From contig PCTW01000084.1 in NCBI GenBank assembly GCA_002786715.1, forward strand, positions 124,001-188,000: DNA of 64,000 nucleotides. Direction: 5' to 3'. Position 1 is the first letter of the stretch, and each line of letters opens with the position of its first letter. The notes under the pieces are model-generated. The model was not told the DNA's origin. It ran no database searches and saw only the letters and a list, made by a program, of their open reading frames with translations. The translations under genes and the position numbers were made by a program. Positions 1 to 64,000 of this stretch are shown here, piece by piece. The DNA is from Bdellovibrio sp. CG22_combo_CG10-13_8_21_14_all_39_27 (GTDB lineage Bacteria; Bdellovibrionota; Bacteriovoracia; Bacteriovoracales; Bacteriovoracaceae).

Positions 1-216
1 TGAATGCACATCTAGAAAGGATGATAAAGAACCTTCTTGATTAGGCTTATCAAGGCAAACGATAAATTTATTCTCTAATCCTTTTAAACGATAGTATCTT
101 CTCGATGATGCATCACCTGCCATCTTGACTATTTCATAGTCACCACTTGGAAGCCTACCTGTCTTAATTGTATTTTGCACAAGCTCTCTAATTCGTGCGC
201 CATCACTTTCGTTCAT
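1..216 (-). CDS. AmgK-like sugar kinase / aminoglycoside phosphotransferase family, N-terminal fragment
   Basis: The gene runs off the left edge; only the first 72 residues are visible. The segment GDASSRRYYRL (about residues 34-44) matches the N-terminal signature of the phosphotransferase family that includes AmgK, the N-acetylmuramate/N-acetylglucosamine kinase of cell-wall recycling; such proteins use ATP to phosphorylate a sugar. The catalytic loop would lie outside the window, so the substrate cannot be told. The ATG overlaps the stop of the upstream lipoprotein gene as ATGA, which suggests translational coupling in one operon. Family assignment is fairly good; the AmgK role is inferred. 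Confidence 0.62.
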   Translation of the reverse strand, partial: MNESDGARIRELVQNTIKTGRLPSGDYEIVKMAGDASSRRYYRLKGLENKFIVCLDKPNQEGSLSSFLDVHS

Positions 217-998
217 TGCATTTCCATTTGGTAGAGAAGCTTTGAATATTTCTTATTTTGAACATTATGGGCTTTTGAAATTTCCCCTAAGTTTTCATGT
301 GAAACTAAAAAGCTTTTAAATTTTCTTTCTGCACTAGTCAATATTCTGCCATCATCCACCATAAGTGTGAAATCTAAAATATTCTTGTTCTTAATTTGAA
401 GAACATTCAAAACGGCGATACCTTCTCGCCCAGATCTTCTTAGAAGAATATAGGCCCATTCGTATAATTTTTCGTTTTGCTCGGGGCTAAGTTTTTGAAA
501 CGTTAACAAGTCATTTATTGTTATTGAGCCATTAGGAATTAATCGCTTCATTTTATAGTACTTTTTTTCGACTCGAATCAACTCAATCGCTAGAACGGCT
601 GCAAAAAGCTCTTCTGTTTTAATGTATTTTTTAACTAACCCACTAGACATCACAACTCTTCCATCTGGCAGTGAATAATAAAATGGATTTACAGATTCTA
701 TGAAAACTAGCTCAACTTCTTTTTTATCTTTAAAAAACAGTTCATTGTTGATTCGAATACTGTTAATAACTTCTTGAAGATATCTGGATGTATCATTGCT
801 GATTTTAACTATTTTACTTGATTGAGCATCCGTAAATTGCTTACCAATTGCAGACATGTGGTGGGCATAGATATTCTCTGAATGCAAAGCAAGCTTCACA
901 TCATTGAATCTCTTTTCACTTGAGCATGAAGTAAGAATTGAGAGAATTATCAAAAAAAAGCCCTCAAAAGAGAGGGCTTTTCGAATTAAAATCTTCAT
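213..998 (-). CDS. Lipoprotein resembling an M48 metallopeptidase that has lost its zinc-binding histidines
   Basis: The 261-residue product starts with a lipoprotein signal (lipobox LTSC, lipidated Cys25). A longer frame starting at 1037 is possible, but the ATG at 998 puts the positive residues directly before the hydrophobic core. SLPDGRVVMSSGLV (residues 109-122) followed by AAVLAIELIRVE (133-144) follows the M48 layout of a 'LPGG' strand, then a helix with HExxH. Here HExxH reads IELIR: both histidines are gone and only the glutamate remains. YEWAY near residue 180 sits where the third zinc ligand is expected. Probably a catalytically dead, periplasm-facing lipoprotein with a binding role (inference). 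Its start lies just after the LysM lipoprotein gene, and a terminator-like hairpin is embedded in its signal-peptide codons. Confidence 0.6.
   Translation of the reverse strand: MKILIRKALSFEGFFLIILSILTSCSSEKRFNDVKLALHSENIYAHHMSAIGKQFTDAQSSKIVKISNDTSRYLQEVINSIRINNELFFKDKKEVELVFIESVNPFYYSLPDGRVVMSSGLVKKYIKTEELFAAVLAIELIRVEKKYYKMKRLIPNGSITINDLLTFQKLSPEQNEKLYEWAYILLRRSGREGIAVLNVLQIKNKNILDFTLMVDDGRILTSAERKFKSFLVSHENLGEISKAHNVQNKKYSKLLYQMEMQ
952..981 (-). terminator. Intrinsic terminator embedded in a signal-peptide coding region
   Basis: Read on the minus strand, GCCCTC, a six-base loop and GAGGGC are followed by eight T. The A/T flanks extend the stem to about ten pairs. The hairpin lies just downstream of the LysM lipoprotein stop (1006) but inside codons 6-16 of the next gene. 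It probably ends most transcripts of the LysM gene and lets part of them continue. Confidence 0.7.
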
Positions 999-1005
999 TA
1001 AAAGA

Positions 1006-1653
1006 TTACTCCGGCATAGACGCAACATCTCTATCACCCGCTAGATAATAGATTGTAAATCCAGAGAAAATCAAATTTGGATCTCTAATGAGTGGTTGAT
1101 TGTTATCATAGATACTCTTCCACTTCTTAGTCGTTCCGTACTTATCTTTTGAAATAGTTCCCAGAGTATCACCATTTTTAATAAGATATGGTAGTCCCTC
1201 TGGTCTCCAAGTAAACTCTTGAGCTGGTTTATAGTATTTTACAACCATACCTTCTCTTAAGGCACCGTCAAAGCTATTGAGAGACTTCAACTCTTTCCAC
1301 TTTCTATAATCTCCGAAAAGATTGAATGCAATTAACATTAGAGTGTCGCCCTTTTTAACTTGATACTCAGCAATGGCTCCGACTTCCTGAATTTCAGGTG
1401 AACTTGGAATAGCTGCCATTTCTTCAACCATTGGAGCTTCAGAACTTCCAAGGTCACTTACAACTTCTTCTGTCTCAGACATCGGTTCTGCGACTAGAGA
1501 ATCATCTTCTGCATCAACAATAAAATCTGCATCTGAAGGCTGAGAAGCCTCAGTTCCTTCAACAACTTGAGAATCTCCATCCCTCTTCGATCCATTTGAA
1601 CACCCGAGTAGGGAGATCAACAATATCGATGCTAATATTTTATGAATTTTCAT
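1006..1653 (-). CDS. Lipoprotein with two LysM domains
   Basis: The 215-residue product has a lipoprotein signal ending in LLGC (Cys18), then an acidic, Ser/Glu-rich linker (residues 20-95), then two LysM modules: YQVKKGDTLMLIA starting near 97 and YLIKNGDTLGTIS starting near 156. LysM domains bind N-acetylglucosamine-containing glycans, so the protein probably links an outer or inner membrane to peptidoglycan. No enzymatic domain is visible. The start is supported by AAAGGAG six bases before the ATG. The gene is followed by a terminator-like hairpin and a second lipoprotein gene on the same strand. Confidence 0.8.
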   Translation of the reverse strand: MKIHKILASILLISLLGCSNGSKRDGDSQVVEGTEASQPSDADFIVDAEDDSLVAEPMSETEEVVSDLGSSEAPMVEEMAAIPSSPEIQEVGAIAEYQVKKGDTLMLIAFNLFGDYRKWKELKSLNSFDGALREGMVVKYYKPAQEFTWRPEGLPYLIKNGDTLGTISKDKYGTTKKWKSIYDNNQPLIRDPNLIFSGFTIYYLAGDRDVASMPE

Positions 1654-1754
1654 ATGTACTCCTTTGATTTCCTTTAACTTATCGACTTTTATACATTTTA
1701 CTTTAATCTACTCTGAAAATATCTCTAACTACCTATTATTTCACTTATTCTTCT

Positions 1755-1762
1755 TGTACAAT
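1755..1762 (+). promoter_or_regulatory. Putative -10 box (TACAAT) placed for a leaderless transcript
   Basis: TACAAT at 1757-1762 (five of six bases match TATAAT), directly preceded by TG, ends six bases before the ATG at 1769. Transcription would begin at or next to the start codon. No Shine-Dalgarno sequence precedes this ATG. A -35 box is not clear. Confidence 0.4.
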
Positions 1763-1768
1763 TTTTCT

Positions 1769-2731
1769 ATGTTATGGATTCTTATTACTTCCATGCTCAA
1801 TTTTACTACGGCTTTCGGTCAAAGCGTAATAGATGAAATTTCTGCTCCTGAGGGCAGAAACTCAACCATTAGCGATCTTCCAACCGAGAGAATTGTTAAG
1901 GTATCTCCTTCTAAGCGAATTTTAGTGCTTACCAATTCACAAAATAGTTACGGAAAGGGCGATTTCATCACACTTGTGATTGGTGAACAGGCCGTCACTC
2001 GGGCACTCGTTGCAAAAACTACTGACACTGATTCTGGGATTAAGACTCTTAAGGTTTATAATTCAAGTTTATGGGGACAACTCAAAGCTGGTGCTTCAGT
2101 CAAGGTTGTTCGCGGTGACGACAGCTTCCTTTTTAGACAAAAAGCTACGGCCGAGAATGAAGGTGATCCCACAAAAATCAAAGATGAGGATGATCTCTTT
2201 AATGATTCAAATATCCTCGAAGATGAAGTTGCTCTTGATGAAAATCCTAATCGTGTTATTAAAACCGATAATATTATTGCCGTTTCGTTTTCCAGAATTG
2301 ATGGAATAAATTCCGATCGCCAAACGACTTCATACAACCAGTTCAATGGTTCATGGTCTTTTCAACTTGAAGATAATATTTGGGTAGAAGCCCTTTATGG
2401 TCAAAGCTTAATTAATGATTTCCCAGCATCAACTCTAGATACGACACTTTCCAACTTTGAAGTTCGCGCGAAATATACTATTTCAGCCCCCTACTATTCT
2501 TATCTTATGCCTTATGTTGGCTACCAAATTCTAAACGCAACTAGCCCTGGAGCAGGAGTTGACGATGGAAGTGGTAACGACTTCGAGGCTGAAAAAGCGC
2601 TCGTAGAAGACATGAAAAAGTCGCAGGTTGTCTTTGGTATTTCACTTTTAAAGAGACTTGTTCCTGGTTGGTTTGCCAGACTCGAACTCGGTTCAGATAT
2701 GGTCAATATGGGATTTGCCCTTGAATTTTAA
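1769..2731 (+). CDS. Exported outer-membrane beta-barrel protein, family not recognised
   Basis: The chosen ATG gives 320 residues beginning MLWILITSMLNFTTAFGQ, a signal peptide with cleavage near AFG-Q. An upstream in-frame ATG at 1664 would add 35 residues before the signal and is less likely. The N-terminal half has an acidic domain with GKGDFITLV and a later VKVVRGDD; the C-terminal half (from about residue 185) shows alternating, aromatic strands and ends in ALEF, typical of an outer-membrane barrel. The layout resembles the product of 39227-40693 (soluble domain, then barrel). The stop overlaps the start of the small lipoprotein gene that follows. Function unknown. Confidence 0.65.
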   Translation: MLWILITSMLNFTTAFGQSVIDEISAPEGRNSTISDLPTERIVKVSPSKRILVLTNSQNSYGKGDFITLVIGEQAVTRALVAKTTDTDSGIKTLKVYNSSLWGQLKAGASVKVVRGDDSFLFRQKATAENEGDPTKIKDEDDLFNDSNILEDEVALDENPNRVIKTDNIIAVSFSRIDGINSDRQTTSYNQFNGSWSFQLEDNIWVEALYGQSLINDFPASTLDTTLSNFEVRAKYTISAPYYSYLMPYVGYQILNATSPGAGVDDGSGNDFEAEKALVEDMKKSQVVFGISLLKRLVPGWFARLELGSDMVNMGFALEF

Positions 2732-2876
2732 ATTCACTTATTTATTTGTTCTCGCTTTGTTTTTTTCTTGTGGAGTAAAGGGACCACCTCAACCTCCTGT
2801 CGGTTCAAAAATTCACTCTATTATTGAAGAACATACTGAAGAAACAAATACCCAAGCTAAGCAAAAGTCGCCATGA
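2721..2876 (+). CDS. Small LptM/YifL-like lipoprotein
   Basis: The 51-residue product begins at TTG 2721, which gives a compact lipoprotein signal ending FFSC (Cys at about residue 17) and then CGVKGPPQPPVGS. LptM (YifL) of Enterobacteria has the same short form, with CGLKGPL and a proline right after the lipidated cysteine; it helps the LPS translocon LptD mature. An upstream ATG in frame would put 20 residues before the signal and is unlikely. The start overlaps the end of the barrel gene by 11 bases, and the stop overlaps folK as ATGA. The LptM relation rests on one short motif. Confidence 0.5.
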   Translation: MNFKFTYLFVLALFFSCGVKGPPQPPVGSKIHSIIEEHTEETNTQAKQKSP

Positions 2877-3346
2877 AAATCTTTGTATCGCTCGGTTCAA
2901 ATCTTGATGATAGAAAATCAAATCTCGTCAATGCGCTTGAGCTTATTAAACAAAGTAATTTTAACATCATTGAACAAAGTCCCATTTACGAATCAGCGGC
3001 CGTAGATTATTTGGACCAGCCAGATTTTCTCAATCAAGTCCTTGTTCTTCAGGATAAACTCAAGAGAGCGCCAGAGACTTTAATGACAACTTTTCTCAAC
3101 ATTGAAAAGGAATTGGGGCGAACGAGAACAATTTCAAAAGGGCCAAGAAGTATTGATATTGATATTTTATTTTTAGACACTTTGAGGTTAAGCACACAGC
3201 ACCTGACCGTTCCACATCCTGAAGTTTTTAAACGCAGTTTTATTATGACTCCCTTACTTGATCTTTCCTCTGGCAAAGAACTTATGCGTCATTATCAGTT
3301 TTCAAACGAATTTGATAATTCTTGTTGGTTATTTGTTGAAGAATGA
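2873..3346 (+). CDS. folK: 2-amino-4-hydroxy-6-hydroxymethyldihydropteridine pyrophosphokinase
   Basis: HPPK transfers pyrophosphate from ATP to 6-hydroxymethyl-dihydropterin in folate synthesis (cytoplasm). The 157-residue protein is of usual length and carries the family landmarks: SLGSNL near the start, SPIYES, the ELGR segment near 80, and GPRSIDIDILF (about residues 88-98), whose aspartates bind magnesium. The ATG overlaps the previous stop, so the gene is probably translated in step with the small lipoprotein. No other folate gene is near. Confidence 0.93.
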   Translation: MKIFVSLGSNLDDRKSNLVNALELIKQSNFNIIEQSPIYESAAVDYLDQPDFLNQVLVLQDKLKRAPETLMTTFLNIEKELGRTRTISKGPRSIDIDILFLDTLRLSTQHLTVPHPEVFKRSFIMTPLLDLSSGKELMRHYQFSNEFDNSCWLFVEE

Positions 3347-3476
3347 TTGAAATCAGCTAATCAAATGCTCTTTTCTCTTGTGAAAAAGACTAAATCTTTT
3401 AAAAATAGAGGGTATTTTTTATTCTCTACGACGTTATGCCAAAGATTTAAAAAATCATACTTTTGAAGGAGTATAA

Positions 3477-4265
3477 ATGAATATTTTTGTGTGCGTAAAA
3501 CAGGTTCCTGATACTGAAACAAAAATCGTTCCTCGTGCGGATGGAACTTTTATTGAAACGAGCTCAATCAAGTGGATCATGAACCCATATGATGAATTTG
3601 CAGTCGAGCAAGCGCTCTTGTTGAAAGCTGCAGTGACTGGCTCAACGGTTACTGTTTTAAGAGTTGGCGGTGTTAAAGACACTGAAGCCACTAGAACAGC
3701 GATGGCGATGGGTGCTGATGAAGGCATTCTGGTTGAGGGCGATGATAACCTTGATAGTTTTTCAACCGCAAAAGCCTTAAAGGGTGCGATTGAAAAATCT
3801 GGCAAATCTGCTGATCTTATTTTAACAGGCAAGCAAGCTATCGATGATGACTGCCTGCAAGTACCTCAAATTTTGGCCCAAATGTTGAGCATGCCTTCGG
3901 TAAGTGTTGTTGTTGGCTTTGAAAACAACGGCGGAAAATTAATGCTCAAGCGTGAAATTGAAGGTGGCTCATTGGAAGTTTACGAAGCATCAACTCCGTG
4001 TCTCGTTGCTTGTAACAAGGGATTAAATACTCCACGTTACGCTTCACTCCCAGGAATCATGAAAGCTAAGAAAAAGCCTCTGCAACAGTTTTCACTTGCG
4101 GATGTTGGCGTTACTGATGCTGATCGCAAAGTAAAATATTCTCAATTTCAATTACCACCGGAGAAACCAGCAGGTAAGAAATTTGATGCCATGGACGATG
4201 CTAAATTAAACAGTGTTGTCAGTGAAGTTGTTGGCCTTCTTCGTAATGAAGCCAAAGTTATTTAA
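3477..4265 (+). CDS. etfB: Electron transfer flavoprotein, beta subunit
   Basis: This is the small subunit (262 residues) of the cytoplasmic heterodimer that passes electrons from acyl-CoA and other dehydrogenases to ETF:quinone oxidoreductase. Evidence: the start MNIFVCVKQVPDTE, RADGTFIE, NPYDEFAVEQAL and the AMP-binding stretch LTGKQAIDDD (near 121-130). A clear GAAGGAG lies before the ATG. The gene is followed 15 bases later by etfA. The 130 bases upstream contain TTGTGA and AT-rich sequence that may serve as promoter, but no convincing -10 box stands out. Confidence 0.95.
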   Translation: MNIFVCVKQVPDTETKIVPRADGTFIETSSIKWIMNPYDEFAVEQALLLKAAVTGSTVTVLRVGGVKDTEATRTAMAMGADEGILVEGDDNLDSFSTAKALKGAIEKSGKSADLILTGKQAIDDDCLQVPQILAQMLSMPSVSVVVGFENNGGKLMLKREIEGGSLEVYEASTPCLVACNKGLNTPRYASLPGIMKAKKKPLQQFSLADVGVTDADRKVKYSQFQLPPEKPAGKKFDAMDDAKLNSVVSEVVGLLRNEAKVI

Positions 4266-4280
4266 TTAAAGGGAGTTCAT

Positions 4281-5243
4281 ATGTCTAAGACATTAGTATT
4301 TACAGAATTTTCAAAAGACCATGCAAAATCAGTTACGCTTGAAATATTGGGAAAAATGAAAGGAGTTAAGCCTGATGTTGTCGCCATTGGCGATTTTCCA
4401 ACTTCAGCAAAAGAGGATTTGGCAAAATACGGTGCAGAAAATATCCATGTTCTTAAAGGTGATGCACTAAAGAATTATTCTCCAGAAGGGTATGCTCAAG
4501 CAATTCATGATTTAATCAAAGCCAATGGCTATGAGTATATCTTTGCTGGCTCTACTTCTATTGGTAAAGATTTATTCCCGAGACTATCTTCAATGTTTAA
4601 TTCAGGAATGATCTCAGAAGTTACGAACTTCTCTTATGACGGTTCTACTTTTTCCGGCACTAGACCACTTTTTGCAGGTAAATGCTTGGCCAAGGTTGAG
4701 TTCACAGGAGCTGCTCCTCATTTTATTACTGTTCGTCCCAATGCTTTAGGCTTGGATGCTTCACCTACCGCCGGTGCCGGTAATGTTAGTGAGGCCAATG
4801 CTTCTGTCTCAGAAATCAAAGCGCTAATCAAAGAAATCGTAAAAGGAACTTCAGAAAAATTAGACTTAACAGAAGCCAATATTATCGTTTCTGGTGGTAG
4901 GGCAATGAAGAATTCTGAGAACTTCAGTATTCTTAATCAATTGGCTGACGTCCTTGGTGCAACGGTTGGCGCTTCAAGAGCGGCCGTAGATGCAGGTTAC
5001 GCTCCTCACAATATGCAAGTTGGTCAAACTGGAAAGACAGTTTCTCCTTCTCTCTATATTGCCTGTGGAATTTCAGGTGCTATTCAGCATTTAGCTGGTA
5101 TGAGAACTTCTAAAGTAATCGTTGCGATCAACACAGATCCTGATGCCCCAATCTTCACAAAGGCAGACTACGGAATAGTTGGCGACCTTTTTAAGGTTGT
5201 TCCGATTCTGACTCAAGAGTTTAAAAATTTACTTGGTAAATAG
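4281..5243 (+). CDS. etfA: Electron transfer flavoprotein, alpha subunit
   Basis: The large ETF subunit (320 residues) holds FAD. The C-terminal FAD domain is plain: VSGGRAMK (about 210-217), GATVGASRAAVDAGY, GQTGKTVSPSLYIACGISGAIQH and INTDPDAPIF. It forms the electron carrier with EtfB, encoded just upstream. AAAGGGAG precedes the ATG. A strong bidirectional terminator follows. Confidence 0.96.
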   Translation: MSKTLVFTEFSKDHAKSVTLEILGKMKGVKPDVVAIGDFPTSAKEDLAKYGAENIHVLKGDALKNYSPEGYAQAIHDLIKANGYEYIFAGSTSIGKDLFPRLSSMFNSGMISEVTNFSYDGSTFSGTRPLFAGKCLAKVEFTGAAPHFITVRPNALGLDASPTAGAGNVSEANASVSEIKALIKEIVKGTSEKLDLTEANIIVSGGRAMKNSENFSILNQLADVLGATVGASRAAVDAGYAPHNMQVGQTGKTVSPSLYIACGISGAIQHLAGMRTSKVIVAINTDPDAPIFTKADYGIVGDLFKVVPILTQEFKNLLGK

Positions 5244-5248
5244 AAAAA

Positions 5249-5276
5249 GAAAAGGGAGCTTAGGCTCCCTTTTTTA
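5249..5276. terminator. Bidirectional intrinsic terminator between etfA and a convergent gene
   Basis: GGGAGC, loop TTAG, GCTCCC with A-rich 5' and T-rich 3' flanks makes a six-pair stem flanked by A/T pairs. It can act on both strands: after etfA on the plus strand and at the stop of the convergent exported-protein gene on the minus strand (stop at 5274). Confidence 0.85.
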
Positions 5277-6359
5277 TTTATTAGCAGGTGCTCTTTTTGT
5301 TTCTGGCTGACTAAAATCAAATCCAACTTCACTCGCTTTAACATTGTTAACTTCTACAACTTCAATCTCTGGTGCATTTTCTCTCTCACCTTCAGCTTGA
5401 TCAACATAGTCGTCTCTTTGCTCAATTGGTTCTTGAATTTCGGCTTGTGCCGACAATGCTTCTTCCGTAGTGAAGTTCAACATCGCTCCAGCAGCAGGAC
5501 CAGTTGCAAATCTTATTCTATAAGCATTTTTTCCATTGTTCGTTACGATTCCATTTACTTTTTCTCCGCCCATTTCAGTAACAAATACTCCACCATCTTC
5601 AATTTCTGCATAGCTGAACTCTAGACTTACTTCTTTATCAGTTCCTCTAAATAGTGTTGCACTGAACTCTTGAATTGCGCCTTCAACGATGGCCAATCTC
5701 CCTGAGACTCTGTCGCCGTTAGCAATGTCTTTCTCACGAGATAAATCAAGTGCACTTTCAAGTACAAATTCAGTTTGATTATCGTTGTTAACTAAACCTT
5801 TTACAGCTTGTGGCGAGCTTATTCTTTGCGTTGAAAGGTTTTGAGCCTTAGCAACTTGATTAACAACTTCAGTACTTAATACTTTTCTTGCTTCTAAGAT
5901 TTCATATCCATCTTTGTGAAACTTAAAAAGAACCAATGACTCTTTCCCATCGAAGCGAGAAATTCTAAACTCTTGAAGCTTTTCATTATTAATTCTAATC
6001 GTTGAAGTCGATATAAGGTCCATATTAATGACAAAGCCATTTTTCTTATCATTTGTGTTTTGAAATTTATCAAAGACTGCAACGCCTTTGGTGTCGACAA
6101 TTCTCAAAATTTCCCATTTTCCGTTAATCTTGTTTTTCTGTGAACTTTCTACAATTTGAATACGTGGTAAATTTCTTTGAAATGATGAAGCTACATTTCT
6201 TTGATAAGACTCATCTACCTTAGAGATAAAAATAGTTTCTTGACCTGAAGTGAACCCACCATTGAAACGTTGAGAATGAAGACCAGTGTCTACAATAATG
6301 GCAGCTAGTGCTACTGTCGCTGTTCCGATTAATGTTTTGTTTAAAGCACTTGCAATCAT
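5274..6359 (-). CDS. Exported or membrane-anchored protein of unknown function under a sigma-54 promoter
   Basis: The 361-residue product has an N-terminal hydrophobic segment (about residues 8-24) that could be an uncleaved anchor or signal, then a mostly beta-rich, charged body, and a Glu/Asp-rich tail (from about 300). I recognise no family. The start is well defined: AAGGAG eight bases before the ATG, and a perfect -24/-12 promoter whose start site would fall about 16 bases before the ATG. Regulation by sigma-54 and an enhancer-binding protein suggests conditional expression. It is a single gene, ended by the terminator it shares with etfA. Confidence 0.6.
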   Translation of the reverse strand: MIASALNKTLIGTATVALAAIIVDTGLHSQRFNGGFTSGQETIFISKVDESYQRNVASSFQRNLPRIQIVESSQKNKINGKWEILRIVDTKGVAVFDKFQNTNDKKNGFVINMDLISTSTIRINNEKLQEFRISRFDGKESLVLFKFHKDGYEILEARKVLSTEVVNQVAKAQNLSTQRISSPQAVKGLVNNDNQTEFVLESALDLSREKDIANGDRVSGRLAIVEGAIQEFSATLFRGTDKEVSLEFSYAEIEDGGVFVTEMGGEKVNGIVTNNGKNAYRIRFATGPAAGAMLNFTTEEALSAQAEIQEPIEQRDDYVDQAEGERENAPEIEVVEVNNVKASEVGFDFSQPETKRAPANK

Positions 6360-6385
6360 GGTCTTGTCTCCTTGCCATGACTTGG

Positions 6386-6402
6386 TGCAACAGTCGTGCC
6401 AA
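6386..6402 (-). promoter_or_regulatory. Sigma-54 (-24/-12) promoter
   Basis: On the minus strand the sequence reads TTGGCACGACTGTTGCA. It fits the sigma-54 consensus YTGGCACGrNNNTTGCW at every defined position. The GC of the -12 element (6388-6387) puts the start site near 6375, just ahead of the AAGGAG (6373-6368) of the gene that starts at 6359. That geometry is hard to get by chance. Confidence 0.85.
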
Positions 6403-6537
6403 AGGAAACGGGGGCCATAAATGACTAAGACAATGTCAACTAGATATCTATACCATTGATTTTATTAGATTTTACCAAAGGGACTCAACAGCCAAGCTTA
6501 GCCTCAACTGTCCAAAAAATATACACCTATGAATTAT

Positions 6538-6729
6538 TTAATCAAGAAATGGTGTTTTGCCTTCATAGTCAGCATGTGAAGACCTGAAGCGCTTAAGCGC
6601 AATCACAACGAGCTCATCTATAGGAAGACCTGTTACCTTGGCCATTTTTTCAAATGTCTCAACAACATCTTTCTCGATTTTAACATTTAGCTCACGCAAC
6701 TCACCATCATTGTGCTTTTGTGATTTCAT
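6538..6729 (-). CDS. Small ribbon-helix-helix-like protein
   Basis: This 63-residue protein has a strand ELNVKIEKDVVETFEKMA, then TGLPIDELVVIALKRF, matching the beta-alpha-alpha pattern of ribbon-helix-helix (CopG/Arc type) DNA-binding proteins. GGAGT stands five bases before the ATG. A consensus -10 box lies about 35 bases upstream. No toxin gene sits beside it, so an antitoxin role has no support. The long gap on its downstream side (6360-6537) holds the sigma-54 promoter of the next gene. It may be a small regulator. Confidence 0.55.
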   Translation of the reverse strand: MKSQKHNDGELRELNVKIEKDVVETFEKMAKVTGLPIDELVVIALKRFRSSHADYEGKTPFLD

Positions 6730-6763
6730 CTAGACTCCATCAGTAGTTTTGAAATTTACAGAC

Positions 6764-6769
6764 ATTATA
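6764..6769 (-). promoter_or_regulatory. Consensus -10 box for the ribbon-helix-helix gene
   Basis: TATAAT on the minus strand, 34 bases before the ATG at 6729, inside CTGTATATAATG. The -35 element is weak (TTCACG with a 19-base spacer). Confidence 0.4.
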
Positions 6770-6803
6770 TACAGCTATTTTTTTAGGACGTGAACTATAA
6801 ATA

Positions 6804-7340
6804 TTATTTATTTGACAACACTTTTATCGCTCGGTTCTTTCGTAATCTAATTAAGGCCATATCAACCTGATGCTTTGGAGCCTTAATGTGCTCATAAAGT
6901 GTTTCAACTTTAGGGTCGTCTGTAATTTGCTTCAAGACCTTGAACTCCAAGGCACTTGGATCTTCTCCATTGATTATAAATTCGGCATCAACGATAAGCC
7001 TTAATCCTTTAGGTGGAGCGAGCTTCTGAGAACTAAGTATCTTTTGATAGGCTTCTGACGCCATTTTCTTAAAATCTTGAACGCCAATTAACTTTGCGAT
7101 ATCGGCAACGTGAATAACTTCAGGTTCGTTAACAAATTTCAAGTTGTCACTGATTTGGTCATTATAGGCAATCTCAATCAATGCACTCATCCCCATCAAT
7201 TCTTTCCATTTTCCTCCGGCTATTTTGCCATCAGACATTGAAACTGAACCTAAGAACTGCCGAGTTTTTTGATCAAGAATATTAATTATTCCAGTGAAAT
7301 TGAAATTAGCATTTTCTTCAAGGATTCTAATTAAGCTCAA
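6804..7340 (-). CDS. DUF4388/PATAN-like domain protein
   Basis: The 178-residue product starts at TTG, with AGGA seven bases upstream. Its first 60 residues (FNFTGIINIL, then SVSMSDGKIAGGKW, then ELMGMSALIEI) follow the pattern of DUF4388 (PATAN) domains, which occur in signalling proteins linked to gliding motility and two-component pathways. The C-terminal part (LEFKVLKQITDDPKVETLYEHI, then VDMALIRLRKNRAIKV) looks like a small winged helix. A divergent membrane protein gene begins 135 bases away. The domain match is from pattern only. Confidence 0.45.
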   Translation of the reverse strand: MSLIRILEENANFNFTGIINILDQKTRQFLGSVSMSDGKIAGGKWKELMGMSALIEIAYNDQISDNLKFVNEPEVIHVADIAKLIGVQDFKKMASEAYQKILSSQKLAPPKGLRLIVDAEFIINGEDPSALEFKVLKQITDDPKVETLYEHIKAPKHQVDMALIRLRKNRAIKVLSNK

Positions 7341-7395
7341 TCATTTTCCTAATCATTGATTTATAGATACATAATCTATTATTCTCATTGTTTAA

Positions 7396-7424
7396 TTGAG
7401 TTACAAGTAAAGAAATACTAGATA
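7396..7424 (+). promoter_or_regulatory. Sigma-70-type promoter for the HAMP-like protein and lytic transglycosylase genes
   Basis: TTGAGT (7396-7401), 17 bases, TAGATA (7419-7424). The start site would be near 7431, about 44 bases before the TTG start at 7475. The same gap also has to hold the promoter of the divergent DUF4388-like gene. Confidence 0.45.
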
Positions 7425-7474
7425 ACAACATAAAATGTCTCTAAACTAATAACTAGAATTATTGAAAGGATATT

Positions 7475-8038
7475 TTGGCTTACAAACGATCGATCTATTT
7501 AGTTAATCCTAAATTTCAACTGAGCTTCAGTTTTAAAATCTGTTTGCTCGTTTTTATTTCTAGCCTCATCTACCCATTTACTATTTATGATTTGTTGACC
7601 AATTTTATCAGCTTTGCCGCTCAAAAATCTCCAGAGCTTGCACAACAGTTTCAAGATAAAAGACAAGCACTCATTGTCATTCTGGCGCTATGGCAGCTAG
7701 GATTCACAGTCCTTGTTTTTATCATATGTATCTTTATTTCTCATAAGATAGCTGGCCCTCTCTACAAACTACAAAAATTTTTCCAGAGCTACAGAGAAGG
7801 AAATTCACTCGGTCAACTCTACTTTCGCAAGGGTGACTATTTTCCGGAACTGGCCGAAGACTATAATGATACGATAGAATTTGTTAATGAGATTAGACAG
7901 TCAGATGCTGTCTATTTGGCCGAAGTAAGTAGCTATATGAAGAATCTCACACTTGTTGTTCCAGAGGACAAAAAAGTGGTCATCGAAGAAATCAATAATA
8001 GAATTGGAGAAATGCTTTCTCGATTTGAAAAGAATTGA
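7475..8038 (+). CDS. Two-helix membrane protein with HAMP-like linker
   Basis: The 187-residue product has two hydrophobic helices (about 22-50 and 67-92) separated by a short loop, then ISHKIAGPLYKLQKFFQSYREGN. That follows HAMP domains, with the Pro-Leu after the second helix and a helix that carries an E/G. No kinase, cyclase or methyl-accepting domain follows; the C-terminus is a charged helix. Such proteins are common in Bdellovibrionota and their role is unknown. The start is TTG, with GAAAGGA five bases upstream. The lytic transglycosylase gene follows on the same strand. Confidence 0.55.
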   Translation: MAYKRSIYLVNPKFQLSFSFKICLLVFISSLIYPFTIYDLLTNFISFAAQKSPELAQQFQDKRQALIVILALWQLGFTVLVFIICIFISHKIAGPLYKLQKFFQSYREGNSLGQLYFRKGDYFPELAEDYNDTIEFVNEIRQSDAVYLAEVSSYMKNLTLVVPEDKKVVIEEINNRIGEMLSRFEKN

Positions 8039-8067
8039 TTTCGGCTATTTAATTGACAGGAGGTCAA

Positions 8068-9969
8068 TTGAATAAATCTTGTATTGTCTTTATTTTCTTA
8101 ATTCTATCGACAAATTTATTTGCATCGCAGGCCGATAGACTTGGCTATGAAATCGTAAAGCTCTACAAATCATTTCGCTCGCAAAATCTAGATCCTGATT
8201 TTTCTGCACTTGAAAAATCCAAGTTTCCTGAAGAGCTCAAACCTTTTCAACGATTGGGATTAAAATTAAAAAAAATAAATAAGCTCCATAGAGATATTGT
8301 TTTCAAAAAGTGCGTGGAAATAAATGAAACGCGGGAAAAAAAAGAAGATCTTTTACTTAATCTCTTTATTAGAAAGGCTTCTCAATTTTGCTTTGAAAAT
8401 TGGAGTGAGAAAGTTACAAAAAGTAAATTGCCATCATTGAGCTATATTGAAATCGCCTACTTTGAAAACAATTTGGATCTTTTCTTCAGTTTTGAAGATA
8501 AATTCATCGAGACCTTACTTGAAAACGATGAGAAGCTAGCTCTTCATCTTTCAAGAGCATCATTGAAATCGCCTAGAACTTTAAAGTATTTTAAATTAAT
8601 TCCTCAGGAAAACTTAGGTCATGAGCAAATCTCGCTTTATCACTCAATGAGCAATGCTCAAGATATCGTTATTCCAAATAGTTTTTTCAGTTATATCAGA
8701 AGAGATATTTCTACTTTTGCCGATCCTGAGAATTCGGATGTTTCTTATTTCGAATTTCTTAATGACTATATTTCATCAAATAACTTTGATGAAAATCAAT
8801 TGGAGCTTTTAAATCTTGAAGGTCTTGTTAGAACTTACATATCACAAAGTTCTACTGAAAAAGTTCGTTCCGTCTTTGAAATACTTCAAGGCTCAAAGTC
8901 TCTCTTTGTTCGAAATGCAGCCCTTCAGAGTCTCATTTGGATTCATGTCTTCAATGAAGACAATCATAGATCTCAAGAGATCATTTCTAAATTTAATTTT
9001 AATGAAATGAAGAATGATCCTCAATTATGCTTCTGGGGCGGGTATCTTTTAAATAGTATCGGACTAAGACAAAATAGTTCAACCTACTTCGAGTATCTTG
9101 CTGAAAATCATCCTTTGAGTTTCTATGGCGTTTTATCCAGTAAAATGATGAATAAATTTATTAGCATTGACTCATCTTCAAGAGAGCTTGCCAGTGAAGA
9201 ATCTGAGGACACTCAGCTTAAAACATATTTAAAACGAATTCAGATTTGGGACTCCGTTGATTATCCTCTGTTTAAAGAAATTGACATCAGAACACTTTCC
9301 AACAGCATTTCTTCAATGACTCCAGGTAGTCCTCAGTTCAATGCTCGCTTTTACCCCGTTATAAACACTTTAAAGGATCTCGGTGACTATTTATCTATTT
9401 TCAAAATTTACTATGAGTTCAATTCTTCTCATGGTCTAAAAATTACATCTTCAGATTTGAATTACTTGTTCCCAAAAATTTTCGTTGATCACATTGAAAA
9501 CAACACCTCTCAGCTTCCATCCAACTTTGTTCTTTCTATCATGAGGCAAGAATCTGCCTTTAACCCTAGATCGGTTTCTTCAGCCGGAGCAGTTGGCCTT
9601 TTGCAACTTCTACCTTCAACGGCAAAGCAACACGTCTCCTTTAGAAGGACTTCAGCTCTTTATGAACCTGTTTTAAACGTCAAAGCAGGGATGAGATTTC
9701 TCGAGAGACTTTCTCGAAAATTCGATGGCGACATTGTTAAAGTTCTATCTTCTTACAACGCAGGAGAGGGCAATGTTAAAAGGTGGATCAAGGGACACTT
9801 GTCTCAAGAAGAGCCATTGTTGGCCATAGAGATGATACCTTTTAAAGAAACGCGAAATTATGTAAAGCTCATTTATAGAAATTATTTTTACTACAATCTC
9901 TTATCTAATAATGCGAAATTTCTAGCGGCAGATTTTAACAAGAATCTAGATCTTAATTTTAATAATTAA
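8068..9969 (+). CDS. Periplasmic soluble lytic murein transglycosylase
   Basis: Product of 633 residues. The start at TTG 8068 is chosen because AGGAGG lies four bases before it and it gives a clean signal peptide (KSCIVFIFLILSTNLFA); a TTG 15 bases earlier lacks this spacing. A long helical region (about 30-470), like the doughnut of Slt70, is followed by a C-terminal SLT domain: MRQESAFNP (catalytic Glu495), SSAGAVGLLQLLPSTA and SSYNAGEGNV. Such enzymes cleave glycan strands to 1,6-anhydro ends. The gene converges on ychF, with a 4-base overlap. Confidence 0.9.
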   Translation: MNKSCIVFIFLILSTNLFASQADRLGYEIVKLYKSFRSQNLDPDFSALEKSKFPEELKPFQRLGLKLKKINKLHRDIVFKKCVEINETREKKEDLLLNLFIRKASQFCFENWSEKVTKSKLPSLSYIEIAYFENNLDLFFSFEDKFIETLLENDEKLALHLSRASLKSPRTLKYFKLIPQENLGHEQISLYHSMSNAQDIVIPNSFFSYIRRDISTFADPENSDVSYFEFLNDYISSNNFDENQLELLNLEGLVRTYISQSSTEKVRSVFEILQGSKSLFVRNAALQSLIWIHVFNEDNHRSQEIISKFNFNEMKNDPQLCFWGGYLLNSIGLRQNSSTYFEYLAENHPLSFYGVLSSKMMNKFISIDSSSRELASEESEDTQLKTYLKRIQIWDSVDYPLFKEIDIRTLSNSISSMTPGSPQFNARFYPVINTLKDLGDYLSIFKIYYEFNSSHGLKITSSDLNYLFPKIFVDHIENNTSQLPSNFVLSIMRQESAFNPRSVSSAGAVGLLQLLPSTAKQHVSFRRTSALYEPVLNVKAGMRFLERLSRKFDGDIVKVLSSYNAGEGNVKRWIKGHLSQEEPLLAIEMIPFKETRNYVKLIYRNYFYYNLLSNNAKFLAADFNKNLDLNFNN

Positions 9970-11075
9970 ACATTAAATCTAAAGTGCATGATGTCGCCAT
10001 CCTTAACGACATAATCCTTGCCTTCAATTCTAAATTTTCCAGCCTCTTTCACCTTGGCTTCAGACTTATATTGAAAGAGATCTTCGCAGTGATAAACTTC
10101 AGCTTTGATAAAACCTTTTTCAAAATCGGTATGAATGATACCTGCAGCTTGAGGAGCTTTAGTTCCAGCATTAAAAGTCCAAGCTCTTACTTCTTTTTCA
10201 CCAGCTGTGAAGTATGTGCAATAGCCTAACATTTTGTAGGCAGTGTTAGTTAAAACATCAAGCCCTGACTGCTCAATTCCTGATGCTGCCAAAAATTCTG
10301 CACGCTCAGCTGGATCATCTATTAAAGAAATTTCTGATTCAATTTTTCCACTCAGCACAATCACTTCTGATCCGTCTTTTTGAGCAATTTCTTTAACTTT
10401 TTTTACATGCTCATTATCTTCAAGTAATCCTGCTTCATCAACATTACATAAATAAAGACTTGGTTTTTGAGTAATTAGGTTTAAATCCTCAATGGCTTCA
10501 AGATCTTCTTTACTGATGTCCATTCTTCTCACTGGCGCACCAGCTTCAAGTTGTTTTTTTACACCCTCAAGAATGTTTTGTTGAATCTTGGCCTTGGTAG
10601 AAACTTCTTTGTTTTGACTTTTGATAAGCTTAGGAATGTTGGCAATTTTTTTATCAACGACCTCGAGATCGGCCAATGCCAATTCTATGTTAATCGTTTC
10701 AATATCATCAGCTGGATCAACTTTTCCGTTAACGTGAATAACATCTCCATCTTCAAAACATCTCACAACATGAATGATCGCATTGACTGAACGAATATGG
10801 CCTAAAAATTGATTTCCAAGCCCTTCACCCTTTGATGCTCCCTTCACAAGGCCTGCAATATCAACAATTTCAACAATTGCAGGTATTACTTTTTGCGGTG
10901 GAATAAACTCACAAATCTTATTCATTCTTGGATCTTTAACTGTAACGATCCCAACGTTAGGCTCAATGGTACAAAATGGGTAATTTGCTGCTTCAGCTGG
11001 CGCAGAAGTCAAAGCTTTGAAAATGGTACTCTTTCCAACGTTTGGTAAACCAACGATTCCGCAATTTAAAGCCAT
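9966..11075 (-). CDS. ychF: Redox-regulated ATPase/GTPase YchF (OLA1 family)
   Basis: The 369-residue protein binds ribosomes and hydrolyses ATP. Features: G1 loop GLPNVGKST at residues 8-16, DIAGLVKGASKGEGLGNQFL (G3 and beyond), NVDE in place of NKxD (the reason for the ATP preference), a coiled-coil middle and a C-terminal TGS domain with DFEKGFIKAEV and VKDGDIMHFRFNV. TAGGAGT is nine bases upstream of the ATG. It is the last gene of prs-pth-ychF. Confidence 0.96.
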   Translation of the reverse strand: MALNCGIVGLPNVGKSTIFKALTSAPAEAANYPFCTIEPNVGIVTVKDPRMNKICEFIPPQKVIPAIVEIVDIAGLVKGASKGEGLGNQFLGHIRSVNAIIHVVRCFEDGDVIHVNGKVDPADDIETINIELALADLEVVDKKIANIPKLIKSQNKEVSTKAKIQQNILEGVKKQLEAGAPVRRMDISKEDLEAIEDLNLITQKPSLYLCNVDEAGLLEDNEHVKKVKEIAQKDGSEVIVLSGKIESEISLIDDPAERAEFLAASGIEQSGLDVLTNTAYKMLGYCTYFTAGEKEVRAWTFNAGTKAPQAAGIIHTDFEKGFIKAEVYHCEDLFQYKSEAKVKEAGKFRIEGKDYVVKDGDIMHFRFNV

Positions 11076-11078
11076 GAC

Positions 11079-11651
11079 CTAAACTCCTATATTTTTCTTA
11101 CTAAATAATGATGCTGCTTTTTCAAATCCATTGTTGAGATAGGTGTTGAGTCCTTCACAACAGAGATCCATATATGTTTCAAACACCGCCGACTCATCTG
11201 TCGAAAAGGGAGAGAGCACCCAACTGCTCACACTTCCTCTGTCCGGTCTCCCTATGCCGATTCTCATCCGCATGAATTCTAGGGACCCCATTAATTCTCC
11301 AATGGAACGCAGTCCATTATGACCTGCATGGCCTCCTCCTTTTTTAAAAGCGAGTGTGCCATAAGGAAGATCTAACTCATCGTGGATCACCAGTATATTC
11401 TGAGGTTCTATCTTAAAAAACTGTGCCGCGTCTACCACGCTTTCACCACTTAAATTCATAAACGTTTGGGGCTTTAAAAAAATGACCTTATCTCCATTAA
11501 TCGACAAGTCAGCGTATTCACCCTTGAATTTATTCTTCCAATTTAGTGAGATTTTTTTTTGAAGATGGTCGAGCACGAGCCAACCAGCATTGTGTCGAGT
11601 CGATGTGTATTTTGAGCCTGGATTTCCAAGGGCAACAACTAAGCGACTCAC
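11079..11651 (-). CDS. pth: Peptidyl-tRNA hydrolase
   Basis: Pth releases peptides from prematurely dropped peptidyl-tRNAs. The 190-residue product has ALGNPGSKYTSTRHNAGW (catalytic His20 region), FLKPQTFMNLSG, IHDELDLPYG and KGGGHAGHNGLRSI. The start is GTG. It follows prs by 7 bases and precedes ychF by 3 bases, so the three genes form one operon. Confidence 0.97.
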   Translation of the reverse strand: MSRLVVALGNPGSKYTSTRHNAGWLVLDHLQKKISLNWKNKFKGEYADLSINGDKVIFLKPQTFMNLSGESVVDAAQFFKIEPQNILVIHDELDLPYGTLAFKKGGGHAGHNGLRSIGELMGSLEFMRMRIGIGRPDRGSVSSWVLSPFSTDESAVFETYMDLCCEGLNTYLNNGFEKAASLFSKKNIGV

Positions 11652-11658
11652 AGCTGAC

Positions 11659-12603
11659 CTATATAAACAAAGAACTCACAGAATCATTATTAAATGTTCT
11701 ATGAATGGCCTTGGCCAAAAGTTCTGCTGCTGATAAAAGGACAATTTTAGGCTCAGCTAGGGCTTCTTTAGATAATGGGATTGTGTCAGTAACGATAACT
11801 TTATCCAACTCGGGACTTGTGCTTATTCTCTCAATTGCTGGATTAGAAAAAATTGCATGAGTGGCACAAGCATAAACTTTGGTAGCGCCGTTATCTTTAA
11901 GGGCTTTGCAAGCTTCCACTAAAGTCCCAGCAGTATCAATCATGTCATCAATAATAATACATTCTTTGCCTTTCACATCACCAACAACATTCATCGCCTT
12001 TGCGACGTTTTTGCCAGTTCTTCTTTTATCAATCATGGCAATGTCAGCCTTAAGCTTTTTAGCATAATGACGAACTCTCTCGACTCCACCTGCATCCGGT
12101 GAAACGAAGATGGTATTTTCTGACATCAATTCCTGCTTGATAAAGTTCATAATTACGGGTGAAGCAAAAATATTATCAAACGGAATATTAAAGAAGCCTT
12201 GAATCTGACCAGCGTGAAGATCCATGGTAATCACACGCTTTGCTCCCGCAACCGTCAAAAGATCTGCAACGAGCTTTGCCGAGATTGGAGTTCTTGGGCT
12301 TACTTTGCGATCTTGTCTGGCATAACCATAGTGAGGAATAACGGCGGTGATAGAAGATGCACTTGCTCTTTTTAGGGCATCAATCATGATCAACAACTCC
12401 ATCAAAGTGTCATTGACAGGGGTGCAAGTGGATTGGATAACAAAGACATCAGCACCGCGAACGTTTTTTTCTATTTCACAAAAAATTTCACCGTTGGCGA
12501 ATCTAACTAATTGAGGATCAACTAATGGCACATCAAGATAATCAGAAATTTTCTTCGTGAGTGCAGGATTAGAATTTCCAGAAACAAGAACAATTCTTTT
12601 CAT
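11659..12603 (-). CDS. prs: Ribose-phosphate pyrophosphokinase
   Basis: Makes PRPP from ribose 5-phosphate and ATP for purine, pyrimidine, histidine and NAD synthesis. In the 314-residue protein are seen: VRFANGEIFCEI, the flexible-loop YARQDRK, DLHAGQIQGFF, the SPDAGG segment and the PRPP-binding loop CIIIDDMIDTAGTL. A strong AGGA sits before the ATG. It is the first gene of the prs-pth-ychF operon and lies directly downstream of tRNA-Gln on the same strand, so read-through from the tRNA promoter is likely. Confidence 0.97.
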   Translation of the reverse strand: MKRIVLVSGNSNPALTKKISDYLDVPLVDPQLVRFANGEIFCEIEKNVRGADVFVIQSTCTPVNDTLMELLIMIDALKRASASSITAVIPHYGYARQDRKVSPRTPISAKLVADLLTVAGAKRVITMDLHAGQIQGFFNIPFDNIFASPVIMNFIKQELMSENTIFVSPDAGGVERVRHYAKKLKADIAMIDKRRTGKNVAKAMNVVGDVKGKECIIIDDMIDTAGTLVEACKALKDNGATKVYACATHAIFSNPAIERISTSPELDKVIVTDTIPLSKEALAEPKIVLLSAAELLAKAIHRTFNNDSVSSLFI

Positions 12604-12627
12604 TTTCCTGTCCTGTTCGTGATTAAG

Positions 12628-12702
12628 TGGTAGGGGTGGAAGGACTCGAACCTTCGGATGGCAGAATCAAAATCTGCTGACTTACCACTTGTCGACACCC
12701 CT
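12628..12702 (-). tRNA. tRNA-Gln (anticodon UUG)
   Basis: The 75 bases, including encoded CCA, fold as a cloverleaf: acceptor AGGGGTG/CACCCCT, D-arm GAC/GTC, anticodon stem GCAGA/TCTGC around loop TTTTGAT (anticodon TTG), and a T-arm with GGTTCGAGTCC. The anticodon identifies glutamine. It sits just before prs and has its own strong promoter. Confidence 0.95.
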
Positions 12703-12718
12703 ATCCTATGATTTTGGA

Positions 12719-12747
12719 ACTATACAGTTACCAACCTGTTTTTTCAA
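12719..12747 (-). promoter_or_regulatory. Sigma-70 promoter of tRNA-Gln (and probably prs)
   Basis: On the minus strand TTGAAA (12747-12742), 17-base spacer, TATAGT (12724-12719). The start site would be near 12712, about 10 bases ahead of the mature tRNA 5' end. Confidence 0.75.
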
Positions 12748-12754
12748 GAAAGGT

Positions 12755-14653
12755 CTAAGGGGCTCCCTCAATTTTTCGATTAAAAAACTCACAGTCAAAA
12801 TCGCCATAACGCTTAGCCCTTTGCGTTACAAAACTTCTATAAATTTCATAGGCGGTAGTACTTCCGAAAGTTTTTTTATCTTCTATGGTCCTGGCTCCTT
12901 CGAAGCCAACCCAAATAACCCCACGCAAAAACCCATCATTGAAGACAAACCAATTATCTAAGCCCTTGTTTGTAGTTCCTGTTTTGGCAAAAAAGCTCAA
13001 ATTGGACATGATCTTATCGTGCTTATTTCTCAAAGTGTTTTTATTGGGGTTCGACAGCACCCACAATGGGCCATTGTATTCTTCATTAGCTTCTCGAATT
13101 TCACACTCGCTCTTATAGAACTTTTCATAAATATTAAATATTTCTGAAAGAGAAAGCTCTACTGAACCTAGCAATTGAGACGGGTACTGATCAAGGGGTA
13201 TCAAGAGATCTTCAATGTAGTTAACGAGGTAGTCTTCAATTTTCTTAAAACCAACTTCTTCAGAAAGTCTAATAAGAGGACGATTAAGACTCCACAAGAG
13301 GGCCTGCTCTACCGTTACTTCTTTGGGAATTCTTCTTGATGCTTCAGAAGGTGACCAATCACCCGATTTTAACTTAAGCGTAAGAGGTGCAGTGCTTACT
13401 GTCTGGTCCCAATTGACATTATTGTTTATCAAAAACTTGTAAACGATTGGCTTGAGCAAGCTTCCCACTTGGTGCTTCTCACTGTCGATCCCATCAGATA
13501 ATTTTCTTTCAAATTTTGAATAGTATTCCCACTCATGTGAACTATCTCCCTTTCTCAAAATCGCTTTGATCCCTACATTATTTCTTCCCCACAAAGACTC
13601 AAGCTTATTTATTACTGTCCACGAGCTATTGTTAAAAACAAATTTTTCATAATCAGAAATGGCCTCTGATTCATCGGCCATCGTTTTAAAAAGAGAATTT
13701 ATGTACCCAAGTCCTTCTCGCTCTCTAAGGGTAACTTCAAAAGTTTTCCAGTCTTTATCATTCCAAGTTGTAATTGAATTATCAGGAATCAGGTTCATCT
13801 CCTGAAGTTTTTTAAACACTAAATCAGCTCGTTCTCGAAGGCGATTCGTGTGGTTAAGAGGGTGATAAAAATAAGGTCCCTTAAGAAGAGAAATGATGAT
13901 TGCCATTTCATAATGAGAAACCGTACTAAGATTTTTTCCAAATAAATAAAGTGCTGCGGTGTAGACTCCTTTTATTTTTATTCCATTACTTGAACCCCAA
14001 ATAATGTTGTTCAAATAGAATTCAAGAATTTTTTCCTTTTCAAATTTTCCTTCGATATAAGCGGAGGCTACAATCTCTTTTATTTTTCTCACAATACTTT
14101 TTTTGTTACTAAAGTATGTGTTCTTCATCAGCTGCTGAGTAATAGTTGAAGCGCCTTGCTTAAAACTCAAGGTAAATACATTTTTGACGAAGGCCCTCAA
14201 TATTCCAAAAAAATCAAAGCCGGAGTGCTCGAGGAATCGAACATCTTCAATTCCAATAAGTCCTTTCCAGATCGCAGAAGGTATTTGATTAAAATCTGTA
14301 TAGACCTGAATGCAGTACACATCTCTACAATTGTTTCTCTTTAATGAGGGAAGTTGAAAGTCAGTTTTAACAATGGAGAGATGATTATCGCTATTTTCTA
14401 GAATCAATTTATCAGGATCACTTTCACCATCAGCTGCGCTTAAATAAAAGAGGAGCTCATTTTTATTCACCAAAGATTCTGCTTCGAGGTCTGAAATACG
14501 ACTAAAGCTCCCTTCTTGTGACGCAACAAGCTTTCCCATATCGAGCTCTTCAATAAGGTTTTTTACCGCAAATGCGCCCACAACAAGGACTGAGACGCTT
14601 GAAATAATCAAGACGAGTAGCCCATACTTAATAATTCTTTTATTTATGCTCAT
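12755..14653 (-). CDS. Bifunctional penicillin-binding protein (class A, PBP1-like)
   Basis: The 632-residue inner-membrane protein polymerises and cross-links peptidoglycan. One N-terminal membrane helix (about 9-30) is followed by a GT51 glycosyltransferase: IEDVRFLEH with catalytic Glu136, QGASTITQQLMKN and the EGKFEKEKILEFYLN motif. The C-terminal transpeptidase has all three signatures: SLLK (Ser398-Lys401), SLN (in WSLNRP) and KTG (FAKTGTTN). The length is short for a class A enzyme (usually 750-850), with a compact linker. AGAGGA lies before the ATG. The divergent barrel gene shares the upstream gap. Confidence 0.9.
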   Translation of the reverse strand: MSINKRIIKYGLLVLIISSVSVLVVGAFAVKNLIEELDMGKLVASQEGSFSRISDLEAESLVNKNELLFYLSAADGESDPDKLILENSDNHLSIVKTDFQLPSLKRNNCRDVYCIQVYTDFNQIPSAIWKGLIGIEDVRFLEHSGFDFFGILRAFVKNVFTLSFKQGASTITQQLMKNTYFSNKKSIVRKIKEIVASAYIEGKFEKEKILEFYLNNIIWGSSNGIKIKGVYTAALYLFGKNLSTVSHYEMAIIISLLKGPYFYHPLNHTNRLRERADLVFKKLQEMNLIPDNSITTWNDKDWKTFEVTLREREGLGYINSLFKTMADESEAISDYEKFVFNNSSWTVINKLESLWGRNNVGIKAILRKGDSSHEWEYYSKFERKLSDGIDSEKHQVGSLLKPIVYKFLINNNVNWDQTVSTAPLTLKLKSGDWSPSEASRRIPKEVTVEQALLWSLNRPLIRLSEEVGFKKIEDYLVNYIEDLLIPLDQYPSQLLGSVELSLSEIFNIYEKFYKSECEIREANEEYNGPLWVLSNPNKNTLRNKHDKIMSNLSFFAKTGTTNKGLDNWFVFNDGFLRGVIWVGFEGARTIEDKKTFGSTTAYEIYRSFVTQRAKRYGDFDCEFFNRKIEGAP

Positions 14654-14668
14654 TTCCTCTTTAGTCTT

Positions 14669-14698
14669 TTGACTTCGGTTCCTTATATCTTATATTAT
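14669..14698 (+). promoter_or_regulatory. Sigma-70 promoter for the barrel gene
   Basis: TTGACT (14669-14674) and overlapping -10 candidates TATATT (14691-14696, 16-base spacer) or TATTAT (14693-14698, 18-base spacer). The start of the gene is about 35 bases further on. Confidence 0.6.
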
Positions 14699-14732
14699 TT
14701 TTCAATCACTTTCCCTAAATTTGGAGATGCCC

Positions 14733-16196
14733 GTGTTGCACATTGTCACTTTTTTTCTTGCTTTAATTTCTACTCAAGCTTTTGCACTTCCGATTGATTG
14801 GAATGGAGCTTTTGGCGTTGATACAAATCTCATCAATAGTTACAGAAGAATTGAACAAAAGACAGATAGAAGTGCTGTTGGTGGTGGTGGTTCACAAGAG
14901 CTTCCTTTGGCGACTGGCGAACATCAAGATTCGAAATTTCAAACTTACGTTTTCAGACTTCAACCTGTTGTTCTCGTTAACGATGCAGCCAGTGTTAAGG
15001 CCGAACTTACAACGGGATATGGACGCGGCGGTAGACTTGGTGATTCTGCAATTGAAACAAATGAAAGTTCTCAAACAGCTCCAACAAACAGCTATGGGAA
15101 TATTTTATACCCATACACGCTAAGTGGAAATAATGCACTCAATGTAAAACAACTCTATATGGAGCTCTATTCTGATACCGCGACCTATATGATTGGACGC
15201 CATACTTTTCAGTTCGGGCTTGGCGCTTTAGTAAACTCAGGTAGCGGATTGTGGGATCGCCACTTCAGCATGAGAGATGGATTTACGATCAATCTCAAAC
15301 TTGGAAATTTTCATATTGCCCCTTATTATTCAAAGTCTAGCTCGGTGGGATCACTTACTGGCGCTACAGATATTACTGAAGAAGGATTTACTCTTGTCTA
15401 TGATAATCCTGATAGAGAAATGGCTTTTGGCCTTCTCTACGGTGGAAAGAATAGTTCTGCCAACGAATCTCTAACCAAAACGACAATCTCAGGCTCAAGT
15501 GCCAGCCTTGGTGCAGCCAATGTAAAAATGGTCGATCTCTATTTCCAAAAATCGTTCGGACCACTTTCTTTTGCAACAGAAGTGCCTATCCTAAGTGGTG
15601 ATATTGGAAATATTTACGGGACTGACACCAAGTACAAGGCGAAAGCGATCTTAGTAGAGTCATGGTACAAAATAAATTCTTCATGGAGATTTGGATTTGA
15701 TGGCGGGCGAGTATCTGGTGAGGATTCTTCACAATCTTCATTTGAGGCGATGTATCTCCATCCAAATTATCAGATCGCCAATCTACTCTTTAAGTACAAT
15801 CTACGATCGGTTGCTTCCCCTTCAACCGTTTCTCCTTTTGATTCTTTTGTTCACAATGTAAACTATTACAAATTTAAAACTCAGTATGCTTCCGAAAAAT
15901 GGACTTGGGATCTTGCCGTTGTCTTGGCCCAAGCTGCCGAAACAGCAAAAGCTGGTAGCCCTGCCTTTAATCACACAACAAACAGATCATTCACTGCGAC
16001 TCAAACTCAGTCAGACAAATTGGGTACTGAAGTTGATGTTAATTTTAATTATCAATGGAACAATGAAGTTAGCATTGGTGGTGATGTCGGATATCTCTTT
16101 ACTGGCGATTATTTCGCTTATACCAACGATGCTGCCACTACTAATACCGCTAAGAATAGCTACTTGCTCCAACTTAAGGCTGGCATTAAGTTCTAA
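14733..16196 (+). CDS. Outer-membrane beta-barrel (porin-like) protein
   Basis: With GTG 14733 (GGAG six bases upstream) the product has 487 residues; an in-frame TTG at 14721 and ATG at 14727 are too close to that ribosome site. A signal peptide ends at QAFA-LP. The body has many amphipathic strands, glycine turns, IGRHTFQFGLG with a nearby WDRHFSMRDGF, and a terminal aromatic residue (KAGIKF), all typical of a barrel. The RH motif recurs in porin-like families, but I cannot assign one. Substrate unknown. It converges on the next gene with only three bases between the stops. Confidence 0.72.
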   Translation: MLHIVTFFLALISTQAFALPIDWNGAFGVDTNLINSYRRIEQKTDRSAVGGGGSQELPLATGEHQDSKFQTYVFRLQPVVLVNDAASVKAELTTGYGRGGRLGDSAIETNESSQTAPTNSYGNILYPYTLSGNNALNVKQLYMELYSDTATYMIGRHTFQFGLGALVNSGSGLWDRHFSMRDGFTINLKLGNFHIAPYYSKSSSVGSLTGATDITEEGFTLVYDNPDREMAFGLLYGGKNSSANESLTKTTISGSSASLGAANVKMVDLYFQKSFGPLSFATEVPILSGDIGNIYGTDTKYKAKAILVESWYKINSSWRFGFDGGRVSGEDSSQSSFEAMYLHPNYQIANLLFKYNLRSVASPSTVSPFDSFVHNVNYYKFKTQYASEKWTWDLAVVLAQAAETAKAGSPAFNHTTNRSFTATQTQSDKLGTEVDVNFNYQWNNEVSIGGDVGYLFTGDYFAYTNDAATTNTAKNSYLLQLKAGIKF

Positions 16197-16199
16197 TTC

Positions 16200-18245
16200 T
16201 TAGAAAGGTCTCATCATTTGTTGCTGTGGCATCATTTGATAACCCATATTGGGGTTCATCATCATAGGGTTCGTTGAATAGGGATTGCCCATTTGTGATC
16301 CCATCATGCCTGGACCCTGCATCATCTGCATTCCACCCATGCTTTGCATACCTTGCATGCCTTGCATTTGCGTTCCGAATGGATTGTTCATGGTATAAGG
16401 ACTTTGTCCCATGTTGAACATGTTCATATCGAATCCACCGGCCGTTGAAGAACTATTGTCATTTGCGTAGGCTCCGTAATAAAATTCTTCAATTCCGCCA
16501 CTGTATCCATCACCGTCATCTTCCATTTCTCTTTTTTCAAGATATGAAGTGTAGTTATTCGCGTATCTTTCTCGCCTTTCACCCATATTTCTCATCTCAG
16601 CAATTGAACGATTTCGTTTCTTTTGAAAGGCAGCCAATCGGCGTGATCTTCCCTTTAAAAAACTCTGACAAGCTGAAGGATTTGAAATTTGTCCTGCATA
16701 ATTTCTTCCACACAGTTTCTTTTCGAACTCAGATTCTTTTTTCAAGAATGATTGCTTTGATCTTTCAAGTTGCTCAGCTTTACGCTTGAGATCTCTTTCA
16801 GTACTTGCAATGGGAGCCTTGCTACCATTTTTGGAAAGATAATCATTATTCCAATCACTCAAAACATCTTTCTCAAATTTTTTGATATCTCTTACAACAT
16901 ATTCATCTGCTTGTTTTAGAGAGATATTCGCACCTCGAGTATCTTGTTTTTCTTTATAAACTTGTGAGTAGTACTTAGAGGTTAGTCTTACTCCCTCAAC
17001 TCCATAAGCTTGATCAGTGAGCGCATACGCCTTAAGCGCTTCCAGCATTACTAAGAATCTTGGATTTTTCTCAGTCTTTTCATAAAAAGAGCCAATCAAT
17101 TTATTAAGCTCCTTAATTTTACGATCAACTTCTTTTTTATTTTCCTCATTTCTAATTTGAAGAAGCTCATTAATTTTTTGAATTGAAGGTTGGAGAGCTA
17201 CGTAATTTAGCCTTTTGGTAAGTTCTAAATACTTATCTGCCTGCTCTTTAACATAGTCCTCTGAAGGAAAATTACCATCGCTGTCGCGCTTAAGTGTTTC
17301 CTCAATTTCACCCATTTTTTTCATGATTTCATTCATCTCTTGAGTACGAGCTGAATCCAAAGCCTTTTCTAAAACAGCAATAAGTTCTTTCGCATTACCG
17401 ACTGATGACTTTTTGAGTTTAACTAGCTCACTATAGATTTCCTCGTAGTCATTCGACTGGCAAGCTCTATAGGCCCTTTGCATCGCTGAATCTTCTTCAG
17501 AAGTGAAAAGACGTGTTCCATTTTCACTGAGATTTTCGTAGGCCATACAGCGCCACTCTGAAGGTCTTAAATTTGGGTTATCGTTTACTTCTCGATTTGG
17601 GTAAACACTTCCATATTGAGTATTGTTGGGTGATCCAAAAGCAATATATTTCGATTCACTTCTATCACCTAAGTCAATATTGAATGATTTGGTCGCACCA
17701 CCTGAATATGATCCAGGAACTGATTCTGCTTTCTCTCTATTAATATCGTCTTCTGAAGTGAGTAAGCCTTTTTTCTTCATGCATGAATAATACTTTTCAT
17801 CCATTGAACTCACTTTCAATTGATCCTCATTTAGATCTGTATTGTCTGGAGTAAAAGCATATTCGTTTTTAGCTTTAATAAAGGAGTAACTTCCTCGAGA
17901 AACAATTTCAAAATCTAGTTTCGTACAAGCTGAAACATAGCGAGGTAAAATAAGCTCTGCGAGATTTCCTCTCATTACAACTCTTATGTCTTGTGGGTAA
18001 TCAACAATAGTATGGAGAAATCCTAGAGACACATAATTGCCCATCTTTGTATTATCATCGCACCTTTCCACTTCTCCACTTGGATTAGAGACTTCTGGAA
18101 TGTCTGAGGTTCTTAGCACTCCACCTGGCGCTGGAACATTGGTCCTCGCCGAAGCAGGCGTGAGATTTCCTCTACCAACTTTCTTGGCCAATACGGGGGA
18201 TATGACTAAACCATTTAAAAGCAAAACATATAGGAGACTTTTCAT
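16200..18245 (-). CDS. Exported coiled-coil protein with Met/Gln/Gly-rich tail
   Basis: The 681-residue product has a signal peptide (MKSLLYVLLLNGLVISPVLA). Its N-terminal 230 residues contain several cysteines, which may form disulfides (CDDNTK, SACTKL, YSCMKKKG, WRCMAY). Residues about 255-560 are strongly charged and helical (coiled coil). The last 60 residues are low-complexity, with repeats such as MQGMQGMQSMGGMQMM, and end with QQQMMRPF. GGAGAGAG lies before the ATG. I recognise no family. A surface or periplasmic structural role, with a sticky Met-rich tail, is only an inference. Confidence 0.55.
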   Translation of the reverse strand: MKSLLYVLLLNGLVISPVLAKKVGRGNLTPASARTNVPAPGGVLRTSDIPEVSNPSGEVERCDDNTKMGNYVSLGFLHTIVDYPQDIRVVMRGNLAELILPRYVSACTKLDFEIVSRGSYSFIKAKNEYAFTPDNTDLNEDQLKVSSMDEKYYSCMKKKGLLTSEDDINREKAESVPGSYSGGATKSFNIDLGDRSESKYIAFGSPNNTQYGSVYPNREVNDNPNLRPSEWRCMAYENLSENGTRLFTSEEDSAMQRAYRACQSNDYEEIYSELVKLKKSSVGNAKELIAVLEKALDSARTQEMNEIMKKMGEIEETLKRDSDGNFPSEDYVKEQADKYLELTKRLNYVALQPSIQKINELLQIRNEENKKEVDRKIKELNKLIGSFYEKTEKNPRFLVMLEALKAYALTDQAYGVEGVRLTSKYYSQVYKEKQDTRGANISLKQADEYVVRDIKKFEKDVLSDWNNDYLSKNGSKAPIASTERDLKRKAEQLERSKQSFLKKESEFEKKLCGRNYAGQISNPSACQSFLKGRSRRLAAFQKKRNRSIAEMRNMGERRERYANNYTSYLEKREMEDDGDGYSGGIEEFYYGAYANDNSSSTAGGFDMNMFNMGQSPYTMNNPFGTQMQGMQGMQSMGGMQMMQGPGMMGSQMGNPYSTNPMMMNPNMGYQMMPQQQMMRPF

Positions 18246-18310
18246 GTACTCTCTCCGGAATTAAAAACAACTCGGTGATTTATCGGTACAAAAAGTAAAA
18301 AACTAAAGTT

Positions 18311-20272
18311 TTAATTGATGGAAAGTGGGTCGACGTCTATTTTTAAGCTGATTCCGGACTGTATCTTATTGTTTTTATACCAGTTATCTAAAACGATTCT
18401 CAGACTATTTCTATCAGAAGCTCTGAGAATTATGTTCCAAGTAAATTTATTCACGCGTTTTTCAACGATCGCCGGTTTCGGACCGTAAATCTCACAGACT
18501 CCTTTATTATACAGTTGAAGCTCACGAACAACATTGTGTGACTCCTGCATAACCTTATCTAGTTTTGCCGCTGATAGTGAAATCATTACTAAGGAGTAAA
18601 AAGGTGGAAAATGAGTGGCTCTTCTTAAATCAATTTCAAATTTGTAGAATTCATCCACTTTATAGTTTTTTATATAATCAAATATTTCATTTTCGGTATT
18701 CATGGTTTCAACAACAACAAAACCTTCATTTTCAAATCGACCTGATCGTCCAGCGACTTGAAGAACTTGCTGAAAAACACGCTCGCCTGATCTAAAGTCG
18801 GGAAAGTTTAACTGATTATCAATTCCGAGAATAATGACATTATCCACTTTTTCAAAATTGTGGCCTTTGGTGATCATTTGAGTTCCAACTAAAACATCAA
18901 TTTTTGAATCAGCAAAATCCTTAAGTGTCGCTTTTATATCTTCAAATGATTTGAGCTCTTCACGATCAAATCTGACAACCTTAAGATCGGGATGAGACTT
19001 ATTGAGCGTTTCAAGAATTCTCTCTGTTCCAAGCCCAATTGGTTCAAGCTTAAGATTCTGACATTCTGGACATTGATCTGGTTTTCGCTTTTCGAAATTA
19101 CAACATGAACATCTAAGTATATTTTTTTTCTTAAAGACCCTTAGGGACATGGAACAATTTGGACAATCAAAGCGATGACCACATTTTTGACATGTAAGAA
19201 ATTGGGCATACCCAAGTCGATTTATATATATGATCGACTGTCTCTTATCTTTATGGGCCTTCTCGAGAAGCTTTATAGACGGCGTTGAAACAATGGTCTC
19301 CGCACCTTCAATTTTTTTATCTACCAAGAGAATAGAAGGCATGGGTTTCAAATTTGCCCGCTTGTCCAAGCGGAAATAGTGATGAGGTAGCTGAGTTGTA
19401 AATCGATAGTAACTCTCGACACTCGGAGTGGCTGAACCAAGCACAACGGGACACTTACTAAGTTTTGCCTTAAAAAAGGCAACGTCTCTAGCGTGATAAG
19501 GACATCGATCTTCTTGCTTGAAGCTATGATCATGCTCTTCATCAACAATAATAAGTCCAAGGTTCTTTATAGGAAGAAAGACGGAGCTTCTAACCCCAAT
19601 GATAACCATGGGCTCATCAAGATCATGAACCTTATTCCAAACATGAAACTTTTGTGAATCATTGAGTGAGCTATTATAAGTGATTATTTTTCCCGATATC
19701 TGCTGGCTCAAATCATCAATAAACTGAGGGGTAAGATTAATTTCAGGCAAGAGAAAGAGGACTGACTTTCCGGTTTGTAGAACATTGCCCATAAGTTCAG
19801 TATAAATTAGCGTTTTTCCACTACCCGTCACCCCATGAATAAGAAACTGAGGCGTAGGGTTTTGCAACATCTCGGTTTGAATCGAATTAATGATATCAGT
19901 TTGTAATTGATTGGGTTCTATTTTCTTTTGAGACTGACCTATGATGGGCTCGAATTCACCTCGAGGTCTCTTTAGTAATTTCGGTAACGATTCAAAATAT
20001 AAGCGCCCCATTGGATAATAATAGTATTGAGCAATCAATTTAATGAGTTGAATGAAATACTCTTCACTCTTTAAGGAACCAGGCACCTTTTCGATAATAC
20101 TTTTATATTCAATATTATCTTCTTTTTCCAAGGTCTCTATTACAAGACCTAGTTCTGTACGACGACCCAGTGGAACTTTTACGATGTCTCCGATCTCAAA
20201 TTCTTCTTCAGAGCAATAAGATAAAAGTGAATTATTAAACGGTGTATTTACAGCTAAGCGGTAATAATTCAT
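18311..20272 (-). CDS. priA: Primosomal replication helicase PriA
   Basis: Restarts stalled forks by loading the replisome. The 653-residue protein shows an N-terminal 3'-end-binding domain, Walker A GVTGSGKTLIY, DEEH box, helicase motif VLGSATPSVESYYRF, and a zinc-binding insert with cysteine pairs (CQKCGHRFDCPNCS, then CSCCNFEKRKPDQCPECQ), followed by GTQMITKGHNF and VAGRSGR. It is shorter than E. coli PriA (732). Its ATG overlaps the stop of the upstream exported-protein gene, so the two are coupled. Confidence 0.95.
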   Translation of the reverse strand: MNYYRLAVNTPFNNSLLSYCSEEEFEIGDIVKVPLGRRTELGLVIETLEKEDNIEYKSIIEKVPGSLKSEEYFIQLIKLIAQYYYYPMGRLYFESLPKLLKRPRGEFEPIIGQSQKKIEPNQLQTDIINSIQTEMLQNPTPQFLIHGVTGSGKTLIYTELMGNVLQTGKSVLFLLPEINLTPQFIDDLSQQISGKIITYNSSLNDSQKFHVWNKVHDLDEPMVIIGVRSSVFLPIKNLGLIIVDEEHDHSFKQEDRCPYHARDVAFFKAKLSKCPVVLGSATPSVESYYRFTTQLPHHYFRLDKRANLKPMPSILLVDKKIEGAETIVSTPSIKLLEKAHKDKRQSIIYINRLGYAQFLTCQKCGHRFDCPNCSMSLRVFKKKNILRCSCCNFEKRKPDQCPECQNLKLEPIGLGTERILETLNKSHPDLKVVRFDREELKSFEDIKATLKDFADSKIDVLVGTQMITKGHNFEKVDNVIILGIDNQLNFPDFRSGERVFQQVLQVAGRSGRFENEGFVVVETMNTENEIFDYIKNYKVDEFYKFEIDLRRATHFPPFYSLVMISLSAAKLDKVMQESHNVVRELQLYNKGVCEIYGPKPAIVEKRVNKFTWNIILRASDRNSLRIVLDNWYKNNKIQSGISLKIDVDPLSIN

Positions 20273-21234
20273 AGAATCGGCAGAGTTAGATTCTCCGGCT
20301 TTTTTTCATCTGGTTTTGCCATTGACTCTCTGAACTTATTAATAAGCTTTGCAAAATCATTTGGTTTATAGTTTCGATTTTTATATTCAAGAAAATCGAT
20401 TTTATATTTTTTAAAATCGCCTCTTTTGATAACCATATATTTCGGTAACTCATGCTGGCCATCAAAGAGAACATAGTCTCCGAATTGAAAAGTGATCAAC
20501 TCCTCCATGTTGCTGAATTGCATTTTTTTCATTTTATAATTCTGATTACCAAATTCAAAAGAGATCTTCTCATTTTCAAATTGCCAAACAAACTCATCCC
20601 CCGCTCTTACAAGCTTTAGCCTTTCCTGCTGGTTGTAGTATCGCTCACCCATCATTTTACTAAATGTCCCTTGATCCATCTGGTCAGGAACAGGAATAGA
20701 CTGGCCTTTGCCTGCCTTCTTTTTGGCGATTACATAGTCCTTATACTTTTGATAGTAGCTAGCTTTTTCATAGTTCACTAAGTCTCTATTGAACTTGATC
20801 TCAGGTGCAAAGTTTTTAATAGAATCGAGCATGGTTTTTGGATAATTCAAATTTAAAATATTTAACGTCGAGAGTAACAATGCTTGTTCAGCTTTCTTTT
20901 GTGAATTTTTGTCATCCAAATCTTTCACACTAATCATGCTTGATGAATCAAAGTTCAAACTCTTACTTGTGACAACATAAATCCTCTCCGGTCGGCCCTC
21001 TTGAAGTCTCCAATATATTTTCTGATAAAGAGGCGCTTGGCTTGTTTCACTTTCCATTGAACCATATTGAATTATCGACTCGTCCTTGATGCGATAAATG
21101 AGCTCTACGGTATCGGTTAATACTTCTTTATTGGATGGGTTTCGCAACAATCCTTCAAGAGTTGGCACTGCTGCTTGCGCAACCCCTACCAAGCTGAAGA
21201 GGAGGACGACTAAACTAGCTATTTGATTTTTCAA
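20269..21234 (-). CDS. Exported protein of unknown function
   Basis: The 321-residue product has a standard signal peptide (KNQIASLVVLLFSLVGVAQA) and a charged, beta-rich body, including FNRDLVNYEKASYYQKYKDY and a C-terminal part (FQFGDYVLFDGQHELPKYM) reminiscent of lipoprotein-carrier folds. I do not assign it to a family. It lies between galU and priA; its start overlaps the end of galU by 20 bases, and its stop overlaps priA by four, so the three genes are read as one transcript. No lipobox is visible. Confidence 0.6.
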   Translation of the reverse strand: MKNQIASLVVLLFSLVGVAQAAVPTLEGLLRNPSNKEVLTDTVELIYRIKDESIIQYGSMESETSQAPLYQKIYWRLQEGRPERIYVVTSKSLNFDSSSMISVKDLDDKNSQKKAEQALLLSTLNILNLNYPKTMLDSIKNFAPEIKFNRDLVNYEKASYYQKYKDYVIAKKKAGKGQSIPVPDQMDQGTFSKMMGERYYNQQERLKLVRAGDEFVWQFENEKISFEFGNQNYKMKKMQFSNMEELITFQFGDYVLFDGQHELPKYMVIKRGDFKKYKIDFLEYKNRNYKPNDFAKLINKFRESMAKPDEKKPENLTLPIL

Positions 21235-22096
21235 GATAACCTCTCATGATTTCCAATGTATAATTTCTCAATTCTTTATTTTCTAATGCGAATGCGATGG
21301 TGGCATTTAAGTATCCTTTCACATTGCCTGTATCATAGCGATCACCATCAAAGATATGGGCCAAAACGTTCTTCTCTTTGGCCATCATGCAAATGGCATC
21401 TGTCAGTTGGTATTCACCACCAATACCACGGGGAATTTTTTTCAGATATTCAAAAATTTCTCCTGAAAAAATATAACGGCCAGGTGTTGCCAAATTTGTT
21501 GGAGCATCACTTGGTTTTGGCTTCTCTATCATATTTGTCATTTTATAGCTTTTCGAATTATCAATAGCTGCACCTTCAATGATTCCATACTTATCAGTTT
21601 CTTCTTTTGGTACTTCCATTACACCAATGACAGCATCTGATTTATATTTGTCTTTTATGTCGATGAGTTGTTTCGTGACCGGAACTGATGATCGCACAAG
21701 ATCATCACCGAGGATAACTGCAAAGTCCTCGTTTCCCATCATTGAAGATGCACATAAAACGGCGTGTCCCAATCCTAGTTGTTCTTTTTGACGAATAGTT
21801 GTGATCTCAATCATTGAAGATATTTTTCTAATCATCTCCAATTCTTTTTCTTTTTTATTGGCGACAAGAAACTGCTCAAGTGCCTGATTTTTATCAAAAT
21901 AATTCTCTATCGACTCTTTGCCTGTCGAGGTTATAAAGACAATTTGTTCGATTCCCGAAAGCACAGCCTCTTCAACTACATAATGAATCATGGGGTAATT
22001 TAAAATGGGAAGCATTTCTTTAGGTGTTTCTTTAGTTGCAGGTAAAAATCTTGTTCCTTTTCCAGCAACTGGGATGACGGCCTTTTTTATATGCAT
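21215..22096 (-). CDS. galU: UTP--glucose-1-phosphate uridylyltransferase
   Basis: Makes UDP-glucose for envelope sugars. The 293-residue protein starts with VIPVAGKGTRFLPATKETPKEMLPI, the nucleotidyltransferase signature, and has FAVILGDDLV (metal-binding aspartates), GVMEVPKEETDKYGIIEG and EKPKPSDAPTNLATPGRY, all in GalU order. AAGGAAAG precedes the ATG. It heads the galU-(exported protein)-priA operon; a barrel gene diverges 34 bases upstream. Confidence 0.96.
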   Translation of the reverse strand: MHIKKAVIPVAGKGTRFLPATKETPKEMLPILNYPMIHYVVEEAVLSGIEQIVFITSTGKESIENYFDKNQALEQFLVANKKEKELEMIRKISSMIEITTIRQKEQLGLGHAVLCASSMMGNEDFAVILGDDLVRSSVPVTKQLIDIKDKYKSDAVIGVMEVPKEETDKYGIIEGAAIDNSKSYKMTNMIEKPKPSDAPTNLATPGRYIFSGEIFEYLKKIPRGIGGEYQLTDAICMMAKEKNVLAHIFDGDRYDTGNVKGYLNATIAFALENKELRNYTLEIMRGYLEKSNS

Positions 22097-22130
22097 TACA
22101 CTTTCCTTATAAGTATTAACGAGGATTATT

Positions 22131-23027
22131 ATGTTTAATTATTTTAAAGAATACACTGCCTTTTGTAAGTCTTTTATTCTGGCAATTTTACTCATATCAC
22201 CCTCAGCATTTGCCAGAATAAATCAAATTGAGACAACTCGAATGATGTCTACAGCAGGATCTGGTGTAGGTTCAGTTTTAATGGATGAAGCTAGTATATT
22301 AAATCCAGCATCCCTGGCCTTTTTTAATCTTTCCTCAATCTATTTTCAGAAGGGATCTTCAAATACCACGAGTGATTCGGTCGGGAATTCCAAAGCTGAT
22401 GCTGATCAAACTTCATTTATTGCTTCAGACTCTAGCGGAAGCTTGAGTGGTTCAATTGGTTACTTTAAACAGTCAAATAACTTAAACGAACAACGCAAGA
22501 CTTGGTCATTTGCGGCAGCATCACCACTTGGTAAGTCTTCTTCTTTTGGTATGAGCTATCAGATGCAAACTGAAGTTCTTCAAGTTCCAGGCGGGATTGA
22601 AGAGAAAAAGTATAAAATGTCTAATGCTGGTTTTTTTCATGCCATCAATCAAAACTTTTCTTTCGGTCTTCTCGCTACAGATATCTTTGGTAACAAAACA
22701 AACAATTCAAAAGCTTTTTTAGGTATGCAATATGTTTACGACAATATGATGTCATTCATGCTTGATGTCGGTTCAATTTACAAAGAGGACCTTGCCAAAA
22801 ACTCAATTATTAAAGCTGCCGTTCAAATTAAATTCTTTAACGATTTCTATCTTCGTTTTGGGGCCAAAGAGGATAAAAGCGAACGTTTACGCGGAAACGG
22901 TATTGGTGTTGGTTGGGTTCAACCCAAACTTGTCATTGATCTCGCTCTTTCAAATAATAAATTTCAAACAGAAGCTGCGAGCGATTCTGAAAAAGTAAGT
23001 TCATTTTCACTTGCATATAAATTTTAA
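22131..23027 (+). CDS. Outer-membrane beta-barrel protein (OmpP1/FadL-like pattern)
   Basis: The 298-residue product has a signal peptide that ends SAFA-RINQ, then STAGSGVGSVLMDEASILNPASLAFF, a pattern seen at the start of FadL/TodX-type and PorV-like barrels (an N-terminal segment with a conserved NPA). Beta strands with glycine turns and a terminal YKF complete the picture. FadL-like proteins import hydrophobic molecules, but at 298 residues this one is short and the match rests on the NPA motif. GAGG precedes the ATG. The next gene starts two bases after the stop. Confidence 0.55.
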   Translation: MFNYFKEYTAFCKSFILAILLISPSAFARINQIETTRMMSTAGSGVGSVLMDEASILNPASLAFFNLSSIYFQKGSSNTTSDSVGNSKADADQTSFIASDSSGSLSGSIGYFKQSNNLNEQRKTWSFAAASPLGKSSSFGMSYQMQTEVLQVPGGIEEKKYKMSNAGFFHAINQNFSFGLLATDIFGNKTNNSKAFLGMQYVYDNMMSFMLDVGSIYKEDLAKNSIIKAAVQIKFFNDFYLRFGAKEDKSERLRGNGIGVGWVQPKLVIDLALSNNKFQTEAASDSEKVSSFSLAYKF

Positions 23028-23029
23028 TC

Positions 23030-23737
23030 ATGACCATAAAAGATACAAAACCCGGAGAGAAACCGGAACACAATATAAGAATTTTCCAAGAGCGTTTGAA
23101 GTACTTAAAACGTGGTCAGGAATATAATAAGGCCGACGATATTCCAAAAGCTGTGGAATGCTATTCACAATATCTAAACTGTCTTGCAACTTATTTCTCT
23201 GTTGATGAAAAAAAGCTCAGTCCTACTCTCTTTGATCTAGAGAAGGACGTCGCAGAAATGCTTCTTATCAGTCATGTCTATTGGGATTTATCTAAAGCCT
23301 ATGACCGCAGTCCAAATCTTAGAATCGAATCCGTTAGATGCTTAGATCAGTTCGTAAAATTTACTGTTGGTTTCAAGTATCAATATGTAAATGCCCGCAT
23401 GTTACGAAATTTTATTAGAAAAAGACTGGCCCATAACCCCAAGGCTTTTAAGCAAGCCTATGACCGAATTCAAGTTGAATCAAAAAGTTGTTATATCGCC
23501 ACTTATGCTCTTGGAGATATCCATCCAATAACACAACAGTTTCGACTTCTGAAAACTGATTTAAATAAATCGAAGCCGGGTCGTTCTTTTATTGATTTCT
23601 ATTATAGAATTTCCCCAGTAATTATTAATTATCTTAATCGGCGACCGAAGGCCCCTCTGAATATTTTCTTCATTGGATTTTCGCGATTAATTTTAAGAAT
23701 GCTAAGTAAATTAATTTCTCCAAAGTATAAATTATGA
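23030..23737 (+). CDS. TPR-like protein with C-terminal CFI-box
   Basis: The 235-residue soluble protein has a TPR-like N-terminus (RGQEYNKADDIPKAVECYSQYL near 29-50). At residue 154 begins CYIATYALGD, followed by QQFRLLKTDLNKSKPGRSFIDFYYRISP. This is the CFI-box motif (Cys-(F/Y)-Ile-Ala-Thr) found near the C-terminus of varied bacterial proteins; its molecular role is not settled. It lies between a barrel gene (2 bases away) and the LptF/G-type permease (stop overlaps start, ATGA), so it is probably in an envelope-assembly operon. Confidence 0.55.
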   Translation: MTIKDTKPGEKPEHNIRIFQERLKYLKRGQEYNKADDIPKAVECYSQYLNCLATYFSVDEKKLSPTLFDLEKDVAEMLLISHVYWDLSKAYDRSPNLRIESVRCLDQFVKFTVGFKYQYVNARMLRNFIRKRLAHNPKAFKQAYDRIQVESKSCYIATYALGDIHPITQQFRLLKTDLNKSKPGRSFIDFYYRISPVIINYLNRRPKAPLNIFFIGFSRLILRMLSKLISPKYKL

Positions 23738-24837
23738 CTCTAGTCAAAAGACTTATCGTTAAAGAGTGGTTTTCGTACTTTTTGGGTGCGCTCATAATGT
23801 TTAGTGTTCTTATTTCTGTAGGAAATATTGTCTCTGGTCTTTTACGATCAAATGTCAGCGCCAAAGATGTGCTCCTTAATCATTTGATTGACTTTCCAAA
23901 CTCCCTAAAAATGATTTTTCCTATCGCCTCGCTTGTGGCAACGCTTTTTTCACTTTCTAAGTTACAAAACACTAATCAGCTTTCCGCTATTTTCTCCGCT
24001 GGATACTCTAGATTAAAATTCACCCAAGACCTTTTTTTCTGCTCAGCCATCTCCTCACTTTTCATTTTTGCGCTCTTAGGATTTGTCCGTCCTTATTTGA
24101 AGGTAAAAAAGGAAAGACTCATTCATCAAGCTGAGGCAAAGTTTCGCAATCTGCAAGAGGTTGGCCTCAGATCAAGCACCATCGGTTCAGGAAAAATATG
24201 GTTTAAGAATTCATCGTACTTTTTCTCATTTAGTTCCTATGATCGTCAGAAAGCTGTCATCTGGGAGCCAAATATTATTCAATTTAAAAATCATCAAATC
24301 GAAAAGCAAGTACGCGCCGACTCTGCAAAAAATCTCGGTGGAAATAAGTGGAAGTTTTTTAATGTAACTGAACTAACACAACTTGCAGGACAAACATTTC
24401 CAGTATCTACCCAAAGAGAGTCTGCTGAAATGGTATTAAGAGAAAGCACAATTGAGTTTAATCAAATTGAAGCTGATATTACCACGCTGGGATTGTTTTC
24501 ACTTTATCGCTATCTTTCAAGTCTTTCTCGTTCTGGAATTAACATTGATGAATACACGATGCTTTTTCTAGAACCTTTTTCTACTGCCCTTATTTGCATT
24601 CTCATGGCTTTTGTATCAATAGGTGCAGTCTTTAATCCCAATAGAAGATCAGCTAGCTTTGGGAAAAGTGTTTTTGTGGTCTTTATTATTGCTATTGGTT
24701 ATTGGCTTTTAAACTCGTATTTTGATGAACTCGGGAAGAGTTCTCAAATTAGACCCATTATCTCTAGCTTATTCATTCCCTTTATTTTGTTGTCCATTAT
24801 CCTCATTAACTATTTGCGGAACCGTGAGATTAAATAA
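23734..24837 (+). CDS. LptF/LptG family permease (YjgP/YjgQ)
   Basis: LptF and LptG are the transmembrane parts of the ABC transporter that extracts LPS from the inner membrane. The 367-residue protein has the family layout: N-terminal helices (KEWFSYFLGALIMFSVLISVGNIV), a region near 50-80 with DFPNSLKMIFPIASLVATLFSL, a periplasmic beta-jellyroll (about 110-260) and three C-terminal helices. Only one LptF/G gene is in the window, so I cannot say whether it is F or G. It overlaps the CFI-box gene by 4 bases. Confidence 0.85.
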   Translation: MTLVKRLIVKEWFSYFLGALIMFSVLISVGNIVSGLLRSNVSAKDVLLNHLIDFPNSLKMIFPIASLVATLFSLSKLQNTNQLSAIFSAGYSRLKFTQDLFFCSAISSLFIFALLGFVRPYLKVKKERLIHQAEAKFRNLQEVGLRSSTIGSGKIWFKNSSYFFSFSSYDRQKAVIWEPNIIQFKNHQIEKQVRADSAKNLGGNKWKFFNVTELTQLAGQTFPVSTQRESAEMVLRESTIEFNQIEADITTLGLFSLYRYLSSLSRSGINIDEYTMLFLEPFSTALICILMAFVSIGAVFNPNRRSASFGKSVFVVFIIAIGYWLLNSYFDELGKSSQIRPIISSLFIPFILLSIILINYLRNREIK

Positions 24838-26422
24838 AACTTTTAACATTCTTTTTTATGGCATCGCTGCTTTGGTTTTATTTTATAACCTCGGTCACGT
24901 TGGAATTCCTCGCCAAGGAACTGAAGGATTTTATCTCAAAATCCTGAGCGAAATGAGTTCCATGAACTCTTACCTAACTCCCCTGTACTTAGGTGAGCCT
25001 CACTGGTCGAAGCCACCTGTCCAGTTTTGGATGGCCTTACCTTTTAATGAAATTTTTGGCATGCATTCAATTTCAGCAGGTCGATTAGCGGTTTTGCTTT
25101 TTTCGTTGCTCGCCCTATATCTCAGTTCAAATTTGCTCTCACGCCACCTCAAATTCACGAGGTCTAATATTTTCTTCTTTTTACTCGCCTCTTTTGGCGT
25201 TCTTAAGTTCTTTCGAATTTTTATGATGGAAAATCCGCTTAGCTTGGGAATTTTCCTTACCTCGCTTTATTATTTTGAATATTTACAGGGCCAAAATCGT
25301 AGGTACTTGTTCATTTCCATTTTTTGGGGTGCCTTTACCTTTCTCGTTAAAGGACCAATCTCCTTTGCAATTTGTGGTCTTTCATTTTTTCTATTTCACT
25401 TATTTGATTGCTGGCAAAGCAAGTGGAAGATTGATTTGCTTAAGACTTCTGCAATAAAACTTACCGTTTATTCTGTACTCACCTTAATTCTTGCTTCTCT
25501 TTGGTTCATTGCTGAGTTTTTTCAATATGGAATGAGCTTTTTTAATTATTTTTTTCTTCGAGAGAACTTAGGCAAATTTACCTCTCAAAGATATTCTCCG
25601 CTTGTTCTGTTCCAAGGCTTAGGAATGTTTGCTCTGCCTTGGATACTTTTTGTTTCAAAGGATTTTTTAAAATTATTCAAAAGTCCTTTCTCACCATTTC
25701 TTTCTTTCAACTTAATTAGTTTTCTTGTTTCTTTTTCTATTTGGTTTATTCCCTCACAGCGATCCCATCATTATGCCATGCCTTCACTTTTTTTCTTTTT
25801 AACAATTTTACTTTTAGGTTTTGAAACTAGAGCTACTGATTTCTTTAATCTCAAACTTAGACGGTGCTCGATACTTTTATCTCTTCTCTTTGCTCTTGTT
25901 CCTCTCATTTTACTTGTAATTGTTCTTAAAGACGGAAATTATATTTTCGCATTCACTTCTTTAATTGTTTCACTTTTCATCCTTTTTTATTTTTTCAAGG
26001 AAAAAACAATTACTCGTTTTGCTCAAACTTTTTTCATCCTCTTTTCCATCATTTGGTATGGACTTATCCCCGAACTTTCTCTTCCACCTTTATCCGACTC
26101 AGCTTTAACTTTTCTTAATCAGTATGATGATAGAACGCCAATCTACCTGGCCCATCGAAAGCCTTTTTTTATCGAAGAGTATGCCCAAGTAAAGGTCAAT
26201 GTGATTGAACCATCCCAAGTTAATGAGAAAATTCAGTCTGGTCCTTCCATTGTTATTTTTCCAACAGCTCAAGGACCGAAGCTAGACGAGAGTTTGATAA
26301 AGTCGCAATGGCCAACTTGGAGAAGAGGCATCAGCGCAAAAGAAGCGATTCATGCCCTAAGTACACGAAATTTCGAAAGCCTCTATGAGTACTACACCCT
26401 CGCCTTTCGCCCTAAGCAATAG
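24824..26422 (+). CDS. ArnT-like (GT39/GT83 type) membrane glycosyltransferase
   Basis: The chosen GTG at 24824 (GGA a few bases upstream) gives 533 residues that begin with a transmembrane helix. An ATG at 24722 would overlap the permease by over 110 bases and add a non-membrane stretch, so it is rejected. The pattern is that of polyprenyl-phosphate-sugar-dependent glycosyltransferases: GTEGFYLKILSEM, then GEPHWSKPPVQFWM, SAGRLAVLLFSL and many helices. ArnT adds aminoarabinose to lipid A; here the sugar is unknown. Near the LptF/G-type gene, LPS modification is plausible. Confidence 0.75.
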   Translation: MRLNKTFNILFYGIAALVLFYNLGHVGIPRQGTEGFYLKILSEMSSMNSYLTPLYLGEPHWSKPPVQFWMALPFNEIFGMHSISAGRLAVLLFSLLALYLSSNLLSRHLKFTRSNIFFFLLASFGVLKFFRIFMMENPLSLGIFLTSLYYFEYLQGQNRRYLFISIFWGAFTFLVKGPISFAICGLSFFLFHLFDCWQSKWKIDLLKTSAIKLTVYSVLTLILASLWFIAEFFQYGMSFFNYFFLRENLGKFTSQRYSPLVLFQGLGMFALPWILFVSKDFLKLFKSPFSPFLSFNLISFLVSFSIWFIPSQRSHHYAMPSLFFFLTILLLGFETRATDFFNLKLRRCSILLSLLFALVPLILLVIVLKDGNYIFAFTSLIVSLFILFYFFKEKTITRFAQTFFILFSIIWYGLIPELSLPPLSDSALTFLNQYDDRTPIYLAHRKPFFIEEYAQVKVNVIEPSQVNEKIQSGPSIVIFPTAQGPKLDESLIKSQWPTWRRGISAKEAIHALSTRNFESLYEYYTLAFRPKQ

Positions 26423-26440
26423 ACGCTTTCTTACAGTTTG

Positions 26441-26449
26441 TGCTATATA
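26441..26449 (+). promoter_or_regulatory. Extended -10 promoter for a leaderless def transcript
   Basis: TGCTATATA: the extended -10 TG-N-TATATA, with the hexamer ending six bases before the ATG at 26456. A TAGACG at 26420-26425 is a possible -35 element (18-base spacer). There is no Shine-Dalgarno sequence before the ATG. Confidence 0.5.
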
Positions 26450-26455
26450 CGCACC

Positions 26456-27046
26456 ATGGCAAATTCAGATTTTTTAAATGATTATAAGCTCGAGGGGAGT
26501 GAACTTAAAATCTTCACTTACCCAGCACCCATTCTTAAGAAAAAGGCTGTCGCTGTTGAGAAATTCGACGACGAACTAAGAGCGCTTTGCAAAGACATGC
26601 TTTATACAATGTATAAAGCCCCTGGGATTGGTTTGGCCGCTCCCCAAGTCGGACACAGCATTCGTCTTTTTGTTATGGACATTGATTACGAACGTGAAGA
26701 AATCATCAAAGCTGATGAAACAAAAGAATATGCTTATTCGGAATTCAATCCCCTTATTCTTATAAATCCAAAGATTGAAAATAAGGTGGGAGAACTTTTA
26801 TATGAAGAAGGGTGTCTCAGTGTTCCCGGAATTTATGAAGAAGTTAAAAGGGCCGAATCAATTAAAGTTACCTATCAAGATCTCGATGGTCAGACTCACG
26901 AGCTTCAAGCTGATGGACTTCTTTCAATTTGTATTCAACATGAAAATGATCATCTCGATGGATATGTCTTTTTAGAGCGATTGAGCTCACTAAAGCGAAA
27001 TTTTCTCACCAAGAAATATCTTAAGAGACAACAGAAGAATCTATAA
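26456..27046 (+). CDS. def: Peptide deformylase
   Basis: Removes the N-formyl group from nascent proteins. Of the 196 residues, three motifs stand out: GIGLAAPQVG, EGCLSVPG (metal-ligand Cys) and HENDHLDG (HExxH, catalytic Glu). The gene is followed by fmt with a gap of three bases, as usual. A TTG 18 bases upstream (26438) is an alternative start, but ATG 26456 fits the family better. The promoter box would place the start of the mRNA at the ATG. Confidence 0.95.
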   Translation: MANSDFLNDYKLEGSELKIFTYPAPILKKKAVAVEKFDDELRALCKDMLYTMYKAPGIGLAAPQVGHSIRLFVMDIDYEREEIIKADETKEYAYSEFNPLILINPKIENKVGELLYEEGCLSVPGIYEEVKRAESIKVTYQDLDGQTHELQADGLLSICIQHENDHLDGYVFLERLSSLKRNFLTKKYLKRQQKNL

Positions 27047-27049
27047 ATA

Positions 27050-28009
27050 ATGACGAAGATTTCTTGTGTCTATATGGGCACACCCCAATTTTCTATTCCA
27101 ACACTTGAAGCTTTAAGACTTAGTGAGTTTGTTGATCTTGTTGCTGTAGTAACGATGCCAGATCGCCCTGCCGGTCGTGGTAAGCAACTTCAAAGTCCAG
27201 CAGTTGCTGAATACGCCAAACTTCACAACATTAAACTTTTCCAAGAAGCCAATATTAATAAATCTCAAGAATTCCTTTCGTTTTGTGAACAATCAAGACC
27301 TGATGTTTTTATCGTTTTGTCATTTGCTCAATTTTTATCGCAAAAGACTCTCGATATTCCGCGACTCGGTTGCTTTAATATTCACACTTCACTCCTTCCT
27401 AAATATAGAGGTGCAGCTCCAATTCATTACGCACTTAAGAATGGTGATTTAGAGACAGGTGTCTCTATTCAAAAGATGGTTAAGAAAATGGATGCCGGGG
27501 ACTTATGTCTCTCACTTCCAGTTGAGATTTCAAAAAATGATGACATCGTTTCACTTTCAAATAAGCTGTCACTCCTTTCTGCCGAATGTATGCCTAGCTT
27601 TCTTGAGCAGCTCGTAACCAGCAAGTTAAAATTCACGGCACAGGATGAAAACCAAGTCAGCATAGCTCCTGAGATTGGTAAAGAAGAAGGATTCGTTGAT
27701 TTTCAAAAGCAAAGTGCATTACAAATCATAAATCTTTACCGAGCTTTTAAACTCTGGCCTTCCCTTTTTTATTATCATCAAGGACTACGTTATAAAATAG
27801 CGGAGATGGCCCTTAGCGTTTGTTCGGGCTCCACACTGCCTCCAGGTATTGTCGACTTAAACTCCGGTCGAATGCTCATTGGAACTGTCGAAGGCGTTGT
27901 CGAAATTTTACAAATTCAACCTGAAGGTAAAAAAGCCATTTCCATTAAAGATTATATGAATGGATTAAAGTCAAAGGGCTTAAATTTAAAATTTGCAATT
28001 GAAGGATAG
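27050..28009 (+). CDS. fmt: Methionyl-tRNA formyltransferase
   Basis: Adds the formyl group to initiator Met-tRNA using 10-formyl-THF. The 319-residue protein has GTPQFSIPTLEAL near the start, VVTMPDRPAGRGK, FNIHTSLLPKYRGAAPIHYAL (the formyl-folate and catalytic region; Asn/His here) and METGVS-like LETGVSIQKMVKKMDAGD. It is the partner of def, three bases upstream. The C-terminal tRNA-binding domain is present (EGVVEILQIQPEGKKAI). Confidence 0.95.
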   Translation: MTKISCVYMGTPQFSIPTLEALRLSEFVDLVAVVTMPDRPAGRGKQLQSPAVAEYAKLHNIKLFQEANINKSQEFLSFCEQSRPDVFIVLSFAQFLSQKTLDIPRLGCFNIHTSLLPKYRGAAPIHYALKNGDLETGVSIQKMVKKMDAGDLCLSLPVEISKNDDIVSLSNKLSLLSAECMPSFLEQLVTSKLKFTAQDENQVSIAPEIGKEEGFVDFQKQSALQIINLYRAFKLWPSLFYYHQGLRYKIAEMALSVCSGSTLPPGIVDLNSGRMLIGTVEGVVEILQIQPEGKKAISIKDYMNGLKSKGLNLKFAIEG

Positions 28010-28013
28010 TATC

Positions 28014-28670
28014 ATGAAGATCATTGCTCCAAGTCTTCTAGCTTGTGACTTTCTCAATATCGAAAGTGAACTCAAATCACTTGAAGGTATCGAGGGACTG
28101 TGGCTTCACTTAGACATTATGGATGGCCACTTCGTACCAAACCTCACCTTTGGTCACCCTATCGTCGAGCTTATTGCAAAGAGAACAAAAATTCCTCTCG
28201 ATGCTCACTTTATGGTCACAAATCCTGAATTCTATATTGATACTTTCAAAGATTATAAACTAACTAATTTTACATTTCATCTTGAAGCTAGCGACAATTG
28301 CTTGGCCCTTGTTCAAAAAGCAAAATCTTTTTATCCTTCGGTAGGCATTTCTATCAAGCCAAATACTCCAGCCTCTGCATTAAGCCTCGATCTTTTAAAA
28401 GCTGTCGACTTAGTTCTTGTCATGACCGTAGAGCCCGGTTTTGGTGGTCAAAAATTTATGCCCGATTGCGCTGAAAAAATTGGATACCTCAACGACATTC
28501 GCCAGAGAAATAACCTTAAATTTCAAATTCAAGTTGATGGTGGAATCAATAATGAGACTGCAAAAACTTGTTTAAATTACGGCGTAGATAACATGGTCGC
28601 AGGTTCTCATATTTTTAAGCAACCGAGTGATCTTTACCAAGAAACAATTAATAAATTGAGAGAAGTATAA
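28014..28670 (+). CDS. rpe: Ribulose-phosphate 3-epimerase
   Basis: Interconverts ribulose 5-phosphate and xylulose 5-phosphate in the pentose phosphate pathway. The 218-residue TIM barrel starts with KIIAPSLLACDFLNI, and has LDIMDGHFVPNLTFG (metal ligands His/Asp), DAHFMV, VMTVEPGFGGQKF and IQVDGGIN. The ATG at 28014 has GAAGGA five bases upstream, so an earlier in-frame ATG at 27993 is less likely. The end overlaps hutH as TAATG. Confidence 0.95.
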   Translation: MKIIAPSLLACDFLNIESELKSLEGIEGLWLHLDIMDGHFVPNLTFGHPIVELIAKRTKIPLDAHFMVTNPEFYIDTFKDYKLTNFTFHLEASDNCLALVQKAKSFYPSVGISIKPNTPASALSLDLLKAVDLVLVMTVEPGFGGQKFMPDCAEKIGYLNDIRQRNNLKFQIQVDGGINNETAKTCLNYGVDNMVAGSHIFKQPSDLYQETINKLREV

Positions 28671-30205
28671 TGAAAACATTTGAATTAACTGGCGACAACT
28701 TAGACCTAGAGCTCATTGACCTAATCTCAAGTCAAAAGTCAGCCTATAAATTGACCTTGTCTAAACAAGCCCAAGCAAGATTGATTCAATCAAACGAATA
28801 TGTCTCTTCGATTGTAAAATCTGGCAAAACTGTTTACGGCATTAATACTGGCTTTGGTGCCCTTGCTGATACACGCATTAAAGACGAAGAGCTCTCTGAG
28901 CTTCAATATAATCTCATTCGTTCGCATTGCACTGGTGTCGGTGAACCCTTTTCGAAACAGGTAACGAGAGCAATCATGCTTATCCGTGCCAACTGTTTGT
29001 TACAAGGATATTCAGGTGTGACTCCTCACGCCGTTAACCTTCTTATCGATTTTCTTAATCATGATATTATTCCAGTTGTTCCTTCTAAAGGTTCAGTTGG
29101 AGCATCTGGTGACCTTGCTCCCTTGTCGCACATTGCTCTATCACTGATTGGCGAAGGTGAAGTTACTTATCAAGGCAAGGTATTGCCCACCGACTATGTT
29201 TTAAAACAATTAGATCTTAAGCCCGCCGTCTTGGGACCAAAAGATGGCCTCGCCCTCATTAACGGTACTGCTGTTATGGCTGCCCTTTATTCTGTGGCAT
29301 TAAACCAATCATTAAAATTAATTAAAATGGCCGATATCATCGGAGCAATGACTCTCGATGGAGTAGCTGGAACTGCTCGTGCTTTTGATCCACGTATTCA
29401 TCAACTTAAGCCGCATGTGGGACAGGTTTCTGTGGCCAAAAACTTATTGCGCTTGCTAGATCAATCACAAATTTTAAATTCTCACACTGATTGCCGCAAA
29501 GTTCAAGATCCGTACTCTCTGCGCTGTATGCCTCAAGTTCATGGAGCGATTAGACAAACGGTACGCCATTCACTCGAAGTTTTAAATACTGAACTCAATT
29601 CGGTGACTGATAACCCACTTCTCTTTATTGAAGAAAATGATGTTATTTCTGGTGGTAACTTTCATGGTGAAGCACTTGCACTTGGTATGGATTATTTGGC
29701 AATGGGTATAGCTGAACTCTGTAATATAACCGAGCGCAGAATTGAGAAGCTTATCAACCCTCTCTTTTCTGACTTGCCAGCATTTCTTGTTACCAAACCA
29801 GGTCTCAATAGTGGCTTTATGATTGCTCACGTAACTGCAGCTGCACTTACTTCAGAAAATAAGTATCTATGCCATCCAGCCTCAGTAGATTCAATTCCTA
29901 CTTCTACAGATAAGGAAGACCATGTTTCCATGGGTGTGACGTCAGGAAATAAATTATTAGTCGTTCTTGAAAATACTAAAAACTGTTTAGCTATTGAGTT
30001 GCTTTGCGCATGCCAGGCTTTGGATTTTAGAAAGCCAAGTAATTCGAGCCCTGTCTTAAATGATGTTCACAAACTTGTTCGCAATCACGTTACAACAATG
30101 GAACGAGATCGAGTCATTTCTAAAGATATAAAAAGAATTGTAGAGTTAATTGATAATAGTGAAATTTTAGATTTAGTTGAAAAGAAAATTGGAGCATTAG
30201 AATGA
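28670..30205 (+). CDS. hutH: Histidine ammonia-lyase
   Basis: Removes ammonia from histidine to give urocanate, the first step of histidine breakdown. The 511-residue protein has [14 protein letters not shown], where Ala145-Ser146-Gly147 form the MIO cofactor. It also has [24 protein letters not shown] and TDNPL. The start overlaps the stop of rpe and the end overlaps hutU, so rpe-hutH-hutU-hutI are translationally packed. Confidence 0.97.
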
Positions 30206-31866
30206 GTTCAAATAATAATATTCCCCTACCACCAACTGGAAATAAATTAACATGTAAAGGCTGGCATCAAGAGGCTGCCCTTCGTTGCTTATTGAACAAT
30301 CTTCATCCCGAAGTTGCCGAAGATAGAGATAATCTCATCGTTTACGGTGGAAATGGTCAAGCTGCTCGTAACTTTAAAGCTTTTGAAGACATCGTAAAGT
30401 CATTACAAAACCTCGAGGATAACGAAACTCTTCTTGTTCAATCTGGAAAGCCTGTCGCCATTATTCCTTCACATTCTCACGGACCAAGAGTTTTAATAGC
30501 AAATTCCAATATCGTTCCCCATTGGGCGAACTGGGATTATTTTAATAATTTAAAAGATCGCGGTCTTATCATGTATGGACAGATGACTGCTGGTTCTTGG
30601 ATTTACATTGGTTCGCAAGGAATTCTTCAAGGAACTTATGAAACCTTTATGGCCGCTGCTGAAAAGCATTATGGCGCCGGATCTACCCTCAAGGGAAAAT
30701 TGGTCCTCTCTGCTGGACTCGGAGGAATGGGTGGAGCACAACCTCTGGCCGTTAAAATGGCAGATGGCGTTTTCTTGGGTTGCGATGTTGATAATACTCG
30801 TATTCAAAAAAGACTGGTCTCTAAATATCTTGATGTTCTTGCCGATAATTTCGATCATGCAATAGAGCTCTCCCTGGCAGCCAAAAAAGAATCAAGGGCC
30901 GTTTCCATTGGCGTTGTCGGAAATGCTGCCGATTTTTTCGAATACGTCTTAAAGAAGGGCATCCTGCCTGATCTCGTCACAGACCAAACTTCTGCTCACG
31001 ATCCACTTAATGGTTATGTTCCAAGAGGAATGAGCTTGGGTGAAGCGATGGAGTTGAGAAAATCAAATCCGTCTCTCTACGCGGAGAAAAGCTATGCGAC
31101 GATGGGTGATCACGTGAAGGCCATGTTGAGTTTTCTCGAAAAAGGTTCACATGTTTTCGATTATGGAAATAATCTTCGAGAGGGTGCTAAAATTTCAGGC
31201 ATTAAAAATGCCTTTGATTTTCCTGGATTTGTTCCCGCATATATTCGTCCGCTTTTTTGCGAAGGCTCTGGCCCTTTCCGCTGGGTTGCTCTCTCAGGAG
31301 ATCCAGAAGATATACGAGTGACGGACAATGCACTCATGGAGTTATTTCCAGAAAACATAAAATTAAAAAATTGGCTTTTAAAAGCTCAGGAGATGGTGAG
31401 CTTTCAAGGTTTGCCGTCGCGCATTTGTTGGTTGAAATACGGAGAGCGTGAAAAGGCTGGACTCCTTTTTAACAAGCTTGTTCGCGAAGGCAAGGTTAAA
31501 GCTCCAATCGTTGTTGGCCGAGACCACCTCGACTGTGGTTCAGTTGCCTCTCCCAACAGAGAAACGGAGGCGATGAAAGACGGTTCCGACGCTATTAGCG
31601 ATTGGCCTATCTTGAATATTCTTATCAACACTATGAATGGTGCTTCATGGACCAGTTTTCACCACGGTGGCGGAGTTGGCATTGGTTATTCTCAGCATGC
31701 TGGCATGGTCATTGTTTGCGACGGAACAGAGGACATGGATCAGAGATTGTCTCGAGTATTAAATTCTGATCCTGGCATGGGCATTATTCGTCACGTTGAT
31801 GCTGGGTATGATGAAGCTCGCGCGATGATGGATAAGACAAACATAAAGTTTCCTTCACAGTCATGA
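30202..31866 (+). CDS. hutU: Urocanate hydratase
   Basis: Converts urocanate to imidazolonepropionate using tightly bound NAD+. The 554-residue protein has the NAD loop GLGGMGGAQ (172-180), [40 protein letters not shown] and [19 protein letters not shown], all conserved. It overlaps hutH and hutI by 4 bases each. Confidence 0.97.
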
Positions 31867-33083
31867 AAGTTCTTTATAAGAAATTCTCACAGATCGTTAC
31901 GCTTGAAAATGCTTTCAACAAAGAAGGTCGCAATCTTTTGCCTGAAGATTTGAGTATCCTCGAAAATGCTTCAATTATTGTTGAAAATGGAAAGATTGTC
32001 TGGGTAGGACTTGATTCGGAGTTACCGAAAAATCATTCTTTTGATGAAACTGTTCATTGCACAGGAAAAATTGTTCTTCCTGAATTTGTTGATAGCCACA
32101 CTCACCTCCTTTATGCAGGTGATCGCTCCAATGAATATTTCATGCGCTTAAGTGGCGCAACCTATGAAGAAATCGCGAAGGCCGGCGGTGGCATTTTAAG
32201 TAGTCAAAAGGCTTTTTCGCAAATCAATTCAGATCAACTTCTTCAATTGGCGCACCAACGTATTGTTCGCATGAATTCTTATGGTGTCGGTTCAATCGAG
32301 ATCAAGTCGGGTTACGGACTCACCCACGACCTCGAACTCATGGCGATGCAGACTCTAAAAAAAATCAAAGACAAGCTTTTCCCTTCAACAAATATCATAA
32401 CCACCTATATGGCTGCCCATGCGGTTCCAAAATCTTTTTCTTCTTCAAAAGAATATCTACTGACAGTAGTTCTTCCTTTAATGAAAATAGTTAAAGATCA
32501 AAACCTCGCTGACTTTGTTGATATTTTTCATGAGCAGAATTATTTTACAGCTGAAGATGTGCAACTTTTATTTGAAGAAGCACAAAAACTTCTAATAAAT
32601 CGTCGCATTCACGCTGACGAATTCAATGATAATGCTGGTGGCTCGCTAGCAGCTAAGTATCAATGTTTTTCCGCTGATCATCTTCTTGCAATTTCTGATT
32701 CTTCTATTGACGCCCTTTCACAATCTAAGACAGTGGCTACACTTCTTCCTGGCACTGGCTTTTTCCTCGGCAAACCACAAGCTCGCGCTAGAGATATTTT
32801 AGATGGTGGCTGTCGAGTAGCGATTGCAACTGATTTTAATCCTGGAAGTTGTCACTTTGATAATCTCTTTTCTTTAGCGTGTTGGGCTGCCCCAACATAT
32901 AAAATGAATCCTGCGGAACTCATTTCTAGTATTACTCTAAATGCTGCTTATTCGTTGAACCTAAGAGAGCAAGGGGCAATCATCGAGGGCATGAATTCCA
33001 GACTTGCTGTCTTCAACTGCAATTCTTTGGCCCAGCTTATCTATGATTGGGGAATAAATCACTTTGATTATTTTATTCGTTAG
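31863..33083 (+). CDS. hutI: Imidazolonepropionase
   Basis: Opens the imidazolone ring to N-formimino-glutamate. The 406-residue amidohydrolase has [18 protein letters not shown] (metal ligands His79 and His81), [30 protein letters not shown] and IATDFNPGS. It is the last hut gene here: neither a formimidoylglutamase (hutG) nor hutF follows. Its end overlaps the convergent TlpA-like gene by 11 bases. Confidence 0.96.
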
Positions 33084-33636
33084 TTTTTAGTTTTTTTATA
33101 TTTGATTGAAATTCACCAGACATAAAGTCGACGGCCTCATTGTATGTCTGAACAACTTTTCCATTTTTAAGAATCAATGTTACGGGAATTCCTGATATTC
33201 CAAATTTTTCAAAGAGTGAGCCATCTAAATCGAAAACTACGGAAAAATCCATACCGTATTTTGCCATTAATTTTTCTGCTTTGGACTGACCACTTTTCTC
33301 ATCTCCGTTTATGGCGACGATTTGAATACCATTGGCCAAACTAGACTTAGAAAATTCAACCAAGGTTGGTATTTCCTCTAAACAAGGAACACACCAGCTT
33401 GCCCAAAAATTTAAAATTATTGGTTTCCCACTAATTTGGTCAAAATTAATCACCTTATTTTTACTATCTTTTAATTCGAGACCCTTAAGAGTTTGAGATA
33501 TATGCAGATTCTTCTGCTCATCTATTTTAGAAATCTGGGCCATGGGTTTAGATTGGTCCATCAATACTTGAACCAAAAGAAACAGCGAAAAGGCCATAAC
33601 AGAGAGAATGATTGTAATGTTAAATTTAATTTTCAT
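33073..33636 (-). CDS. TlpA/ResA-like membrane-anchored thioredoxin
   Basis: The 187-residue protein has an N-terminal membrane helix (about 5-24) and a periplasmic thioredoxin fold: LNFWASWCVPCLEEIP with a CxxC site, PTLVEFSKSS and GISGIPVTLILKNGKVV with a cis-proline. TlpA and ResA reduce apocytochromes or other envelope thiols. Substrate unknown; the neighbours do not give a cytochrome gene. The ATG has only weak ribosome-binding sequence. It diverges from the small pilin-like gene over 24 bases. Confidence 0.85.
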   Translation of the reverse strand: MKIKFNITIILSVMAFSLFLLVQVLMDQSKPMAQISKIDEQKNLHISQTLKGLELKDSKNKVINFDQISGKPIILNFWASWCVPCLEEIPTLVEFSKSSLANGIQIVAINGDEKSGQSKAEKLMAKYGMDFSVVFDLDGSLFEKFGISGIPVTLILKNGKVVQTYNEAVDFMSGEFQSNIKKLKTNE

Positions 33637-33648
33637 TTAGCTTTAGTG

Positions 33649-33654
33649 TATAAT
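33649..33654 (+). promoter_or_regulatory. Consensus TATAAT box six bases before a start codon
   Basis: TATAAT at 33649-33654, preceded by GTG, ends six bases before the ATG at 33661. The predicted start site is the A of the ATG. No Shine-Dalgarno sequence is present. No good -35 element is seen (TTAATT at 33626-33631). Confidence 0.5.
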
Positions 33655-33660
33655 TCTTTA

Positions 33661-33849
33661 ATGAACAAACGAATCATAACACCCCACGGCAATGAAGGTC
33701 AAACTTTTATCGAGTTTATCTTCCTCATGCTCATTCTCGTTCTTATGTCTTTTGTCATGTTTAAGGGCTTTCGAACGGGTATCGCCTCTCGCTGGACTCA
33801 ACTTGTAAATATTATTGCTGCTCCAACCACTTCAAATACCGCATTATAG
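33661..33849 (+). CDS. Small type IV prepilin-like protein
   Basis: The 62-residue product has a short positive leader ending in Gly, then QTFIEFIFLMLILVLMSFVMF. Cleavage after Gly would give Gln1 and Glu5 in the mature chain, the hallmark of type IV pilins and pseudopilins, in a Flp-like size. A longer frame starting upstream at 33493 overlaps the thioredoxin gene antisense and is rejected. No other pilus gene is in the window. It lies 9 bases before glpK on the same strand and may be co-transcribed. Confidence 0.55.
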   Translation: MNKRIITPHGNEGQTFIEFIFLMLILVLMSFVMFKGFRTGIASRWTQLVNIIAAPTTSNTAL

Positions 33850-33858
33850 GATTTTCTT

Positions 33859-35343
33859 ATGTACATACTTTCAATCGATCAAGGAACAACCGGCACAACT
33901 GCCACACTTATTGAATCCGAGTCCCTTAAACTTGTAGATAAAGTTAATAAAGAATTTAGACAAATACTTCCCAAGCCAGGATTAGTTGAGCATGATCTCA
34001 ATGATATTTGGCATTCTGTTGGAATAACCGTTCAAGAAGTTCTTAAGAAAAATAATGTAGATCCCAAAAAAATTCTGGCCATCGGTATTACAAATCAGCG
34101 CGAAACGACTTGCTGCTTTGATAACAGGGGCACTCCTCTTCATCATGCAATCGTTTGGCAGGATCGTAGAACCGAAAGTTTTTGCCAAGAGCTACGCAAT
34201 TCGAAAAGTGCTGATAGTATAAAATCAAAAACGGGTCTTCCGATTGATCCCTATTTTTCAGGTACAAAGATGAATTGGATTCTCAATTCATTTAGGGACT
34301 CAAAAAATGTACCTGAAAGTATTCACTTTGGTACTATTGATACTTTTTTGCTCTTCAAGTTAACAGCAGGGGCTTCATTTGCAACCGACGCAAGCAATGC
34401 CTCAAGAACCTTGTTGATGAATCTTGATACTTTAAATTGGGATGATGAGCTTCTCGATATTTTTGGTGTCGACAAAAAGATGCTTCCCGAAATTAAAGAT
34501 TCCTTTTCTCATTTCGGAACGACCAAAGATTTGAGTTTTCTTCCTGATGGAATTCCCATCACCGGAATTTTGGGTGATCAGCAAGCAGCCCTCTTTGGAC
34601 AAACTTGCTTCAGCGCCGGCGAGATGAAATGTACTTACGGAACAGGTGCTTTCATTCTCTTAAATACGGGCGATAAAAAGACTTATTCAAAAAATGGACT
34701 TCTTACGACTGTCGCTTTTTCTCATGAAGGAAAAGCAACATATGCTCTTGAGGGTTCATGCTACATAGCTGGAGCAGCAGTTCAGTGGTTACGTGATAAT
34801 TTACAACTCATTAAATCGGCTTCCGACATTGAAGCTATTGCCAATCAAGTGACTGATCTTGATGAAATGAAAAATATTATTTTTTATCCGTTCTTTACAG
34901 GATTGGGATCTCCTTACTGGCTTTCTGATGCAACCGCCTCAATTGTGGGTCTCACCAGAGATACAAGAACAAGTCACCTCTCTCGTGCCTGCTTAGAAGG
35001 CATTGCTCAATCAATAAGTGATATCATTAATGCATTTAAAACTGATTTTCCTCACTTGAAAGATGAGATTCGTGTTGATGGCGGTGCTGTTGTCAATAAT
35101 CTTCTAATGCAAATGCAATCCAATTTTTCCAAGATAAAGATACAAAGACCCAACGTCATTGAAACAACTAGCTACGGAGCAGGCCTGGCCGCTGCGATTG
35201 GTGCTAAACTAAAGTCTTTTGATGATTTGAAAAATTTATTTTCAATAGAAAAGGAATTTAATAGTGATAAGAGCTTAGCTTCTTATTATGACAGTAAACG
35301 AGAGCTTTGGAGACAGACCATACAAAAGCTATATGCTCGTTAA
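33859..35343 (+). CDS. glpK: Glycerol kinase
   Basis: Phosphorylates glycerol to glycerol 3-phosphate. The 494-residue FGGY-family protein has SIDQGTTGTTATLI (ATP phosphate-binding loop), GITNQRETTCCFD, VWQDRRT, GILGDQQAALFGQ, KCTYGTGAFILLNTG and VDGGAVVNNLLMQ. No glpF or glpD is seen beside it. TAGGATT stands before the ATG. Confidence 0.95.
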   Translation: MYILSIDQGTTGTTATLIESESLKLVDKVNKEFRQILPKPGLVEHDLNDIWHSVGITVQEVLKKNNVDPKKILAIGITNQRETTCCFDNRGTPLHHAIVWQDRRTESFCQELRNSKSADSIKSKTGLPIDPYFSGTKMNWILNSFRDSKNVPESIHFGTIDTFLLFKLTAGASFATDASNASRTLLMNLDTLNWDDELLDIFGVDKKMLPEIKDSFSHFGTTKDLSFLPDGIPITGILGDQQAALFGQTCFSAGEMKCTYGTGAFILLNTGDKKTYSKNGLLTTVAFSHEGKATYALEGSCYIAGAAVQWLRDNLQLIKSASDIEAIANQVTDLDEMKNIIFYPFFTGLGSPYWLSDATASIVGLTRDTRTSHLSRACLEGIAQSISDIINAFKTDFPHLKDEIRVDGGAVVNNLLMQMQSNFSKIKIQRPNVIETTSYGAGLAAAIGAKLKSFDDLKNLFSIEKEFNSDKSLASYYDSKRELWRQTIQKLYAR

Positions 35344-35377
35344 ATTTCTCATTGATATTGTATTTGCAGATTTAGCA

Positions 35378-35386
35378 TGATAGCTA
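35378..35386 (+). promoter_or_regulatory. Putative extended -10 box before a leaderless lipoprotein gene
   Basis: TGATAGCTA: TG-N-TAGCTA (35378-35386) ends seven bases before the ATG at 35394. The hexamer matches TATAAT at only three of six bases. No Shine-Dalgarno sequence lies between the box and the ATG. Confidence 0.3.
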
Positions 35387-35393
35387 TTTATAG

Positions 35394-35945
35394 ATGAAAT
35401 TTATTGTACTCGTGCTCTTCGTCAACTTTCTATTGCTAAGTTGCGGGAAGGTTATAAATCCAAAACCATTGGAACTAGAGAACTCAAGTAGTGCTCAAAA
35501 TTTCAATTTTTTTGCTCTTGCAACACACTTGACTATGGGAAGCTGTGAAAATCCTCCAGTTGCCCATCGATTTATAAGATTTGTTCCTCTTTTTTTAACT
35601 GAGGCATCAGATGACATTTTTATTGGTGACCTAACACTTGTTCTCTATGATGAAAGCAAGAGCTATACCGCCTATTATCGAGAGTGGCCAGGTGTTGGCA
35701 ACACTGATCAAACGTTATTCGAGCTAAAATTTGAAGGCAAATATAGTTATGAAACTTCCCCGACTTCACCAGATGGCCATTTTTTGAGATTAACAGATAT
35801 CGGCCAATTAGTCCCCAGTGCCACTAATGATAAGGTAACTTTTATCCTTACCCTGAATAAAAAAATCAATCGTCCCTACGCTTCGACACAAGTCCAAGGA
35901 AGAGTTTCACTTGGAGTATCCCCACTTTTTAGTGATTGTCCCTAA
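35394..35945 (+). CDS. Lipoprotein of unknown function
   Basis: The 183-residue product has a lipoprotein signal ending LLSC (Cys17) then GKVINPKPLE. The body is beta-rich (GSCENPPVAHRF, ITELTLVLYDE-like strands, FLRLTDIGQLVPSATN), with two further cysteines, one near the N-terminus and one at the C-terminus, that could form a disulfide. I recognise no family. It is separated from glpK by 50 bases and converges on radA 11 bases away. Confidence 0.5.
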   Translation: MKFIVLVLFVNFLLLSCGKVINPKPLELENSSSAQNFNFFALATHLTMGSCENPPVAHRFIRFVPLFLTEASDDIFIGDLTLVLYDESKSYTAYYREWPGVGNTDQTLFELKFEGKYSYETSPTSPDGHFLRLTDIGQLVPSATNDKVTFILTLNKKINRPYASTQVQGRVSLGVSPLFSDCP

Positions 35946-35956
35946 TGCGAAGATGA

Positions 35957-37330
35957 CTACATCTCCAATATTTTTGGAATTTCATCAATATTATTAATAC
36001 CAATGATCTGAACTCCACTCTTCTTTTTAATTTGAGAAATGGCTTTTTGTGAAGTGACGAGATACTTATAATTAAAGTGAGTCATTTCATTATATCGCTC
36101 TAGTAGTTTTGGCACATTTCGCACTTCTCCCGCCAGGCCAACTTCACCAACGAAAACCATTTCCTGGGAAACGTTAACATTTTTATATGAGCTAATTAAA
36201 GCGGCGATAACACTTAAATCCAGATCGCGACTATTGATTTTCATTCCGCCGACGAGGTTTACATAGATATCATTAAACCCAATTGGCATCCCCAAGTGCT
36301 TTTCAATAACGGCAATAAGCATTGACACTCGATTCGTATCAACCCCTTGAGTGGCGCGCCGACCGTTTCCGTATTTATTCTCAACCACCAATGCTTGTAG
36401 CTCTAAGAACAAGGGACGAGAGCCCTCAAGAATGCAGGTAAGACTTCGTCCAACTCGATTATCGATTTCGTCATCGATAAAATATTTTGAAGGATTTTTT
36501 ACTTCTTCTAAACCATTATTAACCATTTCAAAAAGACCAATTTCACTTGTCGCCCCAAAGCGATTTTTCATTGATCTCAATATTCGATACATTCCACCTT
36601 GATCGCCTTCGAAGTAAACCACCGTGTCTACCATATGCTCAAGAATTTTTGGACCTGCAATATTTCCTTCTTTAGTAATGTGGCCAACGATAAAGCAGGC
36701 CGTCTCTCTATTTTTAATAAAGTTCATAAGCTCGAAAGTCACTTCCCGAATTTGCGTTACAGTTCCAGGAGCGGAATCAAGCGTTGGATTATATATTGTC
36801 TGGATTGAATCAATGATTAAAAGTGCTGATTCTTCATTTTTTATTAATTGTTTTACATTTTCCCAATTGGTTTCATTAACAACTTCAATATTTGGCTCAC
36901 TGATACCAAGCCTTTTTGCTCGACTGGCAATCTGTGCCTCAGCCTCCTCTCCAGAGACGTAAATTATTTTTTTATTGGGCAAGGTCTGCGCCACTTTATG
37001 ACACAGCATTAGAAGGAGTGTCGACTTACCGATTCCAGGCTCACCTCCAATGAGAGTTAAGCTTCCAGGTACAAGCCCGCCACCCAAAACTCGATCGAGC
37101 TCTCCGATATTGGTAGTGACTCGTCTCTCTTTCAATTCTGAGAGCTCATTGAGTTTGCGCAATTTCTTTTCTACAACTTTTTCATCACTACGAGAGCTGC
37201 CCTTTTTAACAATTCTCGCCTCTTCAACAAAGCTATTCCAATTTTGACAATCAGGACAACGCCCTAACCACTTGCTTGTATTGTATCCACATTCAACGCA
37301 GACGAAGACATTTTTTACTTTTGAACTCAT
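35957..37330 (-). CDS. radA: DNA repair protein RadA
   Basis: Promotes branch migration during recombinational repair. The 457-residue protein has a C4 zinc finger (CVECGYNTSKWLGRCPDC), Walker A GGEPGIGKSTLL, the KNRFG motif (in SMKNRFGATSEIGLF) and a C-terminal Lon-like domain with VNLVGGMKINSRDLD. The ATG overlaps the stop of ligA, so ligA-radA are coupled. Confidence 0.96.
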   Translation of the reverse strand: MSSKVKNVFVCVECGYNTSKWLGRCPDCQNWNSFVEEARIVKKGSSRSDEKVVEKKLRKLNELSELKERRVTTNIGELDRVLGGGLVPGSLTLIGGEPGIGKSTLLLMLCHKVAQTLPNKKIIYVSGEEAEAQIASRAKRLGISEPNIEVVNETNWENVKQLIKNEESALLIIDSIQTIYNPTLDSAPGTVTQIREVTFELMNFIKNRETACFIVGHITKEGNIAGPKILEHMVDTVVYFEGDQGGMYRILRSMKNRFGATSEIGLFEMVNNGLEEVKNPSKYFIDDEIDNRVGRSLTCILEGSRPLFLELQALVVENKYGNGRRATQGVDTNRVSMLIAVIEKHLGMPIGFNDIYVNLVGGMKINSRDLDLSVIAALISSYKNVNVSQEMVFVGEVGLAGEVRNVPKLLERYNEMTHFNYKYLVTSQKAISQIKKKSGVQIIGINNIDEIPKILEM

Positions 37331-39216
37331 GATTGCATTAACTCCCGCAACTGCTCTTCAGTAATAACTTTTATTCCCAGATCGCCAGCTTTAATAAATT
37401 TTGAGCTACTTGAAGTTTGCTCATTGGTCACCAACAGATCGGTATTCTTTGAAACACTGCTAACCACAATGCCTCCATTCTTTCTAATTCGATCCTCGAT
37501 AACCGTTCTTTTTTCAGAAAGGGCACCTGTTATACAAATCTTCAGACCGGTAACTTTCGATTCAAATTTCTCTTCACTCTTTATCGTCATTCCTAATTCT
37601 ATTAATTCATTCACCATTCCTTGCTTTTCTTTAAGTGATTGATAGAAATCGGTTGCCGACTTTTCTGCAAATCCATCTATATCTATTAGCTGATCAATAG
37701 TGATTGTCATTACTTTTTCAAGGGTCTCATACCCTGCATGCACGACTTTTTCACATTTGTTGTAGGCTCCACCTTGAATTCCCAATGATGAAAGAAATAC
37801 AATAAGTTCTACATTTTTTGATTTATTTATATTTTCATAGATTTTATTCGCTAGCTTTTCTTTCGTTTTATCTAAAGTCAAAAGCATTTCCGTACTTAAC
37901 CTATAAAGATCTGGGATCGCTGAAACCAACCCCTTTCTTATCATTTCATCGAGTCGTTTTTCACTTAGATCTTCAATTCCTATTTTCTTAACAAAATTAT
38001 TAATGCTCTCTCTGACCCGAACTGGGCATTTTTCATTGTTACAAATTAACCTGATATCGACTTCCGATAGAGGTCCATCACAGGAAGGACATTGACGTGG
38101 TTTTGTAAATTCTCCCTTAGCCTCTTTCTTTACGCTCAAGAACTTCGGAATTACTTCCCCAGAGCGAATGATCTCAATCAAATCACCTTTTTTAAGGTTA
38201 TTAATTTTGACCATACCATAATTGTGCAATGTAACTCTCGATACAACGGCGCCGCTTAACTCAATTGGACTCACGAGAGCAACTGGAGTTAAAATTCCAT
38301 TGCGCGAAACACTCCATTCAATATCTACAATGGTCGTCTCTTTGGCTTCACCTGGAAATTTAAAGGCCATCTTATACTTTGGATGATGAGCTGTTTCACC
38401 AAGCTCATTTTGAAGCGAGATTTCATTAATCGTGATTACTAGACCATCTATTTGATAGTCACCTTCGCTCATAAACTCTTGCGCTTCTTCTATTGATTGC
38501 TCAAGGCTCTTGAAATTCTTATGCAACTCAATTGGGGGGGTGTCGAAATGCATCTTCTTCAAGAAGTGGCTTTTATCTATTTCTTCTTTAAATGTTTTTT
38601 CTTCAGATAAAATATCAAATGCTTTAAAATTTAAATAGCTCGAAAGTTCTAAATGATCCTTTCGTCCCATTAATCCCGCAACGATATTGCGCTGACTTGA
38701 CGGCCGATCAAGTTTTAATTCGATCATCTTCTCTGCAAGAGCAACAAAGTTTTTTTCCGAACAATAAAGTTCTCCACGAATTTCACAGTCGATACTATTT
38801 TTTCCAAGAGACTTTGGAATTTCTTCAATCCACATAATCTTTGAAGTTATATTCTCACCTACCGATCCATCTCCTCTTGTTTTAGCAACGGAGAGCTTTC
38901 CCTTTTCATAAACCAATGAACAGCTTATGCCGTCGATTTTGTAAGTACTAACGACGGCTTTATTGTCGACCCACTTTTTAAGCTCGTCTATCTCATAGAC
39001 TTTGTCGAGACTAAGCATCTTTGTTTTGTGAGATACTTTATTTGAAGACTTAACTTCTGTACCGATGAGATTTAGAATTGGGTTTTCGGGGTCAATTTTC
39101 TTGAGGTCTAGTTCTAATTTATCAAATTCAGCATCGCTGATTTCTGGTGTTCCTTGATAATAGAGGGATTTGTGCTTTATTATTAAAAGCTCGAGTTCTT
39201 TAACACGGTCTTTCAT
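37327..39216 (-). CDS. ligA: NAD-dependent DNA ligase
   Basis: Seals nicks using NAD+. The 629-residue protein has STYKIDGIS (adenylated Lys in KxDG), RGDGSVGENIT, the OB fold (ISLQNELGETAHHPKY region), a four-Cys zinc site (CPSCDGPLSEVDIRLICNNE), helix-hairpin-helix and a BRCT domain at the C-terminus (KICITGALSEKRTVIEDRI). It is a little short (usual 670), mainly in the N-terminal Ia domain. GGAGT lies before the ATG. Confidence 0.95.
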   Translation of the reverse strand: MKDRVKELELLIIKHKSLYYQGTPEISDAEFDKLELDLKKIDPENPILNLIGTEVKSSNKVSHKTKMLSLDKVYEIDELKKWVDNKAVVSTYKIDGISCSLVYEKGKLSVAKTRGDGSVGENITSKIMWIEEIPKSLGKNSIDCEIRGELYCSEKNFVALAEKMIELKLDRPSSQRNIVAGLMGRKDHLELSSYLNFKAFDILSEEKTFKEEIDKSHFLKKMHFDTPPIELHKNFKSLEQSIEEAQEFMSEGDYQIDGLVITINEISLQNELGETAHHPKYKMAFKFPGEAKETTIVDIEWSVSRNGILTPVALVSPIELSGAVVSRVTLHNYGMVKINNLKKGDLIEIIRSGEVIPKFLSVKKEAKGEFTKPRQCPSCDGPLSEVDIRLICNNEKCPVRVRESINNFVKKIGIEDLSEKRLDEMIRKGLVSAIPDLYRLSTEMLLTLDKTKEKLANKIYENINKSKNVELIVFLSSLGIQGGAYNKCEKVVHAGYETLEKVMTITIDQLIDIDGFAEKSATDFYQSLKEKQGMVNELIELGMTIKSEEKFESKVTGLKICITGALSEKRTVIEDRIRKNGGIVVSSVSKNTDLLVTNEQTSSSSKFIKAGDLGIKVITEEQLRELMQS

Positions 39217-39226
39217 TTTTACTCCA

Positions 39227-40693
39227 TCAGAATGAAAATGTAGGACCTATTCTAAACGCTGATTCCTTGATTTGATAGCTTCTTTCTGGGTTTAAAAACT
39301 TGGCCGTCGAACTGTTTACTTCGTAAGTAAATGATACGGTCATATTCTCTGAATAAATGTAGTTTCCGCCAAAATAGATTTTATAACTAGAAGTTGAATC
39401 AGCTTCACCATAAATTGTAGCTTGCTCTGTGTAACCGGGGTTGAACATAAATTCAAAGCCCGCTTTCATTTCTACAATTTTATAAATGGGGATTTGACCT
39501 CTTACGCCAAAAGTTAAACCTTCAAACTTAGCCTCTCCAAAACCATCTGAAACTTGCTTGTCGAGTGAGTAACTGTAGCTTGTATAACCGACATAACCAT
39601 CGACTTGAGGTCCATAAAAAAATCCTAGTGGAAGATATTTATAACCGGCCAATAATTGAAATTTCGTTGCTCCATAAGTACTTGTATCGCTTACAAGTGT
39701 CCCTTCCTCTTTACTCATAGAGCTAAAGTGTCTCCCCACTTCTAAACTCGCCCAATAGGTTCTTGTAATCCAAAGTAAAACTTCCGCGTCAACACCAAGA
39801 AGTAATCCTCCTATTTTTTTATTGGCCGTGCCCTCAGCAGTCGCTGAGGCTGAACCAATATCAAAATAAACTGTTAGCAGTCCCATTTTTCCAAAGTCCT
39901 CTTTTGGCTCTGTAAAATGTTCCTCTCTTGCCATAACTTCTGATTGCTCTTTCTTCAACAAAACCCAATCATTTATTTTTAATTTTTTATCTGTTTCATA
40001 TTGAGTGACAGTCGCTTGAGATTGCTTTTTCGTGACATAAAAAACTTTCGCTTTTGCAATCTGTTCTGTTTCCCATTCTACAATTTCTTTTAATAAGGGA
40101 TGTTTTCTTTTCTTAAGAGGACGAACAACAATAAATTGATCCCCTTCTCTTGTTCCGATTTCATCACCAAAATCAACTGTAAACTGATTTCCAAGAACTC
40201 CTTTTATAAGTCCTTGATAGGGAAGAGATTTTTCGTAAAGATTGAGCCAGTTGATAAATGTCTGTGCTATTTGTTCAGGATCATCATTCTGAAGACTTGT
40301 TTTTTCTTGAAAATAAACATCTTCTCCATTTTCTCCATAGATTTTTATCTCAAGCTCTGAGCCACCAGGAATTTTCGTTATGATCATTCTTAACAGAGAT
40401 CCTGTTTCTGTTTTGTCACTGATAACTTTCAGGATGTCTTTATTGTCTAAATAAGGGTTAATGTCTTTGTATCCACTGAAAATATTCATAATTTCAGAAT
40501 TACTCTTGTAGTAGCACCAACCACCTTCTTTAAGATTTCGCTCGAGTGAAATAAATACTGGATAGGAAAGGGCATTGCCAGTGTTATCAGTAATTGGAAG
40601 AAGCATGCAGTTTCGTAAATTGTATTTAAGGGCTGATTGTGCCCAAGAATTAGTGGCAAAAACGAGAGTAATGAATAGCAATAATGTTTTAAT
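39227..40693 (-). CDS. Outer-membrane barrel protein that probably starts at ATT
   Basis: With ATT 40693-40691 as start the product has 488 residues and a full signal peptide, MKTLLLFITLVFATNSWA. The next possible start, TTG at 40681, lacks the positive charge and lies 19 bases from the GGAGA. The ATT is seven bases from GGAGA and overlaps the upstream stop as TAATT, one base away from the common TAATG. The N-terminal part contains GNQFTVDFGDEIGTREGDQFIVV; a barrel follows from about 260 and ends IGPTFSF. Function unknown. Confidence 0.6.
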   Translation of the reverse strand: MKTLLLFITLVFATNSWAQSALKYNLRNCMLLPITDNTGNALSYPVFISLERNLKEGGWCYYKSNSEIMNIFSGYKDINPYLDNKDILKVISDKTETGSLLRMIITKIPGGSELEIKIYGENGEDVYFQEKTSLQNDDPEQIAQTFINWLNLYEKSLPYQGLIKGVLGNQFTVDFGDEIGTREGDQFIVVRPLKKRKHPLLKEIVEWETEQIAKAKVFYVTKKQSQATVTQYETDKKLKINDWVLLKKEQSEVMAREEHFTEPKEDFGKMGLLTVYFDIGSASATAEGTANKKIGGLLLGVDAEVLLWITRTYWASLEVGRHFSSMSKEEGTLVSDTSTYGATKFQLLAGYKYLPLGFFYGPQVDGYVGYTSYSYSLDKQVSDGFGEAKFEGLTFGVRGQIPIYKIVEMKAGFEFMFNPGYTEQATIYGEADSTSSYKIYFGGNYIYSENMTVSFTYEVNSSTAKFLNPERSYQIKESAFRIGPTFSF

Positions 40694-41019
40694 TAGAATT
40701 TCTCCAAAACAAGTTCGCTTTCCTTGCTATTTTCGTAATAGGAAACCAATGTGCTTAGATCATCATTTTGCTTTTGAAGATTTACAATTTCTCTTTTGAG
40801 CTCACGGCTTTCGCACTCTAGTTCTTGAATTCTCATAATGAGATCGCCATTGAGATGAGGAACCTGGGGAGGCACCACTTCAGTAAGTGATTTGATAAAA
40901 TATTTTCCATTATCAAGTTTGTATTCAACTTGTTTTGATTTTATTCTTCTTCGAAGAGTTGAAATCGATAATTTGTGAATTCTTGCGTATTCATCTAATG
41001 ATAACCAATATTCCGTCAT
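40693..41019 (-). CDS. Helix-turn-helix protein with coiled-coil tail
   Basis: The 108-residue product has an N-terminal excisionase/MerR-type HTH (WLSLDEYARIHKLSISTLRRRIKSK, about 5-29), then a linker and a helical coiled coil (residues 64-100: IQELECESRELKREIVNLQKQND). GAGGAG precedes the ATG. It is the first gene of a two-gene unit with the barrel gene; the start/stop overlap is TAATT. Perhaps a regulator or dimeric adaptor. Confidence 0.6.
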   Translation of the reverse strand: MTEYWLSLDEYARIHKLSISTLRRRIKSKQVEYKLDNGKYFIKSLTEVVPPQVPHLNGDLIMRIQELECESRELKREIVNLQKQNDDLSTLVSYYENSKESELVLEKF

Positions 41020-41072
41020 AAATATTTCTCCTCATACCATTATGGCATAAACAGCTAATATTTCAATCTTGG

Positions 41073-43043
41073 CTATTCAAGAATATAGGTTCCGAGCGAG
41101 CAATAGGTTTTTTGATTGGACTTCTTTCCGTTGATATCAGTCATACTGTAATGAATTTCGCCTTGATCTTGTCCGACCAAAATGATTTTTTGAGTTGTCT
41201 CATCAATTTCGTAGTTAATTTGTCCATTTTCTGAAAGCGAGTAGATATTTAATCCTTGAGTTCCACTGGCCGTTGCAAGACTTGCTTTAAAGCCTTGAAT
41301 CTTTCCATTGGTTTCTACAGTTACCATACAGCTATTTTCAAGCGATCCAAGCCCAATTCTACCGAAGATAATTTTATTAAGATCTGTCGTTGGAATTTCA
41401 ATTTCTTTTTTATTCTCTGGGCTGACAAAGTAGTTAAACCCTTGGCTGAATATTTGAAAGTAGCTCTTTGTATTCCTCAATTTGAATTCACTTGAAGCCT
41501 TTATTCCATTTGTTCCGATTCTTGAGAGCTGGGTTGGAGTCATGAATGCTTCAAATTTCATATCTTCAATATCCATTTCAACAGGCTTTGTTCCCATCGG
41601 TAAGCGATAATTAACGGTCAATAATTCAGTTTTATTTGACGTAGCTTCGCGTGAATCATAGGTAATTTCATCTTCCAGAACGAGGCGAATTGTTGAAAGC
41701 GATCTATTGCCAATTTTGTACTTTATAGTGACGTTGCCAGGTGCTACTGCGATAAAAAGGACAAACCTTGCATCCTCAATAGAGCTTACAGTTTTAAATT
41801 TTTCACTTAGAAAGACTTTCTTTGTGTATTTTTCATCAACTTCAATATCATCAAAGCTATCGCTAAGCTCAATTAATACATATCCGCCAATTGCCTCAAT
41901 CTGATTCTTCTCTACATACTCAGCGATACCATCATATGTGAGAACCGGTACATAATGCATTTCTCCGTCATTTGGTATTTCTACGTTTGTTGGTATTCCT
42001 CTATAGTTCGTTACCTTTCCAGTAACCAATCCTTTTTGACTAATCAAAATTTTTCCATCCTGATTGGCCATCTCTCTTTCATTTTCATCGTACAGATATG
42101 AGTATTCAAATTGATGCTCATTGCTGTCGATTCCCTTTTCAAGGTGAGCAACAACTGGCACCAAGGTAACCTTTCCAGTTTCAGCAATAAATCCCGCTTT
42201 TGAGTAGTCACTTGCTCTCGTTGGTGCTGACTGCTTTCTTTCTGATGATTGCACTATGGTATCGATATGTTTTGATTTCGTTGTTTCACTTTCTTTGTAG
42301 ATTCTCTCAAGTGTTCCTAAAACATTATTTGATAGAGATGATGTAGCGGCCTGTTCCACTCCTGCATTCTCTGTCTCATCTGTTGAGTAGTCAAAGGCAA
42401 TGATTTCGTCATTTTTATCTTCCACTTGAACTTTATCTTCAGTTTTAATTGGTGCTGGTTGAGTTGCAACAACTTCCTCTTTTTGTTCTGGCGCTGTTGA
42501 CTCAGTTACTTCAATAGCTTCATTTATCAATTTTTCCTGGGTGTCTTCAACTTTTGCAATGATTACTGGTTCCTCTTTGGGAAATGAAACTTGGGCAAGA
42601 ATTGCATTTGAATCTAATGCCGCGACAGTGCTTACGATTTCAAATTCAGGATTAATATTTAAATTATCAAGGGATACAATCTTGTGCTCTTCTTCTTTTT
42701 GAATTGAGCTCTCAATCATTTGCAAATCATCTACCGTTATCTCTTCAGCTATCTCAATAACTGGTTCAGGAATAGAGATTGATTTTTTAATCAGTCTGTA
42801 CTTTATTGCTTTCTTTAAAAAGTTCTTTTTGATGATTGTAGCCTTCTCTACGTGCTGAGAAGGAAGTTCAGCGACTTCTTCGACAACTTTAATGGCTACG
42901 GGAGCTTCTTTTACGATAGGTTGAACACGAGCCTCGGAGCTACTATTCATAACATAGTTCATCGTCTCCGGACCCTTGAGTCCACAAGCACTTACGTTAA
43001 ATAATAGAAAAGATATTGCTATCTTTAAATATGGTAGTCTCAT
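41073..43043 (-). CDS. Large Glu/Lys-rich lipoprotein
   Basis: The 656-residue product has a lipoprotein signal ending VSAC (Cys20), then CGLKGPETM, the same CG-x-KGP motif as LptM-like proteins. A long acidic and Pro-rich stretch with many V-E-E and E-I-V repeats (about 30-240) would be extended and disordered. The C-terminal 400 residues are beta-rich and contain two VTGK/VNYR-like segments. No family recognised. A span of the periplasm, like TonB, is an inference from the disordered stretch only. AAGG lies before the ATG. Confidence 0.55.
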   Translation of the reverse strand: MRLPYLKIAISFLLFNVSACGLKGPETMNYVMNSSSEARVQPIVKEAPVAIKVVEEVAELPSQHVEKATIIKKNFLKKAIKYRLIKKSISIPEPVIEIAEEITVDDLQMIESSIQKEEEHKIVSLDNLNINPEFEIVSTVAALDSNAILAQVSFPKEEPVIIAKVEDTQEKLINEAIEVTESTAPEQKEEVVATQPAPIKTEDKVQVEDKNDEIIAFDYSTDETENAGVEQAATSSLSNNVLGTLERIYKESETTKSKHIDTIVQSSERKQSAPTRASDYSKAGFIAETGKVTLVPVVAHLEKGIDSNEHQFEYSYLYDENEREMANQDGKILISQKGLVTGKVTNYRGIPTNVEIPNDGEMHYVPVLTYDGIAEYVEKNQIEAIGGYVLIELSDSFDDIEVDEKYTKKVFLSEKFKTVSSIEDARFVLFIAVAPGNVTIKYKIGNRSLSTIRLVLEDEITYDSREATSNKTELLTVNYRLPMGTKPVEMDIEDMKFEAFMTPTQLSRIGTNGIKASSEFKLRNTKSYFQIFSQGFNYFVSPENKKEIEIPTTDLNKIIFGRIGLGSLENSCMVTVETNGKIQGFKASLATASGTQGLNIYSLSENGQINYEIDETTQKIILVGQDQGEIHYSMTDINGKKSNQKTYCSLGTYILE

Positions 43044-43113
43044 CCTTAAGACACTTCTCCTTACTTAATATTCTCAGGCCGTTCTGAATAATTTACAAGG
43101 TGAAAAAAAGTCC

Positions 43114-43142
43114 AAAAAAAAAGGAAGCCGAAGCTTCCTTTT
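43114..43142 (-). terminator. Intrinsic terminator of the atp operon
   Basis: On the minus strand GGAAGC, TTCG tetraloop, GCTTCC and nine T. This is a textbook rho-independent terminator, about 30 bases after the atpC stop at 43170. Confidence 0.92.
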
Positions 43143-43171
43143 GAGTAGTCATTGCTTTTTGAATAGTCATT
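43139..43171. repeat. Tandem 15-bp repeat between atpC stop and terminator
   Basis: TTTTGARTAGTCATT occurs at 43139-43153 and 43157-43171, differing at one base, with a period of 18. The second copy reaches the atpC stop codon. Confidence 0.6.
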
Positions 43172-43604
43172 AAACTTTTCTGTTACGAACGAACTCAGCC
43201 ATTTGAATACGCAAGCGAGCGCGCTCCATCTTGCGACGATATTTTTCAATTTCGTCATTATCCATGTTGCTTGAGTTTGCCAATTTATCCTCGGCATTCT
43301 TTAGCGCAAGCTTAGCACGTTCAACATCGATCTCTTTTTCTTCTTCTGAAGTATTTGCAAGGATAGTCACTTTATCATTGAGAACCTTACAAGTTCCGTA
43401 GGAAATAGAGAAATGTCTGTCTGGATCATCAGCTCCACCAAAAACAGTCAACTGTCCTGTCGCAAGCTTTGTCACGATGTGAGTGTGGCTTGGCAAAACA
43501 TTGATCTGACCTTTTACAGTTTGTAGCAAAAGCGACTCCGCTGGAATCGACTTTGCTACAACTTTATAGGGAGTCAAAATATCTACAGTAAAAAAATTCG
43601 CCAT
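43170..43604 (-). CDS. atpC: F1 ATP synthase, epsilon subunit
   Basis: The 144-residue protein has an N-terminal beta domain (MANFFTVDILTPYKVV, GQINVLPSHTHIVTKL, ATGQLTVFGG) and a C-terminal helical hairpin (DVERAKLALKNAEDKL and RRKMERARLRIQMAE). It regulates F1 and links it to the c ring. Last gene of the atp operon, followed by a strong terminator. Confidence 0.94.
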   Translation of the reverse strand: MANFFTVDILTPYKVVAKSIPAESLLLQTVKGQINVLPSHTHIVTKLATGQLTVFGGADDPDRHFSISYGTCKVLNDKVTILANTSEEEKEIDVERAKLALKNAEDKLANSSNMDNDEIEKYRRKMERARLRIQMAEFVRNRKV

Positions 43605-43624
43605 AAAAATCTAATCCTAATTAA

Positions 43625-45927
<2,303 letters not shown>

Positions 45928-45940
45928 AATTTATTCCAAA

Positions 45941-47452
<1,512 letters not shown>

Positions 47453-47467
47453 TTACCTCTTTATGAA

Positions 47468-48007
47468 TTAATCATTAAGAACTTGTTCTTTAAGTTTATT
47501 AAGTTGGTTATCAACCGAAGCATCAAGTTGTAGGTCCTCTACAGTTACTCTATATCCGGCCGTCATTTGTTCATTTTTTACGTAAGTAAGTTCCGTCTTC
47601 ATTCCGATTCTCTTCTCGATGAAAGACTTTAATTTATTAGCAACATCTTGAGGAATTTCACTTTCATTACCTTCAATTGTTCCTCTTAAAAATCCTTTTT
47701 GATGATCATCAATCACCATGAGGTTTTTAAAGATAAGCGGAAGAAGAGAAATTCTCTCTTCATCGATTAAAAATTGGATAAAAGTTGTCGTTAAAGAAGA
47801 TAGTCCAAGTTTAGCCGTTACTTTCTTTAAAACATCGATTTTCTCTTCAATGGTAAAAACACTTAAAAAGAGAAGATTCTCTAATTGATTAGATTGATTA
47901 ATCGTTTCTGTTAGCTTTGTGAGATCACCAGCTACGTCTACTTTTTGCTCTAAACCTAAATCGTAAAGAGCTTTAGCATATGATTTAGCAACGTTTTGTT
48001 CTTTCAT
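47468..48007 (-). CDS. atpH: ATP synthase, delta subunit (OSCP)
   Basis: The 179-residue peripheral stalk protein has VAKSYAKALYDLGLE, a helical N-domain, GFLRGTIEGNESEIPQDV and the C-terminal MTAGYRVTVEDLQLDASVDNQLNKLKEQV, which matches the family signature. It follows the b subunits in the order b', b, delta, alpha. Confidence 0.92.
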   Translation of the reverse strand: MKEQNVAKSYAKALYDLGLEQKVDVAGDLTKLTETINQSNQLENLLFLSVFTIEEKIDVLKKVTAKLGLSSLTTTFIQFLIDEERISLLPLIFKNLMVIDDHQKGFLRGTIEGNESEIPQDVANKLKSFIEKRIGMKTELTYVKNEQMTAGYRVTVEDLQLDASVDNQLNKLKEQVLND

Positions 48008-48020
48008 TTCTTACCACCAA

Positions 48021-48569
48021 TTAAATTTGAGATAAAAGCTTTGAGGTTGCTTTACTTTGCATATTCTTATCTTTCTTTATGTCTGCTTTAGTTTTGTCTA
48101 ATACACTTTCAAAAAAGCTCTCAACCATTTGATTGATCAAGCTCTTTCTTTCATATTCAGTTTTAGCAACATAATCTTCTGCGAGACGATTCATCTTTTC
48201 TGCGAGTTCAGCTTGAGAACTTTGCGCATAAGAAGCTGCTTCCTTTTCTGATTCTGCCTTAACCTTGGCCAACTCAGCATCAAGGTTAGACATTTTCTTC
48301 TCGTACATCTCTAACTTGATATTAGCTTCTTTGATTTTTTCTTCAGAGACATTGTAGAGCTCCTCGATATCCTTCGCGTTTTTTTCAAAAAGAACAGCAA
48401 GCTTTCCTTTTAAAACAAGAAACCATAGCGGGGCAAAGAGAACAATAAAGTTGATGAATGGAAAGAGGAGGTCTTTTACACTGGGTTCATGGTGAGTATT
48501 ATGACCACCACTTTCACTCGCAAGAGCTGAACCAATTGTGATTAAAATTGTTACAAGTAACTTAATCAT
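48021..48569 (-). CDS. atpF: ATP synthase, Fo subunit b (with signal-like N-terminus)
   Basis: The 182-residue product starts with a signal-like hydrophobic segment (MIKLLVTILITIGSALASES), a pattern seen in b subunits of the former Deltaproteobacteria. A second membrane helix (LLFPFINFIVLFAPLWFLVL) follows, then a long charged helix that forms the stalk. It lies next to the b' gene. Confidence 0.85.
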   Translation of the reverse strand: MIKLLVTILITIGSALASESGGHNTHHEPSVKDLLFPFINFIVLFAPLWFLVLKGKLAVLFEKNAKDIEELYNVSEEKIKEANIKLEMYEKKMSNLDAELAKVKAESEKEAASYAQSSQAELAEKMNRLAEDYVAKTEYERKSLINQMVESFFESVLDKTKADIKKDKNMQSKATSKLLSQI

Positions 48570-48578
48570 AAATATTAC

Positions 48579-49022
48579 CTAACCAATGATTTTATTAATA
48601 ATTTCTTTGGAGATTTCTTCTTTGGCACTAAAGATGGCGTCTTTTTGCCCTTCCATCTCTTTAATATATTGTGCTCTTTTGGCATCTAATTCATCAGAAA
48701 GTACTTTTTCCTTATCCTTAAGGAGTTGCTGGTTCTTAGAATTGATTTCTTCTTTTTTTAGATTGAGCGCTTTTTGAGATTGGTTAATGACTTCACTCAT
48801 TTTTGCATTGTACTTATCGGCAAGCTTTTCTGAAGTTGCAAACTTTTCATTGGCTTCGTGTTCAAGCTTGGTCGTTTTGCTTTCACGCAAATCAAGCACA
48901 AACAAAAGCTTGTCCAAGAAAACTATTTTAAATAAAACAAACAATGCAATAACGACAACGAATTGGTGAACGATTGAAAAATCAGCTCCCAATTTAGTAA
49001 AGATAGCAAGAATCATATCCAT
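48579..49022 (-). CDS. ATP synthase, second b-type subunit (b')
   Basis: The 147-residue product has one N-terminal helix (HQFVVVIALFVLFKIVFL) and a long helical tail (RESKTTKLEHEANEKFATSEKLAD to the end), the b/b' form. Having both b and b' is typical of the former Deltaproteobacteria and phototrophs. It is the first gene of the operon; a TTGACA promoter precedes it. Confidence 0.83.
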   Translation of the reverse strand: MDMILAIFTKLGADFSIVHQFVVVIALFVLFKIVFLDKLLFVLDLRESKTTKLEHEANEKFATSEKLADKYNAKMSEVINQSQKALNLKKEEINSKNQQLLKDKEKVLSDELDAKRAQYIKEMEGQKDAIFSAKEEISKEIINKIIG

Positions 49023-49064
49023 AGTTATGGTTCCCTTAATTAAAGCTCTTTTTTGAACCCATAA

Positions 49065-49093
49065 TCAATAATCAGTAACGACTTTTTTGTCAA
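49065..49093 (-). promoter_or_regulatory. Putative promoter of the atp operon
   Basis: On the minus strand a perfect TTGACA (49093-49088), 17 bases, and TATTGA (49070-49065). The -10 fits only half, but the -35 is perfect. It lies about 43 bases ahead of the first atp gene. Confidence 0.5.
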
Positions 49094-49126
49094 AAGAATT
49101 CGGTAGATTAAGTCTATTTGTCTCTA

Positions 49127-49462
49127 TTATTGTGAGTCGCGCATTTTTGTTGTGCCGTGGAAGATTACTCCTTCCTCGACAATTAGACTCGGGGCGGTAA
49201 TAGTTCCTTCAAATCGTGCAGGGCGTATAATCTCAACTCTTGAACTTGCCTTCACATTGCCTTTAACGGTACCTGAAATCAAAATAACATCTGCGTTAAT
49301 ATCGGCATTAACCACTGCACCTTCAGAAACGATCACAGTATCGTTTGAAAAAATACTACCGTTTACTATGCCCGCTATGCGCGCAACGCCTGTAAAGGAT
49401 AAATTTCCCTCAAAGCGGCAGCCTTCTTCGATGATTGCTGAAATTTCACCACGATTTTCCAC
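49127..49462 (-). CDS. Bactofilin
   Basis: The 111-residue protein is one of the small beta-helix cytoskeletal proteins (DUF583): GCRFEGNLSFTGVARIAGIVNGSI, NADVILISGTVKGNV and ARFEGTITAPSLIVEEGVIFHG make up the repeating strand pattern. Bactofilins form filaments for cell shape or chromosome positioning, and often sit next to parAB; in Myxococcus they carry ParABS. Start GTG, with AAGGAA before it. The repeat element at 49476-49491 lies between the ribosome site and parB. Confidence 0.9.
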   Translation of the reverse strand: MENRGEISAIIEEGCRFEGNLSFTGVARIAGIVNGSIFSNDTVIVSEGAVVNADINADVILISGTVKGNVKASSRVEIIRPARFEGTITAPSLIVEEGVIFHGTTKMRDSQ

Positions 49463-49475
49463 TAGATTCCTTCCC

Positions 49476-49491
49476 TGGTCCTATAGAACCA
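49476..49491 (-). repeat. Single copy of the 16-bp near-palindrome (inverted relative to mnmE copies)
   Basis: On the minus strand this reads TGGTTCTATAGGACCA, identical in all 16 bases to the four copies in mnmE. It is in the 30-base spacer between the parB stop (49495-49493) and the bactofilin start (49462), and follows A-rich sequence as in mnmE. It could be an operator for bactofilin or a structural site. Confidence 0.9.
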
Positions 49492-49492
49492 C

Positions 49493-50398
49493 TTATTTTT
49501 TTAACAAAAATTCATAGATATCGTTAAATTCTGCTTCATTGTTGAATTTAATCGTAATCGCGCCACTTCCATTATTTTTTGATTTCAAATTAAAGTGATA
49601 GCCAGTTGTTTGTTCTAACTTTTGACGAAACTGATCTAGTTTGTCGTCAAGAAATGTTAGACGAGCCTTGGTCTTTGATCTTGATTTACCTTTTTTGGCC
49701 AGTTCCTCTGTCTCGCGAACTGATAATTGCTTTTGGGCAGCCTCGCTTGCGAGATTAATAACTAAGTCGCGATCTTGAATGGCCGCTAAGACTTTTGCGT
49801 GTCCGAATGACAGCAAATCCTTTTGAATAAGCTCAATCACAACTCTTGGGAGTTTTAACACTCTCAAAAAGTTAGCAATGGTTGATCTCTCTTTTCCGAT
49901 TTTCTTTGCAACTTCTTCTTGAGTTAGTTTGAATTCTTCCATTAATTGATAATAGGCAAGAGCCTCTTCAATACAATTAAGGTCAGAGCGTTGAACGTTT
50001 TCGATGATGGCCATAACCATCTTTTCTCTGTCTGTGGCTCTTTTTAAAATAGCTGGAACTTGAGTTAATCCTGCTTTCTTGGCAGCACGAAGTCTTCTCT
50101 CTCCCGCAATTAATTCAAATCCATCTTCATCTTTTATAACGATGAGTGGTTGGATAATTCCATTCTCTTTGATTGATTCAGAAAGTTCTTCTAACTCTTT
50201 TTCTTTAAATATTTTTCTTGGTTGATGAGAGTTCATTCTGATTGATGCAATATCAATCATCAAAGCATTACCATCAGCCAGCATTTCTTTTTTCGGTTTT
50301 TCTTCTAGTTTCGCCTTAATCGCAGCTTGTTGAGCAGCCACTGGAGTGTCTTGTATGAGAGAGGCTATTCCTTTTCCTAATTTAACTTGAGTTGCCAT
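49493..50398 (-). CDS. parB: Chromosome partitioning protein ParB (CTPase)
   Basis: Loads at parS and spreads as a clamp. The 301-residue protein has an N-terminal ParA-contact region with LGKGIASLI, MIDIASIRMNSHQPRK, the GERRLRAAKKAGL CTP-binding box, ENVQRSDLNCIEEALAYYQLM and an HTH LTQEEVAKKIGKERSTIANFLRVLKLP. A C-terminal dimer domain follows. It overlaps nothing, but lies 17 bases after parA. Confidence 0.97.
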   Translation of the reverse strand: MATQVKLGKGIASLIQDTPVAAQQAAIKAKLEEKPKKEMLADGNALMIDIASIRMNSHQPRKIFKEKELEELSESIKENGIIQPLIVIKDEDGFELIAGERRLRAAKKAGLTQVPAILKRATDREKMVMAIIENVQRSDLNCIEEALAYYQLMEEFKLTQEEVAKKIGKERSTIANFLRVLKLPRVVIELIQKDLLSFGHAKVLAAIQDRDLVINLASEAAQKQLSVRETEELAKKGKSRSKTKARLTFLDDKLDQFRQKLEQTTGYHFNLKSKNNGSGAITIKFNNEAEFNDIYEFLLKK

Positions 50399-50414
50399 GA
50401 TTTATTTTCCTTTA

Positions 50415-51224
50415 TTATAAAGTCGCTACGTTTTCAGAATCTCCAGCATCTACAATCTCTCTTTCTTTTAAGATCACTTCTTTTGCGAGAGATAAATAAG
50501 CCTCACTACCCTTTGATTCAATATCATAAAGAATAATTGGCTTACCAAAACTTGGAGACTCAGAAAGCTTAACGTTTCTTGGTATAATTGTTTCAAAAAC
50601 CTTGTCTGAAAAATGAGTCCTAATTTCATCACAAACTTGCTTGTGTAAACTTGTTCTCGCATCAAACATAGTAAGAACAATCCCATCCATCTTTAAATTG
50701 GGATTCAGAGATCCACGAACAAGACGAACAGTGTTTAAGAGTTGGGCCAAGCCTTCCATCGCAAAATATTCTGTCTGCAACGGAACGATAAAACTATTTG
50801 CAGAATTGAGTGCATTTAACGTTAAAAGTCCTAGCGATGGAGGACAGTCTATAATGATGTAATCGTATTTATCTTGAATAGTAGCGAGCGCGTTCTTTAA
50901 CTTTGATTCTCTAGCTATAACACTTACCAATTCAATTTCTGCGCCAATGAGATTGCTGTCAGCTGGGCACACATCAAAGTAGGGAAGTTCTGTATTGTAA
51001 ATTGCTTCACTAATATCAATCTCGCCAATGAGGGCGTGATAGATATTTTTATCAGCGTACTTCTCTCTCGCTAGTCCGACACCTGTTGACGCATTGCCCT
51101 GGGGATCAAGGTCCAATAACAGAGTTCTTTTCTCAGCTACTGCTAAGCAAGCTGCTAGATTTATTGAGGTTGTCGTTTTACCAACGCCACCTTTCTGATT
51201 AGTTAATGCAATGATTTTAGCCAT
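50415..51224 (-). CDS. parA: Chromosome partitioning ATPase ParA (Soj)
   Basis: Binds DNA nonspecifically and moves ParB-parS. The 269-residue protein has the deviant Walker A KGGVGKTTTSINLA, the Walker B IIIDCPPSLGLLTLNAL, and LDLDPQGNASTG. GGAGT precedes the ATG. It is coupled by short spacing with parB; rsmG lies upstream in the same direction. Confidence 0.98.
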   Translation of the reverse strand: MAKIIALTNQKGGVGKTTTSINLAACLAVAEKRTLLLDLDPQGNASTGVGLAREKYADKNIYHALIGEIDISEAIYNTELPYFDVCPADSNLIGAEIELVSVIARESKLKNALATIQDKYDYIIIDCPPSLGLLTLNALNSANSFIVPLQTEYFAMEGLAQLLNTVRLVRGSLNPNLKMDGIVLTMFDARTSLHKQVCDEIRTHFSDKVFETIIPRNVKLSESPSFGKPIILYDIESKGSEAYLSLAKEVILKEREIVDAGDSENVATL

Positions 51225-51260
51225 TTAGATACTCCACTTAGAACTTTTGTGGAGAAATTA

Positions 51261-51908
51261 TCAATCTATTTCGGCTACTTTGACAACGATTTTATTTTTA
51301 TTTTTCTTTGTTCCACGTGGAACATTTCGTGAGAATTTATAAAGAAAAATGGCCCTTTGGTTATCTTCAATACCAAAGTTTTTTTCAAGAATAAGCTCGG
51401 AACCATTGATTTTCTTAGGAACATCCTCGAGCTCATAAGTCTTAGGCCCCTTATAGAAAACCACCCAGACTTCACTTTTCTGCGAGACATTCATCATCTC
51501 AAGTAAGTCTTTAATAGGTCCAACCGCTTTGAAGGTAACGATACAATCGCGATCAATTTGGACTTCTTCAAGACGAGCATGAAAACATTTAACGTTAGAT
51601 AGGCCAACTCTTTGAGCAATGGTTTGGACAGCAGAAGCCTTCTTCCCTCTTGCGTCTATTCCAATGATCTTTTTTTCAGGAAAGATCTTGGCTAAAGGAA
51701 TTAAAGGAAATCCTCCTCCGAAGCCAACATCTATTATCAATTTGGCATCTTTTGCGATCTCAGCCAGCTCAGGAAGATTCTGAAAGGGATATAATGAGTC
51801 AATGATCTGTTTATCATAAAACCCTGAAGGCTCAGTTATTCGAGTAAGATTCAACCCCGCAAACTCACCAGTATAATAAGATAAAAGATTATCTGAAAAC
51901 TCTCTCAT
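51261..51908 (-). CDS. rsmG: 16S rRNA (guanine527-N7)-methyltransferase
   Basis: The 215-residue SAM-dependent enzyme has [22 protein letters not shown], the SAM motif, [14 protein letters not shown] in the form [21 protein letters not shown] and VTFKAVGPI. The ATG overlaps the mnmG stop (ATGA). The C-terminal codons contain a perfect parS. Confidence 0.93.
51309..51324. promoter_or_regulatory. parS site 1 (within rsmG)
   Basis: TGTTCCACGTGGAACA, a perfect 16-bp palindrome and the universal parS sequence for ParB. It lies in the coding region near the end of rsmG, about 0.9 kb from parB. Confidence 0.97.
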
Positions 51909-53680
51909 AAAATGTTTGCCGCCACATAAACAAGGGTCGCAGGCCTAATTCCTTCAATCTTTTGCAGTTGCATAAAGGTTTGAGGCTTGGTTTTCTCAAT
52001 TCGAAGCTTACACTCGAAGGAAATATTCTTTGAAGCTACCAGCTCCTCCCAATTTATGTGCTTTCGAGACAATTTATTCAATCTCTCACCTTCTTCTTGG
52101 GCACGCTTTACATAGCCCTCATATTTTATCTCAACTGCAACGCTCTTGATTAGTCGCTGATTGAAACTTAATCCATGCACTTGTAAAAACTCACCAAGTT
52201 TTACAACGGGATCGAGCTTGGGATCTTTTAAAACAGAAATTAAAGCATCGTTGCTCTTCACAAGGGAGAGAAGAAGCGATTTTTGGGATAAGTACTCGCG
52301 CTGAAATTGATCAATCTGCAATTCGAGTCCAAATTTTGCTCTTAAGGGAGAGAGTCGATCAATAATATTATCCTCTCGAAGGTGAAGTCGATTCTCGGCC
52401 CTGGCGGTGAATAGTCTATATGGTTCATCTCTCTGGCTTGAAACTAGATCATCGACCATAACTCCAATATATGTTTCGTCTCGATCAAAATATATAGGCT
52501 CTTTTCCAAGAATTGAGAGAGCAGCATTTACTCCTGCCACAAATCCCTGCCCCGCTGCCTCTTCATAACCAGAGGTACCATTAACTTGTCCTGCAAAATA
52601 GAGCCCCGGAACATCTTTGTGCTGTAATCCCAAATCCAAAAGTGAAGTATCAACTACATCATACTCAACCGCGTATCCAGGAACCAGAATCTCTGCATTC
52701 TCGAGACCTGGTATCAAATTGATAAATTGCAGTTGAATATCTACAGGTAGACTAGTTGAGATTCCGTTAGGATAAACAGTCTCAAGCTTATGTGATTCTG
52801 GTTCAACAAAAACATGGTGGCTGTCTCTGTCGGGGTATCTAAATGCTTTATCCTCTATGGATGGACAATAGCGTGGACCTACTCCTTGAATCTGGCCGTT
52901 AAAAAGGGGTGATTGGTCTTTATTATCTCTAATTATATCAAGTGAAGACTTATTTATGCGTGTTAGGTGACAAGAAACTTGTTCTTGAAAGCGATCATAC
53001 TCACCATGTGCCCAGTGAAATGTTTCAACTGTTTCATCAGAGGGCTGCTCATCCATAACTGAAAAATCAATAGTGCTCTTCTTAAGTCTAGGAGGAGTTC
53101 CAGTTTTAAAACGGACAGCAAGCTTAGGGACTTTTGCTAAAAGATCTGTTAGCCCAGCGGAAGACTCACAGTCTACTCTTCCACCTGAAGATTTATTGGA
53201 TCCAGAGTGAAGAATCCCGTTTAAAAATGTTCCCGTCGTAACGATAATTTTCTTAGATGAAACAATTGAGCCATCGCTACACAGGACTTCAAAAAATCCT
53301 TCTCGCTCAGAGATTGATTGCACGGTATTTCTAATTATTGAAATATTGGAATTAGTCTCGAGTAACTGATTCGCCACTTCTGAATAGAGGGCCTTGTCAA
53401 CTTGAACACGAGTTGAATGAACAGCATAGCCCTTGCTCTCATTCAGGCGTCTATATTGAATGGCTGCCAGATCAGCAACCTTTCCCATGAAGCCACCAAG
53501 TGCATCAAGCTCACGAACAACGTGACCCTTTCCCACTCCTCCAATTGAAGGATTGCATGGAGTCGATGCAAGATCGACCTTGGGCATAGATAGTAATCCG
53601 ACCTTGATATCAAATTGCGATGCAATCCATGCCGACTCACATCCAGCATGACCTCCACCAACTATTAAAACATCAAACAT
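51905..53680 (-). CDS. mnmG: tRNA uridine 5-carboxymethylaminomethyl modification enzyme MnmG
   Basis: With MnmE it makes the cmnm5 (or nm5) modification at U34 of tRNAs, using FAD. The ATG at 53680 (GGTGG before it) gives [18 protein letters not shown], the usual beginning; an upstream in-frame ATG at 53692 is less likely. The 591-residue protein has FAD-binding [35 protein letters not shown]-like segment ([10 protein letters not shown]), [21 protein letters not shown] and [12 protein letters not shown]. Its end overlaps rsmG. Confidence 0.96.
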
Positions 53681-53692
53681 TAAGACCACCAT

Positions 53693-53708
53693 TGTTCCAC
53701 GTGGAACA
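53693..53708. promoter_or_regulatory. parS site 2 (upstream of mnmG)
   Basis: TGTTCCACGTGGAACA, the second perfect parS. It ends 13 bases ahead of the mnmG ATG at 53680 and lies between mnmE and mnmG, so ParB loading here might affect mnmG transcription. Confidence 0.97.
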
Positions 53709-53778
53709 TCTAAAATTGAACAAGCCGAAATCTAGAAAAAATTGCGAAGTAAGTCCATAACTATTGAAATTTATACAG

Positions 53779-55215
53779 CTATTTTCCAATGCAAAAGTTA
53801 GAAAAGAGGTTGTTAAGGACATCATCAGCCGACACAAGACCTACCAAAGCCTCGATTTTTGACCCTAAGATATTGATTTCATTTGAGCATATGAGAATAT
53901 CAGAGTAAATCATTTTTATATCCATATTATTTATTGAGTCGTTAATTGCCTTGATGGCTGCCTGCTGGCGTGGAACCAAAATTGGATCGTTTCCTAGGGC
54001 ACTATCTAATTTTTGCGAGATGAGATTAAAAAACAGTGAAAGTGGTTCTATAGGACCAGAAGCAAAAACTGGTTCTATAGGACCAGTAAAAAAAAGTGGT
54101 TCTATAGGACCAAAAAAAAGTGGTTCTATAGGACCACGGCTTAAAAAGAGTGGCTTTTTTTGCTGTGAAATGAACTCTAAAAAAGTCGATTTTGAGAGTG
54201 TAGAACCAATAAATTTGTCGAAGTGTGTGATGACGAAACAGTCGACAGAGTGGGCGCTTAAAAGGTGCAAAAAATGGTCATCATAATCAAGCGGATTGAT
54301 GACAGCTATCTTGAAAAACGCCTCTCTATATTGCTCAAAAGAACGCTCAATCCCCTGCTTTTCAATGGCATTTTGAGACTCTCTAATCCCTGCCGTATCA
54401 ATTAAATTAAAAAGTCGATGCTCGATTTGTAATGTCTCACTGACGTAATCGCGTGTTGTGCCAGCCTCTGAACTTACAATCGAGCGTTCATGGCCCAATA
54501 AATAATTGAAAAAGGTACTTTTGCCGGAATTTGGTGTGCCAAAGAGCACAATGGATGGACTTAATAATGAACGAGATTGATATGTTACTCGAGAATGAAG
54601 ATTATCAATAAGTTTTTTGAGATGCGAAAACTGTGATAGCGCCTTTTCCTGAGTTTCAACTTCTCCGACATCCTCAGAAAAATCGATAAGAAGCTCCACT
54701 AAGATTCTCAGCTTAATAAATTCTTCACGAAGCGTGAGATAACAAGAGTGAATAGTACCGTTTAATCCCTTAAGGCCAAGCTCAACTCCTTGGAGGCTCT
54801 TGCTGGTTAAAAGCATATCAAGAGATTCAACTTGAGAGAGGTCCATTTTTTTATTTTTTAGCGCACGATAAGTAAACTCCCCGGGTTGGGCCAAGCGACA
54901 GGAATAGTGATCACAAAAAAATTCAATAATGCGATCAACATTAATAGGATTTCCGTGAACACTAAGTTCTAAAATATTCTCGCCAGTGTAACTATGTGGA
55001 GCTTGGAAAAAAGTCGCAACGACTTCATCCAGAAGTTTATCTTTATCAAGCAGCGCAACCAATGAAGCCACACGCGGTTTTAAGCTATCCAGCTTCTTAG
55101 AAAAAGATGAATTAAAATCAGAAATATTTTTGAAACCCGAAATTCTAATGACAGCTAAAGCTGCGCTCCCCTCTCCCGTGCTTTTGGCAATTATTGGTCC
55201 AGGGGAAAACATCAT
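53779..55215 (-). CDS. mnmE: tRNA modification GTPase MnmE, with repeat insertion in the G domain
   Basis: Product of 478 residues (usual about 455). The N-terminal folate-binding and helical domains are normal (AVIRISGF, PHSYTGEN and PGEFTYRALKNKKMDL). In the G domain, G1 GTPNSGKS (226-233) and G3 DTAG (273-276) are intact. G4 reads THFD (330-333) instead of NKxD, and G5 is replaced by four GPIEP repeats (361-392), which are the 16-bp DNA repeat. The C-terminal CIGK is intact. It may have altered nucleotide specificity. Overlap with yidC is TAATG. Confidence 0.93.
   Translation of the reverse strand: MMFSPGPIIAKSTGEGSAALAVIRISGFKNISDFNSSFSKKLDSLKPRVASLVALLDKDKLLDEVVATFFQAPHSYTGENILELSVHGNPINVDRIIEFFCDHYSCRLAQPGEFTYRALKNKKMDLSQVESLDMLLTSKSLQGVELGLKGLNGTIHSCYLTLREEFIKLRILVELLIDFSEDVGEVETQEKALSQFSHLKKLIDNLHSRVTYQSRSLLSPSIVLFGTPNSGKSTFFNYLLGHERSIVSSEAGTTRDYVSETLQIEHRLFNLIDTAGIRESQNAIEKQGIERSFEQYREAFFKIAVINPLDYDDHFLHLLSAHSVDCFVITHFDKFIGSTLSKSTFLEFISQQKKPLFLSRGPIEPLFFGPIEPLFFTGPIEPVFASGPIEPLSLFFNLISQKLDSALGNDPILVPRQQAAIKAINDSINNMDIKMIYSDILICSNEINILGSKIEALVGLVSADDVLNNLFSNFCIGK
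54043..54136 (-). repeat. Four tandem copies of a 16-bp near-palindrome inside mnmE
   Basis: On the plus strand TGGTTCTATAGGACCA occurs at 54043-54058, 54070-54085, 54097-54112 and 54121-54136, all 16 bases identical, with 11, 11 and 8-base A-rich spacers. It is nearly self-complementary around TATA (one mismatched pair). Every unit is in frame with mnmE and codes for GPIEP. Confidence 0.95.
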
Positions 55216-56699
55216 TACTCACTCAATCGGTAAACAAGCAACTGCTGGGCAATACCGAGTGTAATAGAAACTGTCATATAAAGATTTAATCCAGACGGAA
55301 GATCTTTCATGATAAAAGTAAAAACGATTGGCATAAACATCATCATTTTCTTCTGAGTTGGATCCGTCATGGGAGTTGGATTCAACTTACTTTGAAAAAA
55401 CATCACGATACCCATTAAAACAGGCAAAACATAGAAATGATCTTTTACACTTAAATCCGTAAGCCAAAAGTAAAAAGGAGCGCCTACAAGTTCAACTGAA
55501 TTAGAAAGTACTTGATAGAAAGCAATAAAAATTGGCATCTGAAGAATCATTGGAAGACAGCCACCTAATGGATTAGCACCTGAGCGCTTGAAAAGCTCCA
55601 TTGTTTCTTTCTGCATTCTCTGCGGATCGTCTTTAAATTTTTCCTTCAACTTTGCAATATCAGGTTGAATTGTCTGCATCTTCTTCATGCTCTTAAAGGA
55701 CTTGAATTGCAGAGGAAAGGTAAGCATACGAATAATAATTGTAAGAATGATAATTGCAATGCCGTAATTAGGGATATAGCGATGCAGATATTGCAGAACT
55801 CTTAATATAGGCACTGCTACAATACCAAAAAAGCCAAAATCTACGGCCTGATCAACATTGTCACCAATGGCCGACAAAAGATCATAATTCTTCTTAACAA
55901 AAACCAATTTAAAAGAATGCTCGTTGGCCTCATTTAACATTGAGAATTTGGCAGCTCCACTTTCGCTTAGATTATAAGTATAGAGTTGAGAATCATTAAC
56001 AAAGGCAAAGAGATGGTAATGAAAATCCAACCCAAACCACTTTAACTTACCTTCATCAGCATGATCTTTAGCAATTGAATATCTTTGCGCTGATCCGTCA
56101 AAATAAACATATTCACGTGGGCGCTTATTTTCAGAAGTCTTGGCCGTGGTGGAAAAGAAAAAAGAGAGCTTCGTTGCAGTTGGCCCTGAGATAATAAAAT
56201 TAAAAAACTTTTCAGTTTCTTGAATTCGCAACACTGTAGAAGTTGATTCATCAGTTAGGGTCCAAGAACTTGTCTCTCTATTGAAAGTAGGATTAGTAAA
56301 GTTAAAAGCACGATCCTTATATTGAGCACTTGATGCTCCAATCGACATTTTAAATTCATCACCAACAATGTCCTTATAAGGATAAACCGTATTAGGCGCC
56401 TGAATATCAGAAATCATTCCTTGAGAATTAATGGAAAGTGAACTGGAATTGAAATCCAATTTATAAACTTCTGAGTTTGCCACTGCAACTTCCGTAGGAG
56501 CAGAAGTTTGAGCATCAGAAGTTCCTTGCGAAACAACTGCTTGATTGGTTTTTGCTGGTTCAGACACTTGCGTTGCTTGGGTTGTTGATTGAGCGATATC
56601 ACCCGGCTTTACTTTTGGTGCAAAAAAATACTGCCAACCAATGAGAACAAATCCTGATAAGACGATTGCTAAAAATACTCTATTTTGATCAGTTTTCAC
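55215..56699 (-). CDS. yidC: Membrane protein insertase YidC
   Basis: Inserts membrane proteins alone or with Sec. The 494-residue protein has an N-terminal helix (LAIVLSGFVLIGWQYFFAPKV), a periplasmic beta domain (about 60-290), then the conserved membrane core (PNYGIAIIILTIIIRMLTFPL, KMKxIQPDI-like KKMQTIQPDIAKL, GGCLPMILQMPIFIAFYQVL and KKMMMFMPIVFTF). Start/stop overlaps link it with yidD and mnmE. Confidence 0.96.
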   Translation of the reverse strand: MKTDQNRVFLAIVLSGFVLIGWQYFFAPKVKPGDIAQSTTQATQVSEPAKTNQAVVSQGTSDAQTSAPTEVAVANSEVYKLDFNSSSLSINSQGMISDIQAPNTVYPYKDIVGDEFKMSIGASSAQYKDRAFNFTNPTFNRETSSWTLTDESTSTVLRIQETEKFFNFIISGPTATKLSFFFSTTAKTSENKRPREYVYFDGSAQRYSIAKDHADEGKLKWFGLDFHYHLFAFVNDSQLYTYNLSESGAAKFSMLNEANEHSFKLVFVKKNYDLLSAIGDNVDQAVDFGFFGIVAVPILRVLQYLHRYIPNYGIAIIILTIIIRMLTFPLQFKSFKSMKKMQTIQPDIAKLKEKFKDDPQRMQKETMELFKRSGANPLGGCLPMILQMPIFIAFYQVLSNSVELVGAPFYFWLTDLSVKDHFYVLPVLMGIVMFFQSKLNPTPMTDPTQKKMMMFMPIVFTFIMKDLPSGLNLYMTVSITLGIAQQLLVYRLSE

Positions 56700-56938
56700 T
56701 TATTACAATCTCCATGATGACAAGGTATGGGGTCGAAACCGCCATTTGAAAAAGGATGACAACTAAAAATGCGCAGAATTGAATACCATAGTGCTTTATG
56801 GAATGGAAAAGATTTAAAGCATTCAATGGAATATTGAGAACAAGTTGGGTAATAACGGCAACGACCACCAAGTACTGGCGAGATAAATAGTTGATAACAA
56901 CGAATAAAAAAGTGAAACAACTTATTTAGATAATTCAT
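56696..56938 (-). CDS. yidD: Membrane protein insertion efficiency factor YidD
   Basis: The 80-residue protein has RCYQLFISPVLGGRCRYYPTCSQYSIE and a C-terminal HPFSNGGFDPIP, both conserved in the family. It overlaps the end of rnpA by 17 bases and the start of yidC by four. Confidence 0.95.
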   Translation of the reverse strand: MNYLNKLFHFFIRCYQLFISPVLGGRCRYYPTCSQYSIECFKSFPFHKALWYSILRIFSCHPFSNGGFDPIPCHHGDCNK

Positions 56939-57272
56939 GATCTAACAAACTAAAAATATGAATAATATTCTTTTTCAGTTCCTCTTTATTTAACTTACCA
57001 GCTGGTACTCTAGCTACCATATGAAGATCAAAATGGTAATTTTTCACCGATGAATGTCTAAAGTATTCACGGGACATTCTTTTAATGAGGTTTCTAGAAA
57101 CTGAATTTCCAACTTTGCGAGAAACAGACAAGCCTAAACGAGCATGCTCAACTTGGTTAGGCTTGAAAAAAAACATAAAAGTACGCGACCTCACAACTTT
57201 GTTGTCAGTCATCAGATAGGAGTAATCAGCTTTAGTTAAAAGTCGAAAACTCTTTGGAAAGAAAAGATTCAC
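56922..57272 (-). CDS. rnpA: Ribonuclease P protein component
   Basis: The protein cofactor of RNase P. The 116-residue chain has the signature ARLGLSVSRKVGNSVSRNLIKRMSREYFR (RNR motif). It sits between rpmH and yidD, in the order found in nearly all bacteria. Confidence 0.95.
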   Translation of the reverse strand: MNLFFPKSFRLLTKADYSYLMTDNKVVRSRTFMFFFKPNQVEHARLGLSVSRKVGNSVSRNLIKRMSREYFRHSSVKNYHFDLHMVARVPAGKLNKEELKKNIIHIFSLLDHELSK

Positions 57273-57277
57273 AAAGC

Positions 57278-57430
57278 TTATTTGCTTCCAGTTGTAACTG
57301 TAAGTTGCTTGCGTCCTTTTGCACGACGAGCATTGATCACACTACGGCCTGTAGCTGACTTCATTCTCTTTAAGAATCCGTGAACACGAAGTCTCTTCTT
57401 TTTCTTGGGCTGCCAAGTACCTTTTTCCAT
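57278..57430 (-). CDS. rpmH: 50S ribosomal protein L34
   Basis: The 50-residue protein begins at ATG 57430 (GGAGATG before it); a longer in-frame start at 57517 is not needed. The signature [29 protein letters not shown] is that of L34. The usual MKRTYQPS start is replaced by MEKGTWQP. Upstream a TTGACT (57501-57496 on the minus strand) may be the -35 element of its promoter, but the -10 is poor. Confidence 0.95.
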
Positions 57431-57640
57431 ATAACATCTCCACGATGGCGAATATAAATTTGTAGGGAGTATGGATACTCGATTTTGCTGTTTTAAGTCA
57501 AGAGACGGATTGGCCAATACTGAGCATCAGTGTAAGTTAATGTTAAAAAAGCTCTCTGCCCAAGCTCGAATGATGGTGCTATTAATTTCGTCCCCACACA
57601 CAAAGCGACGGGAAATAAAAAATTTCGGGAGAATAAACCA

Positions 57641-59206
57641 ATGGGAAACGGCTTTCCATTTGACTACTTTTTGTCTAATCAGGATGATCAAGGCACTAAG
57701 AAGTCCAATGTTTTCAATGATTTAAATAAAAACCTTAACCAGACCGCTCAAAATTCATCACAACCAATGCAAGAGTCTTTTGAGGCTCCAAAGAGTAGTG
57801 ATAACAACATTTTAAATGGAGAATTCCACAAGAATCTTCAGCAAAAAGTAGGCTCAGAAGCCTATGAATTGTATTTTAAGAACTTCTTTAATTTCGAGGG
57901 CTTATCGGCTGGAACTATCCAATTTACGGTAAAGACATCGATTTTAGTCAAGATTATTCAAGAAAATTTTAAGTCCGCTATTGAGGCTTCTATTGTTGAA
58001 ATATTAGGAAAATCAATACCTTATACTCTTCAAATTACTGAGAATTTGGCTGAAACCCAAGAGGAATACCGACCAAAAACGGCCAAAGATAGCCGATTTT
58101 CTTTGGATTTGAAGCCGACAAAGGACGATCTCAAATACAAAGTTGAATCTCAATATTTAGAGCATGTGAAATCTCCAGTAGAATTTTCACTTATTGATCC
58201 AGAGAAGAAATTCGAGAACTTTATCGTTGGTCCCTCAAACCAATTAGCTTTTGCTACTGCGCAGGCGGTTGCGCTGGCTCCTGGAAAAACGGGAAAATAT
58301 CCATGTCTTTATCTCTATAGTGACTCAGGACTTGGAAAAACTCACCTCCTCCATGCTGTCGCCAATGGAATCAAAACTAAATTTCCGCATATGATTATTT
58401 GCATGATCTCAGCCCGAGATTTCATGAAAGAGATGATCAATTACATTACCAGTAATAAATTAAACGAATTTCAGAAAAAATATACGGAATCAATTGATGT
58501 TCTCATGATCGATGATATCCACGAATTGAAAGATAGACAGGGAACTCAAAACGAGTTTTTCCATATCTTCAATGCACTTTATGAAAGAGGAAAGCAGTTA
58601 ATCTTTACTTCTGATAAAGCTCCACATGAAATTCACGGTATTGAGGAGAGAATACGAACTCGTCTCCAATGGGGGCTAGTTGTTGATATTCAAAAACCTG
58701 ATATTGAAACCAGAATGGCCATCATAAAGAGAAAAGCAATAGAAATGGATCTCTTTTTATCTGATGATATTTTATCTCTTGTTGCTCATAACATTAAATC
58801 GAGCATTAGAGAGCTAGAAGGTGCACTCATTAAGCTTTCAGCAGCTTCATCCATATCTAATTATGAAATTGAACCTGAAACTGTTAAACAGCTTTTAAAT
58901 CTCGATCGCTATAAGCCAGAGAAAAAACTCGACCTCGAAGGAATCGCAAAAGAAGTTGCTTCCTATTACAAAGTTACTCTAGCTGACATGAGATCAAAGT
59001 CTCGTGGCAGAAATTTTGTGAAGCCTAGACATGTTTGTATGTATCTTGGTCAAAGAAAATTGAGCGCAACATTAAAAGATATTGCGATCTATTTTGGTGG
59101 CCGAGATCACACCACAGTCCTTCATGGCATCAACAAGATCGAAGATTTGATTAATACCGATTCTAGTTTAAGAAAAGAGATCGAAGAGATTTCTAACCTT
59201 ATCTAA
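57641..59206 (+). CDS. dnaA: Chromosomal replication initiator DnaA
   Basis: AAA+ ATPase that opens oriC. The 521-residue protein has about 60 extra N-terminal residues before domain I (starting near 61). Domain III has Walker A SDSGLGKT (227-234, where the usual first residue is Gly), Walker B VLMIDD (287-292) and ERIRTRLQWGLV (arginine finger area). Domain IV ends GGRDHTTVLHG (DnaA-box binding). GGGAG stands eight bases before the ATG. The 210-base gap to rpmH holds no DnaA boxes that I can see. Confidence 0.97.
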   Translation: MGNGFPFDYFLSNQDDQGTKKSNVFNDLNKNLNQTAQNSSQPMQESFEAPKSSDNNILNGEFHKNLQQKVGSEAYELYFKNFFNFEGLSAGTIQFTVKTSILVKIIQENFKSAIEASIVEILGKSIPYTLQITENLAETQEEYRPKTAKDSRFSLDLKPTKDDLKYKVESQYLEHVKSPVEFSLIDPEKKFENFIVGPSNQLAFATAQAVALAPGKTGKYPCLYLYSDSGLGKTHLLHAVANGIKTKFPHMIICMISARDFMKEMINYITSNKLNEFQKKYTESIDVLMIDDIHELKDRQGTQNEFFHIFNALYERGKQLIFTSDKAPHEIHGIEERIRTRLQWGLVVDIQKPDIETRMAIIKRKAIEMDLFLSDDILSLVAHNIKSSIRELEGALIKLSAASSISNYEIEPETVKQLLNLDRYKPEKKLDLEGIAKEVASYYKVTLADMRSKSRGRNFVKPRHVCMYLGQRKLSATLKDIAIYFGGRDHTTVLHGINKIEDLINTDSSLRKEIEEISNLI

Positions 59207-59768
59207 TAACGCGTAATGTTTTCAATTTTTTGACAAACTCCCTGTAATTCACAAAAGACACAGGAAAAGTGAATAATCATTCGCTTATCCACTCTTTATC
59301 CACATTCTAAGGCTTTAGAGTGAAATGCTTTTTATTAACAAAAACCTTTATCCACAATAACTTGTGAATGTGGATGGGATAAATGGTGGAAAAACTTTAT
59401 TAACAGTCAAAGTTATCCACATTGTGAATAAAAAAGTGAATAAAGTGGTGCAGAAAAACATCTAAGAGAGAATATACGTCATATAAAAAGAGAGATGTGG
59501 ATTAAAAGTGGGAAATTAAAAAGTTATCCCCTAAATGAAAATATTTACACGTAATATCCGCAACGATGGCGCATAAGGCTAGTAGTTATACCCCTTTCAT
59601 CCAACTCCTAAAAATGAATCAACTATATGAAATTAATGATGAAAACAAGTTATCCCCGCAATCCACAGGTATAATAATAATAGTATTTAAATATATATAT
59701 AATATATATAAAGAAACTTGTTCAGATAGAGACTTGATTTACTCAATCCATGAAGCTAAATCTTTAGC
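59207..59768. other. Replication origin (oriC) between dnaA and dnaN
   Basis: This 562-bp gap has no gene I accept. DnaA boxes: perfect TTATCCACA at 59296-59304, 59348-59356 and 59413-59421 (plus strand) and TTATTCACA at 59423-59431 (minus strand). Close matches are TTATCCACT 59285-59293 and, on the minus strand, TTATTCACT at 59268-59276 and 59435-59443 and TAATCCACA at 59496-59504; TAATTCACA 59245-59253 is on the plus strand. The AT-rich unwinding element follows at 59670-59713. The gene order fits. Confidence 0.9.
59670..59713. other. AT-rich DNA-unwinding element
   Basis: A stretch made almost only of A and T (44 bases; TATAATAATAATAG, then TATTTAAATATATATA). It lies on the dnaN side of the DnaA boxes, where helix opening is expected. 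Two partial boxes (TTATCCCCG and AATCCACA) lie just before it. Confidence 0.65.
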
Positions 59769-60884
59769 ATGAAAATAAAAACAGATGTTCATTCACTCAG
59801 AGAAGCTATTAACAAAATTTTAAGTGTAGTCGACAAAAAGAACTCAAGACCAATACTTACCTACGCTTTAATAACAACAAGTGGAAATGGCTTAGAAATA
59901 AGTGCTACAGATCTTGAAGTAAGTGCCAAAGTAAAAGTAAACGCAAGTTCAGATTCTCACGGATCATTTTGTGTAAATGCTAAAAATATATCAGATATTT
60001 TAAGAGAACTTCCTGATAACGAACTTATTTTAAGTTTAGATGAATCAGAAAATCTTTTGAATATTGATTGTGGAAATATTCACTTTTCAGTTCTCATTCA
60101 CAAGAATGAGGATTTCCCGCAATTATATTTTGGAGATATCAAGAACTCATTCACAATTGAATCAAGAAGTATCATCAATCTCATCAATAAAACTTCATAT
60201 GCAATTTCAAGTGATGAAACACGTTTGTTTTTAAATGGAATATTCCTACAGTACGCTGACTCTAAACTTAGAGCAGTAGCAACTGATGGCCATAGATTGT
60301 CCTTATTTGATACTGAATTAACGGCCAAGCCGACTGATTATTTACTCAATGGAATCATTCTTCCAAAGAAAGGTGTTCAAGAGCTCAAAAAGTTAGCTGA
60401 GAGCTATCCTGATTCTGTAATGAATATCTCTGTTGATGAATCATTCATTTACGCTAACGTTGATGATTATTATTTTATTTCAGCAAGACTTATTGCTCGA
60501 GAATATCCAAAGTATCAAGCCGTTATTCCAAGCAAGACAAGCTATTCACTTTCACTTGAAAAATCAAAATTTTCTGAAGCCATTAAAAGAATTAAGACAA
60601 TGTCGAATGAGAAATCAAACGGTGTAAGAGTCCGACTAGGTAATAAAAAAATGTCTATCGCTGCCAATGACCCTTCTAAAGGCGAAGCAGAGCAACCCTT
60701 AGATATCGATTACACTGGCAAAGAATTAGAGATCAGATTCAATGCTAAGTACCTCTTAGAGTCTCTTTCAGTATTGGAAGACGAAGATATTTCAATCGAC
60801 TTTAATAATGAAATTAGCCCTGTGGTTCTTAAATCAACAAAAGATCATAATTACCTTGGCATTATTATGCCTTTAAAAATGTAA
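59769..60884 (+). CDS. dnaN: DNA polymerase III, beta sliding clamp
   Basis: The 371-residue ring protein tethers the polymerase to DNA. It has the three-fold repeated clamp pattern, with LTYALITTSGNGLEISATDLEVSA, AVATDGHRLS and the C-terminal LGIIMPLKM (usual MPMR/L). No Shine-Dalgarno sequence precedes the ATG; a weak TTGATT-17-TAAATC ends six bases before it. recF follows immediately. Confidence 0.96.
   Translation: MKIKTDVHSLREAINKILSVVDKKNSRPILTYALITTSGNGLEISATDLEVSAKVKVNASSDSHGSFCVNAKNISDILRELPDNELILSLDESENLLNIDCGNIHFSVLIHKNEDFPQLYFGDIKNSFTIESRSIINLINKTSYAISSDETRLFLNGIFLQYADSKLRAVATDGHRLSLFDTELTAKPTDYLLNGIILPKKGVQELKKLAESYPDSVMNISVDESFIYANVDDYYFISARLIAREYPKYQAVIPSKTSYSLSLEKSKFSEAIKRIKTMSNEKSNGVRVRLGNKKMSIAANDPSKGEAEQPLDIDYTGKELEIRFNAKYLLESLSVLEDEDISIDFNNEISPVVLKSTKDHNYLGIIMPLKM

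Positions 60885-64000
<3,116 letters not shown>

Follow-up and report, generated by a model that had tools for sequence, protein, structure and literature searches.

What does a 16-bp sequence, TGGTCCTATAGAACCA, do in the short spacer between parB and a bactofilin gene, when mnmE, in the same window (the whole stretch of DNA analysed, 64,000 nucleotides), carries four more copies of it? The spacer measures 30 bp from the parB stop to the bactofilin start, and the element within it is the reverse complement of all four mnmE copies at 16/16 positions, confirming the original prediction of an exact fifth copy, oppositely oriented and in non-coding DNA. Because the site is a near-perfect palindrome, pairing at 7 of 8 positions, the label "inverted" carries little meaning for the spacer copy; the two orientations differ at 2 bases only. 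The window holds five sites in total even with 3 mismatches allowed, and the 4.08-Mb genome (97 contigs) has no exact copies beyond these five, all 5/5 of which fall within 4.7 kb; at up to two mismatches three extra imperfect places appear, all on other contigs. Chance would supply about 0.002 copies of one given 16-mer per genome, and 7e-9 in the spacer, if bases were uniform. The A-rich flank that had been pointed out is real, but flanks are A/T-rich on both sides of the sites across the family, and the A/T run beside the spacer copy is the Lys-Lys-stop end of parB.

Table 1. Features of the window that bear on the 16-bp site
Feature	Position	Strand	Remark
Bactofilin	49127..49462	-	neighbour of spacer site
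16-bp site TGGTCCTATAGAACCA	49476..49491	.	parB-bactofilin spacer
parB (ParB1)	49493..50398	-	keeps parS-reading helix GKERSTIAN
parA (ParA1)	50415..51224	-	
Canonical parS TGTTCCACGTGGAACA	51309..51324	.	end of rsmG
Canonical parS TGTTCCACGTGGAACA	53693..53708	.	between mnmG and mnmE
mnmE, host gene of array	53779..55215	-	
Site copy in mnmE (TGGTTCTATAGGACCA)	54043..54058	.	
Site copy in mnmE	54070..54085	.	
Site copy in mnmE	54097..54112	.	
Site copy in mnmE	54121..54136	.	
In-frame MnmE insert GPIEPLFFGPIEPLFFTGPIEPVFASGPIEP encoded by site array	54043..54136	-	translation
Probable oriC, four DnaA boxes TTATNCACA	59296..59431	.	between dnaA and dnaN

The neighbourhood is that of the chromosome origin, marked by dnaA, dnaN, rpmH, rnpA, yidC, mnmE, mnmG, rsmG, parA, parB, bactofilin and atp genes and by a GC-skew sign change around 56-60 kb of the window. 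Its two parS matches, each with 2 mismatches to TGTTTCACGTGAAACA, are identical over 16 bp to the Bdellovibrio bacteriovorus parS printed in PMC10547168. We rejected TGGTCCTATAGAACCA itself as a canonical parS: it does not match TGTTYCACGTGRAACA within 3 mismatches, and the parS matches fall elsewhere.

The mnmE copies are spaced 27, 27 and 24 bp apart, each a multiple of three, and relatives carry 3-11 in-frame copies in most loci. Such regularity could be read as selection for a GPIEP peptide in MnmE with a coincidental spacer copy, and nearly all mnmE copies do lie in one frame (171/175 across 35 loci); this preference arises because the second frame gives a TAG stop and the third WSYRT. 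Several observations speak for the DNA instead: 25 copies sit in non-coding parB-bactofilin spacers, the DNA motif is present in 142/143 GPIEP-like pentapeptides of MnmE, and one identical 15-mer encodes GPIEP in 70/75 cases, against 1.2% expected from background codon use. Local duplicates and related species are among these counts, and p-values drawn from them are therefore not independent-event probabilities. Inverted sites encode GSIGP (24 cases) instead of GPIEP (75 cases), and AlphaFold2 places the insert between the G domain and the C-terminal helices, with residues 353-389 at pLDDT < 50 and devoid of secondary structure, a predicted disordered loop. Selection acts on the DNA and not on the peptide, because inversion alters the peptide, codon choice stays fixed and the insert is predicted to be disordered; the claim that the motif is a DNA element rather than a peptide signature is borne out, and the probability that we leave to peptide selection is practically nil. 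Nor does MnmE need the array, since it is absent from MnmE of one genus of the family (g5) and of other families. In one genome two contigs end inside a palindrome array of 24-bp period (G009:C7:18-249 and G009:C18:18-153), where the assembly probably broke at mnmE.

How far the element extends was computed, at up to one mismatch, for 241 near-complete Bdellovibrionota genomes, 77 from the window's family (Bacteriovoracaceae-type, with members named Bacteriovoracaceae, Halobacteriovoraceae or Bacteriovoracia) and 164 from others. From what is generally known of the named genera, the family is largely predatory. Sites occur in 75/77 family genomes and in 10/164 others, where the single matches resemble the control pattern and are at chance level. 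The two exceptions, G004 and G069, both belong to g5: the weight matrix finds five weaker sites in G004 at 61.6-72.5 kb of its contig, around parB at 65.4 kb, and one further site at 112.9 kb (reversed control, 0), and G069 shows a single weak one, in the region of parA. G222, a genome in a single contig, has 7 weight-matrix matches at 247.1-253.4 kb (6.3 kb), beside parB at 246.3 kb, and no further match in the surrounding 100 kb (control, 0); all 3/3 of its strict sites genome-wide fall around the origin. Almost all of 32 relatives' loci fetched via parB contain the palindrome or close variants, with a weight-matrix half-site of T-G-G/C-T/C-C/T-C-T/c-A and a family consensus, which we call parS2, of TGSYYCYATRGRRSCA. 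An origin-restricted, family-wide DNA element is thus well supported, and it has the sequence layout broadly expected of a ParB-type centromere, a 16-bp inverted repeat in several copies near oriC.

Where the sites sit around the origin bears on several other readings. Across 35 loci spanning mnmE to bactofilin, with one mismatch allowed, 171 sites fall in mnmE, 25 in parB-bactofilin spacers, 11 in mnmG-parA (120 kb) and 3 downstream (169 kb). The spacer copy recurs in relatives, 1-4 sites being present in each of 18/35 complete loci; as these spacers total 2.2 kb, site density per kb is 11.5 there, 3.5 in mnmE, 0.09 in mnmG-parA and 0.02 downstream. Other relatives hold sites in yidC, mnmG, parB or the spacer after atpC. 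In genera with scattered, non-arrayed sites, copies recur just after atpC (L246 12475 and 12534; L257 1599 and 1647; L259 11216; L260 101; L261 8542-9473).

The suggestion that the element controls bactofilin found no support: about half of the loci lack a spacer site, most sites lie in coding sequence and not in promoters, and the site sets shift among mnmE, yidC, mnmG, parB, the parB spacer and the atpC spacer, always around the origin. A transcription-factor operator or an RNA hairpin controlling bactofilin or parAB is accordingly very unlikely, even though the spacer copy immediately precedes the bactofilin start and some variants could form a short RNA stem; up to 11 copies stand in arrays within coding DNA, and the commonest sense form, that of GPIEP, has a C-A mismatch in the stem, the better-pairing GSIGP form being rarer. 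As a terminator the spacer copy was rejected, no T-run following the site in the operon direction. We give hardly any credence to a REP- or RPE-like palindromic repeat, selfish or mobile, whose expansion in mnmE was happenstance: tandem copies 27 or 30 bp apart do betray local duplication, but mobile repeats disperse while these sites stay around parAB, and divergent half-sites retain their symmetry. Rather unlikely, too, is a role as boundary or roadblock sites that limit the sliding of ParB1 from the two parS sites. It draws on the 196 sites that flank the parS pair, in mnmE and, at the opposite end, in the parB spacer, versus 11 in mnmG-parA; yet coding constraint in mnmG may account for that gap, several genomes have sites within mnmG-parA itself, in yidC or beyond atpC, and some protein must bind the site anyway.

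A candidate for that protein is a second ParB-type protein, ParB2, found in each of twelve family genomes searched and, in the full set, in 76/77 family genomes at 50-68% identity. In the sole apparent exception, G026, a ParA2 fragment stops at the contig edge where ParB2 should follow. Outside the family, three matches near 2e-21 reach 30-33% identity, and nothing there is comparable to ParB2. The gene lies directly downstream of one for a 257-aa ParA-type ATPase, ParA2, in 13/13 loci resolved by a simple text pattern that did not pick out four further loci; coordinates place the two side by side in G222 and G004 as well. Where both are on one contig, the pair lies 323-391 kb from the parB locus (G007, G014, G052); in G222 the distance is about 368 kb around the circle, if that contig is a closed chromosome. 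Among the ParA2 matches listed outside the family, the best are ordinary ParA proteins at 31-34% identity. In the window's own genome the pair occupies G000:C82:220474-222150 (L211 6475-8154). By a look at the sequence its neighbourhood is conserved, with genes that probably encode quinolinate synthase and cysteine desulfurase upstream and glutamate dehydrogenase downstream. That genome also encodes a third ParB-type protein (G000:C22:15680-15943; L105), on a contig where ParA-type matches lie close by; it is perhaps part of a mobile or plasmid-derived element.

ParA2-ParB2 has the make-up of a ParABS pair: an adjacent Walker ATPase gene, and in ParB2 the ParB N-terminal (CTP-binding) domain (ParB_N, 4e-15), a GERRxRA box, present as GERR[FY]RA, and an HTH, whose HTH_ParB score of 21.7 bits lies just under the 22.6 cut-off. 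At its N-terminus ParB2 has a basic [AS]K.FA[AP]R stretch and not the ParB1-type motif LGKGI, and coupling to a ParA would therefore need another motif. Its closest PDB match is Noc (6e-19), also the closest in NCBIfam, at 103 bits against the model TIGR04285, a score that leaves it outside Noc, for which the cut-off is 315. Compared with the list of parS contact residues in PMC7383237, ParB2 has the helix GISKSEVHR and the block EKYVLL in place of the contacting residues, with I171 for the K of parS readers, K173 for R, R178 for N, Y201 for G and L204 for R; positions here were assigned by motif and not by number, in an alignment with Caulobacter and Noc sequences in which the Caulobacter numbering was off. 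The window's ParB1 keeps the parS contact set, except for Lys at 204. Nor does ParB2 carry the NBS-reading set Q173/K179/K184/R201, having K173, S/C/G179, K/R184 and Y201. Given these substitutions at the contact positions, ParB2 would be expected to recognise a sequence other than parS; the palindromes are somewhat more likely than not its target.

Half-site choice follows residue 179 of ParB2 (VHRC versus VHRS/G) loosely, possibly as a clade effect: TGCC/TGCT-type half-sites make up 28/64 in Cys179 genomes and 19/168 otherwise, a tally in which the simple pattern misread residue 179 in some sequences and G009 counts as Cys by alignment. G016 (Ser179), which also uses TGCC-type half-sites more, is a counterexample to the trend.

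The chief competing possibility is that the sites bind another family-specific protein (an origin anchor, an SMC loader or unloader, a regulator of replication initiation) and that ParA2-ParB2 carries unrelated cargo. The site distribution says only that this is an origin-specific binding site. Site and ParB2 are confined to one clade, and their co-distribution therefore counts as one evolutionary event. Furthermore, the palindrome has no copy at the parA2B2 locus. Against this possibility, the length and symmetry of the site fit the ParB/Noc type (the palindrome is 16 bp long, as are parS and NBS), and the altered ParB2 recognition helix has no other known target, just as a search around its own locus turned up no different palindrome shared between genomes. 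We consider another reader unlikely, though worth keeping in view.

The reading that we favor, and think probably right, is that the palindromes and ParA2-ParB2 make up a second, orthogonal ParABS-like system at the same origin, so that the link with chromosome segregation hinted at in the original prediction offers the best account of origin-bound sites. Under this proposal, the parS2 palindromes would act next to the ordinary parS sites as a second cluster of centromere-like kind; ParB2, probably a CTP clamp as other members of the ParB/Noc group are, would load at them and slide over the origin region; and ParA2 would move or position ParB2. Sites would accumulate where they are tolerated near oriC, in the disordered MnmE loop and in short spacers, among them that between parB and bactofilin, because they are needed near oriC while almost all DNA there is coding. 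Genus g5 counts against the proposal, as it keeps ParB2 yet has weak and scattered sites; loss of ParB2, present there, was rejected as the cause of that weakness. The looseness of the residue-179 trend and the missing LGKGI motif weigh on the same side.

Known systems offer partial parallels. Like chromosomal ParABS, the proposed system combines a ParA-ParB pair with 16-bp palindromes in several places near oriC, partly in genes; unlike it, the half-site is TGGTYCTA rather than the TGTTYCAC of parS, the sites are additional to normal parS and form dense in-frame tandem arrays, and ParA2-ParB2 is encoded some 320-390 kb away. As a candidate reader, ParB2 resembles Noc of Bacillus, a paralogue of ParB whose recognition residues have changed and which has a 16-bp palindrome, NBS, of its own. 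NBS occurs all over the chromosome, whereas the sites described here are confined to the origin, and to our knowledge Noc has no ParA of its own, whereas ParB2 has a dedicated one directly upstream. With the parS clusters of plasmids and chromids (repABC, Burkholderiales) the proposed system shares a distinct parS sequence per ParB and several systems per cell; there, each system serves its own replicon, in contrast to a site placed at the same origin as the normal parS. As far as we know, bacterial chromosomes use one ParABS system per replicon. Our search of the literature on Bacteriovorax parS or a second ParABS found nothing relevant. In B. bacteriovorus, the loading of ParB at parS is blocked in attack phase by a predator-specific factor that acts via flanking DNA (PMC10547168), making extra origin-bound proteins plausible in such bacteria. 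Our scan did not turn up the palindrome in the Bdellovibrionota families examined beyond its own, and it is therefore not the site of the B. bacteriovorus factor as such.

Whatever reads it, the element is a clear case of an array of DNA-binding sites housed in protein-coding sequence via a disordered loop. If ParB2 proves to be its reader, the two would give imaging tools a new pairing of a ParB with its specific DNA site. The fuller proposition, in which two complete orthogonal ParA-ParB-parS systems share one origin, the second centromere consists mostly of in-frame mnmE repeats and the arrangement may serve a switch between growth and attack phases, strikes us as evenly balanced. Were it true, a second ParA-ParB pair with its own origin sites, conserved family-wide, would represent a new layer of origin handling and might explain the change of centromere state that related predators make between growth and attack phases.
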